Origin: Halieaceae bacterium
Lineage (GTDB): Bacteria; Pseudomonadota; Gammaproteobacteria; Pseudomonadales; Halieaceae
Direction of reading: 5' to 3'
DNA: 32,847 bases
Assembly (NCBI GenBank): GCA_902623175.1
Contig: CACNSR010000021.1
Location: 1 to 32,847 of the forward strand
Part shown: piece after piece, positions 1 through 32,847 of the stretch
How positions within the stretch are numbered: position 1 is the stretch's first letter
Layout of the letters: each line of letters opens with the position of its first letter
Program-made: the position numbers and the translations under genes
The notes under the pieces: generated by a model
The model's database searches: none
Told to the model about the DNA's origin: nothing
The model's input: the letters and a program-made list of their open reading frames with translations, nothing else

Positions 1-567
<567 letters not shown>

Positions 568-593
568 TGCCGCCGCACCGATCACGCGTTAAT

Positions 594-1190
594 TCATTCC
601 CCGCTGGGGGCTTTGGACACCATCACCATCGCCGGGCGGAGTAGCCGACCATTCAGCAGATACCCTTTTTGCATCACAGCGACCACCGAGTTCGGTTCGA
701 CATCGGGCTGCTCCACCATGCTCATCGCCTGGGCGGTCTCCGGATCAAATGGCTCACCTTGAGGGTCGACTGCTTCGACGCCGTACTTGGCCAGCACGTC
801 CATAAAGCCCTTTCGCGTCAATTCCACGCCCTCAGACAATGCCGCACTGCCCGGCTCATCGCCACTGGATTCCAGCGCGCGCTCTAGATTGTCGACCACA
901 CTTAGCAAGTCGCCGCAGAAGCGCTCTAAGGCAAATTTGCGCGCTTTCTCGACTTCTTGCTCGGCGCGCCGCTGTGCGTTCATGGCGTCAGCCTGCGCCC
1001 TGAGTGCGGCATCCCTGGCCGCCTCAAGTTCCGCCTCAACATCAACTGGTGCGTCATCCTGATCGGCAGCGTCAGCCTCGTTGCCTGGGTCAGCTTCCGA
1101 ATTGGTTTCCGTCACTGCTCCATCAGTCTGGTCGACATCGACAGCGTCTCCTTCAGCCGCCGTCTGCTCCTCGGGTTTCTCTTCCGCCAT
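594..1190 (-). CDS. grpE: Nucleotide exchange factor GrpE
   Basis: DnaK co-chaperone that releases ADP from the DnaK ATPase domain. The 198-aa product has a long, very acidic N-terminal tail (roughly residues 1-55, rich in E, D and A). A coiled-coil helix follows (about 55-95), then the C-terminal beta domain with [20 protein letters not shown] and the closing [19 protein letters not shown] signature. Length is normal for the family. The gene follows hrcA on the same strand after 384 bp and precedes dnaK, giving an hrcA-grpE-dnaK order. A sigma-32-like promoter lies about 90-120 bp upstream of the start. Confidence 0.97.
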
Positions 1191-1280
1191 GGGCGATCTC
1201 CAGTCCTTGACCGTCTATTTGCTTAGTATTGGGGCCTTTTACCCACGGGAAGGTGGGCAGATAACAGCCGCTATGCAGTG

Positions 1281-1310
1281 AAATGTGGGGTGCCAAAGCC
1301 CGTTTTCAAG
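1281..1310 (-). promoter_or_regulatory. Probable sigma-32 heat-shock promoter for grpE
   Basis: On the minus strand CTTGAAA (1310-1304) is followed after 13 bases by CCCCACATTT (1290-1281), a good RpoH-type match. The predicted leader of about 85 nt contains a small hairpin (CCCAC 1242-1246 with GTGGG 1253-1257). No CIRCE operator (TTAGCACTC-N9-GAGTGCTAA) is visible beside it. Confidence 0.6.
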
Positions 1311-1379
1311 GGTTAGTAGGGATTTTCGTTGCGGTGTTTACGACGCCAGCCTGAGACTGGAGCACCGGCAATCTTTGAC

Positions 1380-1463
1380 ACCTGACCACTTGAGTTTGTG
1401 TGATCAACTCGGATCGCACCGATATTTTGTTTTTGACCGCTTGATTCTGGTTTTGACAGCTTG
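1380..1463. repeat. Three short direct repeats in the hrcA-grpE gap
   Basis: Motifs TTTTGACAGCTTG (1451-1463), TTTTGACCGCTTG (1431-1443) and a weaker copy ending CTGACCACTTG (1382-1392) run in the same direction, with starts about 20 and 50 bp apart, close to whole helical turns. They lie between hrcA and the grpE promoter in a 384-bp interval without a gene. The same interval holds a short palindrome, CTCTAT/ATAGAG (1538-1555), just after the hrcA stop. A regulator-binding array is possible; nothing identifies the regulator. Confidence 0.35.
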
Positions 1464-1574
1464 CGCGAGATGAACTGCAAATCGACGGATGCGGACAATG
1501 CATACGCACCGTCAACTTCCAGAGATATCGATATTGGCTCTATCTATATATAGAGAAGCGGGCCTGCGTTGTGG

Positions 1575-2603
1575 CTAGCGTGATAAGGCCGCAGTCAGCA
1601 TCCGGGCGGTAACATCTACGATCGGGATCACCCGCTCGTAGGCCATTCGCGTGGGTCCAATCACGCCAAGCACCCCTAAAGCTTGGGAGCCCTGCGCATA
1701 CGGGGCCGTGATGACACTGAAGTCGCCGAAAACGTCAAAACCAGCTTCTTCACCGATAAAGATCTGGATCCCATCCGCGCGGGAGCAGCGCTTCATCAAC
1801 TCGAGGAGATCGCGCTTCTGCTCAAAGGCATCAAACAGTTCCCGCAGCTTTTGCATGTCCTCGGGGGATGCCTGATTGAGCAGACTCGCCTCACCCGCAA
1901 CCACGACATTTTCAGACGATTGCTCCGTCTCGATGGCCGCATTGGCAAGTTCTAGCGCCGCCTCCAGGTAGCGATCAATCCGGGCACGGGCCTCGGACAT
2001 TTCCCGAACAATGTGCTCCTGCACCTGTGAGAGGTCATTACCTGCATAACGTTCGTTTATAAGGTCAGCCGCCGCCTTAAGCTGCTCTTCGTCCATGGGG
2101 CGCTGCATCTGAATAATGCGGTTCTGTACCTCGCGTTCGTTGATGACCAGGATCACTAGCACCCGGTCACCCGACAGCGGCAGAAACTCGATCTGTCGGA
2201 GTTGGCTCTCAGCGGGCTTGGGCACCGTCACGATGCCGGTTTGATAAGTGATCTGGGCCAAAAGATTTGAGGCCGTCTGCACCAGCTCTCCGGAAGTGCG
2301 GTTGGGATCCAGCCCGGCATTAAGCGCGGTGACGGCACCCTCCTCTACGGGTCCCACTTGCAGCAGGCTGTCCACAAAAAAGCGATAGCCCTGTGCAGTT
2401 GGCACTCTTCCGGCGGAGGTATGCGGCGAGGCCAGAAAACCCCGGTACTCCAATTCGGACATGATGTTACGAACAGTTGCAGAACTGACCGAGAGGCCGC
2501 TCTCGCCCCGCAGGTTTTTGGACGCCACGGGCTGGCCCTCGCGAATGTGCATCTCCACGAGCGTTTTCAACAGCGATGATGCGCGGGGTGAAAGAGCTTC
2601 CAA
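1575..2603 (-). CDS. hrcA: Heat-inducible transcription repressor HrcA
   Basis: Repressor that in many bacteria binds CIRCE operators upstream of chaperone operons. The 342-aa product is of usual length. An N-terminal winged helix (SPRASSLLKTLVEMHIREG, then the SGLSVSSATVRNIMSELEYRGFL recognition region, about residues 5-55) is followed by a GAF-like dimerisation region and the C-terminal GVLGVIGPTRMAYERVIPIV signature. The only usable start in frame is TTG at 2603: a TAA stop lies 14 codons upstream with no ATG or GTG between. The ribosome site is weak. It sits upstream of grpE on the same strand. No CIRCE element was found near hrcA, grpE or dnaK here. Confidence 0.93.
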   Translation of the reverse strand: MEALSPRASSLLKTLVEMHIREGQPVASKNLRGESGLSVSSATVRNIMSELEYRGFLASPHTSAGRVPTAQGYRFFVDSLLQVGPVEEGAVTALNAGLDPNRTSGELVQTASNLLAQITYQTGIVTVPKPAESQLRQIEFLPLSGDRVLVILVINEREVQNRIIQMQRPMDEEQLKAAADLINERYAGNDLSQVQEHIVREMSEARARIDRYLEAALELANAAIETEQSSENVVVAGEASLLNQASPEDMQKLRELFDAFEQKRDLLELMKRCSRADGIQIFIGEEAGFDVFGDFSVITAPYAQGSQALGVLGVIGPTRMAYERVIPIVDVTARMLTAALSR

Positions 2604-2793
2604 CTGCAGGGTCTCGGGCTGCGGCTTATGTTTGTTTTAGCACAGGCTCAGGCATCAAAAAAGCGCCGGATAGCCCATGAAACTCCCATTATCTCTGCGA
2701 AAACCACTCTTGGCGGTCCACGCCGGCCTCATTCGCCACATCGGATGTTCACTCATGAGACGGTCTGCGCTATAACTGAGGCAAAGCACACCG

Positions 2794-4452
2794 ATGCCCT
2801 CCATGCTCATTAATCTCTCGATACAAGATTACGCCGTCGTCGACCAGCTCGAGGTGGAGCTAGCTGCGGGCATGACGTGCATCACGGGTGAGACAGGCGC
2901 GGGCAAATCGATCATGCTAGATGCCCTGGGGCTCTGCATCGGCGATCGCGCTGCCTCGGGGGCGATCCGCCCCGGCGCCCCGCGCGCGGACATCGCAGCC
3001 TGCTTTGATGTTAGTCAGAACACCCGTGCTCAAGTGTGGCTCTCCAAGCGCGATCTGGAGGCTGCGGGAGACTGCATCCTGCGCCGCACCATCACAGCCG
3101 AGGGAAGGTCTCGCGCCTACATCAATGGGTCTCCTGCCACTCTGTCGGACTGCGCTGATCTGGGGCAACTCCTAGTGGATATCCATTCACAGCATGCGCA
3201 TCAGTCGCTATTGCGCAAGCCGGTCCAACGGAGCCTGCTCGACACCTACGCCGGCGCCGAAACGCTAATTGTTGAGGTGAGCGAGACCGCGCAACGCTGG
3301 CGGGTATTACAAGAGGAATATTTTCGGCTCGCGGGTCAGACCGAGGAATCTGATGCGCGCAGAGCTCTGCTCACCTATCAGATCGAGGAGCTGGAAACCC
3401 TGAACCCAAAGCCGGGTGAGCTGGAGGCGCTTGAGGCGCAGCACAAGCTGTTGGCGAATGCCGCCTACATCATCGATAGCGCCAACGACATTGCGGCAGG
3501 GTGCGAGGCGCAGCGCGATCAGCTTGCGCGACTGGTGCAACTGGCCCATGACGATCGCATGACAGGGTCGGCAACCGACAATCTCCGCGAACTGCTGCAA
3601 TCAGCGCTGATTCAACTCGACGAGGCCCAAGCGGAGACAGCGCGCTTTGCTGCGTCGGTGGAACTCGACCCCGAAGGGCTGAGAGCAGCTGAGAAGCGAC
3701 TGAGCGCCCTCCACGATCTGGCGCGCAAACATCGCGTCCAGCCCGACGCGCTCCACGAACTGCTGGAAACCTTACAGGCGGAGCTCAAATCCCTCGCGGG
3801 CGGGACCGAGCAGCTGGCGTCGCTCGAGGAGGCGCTGGGTGACACGGCGCTGGCCTGGCGCCATCATGCCAAAGCGCTCTCGGAGCGACGTCGGGAGGCC
3901 GCTGTGCTGCTGGCGCAGCGTGTCATGGAGACCCTGACTGACCTCGCCATGACCAAGTGCGTCTTCGAGATCGCACTGATTCCTCTCACGGAGTACAAAC
4001 CGGACCCGAGAGGCGCTGAAGACATCGAGTTTTTGATCGCCACTAACCCGGGAGCAACACCGGGGCCCCTCAATAAAGTCGCCTCTGGCGGCGAGCTTTC
4101 TCGTATCAGCCTGGCGCTGCAGGTCGTAGCCGCTGACAAGGCCACCTCGCCCACCATGGTGTTCGACGAAGTCGACGTCGGCATCGGGGGCGGTGTTGCC
4201 GAAGTGGTTGGAGACCTGCTGCGCAAACTGGGAAAGCGCAGTCAGGTACTGGTGGTCACCCATCAGCCTCAAGTTGCTGCGAAAGGTCATCAACACCTCC
4301 TGGTGACCAAAACCGGTGAGGATGCCGTTCACTCCAGGCTGACATTGCTGGCGGGCGAGTCTCGCATTGAAGAGGTAGGGCGCATGCTTGCCGGCGCGAA
4401 ACTCACCGACAGCACGCTGGCGCACGCCCGCGAGATGTTGGAGAGCAGTTAG
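2794..4452 (+). CDS. recN: DNA repair protein RecN (SMC-like ATPase)
   Basis: Cytoplasmic SMC-family ATPase acting in recombinational repair of double-strand breaks. The 552-aa product has a Walker A GETGAGKSIMLDAL (about residues 33-46), a long central coiled coil (about 150-370, rich in E, A, L and R), the ABC signature VASGGELSRISLAL and a Walker B TMVFDEVDVGIGG. The ATG at 2794 sits 12 nt after GAGG; a second ATG at 2803 gives the start most relatives use (MLINLSIQDYAVV) and cannot be excluded. A TATAAC box lies at 2771-2776. No clear LexA box is visible, although recN is often SOS-controlled. The stop overlaps the convergent fur stop. Confidence 0.97.
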   Translation: MPSMLINLSIQDYAVVDQLEVELAAGMTCITGETGAGKSIMLDALGLCIGDRAASGAIRPGAPRADIAACFDVSQNTRAQVWLSKRDLEAAGDCILRRTITAEGRSRAYINGSPATLSDCADLGQLLVDIHSQHAHQSLLRKPVQRSLLDTYAGAETLIVEVSETAQRWRVLQEEYFRLAGQTEESDARRALLTYQIEELETLNPKPGELEALEAQHKLLANAAYIIDSANDIAAGCEAQRDQLARLVQLAHDDRMTGSATDNLRELLQSALIQLDEAQAETARFAASVELDPEGLRAAEKRLSALHDLARKHRVQPDALHELLETLQAELKSLAGGTEQLASLEEALGDTALAWRHHAKALSERRREAAVLLAQRVMETLTDLAMTKCVFEIALIPLTEYKPDPRGAEDIEFLIATNPGATPGPLNKVASGGELSRISLALQVVAADKATSPTMVFDEVDVGIGGGVAEVVGDLLRKLGKRSQVLVVTHQPQVAAKGHQHLLVTKTGEDAVHSRLTLLAGESRIEEVGRMLAGAKLTDSTLAHAREMLESS

Positions 4453-4868
4453 GACCTGTCTTTCCTTCGAACGCGAAGCACCAGGGTGTGATCGATAATC
4501 TCGTAGCCGTGCTGCTCCGCAATCAGGTGCTGTCGTCGCTCGATCTCCTCGTCAATAAATTCAATGACTTCATTGGTATCGACATCCACCATGTGGTCGT
4601 GGTGGTGATCCGGCGCCATCTCAAAAACGGAATAGCCTGCCTCAAAATTATGCCGAATGATCAGGTCAGCGGTTTCGAACTGGGTCAGCACGCGGTAGAC
4701 CGTAGCCAGCCCGATGTCTTCACCGGTATCGCGCAGGCGCTGGTAAAGATCTTCCGCGCTCAGGTGATCTCCCTGCTCAGAGGCGTCGCTCAACATGGCT
4801 AAGATCTTCAGCCTTGGCGCGGTGACTTTAAGGCCCGCCTTTTTAAGCTCTCTATTTCGTGAGGCCAT
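4449..4868 (-). CDS. fur: Ferric uptake regulator Fur
   Basis: Iron-responsive repressor; Fe(II)-Fur dimers block iron-uptake genes. The 139-aa product has the winged helix (KKAGLKVTAPRLKIL to IGLATVYRVLTQFE, residues about 8-70) and the metal site PDHHHDHMVDVD. The Cys-x-x-Cys that many Fur proteins carry just after HHDH is absent: the segment reads MVDVDTNEVIEF, so structural zinc cannot be bound there. The gene is convergent with recN (3-nt overlap at the stops) and divergent from bamE across 58 bp, so one short region must carry both promoters. Confidence 0.95.
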   Translation of the reverse strand: MASRNRELKKAGLKVTAPRLKILAMLSDASEQGDHLSAEDLYQRLRDTGEDIGLATVYRVLTQFETADLIIRHNFEAGYSVFEMAPDHHHDHMVDVDTNEVIEFIDEEIERRQHLIAEQHGYEIIDHTLVLRVRRKDRS

Positions 4869-4926
4869 GCTTGAAAGGTTCTCGGAAGACGCGGTTTGAC
4901 GTTATCATGCCACCCTCGAATGCTCC

Positions 4927-5328
4927 ATGGAAGATAATGTGCTGCAAGTGATCACCCTCATCCGCCCCCTCGCGCTAGGCTGTTTGCTGGCCGGTCTGGT
5001 GAGTTGCGGCAGCAATTTCGGGTTTCCAGGCGTATACCGCATCAATGTCGAACAGGGCAACGTGGTAACCGAAGAGATGGTGGAGCAGCTTCGTCCGGGG
5101 CTCAATCGTCGGCAGGTGCGCTACATCATGGGCACGCCGCTGATCGAGGACTCCTTCCATCAAGACCGCTGGGACTACCGCTATCTTCTGCGCAACGGCA
5201 ATGAACTGCTGTCTGAAACGCAATTGACCCTCTGGTTTTTGGAAGATGAGCTGGTGCGCGTAGAGGGGCTCGACGCCCCCAGCTGGGATGAGCCTCAATC
5301 TCAGGCATCAGCGCCCGAGGCGTCCTGA
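4927..5328 (+). CDS. bamE: Outer membrane assembly lipoprotein BamE (SmpA/OmlA)
   Basis: Lipoprotein subunit of the BAM complex that inserts beta-barrel proteins into the outer membrane. A signal peptide ends in the lipobox LVSC (Cys about residue 27). The SmpA/OmlA core follows: FPGVYRINVEQGNVV, LRPGLNRRQVRYIMGTPLIEDSF and DRWDYRYLL. The ATG at 4927 gives an odd acidic N-terminus (MEDN). The in-frame GTG at 4939 is preceded by GGAAGA at 4929-4934 and gives a more normal signal peptide, so it may be the real start. A TATCAT box lies at 4903-4908. The recN-(fur)-bamE-rnfH neighbourhood matches the classical order. Confidence 0.94.
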   Translation: MEDNVLQVITLIRPLALGCLLAGLVSCGSNFGFPGVYRINVEQGNVVTEEMVEQLRPGLNRRQVRYIMGTPLIEDSFHQDRWDYRYLLRNGNELLSETQLTLWFLEDELVRVEGLDAPSWDEPQSQASAPEAS

Positions 5329-5333
5329 TCACC

Positions 5334-5632
5334 CTAAGCAAGGGCCGCCTTGACTGTGGCCGCACGCGCATTGCACGCCTCTTTGGAATCGACCAGTGAC
5401 GGCCTGTAGATCTCCACTCGCTCCCCCGCAGCCAATACGCGATCCGCGGTTGTTGCTTTGCTCCACACCCCGATCTTAAGATCAAAGCCGACCACCACTC
5501 GTCGAATACGTCGTCCAACTTGCTGAGCGTTACGGCCTCGAGCGCGGTGGTGCCCGGCGTTAAGTCGAGCTTCACGATCCGCTGTTTTTCAGGCAAGGCA
5601 TAGGCGACTGATACCGAAATGCTATTGCTCAC
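5334..5632 (-). pseudogene. rnfH: RnfH family protein, interrupted by a frameshift
   Basis: Small ubiquitin-like-fold protein normally encoded after ratA; its function is unclear. It opens with a GTG at 5632 overlapping the ratA stop (GTGA). The first ~45 residues (ISVSVAYALPEKQRIVKLDL ... SKLDDVFDE) match the RnfH N-terminus. The rest (VVVGFDLKIGVWSK ... GERVEIYRPSLVDSKEA) matches the RnfH C-terminus but lies in another frame, ending at a TAG at 5334-5336. The total length of 299 nt is one short of a 99-codon gene, so loss of one base near 5485-5510 explains it. Either a true recent mutation or a sequencing error; without it the frame would run on past 5334 as nonsense. Confidence 0.8.
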
Positions 5633-6069
5633 GTTGCCGCCTCCAGCTCTTGGTTCGCGCGCCGCACCACTGAGTCGACAAGATCGAGGGCCACCTTGTC
5701 GAATAATTTACCCGCCGCGACATTCGCCAGCCCGCTGCTCAATTCAAAGTCAAGTCTCAGAGAGGTCTTGCAGGCCGCATCACCAAGCGCACGAAATATC
5801 CACTGCCCCGAAAACGAATCGAAGGGCCCGTCTACCAGCGTCAACTCAATTTTTTCTGGGCGCGTCATCCTGTTGCAGGTGGTAAAGCCATGACTGATGC
5901 CGGCCCGGGACAAGCGCAGCGTGGCGGTGACGGTTTCCTCGCCGCGTTCGTGAATTTCCGCTCCCACGCAACCGTCCAGAAATTCTGGATAACGCTCGAT
6001 ATCAGCCACTAGGTCAAAAACCTGCTCGGCCGTGTGTGGAAGCAGTGCGCTTCGCTCTATGACAGTCAT
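5629..6069 (-). CDS. ratA: RatA family START-domain protein
   Basis: Small cytoplasmic START/polyketide-cyclase fold protein of 146 aa, in the family of E. coli RatA (reported to hinder 70S ribosome association) and mitochondrial Coq10 (ubiquinone binding). It has the family opening MTVIERSALLPHTAEQVFDLVADIERYPEFL (positions 1-31) and the C-terminal FELSSGLANVAAGKLFDKVA with a terminal helix. The stop overlaps the rnfH start (GTGA), indicating translational coupling. Divergent from smpB across 136 bp, as in other gammaproteobacteria. Whether it binds a quinone or acts on ribosomes cannot be told from the sequence. Confidence 0.93.
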   Translation of the reverse strand: MTVIERSALLPHTAEQVFDLVADIERYPEFLDGCVGAEIHERGEETVTATLRLSRAGISHGFTTCNRMTRPEKIELTLVDGPFDSFSGQWIFRALGDAACKTSLRLDFELSSGLANVAAGKLFDKVALDLVDSVVRRANQELEAAT

Positions 6070-6205
6070 ATCGTGAGTTTACCCAACAACGGTGGAGAAC
6101 GCTGACCCCCTAGACGGCAGCTTGCAGCAGACAGACGTAGCTCGCCGGCGGTCATGTCGGAAGAATACCGACGCGGTGCCCTACCGGCGCACGTATAATG
6201 AATTC

Positions 6206-6691
6206 ATGGCGAAATCCAAACGCAACAAAACCTCTGACAATACCATCGCCCAGAATAAAAGAGCACGCTTCGACTACCACCTGCTGGAATCATTTGAAGC
6301 AGGCGTGTCGCTGGCGGGATGGGAAGTCAAAGCACTTAGGGCTGGCAAGGCTGAGCTCACGGATTCCTATGTGCTGATGAAAGACGGCGAGGCGTTTCTG
6401 TTGGGCGCCAACATCGCTCCACTGGACACGGTTTCCACCCATTTTGTGACCGACCCCACCCGCACCCGCAAGTTGCTGCTGCACAAAAAAGAACTCGCGA
6501 AGATCAATGCCGGGGTCACGCAAAAAGGCCAAACCTGTGTCTGCACAACGCTTTACTGGAAAGGACATTTGGTCAAGGCCCGCATCGAACTCGCTCAAGG
6601 CAAAAAACAGCACGACAAACGCGAGAGCCAAAAAGATCGCGACTGGCAGCGACAGAAAGCACGCATAGTGCGCGATAACGTCAAGCAGTAA
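6206..6691 (+). CDS. smpB: SsrA-binding protein SmpB
   Basis: Partner of tmRNA in rescue of stalled ribosomes: it binds the tRNA-like end of tmRNA and delivers it to the empty A site. The 161-aa product has [20 protein letters not shown] and [10 protein letters not shown], then a basic C-terminal tail ([19 protein letters not shown]) that enters the mRNA channel. The start is the ATG at 6206; an in-frame upstream ATG at 6092 would add 38 unrelated residues. A TATAAT box at 6194-6199 argues that the upstream stretch is leader or promoter. Its tmRNA partner is at 21813, 15 kb downstream instead of adjacent. The stop abuts the convergent exporter gene with no gap. Confidence 0.97.
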
Positions 6692-7453
6692 TCAGCCCCA
6701 GAGCACAGCCTTGGCCGAGATAGAAAGGCCAATCAGAATGCAAAGCCCCACCACGAAAGGCCGGTAGGCTGCGCCGGCATAACGGGCGAAAGCCCAATTA
6801 CCCGCCTGATTGCCCAACCACATGGCTGGCAGGGCAATCCATAACAGTTGAAAAGGTCGTGGTGAAATCAGTCCCGCGGCACCGAACATGACCAGCGACA
6901 CCACACTCGAGCACCAGAAGAACATCATGAGGAACGCCCGTGACTTCGCGGGTTCGGAAAGGGTCGCCACAACATAGAGAATGACCGGCGGCCCCGGAAT
7001 GGCGAATGCACCGTTCATCAAACCCGAGGCCACACCGGTTGCCAGCGCTGCGGGACTCGAGGCGGCGCGCTCACTGGGGACGAAACGTGCCAGCACCAGC
7101 GATGCGATCACAACTGAGATGCCGATCCAGAGCTGAAATTCGGCGACAGACAGTGATGCCAAAAACCAAACCCCGATCGCCGTGCCGATGACACTACCGG
7201 CGACCATAGGCTTACCCGGCGTAACCGGGAACAAACCCCACCAGGAGCGACAAGAGAGAAGACCCAAGAGAAGCGCCAATACCGCGCTGAGGACCACAGC
7301 ATCACCCGGCGTTAAAAAGAACGAAAAAGCCGGGACCACCAACATGGCAAACCCAAACCCGGTAAAGGCCCGGATCAAAGCGGCAATACCCACAGACGCT
7401 GCCACCAGCAGCGCTTGATCAGCAGGGACAGCGAGCAGCTGAGCGATATCCAT
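6692..7453 (-). CDS. TauE/SafE-family sulfite/anion exporter
   Basis: Inner-membrane permease of about 253 aa with roughly eight hydrophobic helices in two repeats. It carries the family signature IRAFTGFGFAMLVVPAFSF near the N-terminus and the mirrored GVASGLMNGAFAIPGPPVILY in the second half. Members export sulfite, sulfoacetate or other small organic anions; the substrate here is unknown. The ATG at 7453-7451 overlaps the stop of the MOSC gene by one base (TGATG), so translation is probably coupled and the two proteins may share a sulfur- or metal-related task. Convergent with smpB. Confidence 0.88.
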   Translation of the reverse strand: MDIAQLLAVPADQALLVAASVGIAALIRAFTGFGFAMLVVPAFSFFLTPGDAVVLSAVLALLLGLLSCRSWWGLFPVTPGKPMVAGSVIGTAIGVWFLASLSVAEFQLWIGISVVIASLVLARFVPSERAASSPAALATGVASGLMNGAFAIPGPPVILYVVATLSEPAKSRAFLMMFFWCSSVVSLVMFGAAGLISPRPFQLLWIALPAMWLGNQAGNWAFARYAGAAYRPFVVGLCILIGLSISAKAVLWG

Positions 7454-7950
7454 CAGTGTTGGTCCAGCCGCACCGGCGCACCGCATTCAATCACGCCACT
7501 CTCGACGACTTTGGCGCAGAGTCCGCCGTAACCGAGCATGGCAATGACACCGCCGGGGCCCAATTCTGATTCCATAAGCGAGCAAGGGTGAGAGAGCTGA
7601 GTCGCCTCCAGTAGCGCTTCACCGACCCAGAACCGCTGCCTGCGCAGCGCATTCAGATTCAAACCCGATATCACGATGTTCCGGCGCAAGCGGGCCGGGT
7701 CTAGATCCGCTTCGCCTAGGTGCGCAGCGATCTGGGTCATGAACTCCAGCGAAATGAGCGTCACCTGGCGTCCAGAACCTGGTGTCTTGGACATGCGGTG
7801 ATCCCCCTCAAGGCCGAGATCAGCCACCGCCCGCACCCGGGTAAGCCGCTGCAGCGGTTCGCGCCTGCGAGGCCGTGCACCGATCCCCTGCACCGTACCC
7901 GTACCCAGCGTGCCCAGATACTTATCGAGCGGGCTTTTACGATGTGACAT
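7453..7950 (-). CDS. MOSC-domain protein
   Basis: About 165 aa with a single MOSC domain, the fold named from molybdenum-cofactor sulfurase C-termini and thought to carry or transfer sulfur. Visible family features are LEGDHRMSKTPGSGRQVTLIS (split here as GLEGDHR and GRQVTLIS), RRNIVISGLNLNAL, and the conserved Cys in SHPCSLMESELG. The ATG at 7950 gives MSHRKSPLDKYLGTL; a longer frame upstream adds 28 residues unlike the family. It is coupled to the TauE-like gene by a TGATG overlap. No molybdoenzyme gene lies nearby, so the partner is unknown. Confidence 0.85.
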   Translation of the reverse strand: MSHRKSPLDKYLGTLGTGTVQGIGARPRRREPLQRLTRVRAVADLGLEGDHRMSKTPGSGRQVTLISLEFMTQIAAHLGEADLDPARLRRNIVISGLNLNALRRQRFWVGEALLEATQLSHPCSLMESELGPGGVIAMLGYGGLCAKVVESGVIECGAPVRLDQH

Positions 7951-8333
7951 TGCGTGTTCCCGGGGCGCGGTGCAGTTCAGAGCATAACGATGGGGCGGCG
8001 GGTCGTCACATGAAATCGCTTTCAGCGCCCACATAACATCAAACCGGAGCCTTTTACCCGCTCTTCCGTGCCATCAACACCAATGACCTAGGCAACCAAT
8101 ACCCACTGACGGTTTCGGTACCCGTAAACAAGTGATCCGGACGGTAATAGTTGGCGTAACCGCTATGTCAGTGTCTACAGGCCGCTTGCGATGAGCAAAG
8201 AAGGCCACTCTGGGGATGACTCTGTCGCTTCGGGCATGCCGTATCGCCGGAAACACATTGAGGTGCGCGTGTGCAAGCGACCGGTTTTTTCCGGGGCTTG
8301 TGATCCGCCGCTTTTCTAGAGAGAGGAGGCGTT
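7951..8333 (+). promoter_or_regulatory. 383-bp divergent intergenic region holding the pcs-mcr promoter
   Basis: No gene or RNA was recognised here. It must carry the promoter for the pcs-mcr operon and, in the other direction, one for the MOSC gene. A weak candidate for pcs is TTGGCG (8151-8156) with TCTACA 17 bases later (8174-8179). The end of the region carries a strong ribosome site, GAGAGGAGG, directly before the GTG start at 8334. No operator could be assigned. Confidence 0.4.
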
Positions 8334-11300
8334 GTGACACATCACGACGGAGACTGGGGCATATTGAGCACCCAGCAGGACGAGGATCAGGCGCGTGCAC
8401 AAGCTGTAAGCGATCCTGCGGCTTATCACGCAGCCATCGCTGCAAAAGAACTGCACTGGTACGACTCCAACGGTAAGCAGTGGGTCTCGCAAGCGGCTGC
8501 AGACGCCTGGCAGGGCTGGCATGCAGCATCGGGCGCAGAGGGCTCTGCTGACGCGAGCTGGACCCCTTGGACTTCAGCGCTTGACGCAGACGCGGCACCT
8601 TTCTATCGCTGGTTTGTCGACGGGCAAACCAACGCCTGCTTCAACCTTCTCGATCGCCACGTGTTGTCTGGCCGCGGCAAAAACCAGGCGCTCGTCTTCG
8701 AGGGTGACCGCTGGGACCCCTCCAAAAACGAAGGACGCGGCGGCCCAGTTTTCGAGCAGCGCCTCTCTTACCGGGAATTGTTGGTTGAAGTGGCCCTGCG
8801 CGCGCGGGTGCTAAAAAGCCTGGATCTCAGCGCCGGGGACCGCATTGCGCTGAACCTGCCCAACATCCTTGAGCAGATTTTTTACATTTTGGCCGCACAG
8901 CGGCTTGGGGTGATTTACACCCCCGTTTTTGGCGGCTTTTCTGCGAAAACATTGTCTGACCGCATTCATGATGCCGGCGCGAAAGTCGTGATTACCGCTG
9001 ATGGTGGCTATCGCAATGCCGAGGTGGTCCCCTACAAAAGCACCTACACCGACCCCGCATTGGACAACTATGTGCCTCGCCCCGCGGCGATGCAGGCGCT
9101 GTCTGAGACACTGAAGTCCCGTCTGCCCGCCGATGTCGCTGAACGACTCGAGACACAGGTGACCGAGGCCGTTGCCGGAGAGATCACACTCGAGCGCGCC
9201 GATGTCATGCGCGAGCTGGGTTTGGCGCTGGAGCGCGAGCGAGGCACGGCCCCCGAAATTATTGCGGAACTTCGCACCACCGTGGCCAGCGAGTTGGCCG
9301 GCGTTAGTCACGCCGTGACCAACGTAATTGTTGTGCGCTACACAGGTAACGACATTGTCGAGCACAGCCGTGATCGCTGGTCGCATAATCTGGTCGACGA
9401 GGTCGAAGCGGCATTTTTGGCTGACGCCGGTGTGGCAGATCGCTCTTCACTGGATAGTCTGGACGATAACGCCTTTTGGAAAGCCGTTGGCTCCAGCATC
9501 CCGGCAGTGCCGGTCGAGGCCGACTGGCCACTGTTTATCATCTACACCTCAGGCTCTACCGGCAAACCCAAGGGCGTGGTTCACACTCACGGTGGCTGGC
9601 TGTCAGGCATCACCCACACCATGCGAACCGTGTTCAACGCCAATCAGGATGACTGCTTATATGTTATTGGCGACCCGGGCTGGATTACCGGTCAGTCGTA
9701 TCTGATCGCGGCACCACTGGCATTTGGCATGTCCACAGTAATTGCCGAGGGCTCCCCCCTCTTCCCCCATGCGGGACGCTTTGCCTCCATTATCGAGCGC
9801 AATCAGGTCACGCTGTTCAAGGCCGGCTCCACCTTCCTAAAGGCGGTCATGACCGATCCTGCGAGCGCGCAGGAAATGTCTCGCTACGACATGTCTACAC
9901 TTAAAGTCGGCACCTTCTGCGCAGAACCGGTGTCACCGGCGGTACAGAAGTTTGCGATGGAGAACATCTGTTCGCACTACATCAATTCCTACTGGGCCAC
10001 CGAGCACGGCGGCATAGTCTTTTCATGCCCGTGGGGCGACTTCAAGCCGCTGGAAGCCGACGCCAAGACCTGGCCTCTGCCCTGGATTCAGGCGCAGGTG
10101 CGCATCGTTGAGGAAACCAACGATACGGGTAGCGTGAGCCAGTGGAGAGAAGCCGAAGCCGGTGAGAAAGGTGAACTGGTGATTACCCAGCCCTACCCTT
10201 ACCTGGCTAGAACGTTGTGGGGCGCGGGTGACACGCTGGGCACCGCTGACTGGCATGGCGATATAGACCGCTTCGCAGAGGTGTACTTCAAGCGTTGGGA
10301 CGGCGAGCTGACCTACACCCAGGGAGACTACGCTCGCCGAGGTGATGAAGGCGCATTCACACTACATGGTCGTTCCGATGACGTGATCAACGTTTCGGGA
10401 CACCGCATCGGCACCGAGGAAATCGAAGGCGCGATCCTGCGCGATAAAACGCTGCGACAGGACTCCCCAGTCGGTAACGTGGTCGTGGTGGGCGCGCCCC
10501 ATGACGAAAAAGGCGAGACCCCCGTTGCTTTCCTCGTGGCCGCAGCAGGGCGCAAACTCTCCGATGAGGATCTTGCGCGATTGCAGAATCTGGTGCGCAC
10601 CGAGAAGGGCGCGACTGCGGTACCCTCAGACTTTTTGGTGGTCTCTGCGTTTCCGGAGACACGGTCAGGCAAATACATGCGGCGCACGCTGCGCGCGATC
10701 CTACTCGACCAACCATTGGGCGACCTCTCGACGCTCCGAAACCCCGAGTCAGTAGAAGAAATTCAGGGCGCGGTCGCACAGTGGCGCGACTTTGGCCGTC
10801 TGGCCGAGGCACGGCAGATTATTCAGACCTGGCGTTACCTGCGGGTCGAAACCCATCGCTTGGACGATAATCACAAGGTCGCTCTGCTGGTGATCAATCA
10901 TCCGCCGGTCAACGCGCTTAATGAACGGACACTCGACGAGCTACACACTGTTGTGCAACAGCTAGAGCATCAGGACGACGTGGATGCCGTGGTGATCACC
11001 GGCGCCCGTGGTGCATTTGTTGCCGGTGCCGACGTGAAAGAATTGCTGGAGGTAGGCGAGGCAGGTGATCTCGAATCGGCACGTACACCACCAAACGCCG
11101 CACAAGCGGCATTTGCTGCACTGGAGCAACTCGGCAAACCGGTGATCGCGGCGGTCAATGGCCCCGCACTGGGTGGCGGTAATGAACTGGTTCTGGCCTG
11201 CTCTTATGTCATCGCAGCAGAGCACGCGCAGTTTGGCCAGCCGGAAATCAATTTGAACCTGTTGCCAGGCTACGGCGGTACGCAGCGACTGGTGCGCAAG

Positions 11301-13748
11301 CTGCGTCGGCGCCGCGACGAGGCCGGCATGGCCGAGGCGCTTCGCCTAATGGTAAGTGGTCGCAATATCTCGACCGCTGAGGCGATCGACTGCGGTCTCG
11401 TGGATGAGGTCGTGACGGAAGCCGCAGCCTCGCCCGTAGAAATCGCGATGGAGCGACTCCGTGACTATTTTGCGCAACAAGGCCCGCTGGCCGCGGCACA
11501 GGAGGAGCATCAGAAGGCGCTCGCCGCGCGTGATGAAGCCATTCCGTATTCTGAGGTCATCCTCGAGCAGCCAGCGCTGAAACAGGCGCTTTCACAAATT
11601 CGCGCCAGCGGCCGTGACAAGCAAGTGGCACGTGTACTGGATGCCGTCGCTTTTGGCGCGGAAAAAGGCCAGGCTGCTGGACTGCTGCATGAGGCCGAGC
11701 TTTTTGCAGAGGCAGTCTGTGACCCTGAGTCTGGTCCAAACGGGATCACTGCTTTCCTGGAGAAGCGCAGCGCACCTCTGCCAACTCAGTTCGTTGAGGT
11801 GTCGCCCACCGCTTCAGGTGAACAGGTCGATGATTTGCTGGCATCCGGCGAATTGCTGCCCATGGGCGCCAGTTTCTTTCCCGGGGTCACTCCGGTTCCC
11901 CGTTATCAATATGGTTACGGCGTGCCGAAGTCTGCCAAGGACGGCAAGCCCGCTCATGGTGACCCGATCGAAGCCGAAATCAAACTGATCTTCGAGACGC
12001 CAGAACCCGAGCCCAATGAGGCACTGGTGTACGTGCTGGCCTCTGAGATGAACTTCAATGACATCTGGGCCATTACCGGCATCCCGGTGTCACCCTTCGA
12101 TGCGCGTGATGCCGATGTGCAGGTCACGGGCTCCGGCGGTGTGGCAATGATTGTCCGTCTCGGTAGCGAGTTAATCGCCGAGGGTCGCTTGTCAGTTGGC
12201 GACGTGTGCACCGTTTACTCGGGCCAGAGTGAACTTCTCTCTCCCGACCAGGGTCTTGACCCCATGGCAGCCGACTTCCGCATTCAAGGTTATGAGCGCA
12301 ACGACGGTAGCCACGCTCAGTTTCTGACGGTGCAAGGCCCGCAATTGCATCCCAAGCTACCGAGCCTGAGCATCGAAGAGGCCGGCTCCTATGGGTTGAC
12401 GCTGGGTACGATTCACCGGGCGCTCTATCACACGCTCGATATCGAGCCGAACAAGCGACTATTTGTTGAAGGTGCTTCAACTGGTACCGGCTATGACTGC
12501 TTGCGTAGCGCCGTGAGCAGTGGACTCAACGTAGTAGGCATGGTCTCCAATGCCGAGCGCGCTGCGCGCGTTGAAGCCGTCGGCGGTGCCGCCATCGATC
12601 GCAAAGATCCGCAGTGGGCAGACGCCTTTACCCCAGTACCCGATGACCCCGCAGAGTGGGCGAACTGGGAACGGCAAGGCGCAGGCTTTGTCGCAGCCAC
12701 AGAAGCGGCTGCAGGCGGGAGCGTTGACTATGTGGTGTCCCACGCAGGTGAGACCGCCTTCCCCCGCTCGTTCCAGACACTGGGCGAGGACGGCGTCCTG
12801 ACCTTCTACGGTGCCTCTTCAGGTTATCGCTTTACTTTTATGGGTAAGAAAGGGAGCTCGAGTCCGTCTGAGATGTTCACACGCGCTGGATTGCGTGCGG
12901 GTCAGAGCCTGTTGATTGTTTACGGACCCGGTGCCGAGGATGGCATCGTCGACCGTGTGGCGATCGAAGCCATTGAAGTGGGCTGCCAGCGCGGCGCGCA
13001 GATTGCCGTTCTGGTGGATACTGTCCCGCAGCGTGAGTTCGTCAACTCCCTTGGCTTTGGCGCGCAGGTGAAAGGCGTGGTGAGTCTCGAGGAAATCGAA
13101 CGACGTTTGGGCGATGACTACGACCCGCCCGGGCCGTTTGCGCAAATGCCCAACCCATTCACCGAGTCACAGGCGTTCAAGGAAGCCGTGAGGTTGTTCT
13201 CGGATCGCACTCTGAAGCCAATTGGTTCAGCTATCGCACCCTTCTTGCGCAACACCCTGGACAAGCGCGGCTTACCCGATGTGGTGTTTGAACGTGCGGG
13301 GCGCGATGGCCTCGCTCTCGCTACCTCGCTGGTAAAACCCAATGTGGGCAAAGTGGTCTACGCCGAGGAACTCAGCGGGCAACGCTTTACCTTCTATGCC
13401 CCGCAGGTGTGGATGCGCCAACGTCGCATCATTATGCCCAGCGCAGAGATTCGCGGCACGCACCTCAATACTGCACGTGAATTTGCAGAAATGCAGGAGC
13501 GAATCGCCGCCGCGCAGATCGACGTATTGCCGCCTCTGGCGCGACCCATCGAAGACATCGCCGAGATTCACCAGGCGATGTGGGAGAACCGCCACGGCGG
13601 TGCCAATTATGTGGTGACCCATGCGCTACCGCGTATGGGCCTCAAAACCAAAGACGAGCTTTACCGAGCCTGGGCGCTGCGTGACGCAGCCGAACGCGGT
13701 GAAGAGATTACCAAAGTCGAAACTGGATCAGCCGGAGCGCTTAGATGA
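8334..13748 (+). CDS. pcs: Trifunctional propionyl-CoA synthase
   Basis: Cytoplasmic fusion enzyme turning 3-hydroxypropionate, CoA, ATP and NADPH into propionyl-CoA. The 1804-aa length is close to the Chloroflexus aurantiacus enzyme (about 1820). An acyl-CoA synthetase part comes first: ATP loop YTSGSTGKPKG at 404-414, WATEHGG near 552, GRSDDVINVSGHRIG near 680-695 and the adenylation lysine K780 in SGKYMRRT. An enoyl-CoA hydratase follows with GADVKE near 900 and both catalytic glutamates, E951 (GGGNEL) and E971 (GQPEI). The C-terminal zinc-free enoyl reductase (about 1170-1804) has NFNDIW and the NADPH loop GASTGTGYD at 1380. All three active sites look intact. GTG start with a strong GAGAGGAGG site; stop overlaps mcr (ATGA). 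Confidence 0.93.
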   Translation: MTHHDGDWGILSTQQDEDQARAQAVSDPAAYHAAIAAKELHWYDSNGKQWVSQAAADAWQGWHAASGAEGSADASWTPWTSALDADAAPFYRWFVDGQTNACFNLLDRHVLSGRGKNQALVFEGDRWDPSKNEGRGGPVFEQRLSYRELLVEVALRARVLKSLDLSAGDRIALNLPNILEQIFYILAAQRLGVIYTPVFGGFSAKTLSDRIHDAGAKVVITADGGYRNAEVVPYKSTYTDPALDNYVPRPAAMQALSETLKSRLPADVAERLETQVTEAVAGEITLERADVMRELGLALERERGTAPEIIAELRTTVASELAGVSHAVTNVIVVRYTGNDIVEHSRDRWSHNLVDEVEAAFLADAGVADRSSLDSLDDNAFWKAVGSSIPAVPVEADWPLFIIYTSGSTGKPKGVVHTHGGWLSGITHTMRTVFNANQDDCLYVIGDPGWITGQSYLIAAPLAFGMSTVIAEGSPLFPHAGRFASIIERNQVTLFKAGSTFLKAVMTDPASAQEMSRYDMSTLKVGTFCAEPVSPAVQKFAMENICSHYINSYWATEHGGIVFSCPWGDFKPLEADAKTWPLPWIQAQVRIVEETNDTGSVSQWREAEAGEKGELVITQPYPYLARTLWGAGDTLGTADWHGDIDRFAEVYFKRWDGELTYTQGDYARRGDEGAFTLHGRSDDVINVSGHRIGTEEIEGAILRDKTLRQDSPVGNVVVVGAPHDEKGETPVAFLVAAAGRKLSDEDLARLQNLVRTEKGATAVPSDFLVVSAFPETRSGKYMRRTLRAILLDQPLGDLSTLRNPESVEEIQGAVAQWRDFGRLAEARQIIQTWRYLRVETHRLDDNHKVALLVINHPPVNALNERTLDELHTVVQQLEHQDDVDAVVITGARGAFVAGADVKELLEVGEAGDLESARTPPNAAQAAFAALEQLGKPVIAAVNGPALGGGNELVLACSYVIAAEHAQFGQPEINLNLLPGYGGTQRLVRKLRRRRDEAGMAEALRLMVSGRNISTAEAIDCGLVDEVVTEAAASPVEIAMERLRDYFAQQGPLAAAQEEHQKALAARDEAIPYSEVILEQPALKQALSQIRASGRDKQVARVLDAVAFGAEKGQAAGLLHEAELFAEAVCDPESGPNGITAFLEKRSAPLPTQFVEVSPTASGEQVDDLLASGELLPMGASFFPGVTPVPRYQYGYGVPKSAKDGKPAHGDPIEAEIKLIFETPEPEPNEALVYVLASEMNFNDIWAITGIPVSPFDARDADVQVTGSGGVAMIVRLGSELIAEGRLSVGDVCTVYSGQSELLSPDQGLDPMAADFRIQGYERNDGSHAQFLTVQGPQLHPKLPSLSIEEAGSYGLTLGTIHRALYHTLDIEPNKRLFVEGASTGTGYDCLRSAVSSGLNVVGMVSNAERAARVEAVGGAAIDRKDPQWADAFTPVPDDPAEWANWERQGAGFVAATEAAAGGSVDYVVSHAGETAFPRSFQTLGEDGVLTFYGASSGYRFTFMGKKGSSSPSEMFTRAGLRAGQSLLIVYGPGAEDGIVDRVAIEAIEVGCQRGAQIAVLVDTVPQREFVNSLGFGAQVKGVVSLEEIERRLGDDYDPPGPFAQMPNPFTESQAFKEAVRLFSDRTLKPIGSAIAPFLRNTLDKRGLPDVVFERAGRDGLALATSLVKPNVGKVVYAEELSGQRFTFYAPQVWMRQRRIIMPSAEIRGTHLNTAREFAEMQERIAAAQIDVLPPLARPIEDIAEIHQAMWENRHGGANYVVTHALPRMGLKTKDELYRAWALRDAAERGEEITKVETGSAGALR

Positions 13749-16700
13749 ACGATATGTCGAACTTATCCAACACTGTTATTGCTCAGTCTCTCGCGGGGCG
13801 CCGGCTCGAGAACAAATCCGTTATTCTGACTGGCGCAGCTGGCTCTATTGGCCGCTACATCTCACGCCACCTGCTCCGGGAAGGTGCCAAGGTCACCATG
13901 ACCGGCCGCGATCAGAGCAAGCTGGATGCCTTTGTCGAGGAGCTTTCTGAAGAAGGCTTTGACGCCGAAAACATTACTACGATTGTGGGCGATTGTGCTG
14001 ATCCGCAGGTCTGTCGCGACATTGTCTCGCGCGCTGTAAACAGCTTTGGCACGCTCGACGTGCTGGTCAATAACGCTGGCGCCGCAGGGCCCAAGTACAC
14101 ACTCCGGGACATTCCATTCACCGACGTGGAAATGCGCGCAGCAGGGTCTGACCAGACCATGTTCGACTCCGCGATGAACCTGCTTGGTGCACCCTGGAAT
14201 ATGGCTCGTGCAGCAGCCGCCCACCTCAGTGACGGCGGCACTATCGTCAACGTTTCGACGATCTTTTCGCGCACCCACTATTACGGTCGCATCCCCTACG
14301 TAGTACCCAAGTCGGGGCTCAATGCTCTGGGTAAAGGCTTGGCGCTAGAGTTAGGTGAGCAGCGCGGCATTCGCGTGAATACACTGTTCCCCGGCCCGAT
14401 CGAGTCAGAGCGTATCGACACGGTTTTCGCCACAATGGATGAGCTACAGAACATCCCTCCTGGCAGTACTAGCCAGGAATTCCGTGATCTGATGATCACC
14501 ACGCGTAATGGCGAAGAGGGTCTCGAGTATCGCTACCCGACGCCCACCGACGTCGCCAATGGCATCGTCTGGTTGGCCTCCGAAGAGTCCGCAGCGGTAT
14601 CGGGTCACCACGTTGAAGTCACCAATGGCATGCAGGTGCCGGCGCAGAGTCGCTCGCAGCTGGTGTCCTGGCCAGATAAACGCCTCGAAGATCTTACCAA
14701 CAACGTCGTGCTGATTCTCGGTGGCTCAGACTACGAGCAGGCCTTGACCTACGCCGAGCGTCAAATCAACAGTGGCGCGCATGTGCTGCTAGCATTCCGC
14801 TCACTAGAATCCGTCGGTCACGCTCGCTCACTGATCCAGACCAAGGGGCTCGACGAAATCCAGCTATCGCACCTTGATCCGCTGCGACGCGAGTCGGTGG
14901 ATCGCACGATGCAATTCATTGACGACCACTTTGGTCGATTGGACGGCGTCATCGTGCTGCCGCGCAAGCCCAACGGCCACTACGGTCACTCTCTCTGCGG
15001 CGCTACCGATGAGGACGTCGAGAACTTTGTTCGCGAAGAAGTCGTGGCACCGGTTGCCTTCGCCAGCATGCTGGCCAGCAACCTATCTCGCTGGTTCGGC
15101 AAGTGCGAGCCGCCGGCCATCACCTATGCGACTAACGGCAGCGATACCCATGGCAACCTGCTCAATGAAGTCATCCGCGCCTCCATAGAAGCATTGATCC
15201 GTGGCTGGCGTCACGAAGACGAGACCCTGCTCAACGCGGGCGAGCTGGAGTGGGCCGTGCGACCCAACCAGTTGGTGCGCTACGACAGTGAGGACAAAGA
15301 CAACCTCACCTTTGCCGCTGACTGGGCCGCCACGCTGACCAACCGCGTAAGGCAAATGGATCCGATCAACCTCTGGATTCCAAAGAGCATCAAGCGCGCG
15401 ACCGGCAAGGAATCCATGCCCACGCCGCTAATGCGTGTTTTACCGGGTCTGCACAAGGGTAAAACCGCCGTGATTACGGGTGGCAGCCTGGGCATCGGTC
15501 TGCAATTGGGCCGTTACCTCGCGATTGCAGGCTGTCGCGTGCTGTTGAGTGCTCGAAGTGCAGCCAAGCTGGAAGAAGCGCGGGACGAGATCATTGAAGA
15601 GCTCCATGGCATTGGTTACCCACAGGCCGAGACGCGAGTCAGCATCATGGCTGACATTGATGTGGGCGACCCGAAGGCATTGGATGCACTGTATGACCAC
15701 TCCATCGAGCTCTTCGGCACCGTCGACTTCCTGATCAACAACGCCGGTATCTCGGGCGCGGAAGAAATGGTGGTCGACATGACGCTGGCGGACTGGAACC
15801 GCACCATGGAAGCCAACCTGATCTCGAACTACTCCCTGATCCGCAAGTTCGGCCCGGTGATGAAGGAGAAGGGCAAGGGCTCAATCCTGAACGTATCGAG
15901 TTACTTCGGTGGTGAGAAGTACGTTGCGGTGGCCTACCCCAACCGCGGCGACTATGCTGTCTCCAAAGCGGGTCAGCGGGTCTTGGCCGAGATCCTGTCG
16001 CGTCACCTCGGACCAGAGATCCAGATTAACGCCCTCGCCCCGGGACCAGTCGATGGTGCGCGACTGCGTGGCCTGGGTGATGCGCCCGGTCTGTTTGACC
16101 GTCGCGGCCGACTGGTACTAGAGAACAAGCGCCTGAATCAGGTGCACAAAGCCATCCTGAGTGATTACAAGGAAGGCCTCAGTGTGGACAACATTATGGC
16201 GTTGGCAGCCAACGACGTGGCCAACCTGCCCTCAGGCAACGATATGCCCAATGCACTGTCGCGCTTGGTAGGTCAAGTGATCGATGCGGGTGGTGCGGGC
16301 AATTCTTCGCGCTTCCTCATGCACGAAGGTATTGCCAGCAAGCTGGTTGACCGGCTCGTGAATGGCGGCATTCTGACAGCCGAGCAGCGGACCGCGTTCA
16401 TAGACTCGTTTGTTGATGCACCAGATCCTTTCTTTGACAAAGCAGAGTCCAAAAAGTCGGCTGGGCAGATTGAGTCCGGCATCTTGAATCGGCTTCACTT
16501 GCATAAAATGCCAACCGACGAACAGGTTGGGCTGTCTACTGTTTTTCACCTCGCTGACGACATTGTCAGTGGGGAAACCTTCCACCCCTCAGGCGGACTC
16601 AAGTTTGACCGTTCCGTGACTGAGGGAGAGCTGCTGTTACCTCCAAGCCAGACCGACCTGAACAAGCTTCAGGGCAAGCGTGTGGTCATGGTAGGCGACA

Positions 16701-17398
16701 GTATGCGCAATGAGCTTGCGGCGATCGGCAATGGTTTTGTGGGGCAGGATGTCGCAGCGCTCACGGTACTGACTCGTTCAGAGGACAGCGCCCGTGAGCT
16801 TCAACACGCCATCGACGCCACGGATTCCGTGGCGTTCGATGTGCGTTGTGTCGGCGACGATATCGAGAGTGCACTGGATCACATTTTGCGTGAAGAAGGT
16901 GGCTACGATGTCGTAGTGAGCAGTCCGTTTGAGAGACTGCCGCTTAATGCGCTGGCGGGTGAGCGTCACAAGAGCTGGGATCGGGTGCTGAGCGATCAGC
17001 AATTCCGTGACCTGGTCAATGACCAACTCACTCATCACTTCCGGGTAGCAAGAATCTCGGCACTGGTACCCAACTGCCAGATTGTCTTGCTGACCCCAGA
17101 TACTTCGCTGGCATCAACGCGGGAAGAATTCGCATTGGCGCTGTTTGTGAAGAACTCTCTCCATGCCTTTACGGTGACTTTGGGCGTTGAAGGTGAGCGA
17201 CTGCCAACGGTACCTGCAGTGAATCAGGTACAGCTGACACGTCGAGCGCACACCGAAGAACCGTCAAACGATCAGGAACTGGCTGAAGAAATGACGCGCC
17301 TGGTGCACGCGGTCATGCAGTGTGCTGTACCCGCACCCTCTCCCAGTGAGAGCCGATACCTGTCCAAGATCTTCCGCGGCAACGCGGTCACGGTCTGA
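13745..17398 (+). CDS. mcr: Bifunctional malonyl-CoA reductase
   Basis: Two-step NADPH-dependent reduction of malonyl-CoA through malonate semialdehyde to 3-hydroxypropionate. The 1217 residues match the Chloroflexus enzyme (about 1220). They form two short-chain dehydrogenase halves: the N-half has TGAAGSIG (29-36) and Y185-x3-K189; the C-half has TGGSLGIG (578-585), NNAG and Y737-x3-K741. In the Chloroflexus protein the C-half makes the semialdehyde and the N-half reduces it; both catalytic Tyr/Lys pairs are kept here. It overlaps pcs by four bases, so the product of Mcr is handed to the enzyme made from the same transcript. A strong terminator follows at once. Confidence 0.93.
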   Translation: MNDMSNLSNTVIAQSLAGRRLENKSVILTGAAGSIGRYISRHLLREGAKVTMTGRDQSKLDAFVEELSEEGFDAENITTIVGDCADPQVCRDIVSRAVNSFGTLDVLVNNAGAAGPKYTLRDIPFTDVEMRAAGSDQTMFDSAMNLLGAPWNMARAAAAHLSDGGTIVNVSTIFSRTHYYGRIPYVVPKSGLNALGKGLALELGEQRGIRVNTLFPGPIESERIDTVFATMDELQNIPPGSTSQEFRDLMITTRNGEEGLEYRYPTPTDVANGIVWLASEESAAVSGHHVEVTNGMQVPAQSRSQLVSWPDKRLEDLTNNVVLILGGSDYEQALTYAERQINSGAHVLLAFRSLESVGHARSLIQTKGLDEIQLSHLDPLRRESVDRTMQFIDDHFGRLDGVIVLPRKPNGHYGHSLCGATDEDVENFVREEVVAPVAFASMLASNLSRWFGKCEPPAITYATNGSDTHGNLLNEVIRASIEALIRGWRHEDETLLNAGELEWAVRPNQLVRYDSEDKDNLTFAADWAATLTNRVRQMDPINLWIPKSIKRATGKESMPTPLMRVLPGLHKGKTAVITGGSLGIGLQLGRYLAIAGCRVLLSARSAAKLEEARDEIIEELHGIGYPQAETRVSIMADIDVGDPKALDALYDHSIELFGTVDFLINNAGISGAEEMVVDMTLADWNRTMEANLISNYSLIRKFGPVMKEKGKGSILNVSSYFGGEKYVAVAYPNRGDYAVSKAGQRVLAEILSRHLGPEIQINALAPGPVDGARLRGLGDAPGLFDRRGRLVLENKRLNQVHKAILSDYKEGLSVDNIMALAANDVANLPSGNDMPNALSRLVGQVIDAGGAGNSSRFLMHEGIASKLVDRLVNGGILTAEQRTAFIDSFVDAPDPFFDKAESKKSAGQIESGILNRLHLHKMPTDEQVGLSTVFHLADDIVSGETFHPSGGLKFDRSVTEGELLLPPSQTDLNKLQGKRVVMVGDSMRNELAAIGNGFVGQDVAALTVLTRSEDSARELQHAIDATDSVAFDVRCVGDDIESALDHILREEGGYDVVVSSPFERLPLNALAGERHKSWDRVLSDQQFRDLVNDQLTHHFRVARISALVPNCQIVLLTPDTSLASTREEFALALFVKNSLHAFTVTLGVEGERLPTVPAVNQVQLTRRAHTEEPSNDQELAEEMTRLVHAVMQCAVPAPSPSESRYLSKIFRGNAVTV

Positions 17399-17414
17399 CC
17401 TCGTATCACTCCTA

Positions 17415-17477
17415 GGCGGGGTCTTCCCCGCCATTCGCCAGCGGCCGGACTCATCCCCCCGGCCGCTGGTCTCTTTT
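17415..17477 (+). terminator. Tandem hairpins and rho-independent terminator after mcr
   Basis: A small hairpin (GGCGGGG 17415-17421 with CCCCGCC 17426-17432) is followed by a perfect 11-bp stem, CCAGCGGCCGG (17438-17448) with CCGGCCGCTGG (17459-17469), and then TCTCTTTT. This closes the pcs-mcr operon 17-80 nt after its stop. Confidence 0.85.
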
Positions 17478-17540
17478 CCCCTCTGCAAATCACTAAGCTA
17501 TCGGTATCTTTCCCTTATGATGTGGGAGGAAGGCGGAGGC

Positions 17541-17888
17541 GCCTGATGGTGCGATTTGGTGGACCTGGATGTGGCATTCAAAGGTGAAAACGCGATTGGG
17601 CAGGTGGATCCCACGACGCTCGAGGTCAATTACTTCCCTCTCCCCCATGAGGACACCTTCATCCGACGGCTGGACATCGCCAGTGATGGGACAATTTGGT
17701 ACGTCAACTCCAGTCGCGGTAAGCTCGGACACCTCGGCCTAAACACCGGTGAGGTGCGTGAATGGGATTCACCCGGCGGCCTCAAATCCCACCCCTTCGC
17801 CATCGCTGTGATCGATGCCATTGTTTGGTACAACAAGTCGGGGCAACGGGCGGATAGCCGACCCACCTTAGGTCTAATTTCAAACCGG
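17541..17888 (+). pseudogene. Remnant of a streptogramin-lyase-like (Vgb/NHL beta-propeller) gene
   Basis: Two blades of a Vgb-type propeller can be read: IGQVDPTTLEVNYFPLP, then LDIASDGTIWYVNSSRGKLGHLGLNTGEVREWDSPGG. Upstream, PDGAIWWT (from 17541) is the preceding blade but lies in another frame, so there is a frameshift near 17555-17565. No ribosome site or full N-terminus exists, and the 3' end runs into the end of the convergent hydrolase. A full family member has six to seven such blades (about 300 residues). This is a decayed fragment, not a working gene. Confidence 0.65.
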
Positions 17889-19106
17889 TTAGCCGCCCCG
17901 CAAATGCTGACTGATGGCAGCTATCGCTGCCTCTAATTCCTGACCATAGGCACTGCCGGAGGCAGCCTGCCCGTTACTGTGTACTGCGATCACCAGCCTC
18001 GTTTTGGGATCAACGGCAATTGTCTGCCCGAAGATACCGTAAGCACCGAAGCGCCCGTCAGCATCAAGCCACCACTTATAACCGTAACCCTCGTAAGCTT
18101 GAGAAGGCGCGGTACTGGCGGCCATCCACTCCTCCGGCAGGACGCGCGTACCATCGGGGAGTACACCATCCGCCAGTGCTAACAAGCCGATACGCGCATA
18201 ATCGCGCAGGGTCGCGCTGATGCAGCAACCCCCGGTTTCCCGATCTTCGGACAGTGACAGCAACCAGTTGGCGTCAGACTCCATACCCATGGGCTGCCAG
18301 ATCTTCTGACTCAAGTACGGCGCCGCATTCATACCAATCGCCGACCGCAGCACCTCTCCCAACAAGTTGCTCTCCGCCGTGTTGTAGTTAAAGCGAGTCC
18401 CTGGAGGCGCCACCCGCGGTAGCTGCGCGAGATAATCAGTGAGCGCTACACCGTTCAGTGCCGCCGCGCGAGCCACGTCCGATTCGGGGTCCTCATAATC
18501 TTCGTTCCATGCAATACCTGAAGCCATCTGCAAGATGTCTTGCACCCTAGACTCGCCATACTCTGAGCCCGCTAGACGCGGCAGGTACCTCACAATCGGG
18601 TCAGCTACGCTGTCGATATAGCCGTCGTGAACGGCCGCTCCGATCAGCAGCGAGGTCACAGACTTGGTCACAGAGAAGCTCACCCACGGCACTTTAGCGC
18701 CATGATCGGCCGCATAGTGCTCCATTAATACGTTGCCGTCCTGCACCACTAGAAAGCCCATCAGGTGCGTACTATCGAGAAGCTCTGCGACCGTCATATC
18801 CCTCTCATTCACGGTAAAGCGGACTCCGCCGAGATCAGCCGGAGCCGCAGGCAGTGGGCTGGCTATGCCACTACTTCGGATCACCCGTGTGGGATACAAC
18901 ACATCAAAATGCGCAAAAGCGATCCGCCGCTCCGCCTGACTCATGAACAGCGGGCTGGCTTCGGCACTGCCACGTGATCCCAGCACCACATCGCCGCGGT
19001 ACTTTTCAATGACCGACTCCAGCGTCGCGATGTCGCTATCCGCGATCACACACCCCGAGGCAATCAAGGCCAATAAACAGGAGAACGAAATCAGTAAACG
19101 CAACAC
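17889..19106 (-). CDS. Exported serine hydrolase, beta-lactamase class C fold
   Basis: About 405 aa, related to class C beta-lactamases, 6-aminohexanoate-dimer hydrolases and esterases. The catalytic S145-x-x-K148 is in SFSVTKS and the Tyr motif Y241-N is in RFNYNTAESN. A C-terminal GYGYKWW and FGAYGIFGQTIAVDP segment replaces the KTG region as in NylB-like enzymes. The GTG at 19106 is chosen because the next residues (LLISFSCLLALIASGC) form a signal peptide, perhaps a lipoprotein one with Cys19, preceded by AAGAGAG. A longer frame from 19286 would bury the signal and overlap the upstream gene. Substrate unknown. It follows the metallopeptidase gene by 124 bp on the same strand. Confidence 0.85.
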   Translation of the reverse strand: MLRLLISFSCLLALIASGCVIADSDIATLESVIEKYRGDVVLGSRGSAEASPLFMSQAERRIAFAHFDVLYPTRVIRSSGIASPLPAAPADLGGVRFTVNERDMTVAELLDSTHLMGFLVVQDGNVLMEHYAADHGAKVPWVSFSVTKSVTSLLIGAAVHDGYIDSVADPIVRYLPRLAGSEYGESRVQDILQMASGIAWNEDYEDPESDVARAAALNGVALTDYLAQLPRVAPPGTRFNYNTAESNLLGEVLRSAIGMNAAPYLSQKIWQPMGMESDANWLLSLSEDRETGGCCISATLRDYARIGLLALADGVLPDGTRVLPEEWMAASTAPSQAYEGYGYKWWLDADGRFGAYGIFGQTIAVDPKTRLVIAVHSNGQAASGSAYGQELEAAIAAISQHLRGG

Positions 19107-19230
19107 GGCGGTAAAACTCTCTTGATAGCGAGCAGCTGTTTTAGCAGGAAGCAGCACTAGGCGAAAGCGCAACTGCCCCCAAACAAACAAAAGCAAGCGA
19201 CGCTCCGCGGCCCGCAAGCCATTCAGAATC

Positions 19231-21663
19231 TCAAATCGGCGATCCCGGTGGCACCTTGACCGGCGCGACCTGCAATGGTCGTTCACTGGCCATAACGCCC
19301 TGAATCAAGCGTTCAATCAGCAGGCCATGAGCACGCCAGCCTGAATCTCTGGAGCGCGCCTGTTTTTGCGCATCCTCCGCAATCTCAGTCAGCGACAGCA
19401 TGGCGTCGGCACGCACCTGCGCGGCGGCGTTTTCGTTGTTTACCAACGCACCCAGTTCATTGACCCAGGTCAGTTGTACGCGGCGCTCCATGATGCCGAG
19501 AGCACCGTTGCTTTGTGCAGCCCACATGTGCGCCCTGCCCTCCCGAAGTACCTCGGCAAAGTCGGGTAGCGTGTCAGTGACCATGCCCTGGTTGTTTAAG
19601 CGAGCGGCGCGCCGAGGGTCCAACAGTTCACCCACTGTCAGCTGTGCCGCGGTGGCAGCAGCCGCAGCGGGGTCGAACACATACCCTGTCTCACGGGGAA
19701 AAAGCTCTATGCTCGACCCAGATTGCGGCGGCCTTGGGGGGATCGACAGGACCAGCTCGGTTGGCAACATCAGTGTCTCGGGCGAGAGGGTATCCAGCAT
19801 GCTGGCGAGCGCGGTTCGCTGAGCCGCGGCCGCCACTGGCTGCGACGAGCGCTGCCCGTCACCCCGCATCGCATAGGTGAAGTGCTGCCCCCCCAGCTTG
19901 GTGGCGGCCGCCTGAACCTGATACCGATGCATCAGGTAGGTGGGCACGAGGACATCCTCAAGGTGCGCCATGGGCTCACCCACCTGTATCACCCGCTCCG
20001 AAAAACCCGCCAACGCAGCAGCGCGCACCGCCATAACACGATTTAATTCGGCCACCGGGTCACTGCCGTTGTCCCACAAGCTCCCCAGCGGGTGTGCAGG
20101 GCCTGCCTCTGATCGCTGGCTACCCCGTGCATGTTCATCCGCCACGAACTCGAAACCCGCAGCCAAGGTATCAGCCATGATCGCCGCTCTACCCAAGTCG
20201 CTATCGGCCTCGGGTGGAAAATCCTGATAGCCCCAGAGAATGGCGCGCTCGTCCCAATCACCAATGCCCTCATCATAAGCATCGGTAACGTCGATCTCGC
20301 CATTCGAATCAATAGTGACTAATGGATGAGGGTAATCCATGACAGACCCACGATCTTGAGTACTCGCCGCAAAGTTATGCGCGAGACCCAAGGTGTGCCC
20401 CACTTCATGGGCCGATAGTTGCCGAATACGCGCCAGCGCAAAGGCCTTAAGCCGGTCGATTTTCGGGTCGTCGTCGTAGGGGGCCAGCAAGCCCTCCGCG
20501 ATTAAATAATCCTGCCTAACTCTTAACGAGCCCAAGGTCACGTGGCCTTTGATTATCTCCTGCGTGCGCGGGTCACGAATGCTGGCGCCATAGGACCAGC
20601 CGCGAGTAGAGCGATGCACCCACTGGATCACGTTGTAGCGCACGTCCATCGGGTCAGCGCCTTCCGGTAATAACCGCACCTGGAACGCGTCCTGATATCC
20701 CGCTGCCTCAAACGCTTGGGTCCACCAGCTGGCACCCTCAATCAGCGCACTACGAATGGGTTCGGGGACCCCAGGATCGACATAGTAGACGATCGGCTCA
20801 ACCGCAGGACTTAACGGCGCCGTTGGGTCTGCTTTCTTCAAGCGGTGCCTGCGGGCATACGCGCTCTTGATCGGTGCCTCAATCGGCGACGCGTAGTCGT
20901 AGACCAGCGTGGCCTCGCCATCCTCAATAAACCCGGCGCGAGGGTCGTAGGCGATTGGTTCGTAGCCGTTATCGGGTGGGCGGACAAAAGAATGGTGACT
21001 ATGCACCGTCACCGCTGACGCATCGGGTGCGACCGTGGCGAGTAATTTGCCCTGCGGCTCACCGGTATAGGTCAGCAACGCATCGATCTCGGTATTGTCA
21101 GGAAAGCTTCGGGTTCTCGGCAGATGGACCACCGAGCGCGAGGGCTCAACGCGATAGCTCCCCTCGCCCTGCGCCTTCAGCCAGCGTCCAAGCGCCATCG
21201 CATCACGTTGCACGAAGTCGGTCAGATCAATAATCAGCTGCCCGTCGCCTTCCGCGGCGACCTCGAACCCCCACAGTACCGACTGGGCAAACGCCTCCGC
21301 GACGGCTGCGCGTTCTGCGGCGCTCTCACTGCGCGCCACATAGCGGGTATTAAGGGCTTTGAGCAACACCTTGCTACCCACGCGCTCAAACTGCACCAAA
21401 TGGGTATCCCCAAGGCGGCCACGGTCCAATCCCAAGTCATTTGAGCCGACGCCCTGCGAGAGCCCGGTGTAATAGATGAATGGCCCGTCGAGGCCGCCGA
21501 TATCTGCGTGCAGATCACCGCTATCCGAATCCCAATAGAGCGGCAGGAAACCGGGCATCGACTCGGCATCCGCCAGGAACGCCTCAGGAGCTGCCGCCGC
21601 CTCTACGCGGACGCCAGCGGCCAGCAGGATGAAAGCCCACAATGCCACTAGCATTTTTGCCAT
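19231..21663 (-). CDS. Secreted zinc metallopeptidase, metzincin type (DUF5117/DUF4953-like)
   Basis: Large exported protease of about 810 aa. The signal peptide is MAKMLVALWAFILLAAGVRVEA; the ATG at 21663 has GGAGGAG seven bases upstream, and longer in-frame starts are less likely. Residues 419-429 read HEVGHTLGLAH, the full HExxHxxGxxH zinc motif of metzincins, and SVMDYPHP downstream may supply the Met-turn. The N-terminal ~300 residues resemble the conserved pro-like region of this family; the C-terminal ~250 residues form the family-specific extension. Expected in the periplasm or outside the cell. No substrate can be proposed. It ends 124 bp before the hydrolase. Confidence 0.85.
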   Translation of the reverse strand: MAKMLVALWAFILLAAGVRVEAAAAPEAFLADAESMPGFLPLYWDSDSGDLHADIGGLDGPFIYYTGLSQGVGSNDLGLDRGRLGDTHLVQFERVGSKVLLKALNTRYVARSESAAERAAVAEAFAQSVLWGFEVAAEGDGQLIIDLTDFVQRDAMALGRWLKAQGEGSYRVEPSRSVVHLPRTRSFPDNTEIDALLTYTGEPQGKLLATVAPDASAVTVHSHHSFVRPPDNGYEPIAYDPRAGFIEDGEATLVYDYASPIEAPIKSAYARRHRLKKADPTAPLSPAVEPIVYYVDPGVPEPIRSALIEGASWWTQAFEAAGYQDAFQVRLLPEGADPMDVRYNVIQWVHRSTRGWSYGASIRDPRTQEIIKGHVTLGSLRVRQDYLIAEGLLAPYDDDPKIDRLKAFALARIRQLSAHEVGHTLGLAHNFAASTQDRGSVMDYPHPLVTIDSNGEIDVTDAYDEGIGDWDERAILWGYQDFPPEADSDLGRAAIMADTLAAGFEFVADEHARGSQRSEAGPAHPLGSLWDNGSDPVAELNRVMAVRAAALAGFSERVIQVGEPMAHLEDVLVPTYLMHRYQVQAAATKLGGQHFTYAMRGDGQRSSQPVAAAAQRTALASMLDTLSPETLMLPTELVLSIPPRPPQSGSSIELFPRETGYVFDPAAAAATAAQLTVGELLDPRRAARLNNQGMVTDTLPDFAEVLREGRAHMWAAQSNGALGIMERRVQLTWVNELGALVNNENAAAQVRADAMLSLTEIAEDAQKQARSRDSGWRAHGLLIERLIQGVMASERPLQVAPVKVPPGSPI

Positions 21664-21770
21664 CGCCCGCTCCTCCAAATAATCCATAGCGATCACGGCA
21701 TTGTGGCGGCGTTCGCGTTGCTGGGGCAAGGCCTTGCGAGAACTACGCGCGCCTGCGCATTATTACTGAG

Positions 21771-21797
21771 TGGACATTCCCGCTTATGCGTTACACT
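21771..21797 (+). promoter_or_regulatory. Probable ssrA promoter
   Basis: TGGACA (21771-21776) and TACACT (21792-21797), spacing 15, just before the mature tmRNA 5' end at 21813. The spacing is short and the extra leader of a few bases would be removed by RNase P, as is normal for pre-tmRNA. Confidence 0.4.
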
Positions 21798-21812
21798 GTA
21801 GAGGTTCAATAT

Positions 21813-22203
21813 GGGGGCGTTACGGATTCGACGACGGTAACGAAACCTGCGGTGCATGCCGTGATGGTAGCCAATCACGTAAATCCAAAGCTGCAAACTA
21901 TTAGTTGCCAATGACGACAACTACGGTGCACAACTGGCTGCGTAAGTAGCCCTTTGTAACACCACCCAGGTGCTTCGGCCCTGGCGGTCGCAAGCAAGGT
22001 GCCAGTACCGCGCTTTTGACTGTCATATAGAACTGGATCGCAGTGACTGATGTCTCGGCTGCCACTGTTAAATTTTTCGAGACTCGCGGTCAACGTCCTG
22101 ACCGTTGGGCTGTTGTCCGTTAAATCAATTAACGGAAACTAAGCATGTAGAGCCAAAGGCAGAGTGCTGGCGGACGCGGGTTCGACTCCCGCCGCCTCCA
22201 CCA
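21813..22203 (+). ncRNA. ssrA: Transfer-messenger RNA (tmRNA, 10Sa RNA)
   Basis: Tags proteins from stalled ribosomes together with SmpB. The 391-nt gene opens with GGGGGCG and GGATTCGAC and closes with a T-arm (GGGTTCGACTCCC) and CGCCTCC-A-CCA. The ends pair over 7 bp and include the G3-U70 pair that makes it an alanine acceptor. The tag frame starts at 21908 and reads ANDDNYGAQLAA, then TAA (21944-21946); with the charged alanine the tag is A-ANDDNYGAQLAA, two residues longer than the common ANDDNYALAA type. The 3' end is encoded, including CCA, and is duplicated at 28691-28728 and 31322-31344 as integration sites. Confidence 0.97.
22178..22203 (+). repeat. Attachment site copy 1 (3' end of ssrA; left end of element A)
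   Basis: The last 26 bases of tmRNA (GGGTTCGACTCCC ... CCA) recur at 28703-28728 with one change, and the last 23 recur at 31322-31344 with one change. This copy is the functional one inside ssrA, directly before the integrase gene. Confidence 0.85.
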
Positions 22204-22256
22204 TATTCAGAGCATCGCCATAACTTTCAACGGGTTATGCGCGGTGCGGCTGATTT

Positions 22257-22298
22257 TGTATCACCCAAAAACATCAATTTGCTACATCGGGTGATACA
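22257..22298 (+). promoter_or_regulatory. 10-bp inverted repeat covering the integrase ribosome site
   Basis: TGTATCACCC (22257-22266) and GGGTGATACA (22289-22298) are perfect inverted repeats with a 22-base loop. The right arm contains GGTGA, the only ribosome-binding-like site before the TTG start at 22301, so the RNA hairpin would hide it. The stem core TATCACCC/GGGTGATA is kept in the second integrase copy (31400-31437) although the loop differs. The right arm also recurs at 28655-28664 near the other end of the element, so it may also be an integrase arm-binding site. Confidence 0.5.
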
Positions 22299-22300
22299 TT

Positions 22301-24001
22301 TTGAAAACAATCCCTTATCTGACTAGCCGCGGTGGCGTCTTCTATTTCAGAAGAGTAGTGCCTCTGAACATTAGATTTTTTATCGGTCGCCGCGAAATAA
22401 TACGATCACTGGGAACACATGATCTGAAAGTCGCACGAAAGGCAGTCATCGAAATGGCAGACGAGCTGGACAAGCTATTTTCAAAGATGCAAATGGGCGC
22501 TGAACTGCTGTCTCCCAACGACTTGGCGGAGTTCTCCAACGCGTTCTGCGCATCTAAAACTCAAGCACTAATAGCCGAAGCTCTAGCTGATTTCGATGAT
22601 CGCAAAATAGAAGACGAAGAGTGGGAAGCCTTTCATGCGCGAACATTTAAACAAGAGATACTCGACGACTTGAGATACAGCCGTCTATCCAGTGCAGAGC
22701 CGGAAGTAGATGCTCTGCTATCCCAACACAATGTTAGCTTGGATCAGGGTAGCGCCCTTTATAAACAGCTGTGCAGAGCGACGTTGCAAGGTCTTGCGGA
22801 TTGCTACGAAAAGGCAGAGATCATCATCAAGGGGGGCTTTGACGATCCACGAGTGGTGGCTGAGCAAACAGTCAACGTTACCCAAATTACTGGCCCCAAT
22901 AGCGGAGATGTGACTTTTGGTATTGCGATAGAGAAATATTTGAACGATCAAAAAACCAGCTGGAGCGCGAAACAATTCACGAACCAATCAGCCAAACTCC
23001 AGTACTTTTTGACTTACCTTTCCGAAGCCAACAACTGTGACGCCACACAGTTCGCCTTATCGTCAGTTACCAGCGCGATAGCTCGGAGTTACAAAGAGCA
23101 TCTTCAAGTAGCGCCATCAAACGCCAAAAAGAAATATCCGAATCTGTCGCCGATTGAGCAAGTTAAGGCCGCTAGGCAGGACAACGCAGCTCCGATGAGT
23201 TCGGAAACGCAGAACAATTACTTGCAGTGTCTAAGCACCCTCTACAGCTTTGCTGAATCTGAATTGGATTATCAGGACAAGAATCCGTTCAAAGGGCGTG
23301 GCTACGCAAAAGCAACGAGGCAAAAGGCACGTGATCGCAGATCCGCTTTTAGTAACGACCAGCTGACCAAACTATTCTCTTCTCCAATTTACATGGGCTG
23401 TAAGTCGCTACCCACCTGTCATACAGAGGGCAGATTGATACCCCGCGATTCCAACAAGTACTGGGTTCCCTTGATTGGTCTATTCACGGGTATGCGACTG
23501 CAAGAGATCCTTCAGCTGTATCTTGAGGATGTCTACCAGCACGATGGGTTATGGGTTTTTGATTTAAACGTGAACCATCCAGACAAAAAACTGAAGTCCC
23601 TGCAATCAAAACGCCTCGTGCCGATTCACTCAGATCTAATTGAACTGGGGTTGATTGATCTGTGGAAAAAGAAAGGAACAGATTTAAAAGACAAACGACT
23701 CTTTGAAGACGCCAAAGTTGCTAGTGACGGCACTTACTCCAGTACCTTTTCCAAGTGGTTTAGTCGCTATCTAACGAATATTGGCATCAAGACGGGCAAG
23801 ACCAGTTTCCATTCATTGCGCCATAACATGAAAGATGGGTTCAGAAATTCGGGAGCTTCAGATGAGCTGGCTGAGAATTTCATGGGACGATCAACGGGTA
23901 CTACAGGTGAAGCATATGGAAGCGGCTATTCGGTACAAAGCCTTCACGATGCCCTACACAAAATTAAATTTACAACTCAAGCCTCTGTTTTAAAAAACTG
24001 A
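22301..24001 (+). CDS. int: Tyrosine recombinase (site-specific integrase) of the ssrA island
   Basis: Integrates and excises the island at the ssrA 3' end. The 566-aa product opens with the YLTSRGGVFYFRRVVP element of DUF6538-type integrases. It then has a core-binding region (about 200-340) and the catalytic domain: R399 in TGMRLQE, the lysine hairpin near KSLQSKRLVPIHSD, H504-x-x-R507 in HSLRHN, an Arg in place of the usual second His in FMGRSTG, and the nucleophile Y539 (or Y543) in EAYGSGY. The start is TTG (22301); an in-frame stop lies just upstream. It begins 97 bp after the tmRNA end on the same strand, so readthrough from ssrA would transcribe it. Confidence 0.92.
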   Translation: MKTIPYLTSRGGVFYFRRVVPLNIRFFIGRREIIRSLGTHDLKVARKAVIEMADELDKLFSKMQMGAELLSPNDLAEFSNAFCASKTQALIAEALADFDDRKIEDEEWEAFHARTFKQEILDDLRYSRLSSAEPEVDALLSQHNVSLDQGSALYKQLCRATLQGLADCYEKAEIIIKGGFDDPRVVAEQTVNVTQITGPNSGDVTFGIAIEKYLNDQKTSWSAKQFTNQSAKLQYFLTYLSEANNCDATQFALSSVTSAIARSYKEHLQVAPSNAKKKYPNLSPIEQVKAARQDNAAPMSSETQNNYLQCLSTLYSFAESELDYQDKNPFKGRGYAKATRQKARDRRSAFSNDQLTKLFSSPIYMGCKSLPTCHTEGRLIPRDSNKYWVPLIGLFTGMRLQEILQLYLEDVYQHDGLWVFDLNVNHPDKKLKSLQSKRLVPIHSDLIELGLIDLWKKKGTDLKDKRLFEDAKVASDGTYSSTFSKWFSRYLTNIGIKTGKTSFHSLRHNMKDGFRNSGASDELAENFMGRSTGTTGEAYGSGYSVQSLHDALHKIKFTTQASVLKN

Positions 24002-24152
24002 AGGGAAGTAATAAAAGGATGATTTACTGGTTATTTTTTAACCACATATCCCATAATTTAAAAGCCTCATTTGGGCGCTATCAGCTCACTACTTTAAAGG
24101 TCTATATAGGTGTTCATATCTACCTAATCCCCCCTATGAGCCAAAAGTTGTC

Positions 24153-25352
24153 ATGCCCAAACTGAATTTATTTTTGAGTGCAGATGTGGAGGTTGAAGCT
24201 TCTAATATTATTTTTAATCAGTCCCTTTTAGCCCCCGAACCAACACTACGTACCAAAGCACAGCGAAAGGCCCTCCACTGCATTTTGAGCAATGTGGGCA
24301 AGTACAAAACACAACCCATCTTGTTCAACATGCGCAATCAGGCTAATGCGCCTGAGCAATACAATCCGCATGGTTATGGTCATAAACCACTTCTGGATGT
24401 TCTCAAACAGCTACAGCGGAATGGATTGTTGACCATCAAGAAAGGAACAGCTCGCTACCTGAAAAGAGCAGACGGAGACTTTGAAGAAGCCAAACTTTCG
24501 TCCTTCAGTGCAACGATTGAGCTAGTCAGCTTATGTACTGAGCTGGGATATACCCCCAAAGCGACAGCCTCAAATCCCCAGCAGTATGTCGAACTAAAGA
24601 ATATGGGCGGCAAGCTTATCCGGTTTGAGGAGACACCCTACTCCGACCATACCAACGCGCTAATGGCTGAGTATTGCGATTACCTGAATGAGCAACATAT
24701 TGAGGTGGATGGGGAGGAGCTTGGGTATTTTCATCTCGTAAGGAAGTACAAAGACTGGGACGGGTCAAGGAAGCTGACACATGGAGGGAGAATATGGCAT
24801 CCATTCGTCTCCTTTAGTGGTGCAAAGCGCGGACGCGCCAAGATAAACGGCTCGCCTGTAGTCACCGTTGATTACCCAGCTAGCGTGTTGAATGTTCTGT
24901 ACAAGCTGACGACAGGTAAATTCCTAGAGGGCGAAGACCCATACTCTGTAGATTCGCTGGCGCGATCCACGGTTAAGTATCTTTGCAACTGCATGATTAA
25001 CAACCCTTCTCAACTGTCTGCCGCCAGCGCAGCGACAAACAGGTTAGATGAGCTAACCAAAGCCGAAAGGAAGCAATTTCAAGAGGATCGAAAAAGGCAC
25101 ACCAGCATAAAGGCGATGATGAAGCTCATCACCGACCGCAACGCCCCAATCGCAGAATGCTTCTTCCAAGGTAAAGCCGCAGGTCAACGGTACGCTTGGC
25201 ACGAGCAGAACCTAGTCTTTGAAGTCGCAAGACTGCTTGCGCGTATGGATGTTCCAGCCTTAACAGTCCATGACGAATTTATCGTTCCCGTCGACATGGT
25301 CGAAGCAGTTCATGAGGTGAGGTATACGACGGGATTTGAAGGGCTTTGGTAA
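24153..25352 (+). CDS. Unknown island protein with winged helix and family-A-polymerase-like palm motifs
   Basis: 399 aa, not recognised as a named family. Residues about 30-105 look like a winged helix (LRTKAQRKALHCILSNVGKY to LLDVLKQLQRNGLLTIKKG in outline). The rest recalls a reduced DNA polymerase I palm: VTVDYPASVLNVLY (D240) resembles motif A (DYSQIELR), followed at the expected distance by GEDPYSV; R315 to K320 precede a helix as in motif B; and LTVHDEF (H373-D374-E375) is an exact motif-C core. No 3'-5' exonuclease motifs and no room for a thumb are seen. It follows int by 151 bp, same strand. A role in element replication or excision is a guess; polymerase activity is unproven. A degraded copy of its last codons lies at 25908-25967. 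Confidence 0.6.
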   Translation: MPKLNLFLSADVEVEASNIIFNQSLLAPEPTLRTKAQRKALHCILSNVGKYKTQPILFNMRNQANAPEQYNPHGYGHKPLLDVLKQLQRNGLLTIKKGTARYLKRADGDFEEAKLSSFSATIELVSLCTELGYTPKATASNPQQYVELKNMGGKLIRFEETPYSDHTNALMAEYCDYLNEQHIEVDGEELGYFHLVRKYKDWDGSRKLTHGGRIWHPFVSFSGAKRGRAKINGSPVVTVDYPASVLNVLYKLTTGKFLEGEDPYSVDSLARSTVKYLCNCMINNPSQLSAASAATNRLDELTKAERKQFQEDRKRHTSIKAMMKLITDRNAPIAECFFQGKAAGQRYAWHEQNLVFEVARLLARMDVPALTVHDEFIVPVDMVEAVHEVRYTTGFEGLW

Positions 25353-25382
25353 ATCTTCCTCTGCTCCACAGCGGCCTGAGCA

Positions 25383-25733
25383 TTAGTCAATGACACATTG
25401 GAGAGACCATGCCAAATCGGATAACAGTGGGCCGTCACCCCCTCCTTTCATCTGATACAGCAATTTAAGTGTCTGTAAGTCGAGCGTGACGGTGAGATGC
25501 TTATTCACCCGGGCAGAAACTTTAGTTGAGTTCGCGTCAATTCCAGAATAGACCGTCCAATTTTTTGAGGCTGGCTTCTTCACTCTGAATTCGTCCCTAT
25601 CCAAATCAATGAACACTTTCTCCCGTGTTTTCTCGTTCTGATTTTCCTGAATACAGTCCAAATTTATTGGTACGGCGCTAGCCGATGCGCTTACAACGAG
25701 CGCTACAAACATTGAGACCTTTTGAATCTTCAT
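25383..25733 (-). CDS. Small exported protein with two cysteines, unknown function
   Basis: 116 aa; the ATG at 25733 follows GAGGAA. A clear signal peptide (MKIQKVSMFVALVVSASASA) leaves a mature protein of about 96 residues with one Cys near each end (LDC and LQC), probably a disulfide in the periplasm. The pattern LDC, VFIDLDRDEFRV, LDLQTLKLLYQ, LQC is shared in outline with the lipoprotein at 28069-28452. It is convergent with the polymerase-like gene and lies in a segment that looks inserted between two copies of that gene's 3' end. No known domain recognised. Confidence 0.65.
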   Translation of the reverse strand: MKIQKVSMFVALVVSASASAVPINLDCIQENQNEKTREKVFIDLDRDEFRVKKPASKNWTVYSGIDANSTKVSARVNKHLTVTLDLQTLKLLYQMKGGGDGPLLSDLAWSLQCVID

Positions 25734-25803
25734 GCTTTAAGTTCCTCGCCTCACTTTTCCGATTTTAGCCACGTGAACTCCTGACTGATAGCACTAGCTC
25801 TAA

Positions 25804-25910
25804 TCAAACCCGTTCATCACCCTCAGACATCGCACTCATGGCCCTCAGAGCCGCATAGGCGGTTCGTCTAGACTGAGCGACCTGCTCTGAAATCATTGCG
25901 CTAGTGGTGG
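25804..25910 (-). pseudogene. Truncated copy of the 3' end of the 91-aa island gene
   Basis: Nearly identical to 27649-27755 over about 85 bp: the shared product end is QSRRTAYAALRAMSAMSEGD. Here the stop codon has changed and the frame runs on to ERV before a TGA at 25804-25806. Upstream codons are missing; at about 25908 the sequence switches to the 3' end of the polymerase-like gene. It marks a recombination scar inside element A. Confidence 0.7.
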
Positions 25911-25967
25911 GTCCAGGTAGTACATGAGGTTAGGTATACGACGGGTTTTGAAGGCTTTTTAGCCTAG
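25908..25967 (+). pseudogene. Residual 3' end of a second polymerase-like gene
   Basis: Matches 25298-25352 closely; readable as VHEVRYTTGFEGFLA and then TAG, against VHEVRYTTGFEGLW in the intact gene. No body of the gene precedes it. The rest of 25734-26087 holds no gene; this piece and the truncated copy before it are its only recognisable contents. Confidence 0.7.
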
Positions 25968-26087
25968 AGCAAGTGCTCCTTTCGTTTGCACGACGCCTCT
26001 AATATTTTTATCTGATATTCAAAAGGCTCTTCACCAACACGTTGCAAAGCTACTGTGGGACGCAGTACCGTGCCCGAGAGGTCATTC

Positions 26088-27548
26088 CTAAGGAATGCGA
26101 ATTCCGATAAAAAGAGGACGATTGCCCCTGATTATTCTTACGGGGATTTGACTGCCTGGCGACAATCCATCCTTTATGTTGGTGAGGTCCTCGATACTGC
26201 CAATCGCGCGCCTGCCAAGTCTCGTAAGCACATCTCCTGCTCGCACGCCTGCATCATCAGCTGGAGAATTCGGCTTCACCAAACTTACCAGTACTCCGCC
26301 GGATATTCTCGCCGCGTCCGTCTCCGTTAGCTTCATACCTAACACTGATAGAACCCCATCGGCGGACACGCTCTTATCGGCTCGCGCTACCCCGACTACA
26401 TCGAGATCACCCGCACTCTCAAGTTCACACTCAATTAGCACGGTCGCTTTATTCAAGGCGCGCGCTAATTCGGTTGTCGACATTGTGATGGCATTCGGTT
26501 CGACAGCTTCTATGTCTAAAGACTGCATCAAACTCTCTGCCACTGCTGCCTTCACGCCGAAGTTCGTTCCCTCTGGAACAGCGCCGTATCGCTCTAAGAA
26601 AAACTTCACGTTGAGCCCCGCGACGGCTACCGCGACAGCGTTACCCTCCTCATTGACTATTGGGCCACCGCTATTGCCCGGCTGAAGAGCGGCATCTATC
26701 TGAATATTTGAGAAGTTGTTATTCAGGCCGGAAACTGAGCTTACAATCCCTTTCGTAACCTTTATTGTTTTTGAAATGCTGGCGGTTGAAGAGAACGGGA
26801 AACCCGCTACGAATATCTCTTCGGCCAGCTCTGGACGAACTTTACCGATATGCAGTGCCCTATCCGGAGCAACGTTGGTTTCCAATATCGCTAAATCATT
26901 GACACTATCTGACGCTAAAACCGTTGCTGGCTTACGACGATTTTGTTGAACGAAGTTGACTGCACCACAGTCTCTAATGACATGGTCATTTGTGAGTAAA
27001 TGACCCTCTGAAGATATAAAAAAACCTGTCCCGACCGGCGATGGGCGAGGCGTCGAATTTTCTACCTCTGCCCGCGAGCTAGGATTACGGGGTGTTTTTG
27101 AAGGTGGCTGAGTCTGATTTTCTTGCCTCGCAATTTTCTGTTGCACTGCAATTTCAGTTTGCACTGAAATGGCATCTTGCAAATTAAAGTAATGCCCAAC
27201 TAATTTTCCGTTGCCCAGATCAGTGTGCCTATTCAGGCCAGAATCAAGGTAACAAAGATTACTTAGAGGTTGAGTTACCTCCTTAAAAAGGAAGACAGCC
27301 CGCCCAACAGGTGGTCTTATTAATTCCGTGCCCACTGCTCGGTTGTATGAATGATAAGAATTTGAGGAACCTGGATTACAAATAGATAGATTGTCGCCAC
27401 GGTTGGCTTTGCTTCGGTATAGAAAATCAATCTGCTGTTTAGTCATCCCCGGATCAGGGAACCAAGAAATTGACAGGGCGGGGGGCGTATATGCGCAACC
27501 AGCTCCCGTGACGAGCATTAACAACAGAATAACTAAATACTTAATCAT
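26088..27548 (-). CDS. HtrA/DegP-like serine protease with PDZ domain, probable lipoprotein
   Basis: 486 aa. A signal peptide ends in GAGC (Cys18), a loose lipobox, so membrane anchoring is likely but not certain. Residues 20-165 form an unrecognised domain with Cys pairs and a low-complexity linker. Then comes a trypsin-like S1C domain with H189 (TNDHV), D218 (VNDLAIL) and S293 (QPGNSGGP), all intact, and one PDZ domain at about 415-486 (SPADDAGVRAGDVLTRL). DegP-like proteases degrade or sense misfolded envelope proteins; cargo copies may instead process a specific partner. It lies in element A, reading against the integrase, with 91-aa and lipoprotein genes upstream. Confidence 0.85.
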   Translation of the reverse strand: MIKYLVILLLMLVTGAGCAYTPPALSISWFPDPGMTKQQIDFLYRSKANRGDNLSICNPGSSNSYHSYNRAVGTELIRPPVGRAVFLFKEVTQPLSNLCYLDSGLNRHTDLGNGKLVGHYFNLQDAISVQTEIAVQQKIARQENQTQPPSKTPRNPSSRAEVENSTPRPSPVGTGFFISSEGHLLTNDHVIRDCGAVNFVQQNRRKPATVLASDSVNDLAILETNVAPDRALHIGKVRPELAEEIFVAGFPFSSTASISKTIKVTKGIVSSVSGLNNNFSNIQIDAALQPGNSGGPIVNEEGNAVAVAVAGLNVKFFLERYGAVPEGTNFGVKAAVAESLMQSLDIEAVEPNAITMSTTELARALNKATVLIECELESAGDLDVVGVARADKSVSADGVLSVLGMKLTETDAARISGGVLVSLVKPNSPADDAGVRAGDVLTRLGRRAIGSIEDLTNIKDGLSPGSQIPVRIIRGNRPLFIGIRIP

Positions 27549-27654
27549 CTTCTTTTATTTGAGGCACTCACGGCCATTCTTCACCTGCATGCGACCTTGG
27601 TTGCCCAGTTTGCCAAATTGAATCGTTTGGCGACAGCCGTTTACTTTAAAACGC

Positions 27655-27930
27655 TTAATCACCCTCAGACATCGCACTCATGGCCCTCAGAGCCGCATAG
27701 GCGGTTCGTCTAGACTGAGCGACCTCCTCAGACATCATCGCAATAACTTGCCCTTGAATGGCTATGCACGTCTCTGGTGAGGTGTCCTCAAGACGCTTGG
27801 CAGTCTCTAACAATGATTTGATTACATGACTTTTACGGTGCGGAAACTTCAAAACTTCTGCGGTCAAAACGCCTCTCCAAATTGCTTGAGCCTTTTTTAG
27901 CAATAGCAGATTTGGTTGAGGAGTTGTCAA
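27655..27930 (-). CDS. Small island protein of about 91 aa, unknown function
   Basis: Mostly helical sequence (LLLLKKAQAIWRGVLTAEVL, then LLETAKRLEDTSPETCIAI, then SEEVAQSRRTAYAALRAMS). No domain recognised. No ATG exists; TTG at 27930 is the first usual start. The open frame continues 15 codons further up with a hydrophobic run (LLILICTCVTA) after AAGGAAAG, so an exported form with a non-standard or lost start is possible. A truncated copy of its 3' end lies at 25804-25910, showing that the gene travels with this element family. Confidence 0.5.
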   Translation of the reverse strand: MTTPQPNLLLLKKAQAIWRGVLTAEVLKFPHRKSHVIKSLLETAKRLEDTSPETCIAIQGQVIAMMSEEVAQSRRTAYAALRAMSAMSEGD

Positions 27931-28068
27931 GTGTTTCGCAGTAACACAGGTACAAATTAAGATCAGAAGCGCGCTTTCCTTCCGCTAACTAAAGATAAAA
28001 TTAATTGAACCCGGCGGTTGGACTACAACAAGAAAAAGTCGTGTGAAAGTGCTACGTAAAGTCGCCTT

Positions 28069-28452
28069 TTATATCTTCGTCTCTATCTCAAAATCTGCCA
28101 CCGCACACTGCAATAGATATTTTTTTGAGGGGCTATCTGCTGTTCCATAATAGAAGGTGAAATCAAGAGTTGTTCTATCTACATAATAATATGAACATTT
28201 GTAAACGCAGTCGCTGTGTCCTAAACGAAGCTCAATCATGTCTTGTTCTATTTCATCTCCAAGCGACCACTCTTGGGGCGTTCGGCCATAGTCTGTAATC
28301 CATATGCCTTCCTCTAGATCTATGTACAGTTTCATGGGGCTTTTAATGTGTTTTGGCAAGGGCTCCTTGCTCGTGCACTCTAACTTAGTCGGTCGCTCGC
28401 CAGCACATCCGTAGAATAGTGCAAGTGATACCACTAGAAGACAAAGCTTCAT
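28069..28452 (-). CDS. Small putative lipoprotein with cysteine pairs, unknown function
   Basis: 127 aa; the ATG at 28452 follows a strong AAGGGAGAA site. The signal peptide MKLCLLVVSLALFYGC could be a lipoprotein signal with Cys16, though FYGC is a loose lipobox. The mature part has LEC, a DCVYKC motif and a final LLQC. Its order of features (LEC, KLYIDLEEGIWITD, LDFTFYY, LQC) parallels the exported protein at 25383-25733, so the two may be distant relatives. Last gene of element A before its right end. Confidence 0.65.
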   Translation of the reverse strand: MKLCLLVVSLALFYGCAGERPTKLECTSKEPLPKHIKSPMKLYIDLEEGIWITDYGRTPQEWSLGDEIEQDMIELRLGHSDCVYKCSYYYVDRTTLDFTFYYGTADSPSKKYLLQCAVADFEIETKI

Positions 28453-28690
28453 CTTGTTTCTCCCTTCTCGCCTGTAAAGCTCATAACCTCACATGGTATT
28501 TCACAGAGAACCAATCCAAATCCAAAACTACTTTACACCCTCAACACCCCATCAAGTCCAACCAAGCCTATACATATCGGGAGGGGGCTATGGCGATCTG
28601 CCCCGCCCCTTCTTGACGGTGCTACATTCTCTGCTACATTCTGGGGCTTACGCGGGGTGATACAGCGTCGCAAGTCACTGATTTACATGG
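28453..28690. repeat. Right end of element A with short repeats
   Basis: No gene recognised. GCTACATTCT occurs twice in tandem (28621-28630 and 28633-28642) and resembles GCTACATCGG at the left end (22281-22290). GGGTGATACA (28655-28664) repeats the right arm of the left-end inverted repeat. Such spaced repeats near both ends are what integrase arm-binding sites look like. Confidence 0.45.
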
Positions 28691-28728
28691 GTTGGCGAAT
28701 ATGGGTTCAACTCCCGCCGCCTCCACCA
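28691..28728 (+). repeat. Attachment site copy 2 (decayed ssrA 3' end; junction of elements A and B)
   Basis: 38 bp aligned with 22166-22203 with six differences, all G or C in ssrA and A or T here; the last 26 bp differ only at 28709. Right border of element A and left border of element B. Confidence 0.85.
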
Positions 28729-28761
28729 AATTGAGAACCAGCAACATCCAAGAAAGTCCAG

Positions 28762-28787
28762 AAAACCCCGTTAATTCGGGGTTTTTT
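28762..28787 (+). terminator. Rho-independent terminator after att copy 2 (probable former ssrA terminator)
   Basis: AAAACCCCG (28762-28770), loop TTAATT, CGGGGTTTT (28777-28785) with a T-run: a perfect 9-bp stem. It lies 34 nt after an ssrA 3' end copy, where a tmRNA terminator should be, so it probably ended ssrA transcription before element A was inserted. Confidence 0.85.
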
Positions 28788-28832
28788 GTGTTTTGCTCAT
28801 CCATGCAGGTCCGAAGGCGTTTCGTGGAATCC

Positions 28833-28890
28833 GGGGGCATCTGGGGGCATAATTGGGGGCACACCCAATTAATTTCCGGAATATGCCCCC
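28833..28890. repeat. GGGGGCAT repeats at the left end of element B
   Basis: GGGGGCAT at 28833-28840 and 28843-28850, GGGGGCA at 28855-28861 and an inverted ATGCCCCC at 28883-28890. Two more direct copies lie at the other end of element B (31248-31267). They differ from the repeats of element A, suggesting arm-type sites for a different integrase. Confidence 0.6.
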
Positions 28891-28925
28891 AGAATGGCAC
28901 TATCGAATACCCAAGCCAGAAGGTA

Positions 28926-29054
28926 GTGCGGCTGACTTACGAATATCGTTGTGAGGTTTTTGCTAGCTTGGAACAGTACAAGCGGGGCGTTGAGAAGCGC
29001 CGAGAGACGGAGCAAACAATCATCGACAACGTGATGAGGGCAAACAAGATATAA
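28926..29054 (+). CDS. Possible very small protein in element B
   Basis: A 42-codon frame from GTG (28926) reads VRLTYEYRCEVFASLEQYKR and ends in NVMRANKI. The charged helical composition is protein-like and GAAGG precedes the start closely. The frame is open further upstream but has no better start and crosses att copy 2 and the terminator, so the longer version is not credible. Could be a remnant of the missing element B integrase or a chance frame. Confidence 0.2.
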   Translation: MRLTYEYRCEVFASLEQYKRGVEKRRETEQTIIDNVMRANKI

Positions 29055-29068
29055 CCCCAATTCCACCC

Positions 29069-29108
29069 CCTAATGTATCTGGGCGGTAACCATCACAATC
29101 ACAACGGC
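29069..29108 (+). repeat. 40-bp direct repeat, copy 1, flanking the FG-GAP gene
   Basis: Perfect 40-bp match to 31159-31198 (begins CCTAATGTATCTGGGCGG, ends CACAACGGC). It starts 14 bp after the small frame and ends 37 bp beyond the FG-GAP stop codon. The interval between copies contains just that one gene. Confidence 0.9.
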
Positions 29109-29144
29109 AAGCTTGACCATATATGCGTTGATACCAGCTCATTC

Positions 29145-31094
29145 TTAATCCGCATAATTACCTGCTTCTAGTTTCTTTTTCGCAGTCAGTGTGTAGAGCG
29201 TACTCTCATAAAAGCCGCCCTCGTTTAGTGTGTCGGCATCAGTCAACACGTAAGTGACGATGTCGATGTAGCCATCATCGTTGAGGTGCATTGGCGCGGC
29301 CCAAGGCATCCCCTGTACCTGCCAATGATCCCCATACCTTGGCGCCAAATATTTTGGCTCCACTGTAGGAAAAACTGTCGGGGGTACATCTGAAAAATAA
29401 CCGGTCCCATCGTTCAGCCATATTGAGGAAGATGCCTGTAAAGGGAAGTCGTCTTGAGGTGGTAAGGCGCTCCTTCGGTCAAAGATATCTATATGCCCAT
29501 CATTGTTGACATCCAAAAGAGTGACGAAACCCTCTCCATCAGGCGGTCTGTCACCCTCAAAGTAAATACTCTGATCTCCCAGCCTTTCATCACTTACATC
29601 GGAAAAATTCCCTTGGCCGTCATTTAGCAGCAGTTGCAGGTACCTTCCTTTGTAATAGGAATTCGCCCTCGTCTGCCCTACGACGATGTCGATATCCCCA
29701 TCATTATCAATGTCTGCAGCGGCCGCGTGGTTGTGTATCGTATTATCAACGTCGAACTTTCCATTTGGCAGGGTTATCACTTGCCTGTCAGAGAGATTTG
29801 ATTCACCTGCACTGATAAAAAGCTGGGTTGAGCTGTCAGGGGTAGATTGGAAAACAACTAAGTCACCAATTTCGTCGCCGTCAAAGTCAGCGATTAAGCT
29901 TGAGAGAATTCCGCCCGTACAACCACAGAGGGCATGCCACCTATCGCCGTGAGTGAAGTTTCCCTCGCCATCATTGATTAATATTCCCGGCCATTGCCAA
30001 GCGTCGATATCACCATCGCCGTCTATGTCCCCGGTCGCCATATAATGGGAACCCATATCAGGAAGAACAGCGCCGTTTTCTTGTCCCTCAATTTGATCGC
30101 TACGGTCATATAGCTTTCCATCAGGGCCGCTTAAGTAGAGGATGTATCGCTCAAAGACGGACTCCATATAGTTATGTGGTTCTCGAGATAGCGTCCCCAT
30201 TGCACCAACGAGAAAATCATCAAAACCGTCTCCGTTGAAATCTGTCACTGACAGGCGGTAACCGAAATCCATCCCCGCCGCGGCGCCCTCTGCGAAGATG
30301 CTATCTGACCTATATAGACCACCATTTTGGTCATTCAGAAAAATCGTTGGATAGACTTTTTGCTGCCTTACATAGCCATAAGGCATGCCCGATATTATTA
30401 GAATGTCCTCAAAACCATCGCGATTAAAATCGCCTTGGGCCGTGTTACCCGGGGCGTGATACGCGATTCCGCAGCCCATTCCACAAGAGTCACAGTCATC
30501 AAGAGTCGGGTAACACAACTTGGGCGTCTTTTCGTTAGTGAAGAAACTACCAAACCCGTAGTTCGATACTTCAAATTCTTCTGTATTCCCCGCAAGCTCC
30601 GTGTCAGCCTTTCTCGCGAATTGAGCTTTAATATACAAATTTTCGTCTACCGCCAGCGCTGACCATCCAACGGTGACTTGGCAAGTTGAATTAAGGCGAG
30701 TCTCGGGGCCGTTACAGATATCTCCAGACCAGCCCGCAAATTGGTAATCCTTGTCAGGAATGACCTCATAGGTTGCGCGCAGCACTTCCGTTAACGCTAC
30801 TTCGCACTCAGATTCGCACTCAAAGCCACTTGCTGTATTGACTACTTTTCCGCCAGCACCCACCGAGAAAGCCAATTTGTATTGAGGCGTAATTGAAGGG
30901 GAGTTGCCGCTTCTTATTTCCAGAATTGAGTCAAGTAAGCTGCTGAATATAGAGGTCACGGACTGTCGAGCGGCTTGAATTGAACCTCGCGAGTCTCTGG
31001 GTTCTTGAGCCTTAGCGTCGGCCCCGCCGTACCCTTGAGACACTACTAGAGCAACAGCCAAGGAAAAGGTGAAAACACCCCGCTTTGGACTCAT
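29145..31094 (-). CDS. Secreted FG-GAP/VCBS repeat protein
   Basis: 649 aa; the ATG at 31094 follows GGAGAG. A signal peptide (about residues 1-28, ending ADAKA) is followed by an InlB-B/bacterial-repeat domain at about 70-160 with four cysteines (FECESEC, DICNG, TCQV). Then come about seven FG-GAP blades forming a beta-propeller, each with a calcium loop such as DFNRDGFED, DFNGDGFDD, DIDGDGDID, DFDGDEIGD, DIDNDGDID and DVNNDGHID. A CDSCGMGC cluster precedes the first blade. Such propellers bind ligands or partners outside the cell; no catalytic site is visible. Only gene of element B, enclosed by 40-bp direct repeats. Confidence 0.88.
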   Translation of the reverse strand: MSPKRGVFTFSLAVALVVSQGYGGADAKAQEPRDSRGSIQAARQSVTSIFSSLLDSILEIRSGNSPSITPQYKLAFSVGAGGKVVNTASGFECESECEVALTEVLRATYEVIPDKDYQFAGWSGDICNGPETRLNSTCQVTVGWSALAVDENLYIKAQFARKADTELAGNTEEFEVSNYGFGSFFTNEKTPKLCYPTLDDCDSCGMGCGIAYHAPGNTAQGDFNRDGFEDILIISGMPYGYVRQQKVYPTIFLNDQNGGLYRSDSIFAEGAAAGMDFGYRLSVTDFNGDGFDDFLVGAMGTLSREPHNYMESVFERYILYLSGPDGKLYDRSDQIEGQENGAVLPDMGSHYMATGDIDGDGDIDAWQWPGILINDGEGNFTHGDRWHALCGCTGGILSSLIADFDGDEIGDLVVFQSTPDSSTQLFISAGESNLSDRQVITLPNGKFDVDNTIHNHAAAADIDNDGDIDIVVGQTRANSYYKGRYLQLLLNDGQGNFSDVSDERLGDQSIYFEGDRPPDGEGFVTLLDVNNDGHIDIFDRRSALPPQDDFPLQASSSIWLNDGTGYFSDVPPTVFPTVEPKYLAPRYGDHWQVQGMPWAAPMHLNDDGYIDIVTYVLTDADTLNEGGFYESTLYTLTAKKKLEAGNYAD

Positions 31095-31158
31095 CAGCCA
31101 GACTCTCCGTAGAGGCAGAGTAGGAGGCTACTGATAAACATTAGGATCGTAAAGGTTG

Positions 31159-31198
31159 CCTAATGTATCTGGGCGGTAACCATCACAATCACAACGGC
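31159..31198 (+). repeat. 40-bp direct repeat, copy 2, flanking the FG-GAP gene
   Basis: Identical to 29069-29108. It begins 65 bp upstream of the FG-GAP start codon, so the cassette between the copies would include the gene with its own promoter. Confidence 0.9.
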
Positions 31199-31247
31199 GG
31201 TTAGCACCCTACCCCGACAACATTAGAGGTAAAAAAATGTGACCGCT

Positions 31248-31267
31248 GGGGGCATATTTGGGGGCAT
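31248..31267. repeat. GGGGGCAT repeats at the right end of element B
   Basis: GGGGGCAT at 31248-31255 and 31260-31267, spaced 12 bp, matching the set at 28833-28890 and lying about 55-75 bp before att copy 3. Confidence 0.6.
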
Positions 31268-31321
31268 ATCAGCCAGTATTAGGCTGATTATCTGAATATA
31301 AACAATGTCTTATGGAGACTA

Positions 31322-31344
31322 TTCGTCTCCCGCCGCCTCCACCA
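31322..31344 (+). repeat. Attachment site copy 3 (ssrA 3' end; right end of element B)
   Basis: 23 bp equal to the last 23 bases of ssrA with one change (A to T at 31326). It is followed immediately by a second copy of the element A left end (TATTCAG onward). Confidence 0.85.
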
Positions 31345-31696
31345 TATTCAGGGCATCGCCATAACTTTCAACGAGTTGTGTGCGATGCGGCTGATTTTTT
31401 ATCACCCGGAGACATCAATTTGCTACCTCGGGTGATACATTTGGAGAACAATTCCTTATCTGACTTGCCGCGGCGGCGTCTTCTATTTCAGAGAAGAAGT
31501 GCCTCTGAAAATTAGATCTTTTGTAGGTCGCCGCGAAATAATACGGTCACTGGGTACACATGATCTGAAAGTTGCACGAAAGACAGTCATTGAAATGGCA
31601 GACGAGCTGGACAAGCTATTTTCAAAGATTCAGATAGGCGCTGAACTGCTGTCGCCCAGCGACTTGGCGGAGTTCTCCAACGCGTTCTGCGCATGA
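31345..31696 (+). pseudogene. Truncated left end and integrase start of a third element (element C)
   Basis: 31345-31694 matches 22204-22553 at roughly 90% identity, covering the leader, the inverted repeat and the first ~84 integrase codons. One extra base just after the TTG (31441) shifts the frame. The correct frame is readable from 31499 (PLKIRSFVGRREIIRSLGTHD ...) until similarity stops abruptly at 31694 and a TGA follows. Remnant of an older related insertion; not functional. Confidence 0.88.
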
Positions 31697-31703
31697 GCTG
31701 ACG

Positions 31704-32129
31704 CTACCGAATATATCCGTCTACTGGCAGCGTAAACCGATCTTGATCGGCCAGTTCTCTCGCTAGCCGCGAGAGGCATTTCCGCGCTTCCTCGACGTCA
31801 CTTCTCCGAGCGGGCCCAATAAGGGACATTTCCTCCATAAAGCGCACGCGGGCTCTAGACGACAGGCAGCCGAGAAAAGCGTTGCGGGTGTCCTTAGTGA
31901 CGCCTGCAAGCGCAAGCATCAGCATCTGAGCCTCAGCCTCGCGCACCAGCATTTGTAGGCTGCGGCTGTCTGCTTGCGCCAGGCGGTCAAACGGCAACAT
32001 CTCGTCCAAAATCTGTTGCGCCAGCCCTTCGTCGCGCTGCTTGAGATCCGTCGCGACCTCATCCGCTGTAGTGACTTTGAGGTGAGACAGGATCCCTGCG
32101 GCTGCAGCAACACCCCCTAATTTGATCAT
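31704..32129 (-). CDS. Stand-alone FliG C-terminal-like protein
   Basis: 141 aa. The ATG at 32129 has a near-perfect GGAGGAAGG site, so the short form is real. It begins at the point equivalent to the end of the FliG middle domain (LGGVAAAAGIL for GGVRAVAEIL), continues through FDRLAQADSRSLQMLVREA (armadillo part), and ends with the torque domain: LSSRARVRFMEEMSLIGPARRSDVEEA. Of the E. coli torque residues K264, R281, D288, D289 and R297, the equivalents are A, R, E, E and R, so most of the charge pattern is kept. The FliF-binding N-terminal domain is absent, and no flagellar gene is nearby. It may be an accessory rotor or dominant-negative protein, or an unrelated reuse of the fold. Confidence 0.65.
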   Translation of the reverse strand: MIKLGGVAAAAGILSHLKVTTADEVATDLKQRDEGLAQQILDEMLPFDRLAQADSRSLQMLVREAEAQMLMLALAGVTKDTRNAFLGCLSSRARVRFMEEMSLIGPARRSDVEEARKCLSRLARELADQDRFTLPVDGYIR

Positions 32130-32256
32130 CGCCTTCCTCCGTTCTGCTTCGATTAGACCAAACAAACCGCTTTTTTCAGCATTGTGTCATTTGTAGCCAC
32201 ATATTCGCTCGTTTGTTGGATGCTGGAATAGTTCATGAAATACCCACCAAATAATG

Positions 32257-32847
32257 CTACTCACTCTCAGACATTGCACTCAACTGATCTAATACGCCAT
32301 TTAAATACGGACGATAACGTTTCCAACGCTCAGAGCTACCCTGATATACCTTCTGCCGAACTTGCACAGCAGATGCTGTAGTAACGCCTCTTGCGTTGTC
32401 GTGTGGCGATAAGCAAGCGTCATCCCATGCAAGCCCCAAGTGACCCAAAAGTTTGCGGGTTTCTTCTTCCTGACGTTCAGTTAATGCCTCGTAATTCAGC
32501 TCATAGATTCTGTTCGGCATTGCCTGATGCCAATGCTTCATGAGATCTTGGTATAGCTCGTGATAATGCAGAATGTCATCAAGGCTGTAGCAGTACCTCA
32601 ACGAGCCGCTAGTAAAATATTGCGTGTAATTTGCCCAGCACACTGCGGCAGGATCTCTTTTGACGTGGATTATCTTGGACTCAGGCAAAGCTCTAGCAAT
32701 CAGCCCCAAAAACTGAAAATTCTGTGGCATCTTGTCTGTAACGATTGCATTGCCCTCTGAGCGCTGTTTTATTGCATTGAGATATTCTTCTCTGAAGGCC
32801 ATGAGTGCTTCTGCATTTACTGGAGTTTGCCCAACCGCTATTGAACT
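32257..32847 (-). CDS. Sulfotransferase family protein, C-terminal part, cut by the window edge
   Basis: The frame is open to the window end, so the N-terminus and 5'-PSB loop lie outside. The visible ~196 residues contain TDKMPQNFQFLGLI, then the 3'-phosphate-binding strand-helix ALPESKIIHVKRDPAAVCWANY (split here as IIHVKRDP and AVCWANY). LNYEALTERQEEETRKLLGHLGL and the late SSERWKRYRPYL follow, typical of TPR-linked bacterial sulfotransferases that use PAPS. Its final codons (LSAMSESE) resemble the end of the 91-aa island gene at DNA level. Confidence 0.88.
   Translation of the reverse strand, partial: SSIAVGQTPVNAEALMAFREEYLNAIKQRSEGNAIVTDKMPQNFQFLGLIARALPESKIIHVKRDPAAVCWANYTQYFTSGSLRYCYSLDDILHYHELYQDLMKHWHQAMPNRIYELNYEALTERQEEETRKLLGHLGLAWDDACLSPHDNARGVTTASAVQVRQKVYQGSSERWKRYRPYLNGVLDQLSAMSESE

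Follow-up and report, generated by a model that had tools for sequence, protein, structure and literature searches.

A candidate reduced family-A palm polymerase of the divPolA2 type beside the integrase of a tmRNA island in a Halieaceae bacterium

The divPolA2 proteins were described by Yutin et al. 2024 from 110 barbaviruses and other tailed phages, with AUR84708 of Vibrio phage 1.063.O as representative, and that report (PMC11348598) characterizes them by a palm without recognisable thumb and an N-terminal domain without known relatives, with either a repair DNA polymerase or an RNA polymerase considered as their function. In a literature search largely limited to open-access papers, the name was found only in PMC11348598 and its preprint, and no paper linking the family to integrases or islands was found. 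Here we analyzed a 32,847-nucleotide stretch of a Halieaceae contig (the window), in which a protein encoded next to an integrase is homologous to divPolA2. BLASTP aligned it with AUR84708 at E 6e-6 (23% over 197 columns), and the family HMM (A5, the window protein being among its rows) scored AUR84708 at 129.7 bits (E 7.9e-42 for one sequence). The window protein resembles the divPolA2 proteins in having a palm with catalytic residues, an N-terminal domain of its own and no exonuclease, and in being carried besides a regular polymerase, here the chromosomal Pol I (G000:C4:75226-76356). The two differ in setting, not in homology, the window copy lying in a bacterial integrative island beside an integrase and not in a tailed phage. 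They also differ in that the N-terminus of the window copy is recognised as winged-helix-like, which is not reported in PMC11348598.

The open reading frame at 24153-25352 (+), its length of 399 aa and its VTVDYPASVL (D240), GEDPYSV and LTVHDEF (H373-D374-E375) segments are all present as claimed in a preliminary description of this DNA, and the neighbouring frame at 22301-24001, which had been taken for an integrase, does carry DUF6538 and Phage_integrase domains (Pfam). The positions of all features are listed in Table 1.

Table 1. Features of the tmRNA island and of the polymerase gene, in positions of the window.
Feature	Position	Strand	Evidence or remark
tmRNA (ssrA) gene, island's integration target	21813..22203	+	ARAGORN; Rfam RF00023, 191.8 bits
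attL-like repeat: tmRNA 3' end and following bases	22181..22309	+	129-nt direct repeat, 90% identical to 31322-31450; exact shared 25-mer
Tyrosine integrase, 566 aa (DUF6538 + Phage_integrase)	22301..24001	+	Pfam E 2.5e-17 and 1.2e-8
Conserved non-coding stretch upstream of polymerase gene	24002..24152		51/53 columns (24006-24058) identical to L002
6-5-6 inverted repeat TGGTTA-TTTTT-TAACCA	24028..24044		read from sequence; role inferred
divPolA2-type palm polymerase, 399 aa	24153..25352	+	ATG start
N-terminal winged-helix-like domain, about residues 15-137	24195..24563	+	
GGR 211-213	24783..24791	+	aligns with Pol I TGR 666-668
Motif A D240	24870..24872	+	aligns with Pol I D705
Motif B R271, K275, N283	24963..25001	+	aligns with Pol I R754, K758, Y766
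Motif C H373-D374	25269..25274	+	aligns with Pol I H881-D882
84% copy of polymerase gene 3' end (25298-25347)	25910..25959	+	
Trypsin/PDZ protein	26088-27548		Pfam
91-aa ORF common to L002 island (92% identical protein)	27655..27930	-	no Pfam or PHROG match
Partial internal (third) copy of tmRNA 3' end	28703..28736	+	repeat match
FG-GAP repeat protein	29145-31094		Pfam
attR-like repeat, right island end	31322..31450	+	repeat of 22181-22309

Since the 3' end of the tmRNA gene and the bases after it recur at the far side with 90% identity, the polymerase gene lies in a bounded island of about 9.1 kb. Among the eight larger ORFs between the att repeats no phage structural family was matched (Pfam, PHROGs), and the small ORFs of the island had no family match in the same collections. 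Searches of genome contigs gave two relatives of the window protein, L002 (72% identity, Halieaceae MAG) and L003 (57%, K189A-clade MAG). Compared with L002, the polymerase coding region is 71% identical with third positions at 50%, the integrases and cargo differ, and the polymerase gene and the 91-aa ORF are kept. Because the upstream stretch is nearly identical despite the differing integrases and cargo, the polymerase gene and this stretch travel as a unit. No excess RNA structure was found in the upstream stretch (z -0.08). Between the two polymerase genes dN was 0.215 and dS, which is near saturation, 1.42; judged from these sequences, purifying selection acts on the window gene.

Further repeats were seen in both islands. 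The 3' ends of the polymerase gene (25298-25347 / 25910-25959) and of a small ORF (25806-25899 / 27648-27741) are duplicated at 84% and 91%, respectively, around different cargo genes, a pattern that a fusion of two related islands or an insertion of cargo at the gene end could have left. The FG-GAP repeat protein in the island's right part lies between the two copies of a perfect 40-nt direct repeat (29069-29108 and 31159-31198). The integrase of the L002 island is flanked by a 103-nt inverted repeat (2697-2799 / 4565-4667, 98% complementary), the first arm of which overlaps the end of tRNA-Thr.

Structure prediction gave a palm fold, not the palm-less one that would have spoken against the proposal, and in the model helix 271-283 corresponds to motif B and H373-D374 of motif C sit on the turn of a beta-hairpin. 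The winged helix proposed ahead of the palm was recognised as a separate, winged-helix-like N-terminal domain, and the proposed lack of an exonuclease agrees with the Pfam and NCBIfam searches, in which no exonuclease family was found. No Pol I-like thumb was found in the window protein, and the VIA matches mostly spanned residues 142-396 or 50-399, so that residues 140-210 may or may not form a thumb. Most relatives extend about 10-25 residues further at the C-terminus. Used by itself, the window protein gave no match in Pfam, NCBIfam or a PDB sequence search, none to PF00476 (DNA polymerase family A) up to E 1 in the Pfam searches, and none in phages, plasmids or viral contigs. The family was recognised because phrog_4756 (function unknown), which matches residues 42-389 at E 5.6e-28 (PHROGs), was used as the query instead. 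All 15 members of alignment A1 match phrog_4756 as well; this family was built from virus proteins, whereas L002 and L003, the closest relatives that turned up for the window copy, come from bacterial contigs.

Profile comparison with Pol I aligned motifs A, B and C in order, including the equivalents of R754 and K758. Together with GGR/TGR they are collinear with Pol I and conserved above chance, as the proposed motif order had it; GGR (211-213) and motif B (R271xxxK275) are additions to the earlier motif list. D240, D262, Y264, R271, K275, N283, H373 and D374 were invariant in all 32 aligned members (window included), and D240, K275 and D374 were kept together in 77 of the 78 members covering these positions in a set of 84 sequences (the window, 35 chromosomal ORFs, 42 from IMG/VR, 5 phage and 1 plasmid). 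Of the D374-E375 pair previously assigned to motif C, the aspartate thus stands, whereas the glutamate is no family feature, position 375 being S in 59, A in 13, G in 5 and E in 4 of 81 sequences. Motif C is mostly HDS, like that of T7 RNAP, and is HDE in the window protein, L002 and L003. The predicted palm fold, the collinear motifs and the conserved catalytic residues support the reading of the protein as an unusual reduced polymerase.

The fifth position after the motif A aspartate, which is occupied by E710 in Pol I and G542 in T7 RNAP (letters verified), has a role in sugar selection. It is H in 59, Q in 7 and E in 1 of 81 sequences, and V245 in the window protein; the O-helix tyrosine position (Pol I Y766) is N in 62 and Y in 1 of 81, and N283 in the window protein. 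With both positions replaced, catalysis or sugar choice may differ in the window protein, and given the family residues at the E710, Y766 and 375 positions, sugar choice is not readable from them. AUR84708 (L183 25469-26761) lacks the motif C histidine, having FD where the window protein has HD, and carries the sole E of the 81 at the steric-gate position, where the window protein has V. In L090 (1501-2757, the same gene as L020) glycine replaces the motif A aspartate, and this is, from its sequence, probably a dead or changed copy.

With phrog_4756 as query, the 369 genomes searched from the class gave members in 5 cases and the 97 nearer ones in 13 (own genome included each time), and the 14 named control genomes in none. 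Of 398 genomes sampled across the phylum, the A5 profile (32 sequences) found relatives in 24, own included, or in 22 of the 337 good ones. Scans of viral contigs gave 41 relatives with alignment A4, earlier scans having given none or one. By tblastn with the bacterial member L012, 241 phage records were matched, 115 of them Rheinheimera phages; among 40 of the 241, one match was annotated as DNA polymerase (H78), one was unannotated and the rest were hypothetical proteins. A tree of 76 rows, quickly built and rich in long branches, separated the named phages from 29 of 30 chromosomal rows, a weak split (support 87), and grouped the window, L002 and L003 as a trio (support 100) on a long branch. 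The window's genome has a second, very different divPolA2 gene (L080 7196-8467, G000:C2) close to a gene for cysteinyl-tRNA synthetase; the 17 kb read there showed no integrase.

The co-occurrence of the gene with integrases, suggested for survey in the preliminary description, was determined in 36 bacterial loci where a polymerase ORF was called, comprising the window, L002, L003, 13 of 14 stretches from the phrog_4756 searches (L083 was dropped, no polymerase ORF being called there) and 20 stretches from the A5 survey. The A5 survey contributed 20 of its 30 places; from the phrog_4756 searches, G060, G369, G377 and G391 were left out as short or at contig ends, and the window's own row was entered by hand. 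A tyrosine integrase lay inside the stretch read in 27 of the 36, which are not independent (L142/L143 come from one genome and L089/L090 are near copies), and at most 3 kb from the polymerase gene in 22. Two of the 27 are fragments of 93 and 131 aa, the former counted among the 22. Of these 22, 20 have an ORF of at least 300 aa and 17 are upstream on the same strand. Two further loci, L131 and L144, have a serine recombinase; in L131 a large one (9486-11411), and not a tyrosine integrase, is upstream of the polymerase gene. No integrase was found in 20 control stretches of 17 kb, chosen by hand from 20 of these genomes with one stretch per genome, although the integrase profile, built from integrases of the surveyed loci, may be less sensitive on controls.

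In addition, a tRNA gene was at most 170 bp from an integrase in 14 of the 21 loci scanned for tRNA genes. The tRNA-adjoining integrase was the nearest upstream of the polymerase gene in nine (L002, L003, L084, L086, L088, L091, L133, L136 and L150), sometimes with other genes in between, and was on the other side or further off in the remaining five. In L086, an integrase of the window type (660.7 bits, versus 1282.3 for the window's own) precedes a polymerase only 19% identical, and the comparison indicates that integrase and polymerase are exchanged independently. The 115 nearest other neighbours were mixed, with five resolvases, transposases, restriction-modification genes, a DNA helicase family found twice and household genes; the 25 commonest of the 78 Pfam and of the 96 PHROG families included no frequent replication family and no capsid or terminase. 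In five phage stretches viewed, where many neighbours are unannotated, no annotated integrase was beside the gene, and the role therefore cannot rest on integration in every carrier.

The window protein shares its palm fold and the collinear GGR/TGR and motifs A, B and C with bacterial DNA polymerase I, and differs in the missing PF00476 match, exonuclease and detected Pol I-like thumb, in the two substitutions at Y766 and E710, and in length (928 aa in E. coli). The single-subunit RNA polymerases (T7 gp1, mitochondrial RNAP) match the palm at equal Z, so that the structures tie, and GRxY and HDSF forms like theirs are common to many relatives. It is conceivable, if somewhat unlikely, that the protein is a minimal RNA polymerase or primase of this kind, directed by its winged helix and transcribing element genes or making RNA primers. 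The window copy itself, however, has HDE and not HDS, plus GGRIW, its N-terminus is not of the RNAP type as far as seen, and it does not reach half of the 883 aa of T7 gp1, with neither the tyrosine of Y639 nor the glycine of G542 at the equivalent positions (N283 and V245, placed via the Pol I alignment). Profile alignment by hhalign somewhat favours a DNA polymerase, with p 0.0079 (probability 5%) against only five Pol I rows and p 0.034, on motif C only, against four ssRNAP rows; a later comparison was unequal in depth, with 30 Pol I rows versus 4. Because the ssRNAP rows were fewer each time and the structures tie, RNA synthesis may still be the activity. Foldseek by itself was weak (best PDB E 5.5e-3, TM 0.26), which counts, like the low hhalign probability with five Pol I rows, against a polymerase reading.

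A palm that no longer polymerises, in a winged-helix DNA-binding regulator, for example of excision, would suit the adjoining integrase, the winged-helix-like N-terminus and the conserved upstream inverted repeat as a possible operator, and some known excision factors are winged-helix proteins according to the abstract of PMC11963761. We regard it as very improbable, the catalytic residues D240, K275 and D374 being intact in 77 of 78 relatives across phages and islands with L090 alone having lost D240. Anti-phage or counter-defence cargo acting through nucleic-acid synthesis is also quite improbable. Although the 115 neighbours include GmrSD_N and Methylase_S (two each) and EcoEI_R_C, DNA_methylase and Type_ISP_C (one each), no strong PADLOC model was found, the four weak matches each being in one of 32 members (best E 0.0042). 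The gene moreover behaves like backbone, L002 keeping it and the small ORF while flanking cargo differs, and some phages have two or three copies, as noted in PMC11348598.

We prefer, with about even confidence, a template-directed polymerase of the family-A/single-subunit-RNAP superfamily (divPolA2), reduced to a palm with short fingers, with a winged-helix-like front and no exonuclease, and encoded straight after the integrase of a tmRNA-targeted island. The island polymerase would be active, its winged helix would anchor it to the element's DNA, with the conserved stretch 24002-24152 as a conceivable site, and it would prime, replicate or gap-fill this DNA around excision or establishment, working beside the host's own Pol I. 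More doubtfully, tRNA- and tmRNA-integrating islands of Pseudomonadota may use a 400-residue initiator and primase for the excised element, combining element-specific DNA recognition by the winged helix with primer or strand synthesis by a family-A palm that lacks a Pol I thumb, the upstream stretch being its binding site.

divPolA2 has been known from phages since 2024, and it recurs here beside integrases in bacterial islands. These small islands with definite ends make deletion, excision and copy number measurable for the family. With H or V in place of E710 and N in place of Y766, the altered sugar-selection positions open the question of DNA or RNA to direct testing. The window protein would show how little of a family-A polymerase suffices to work.
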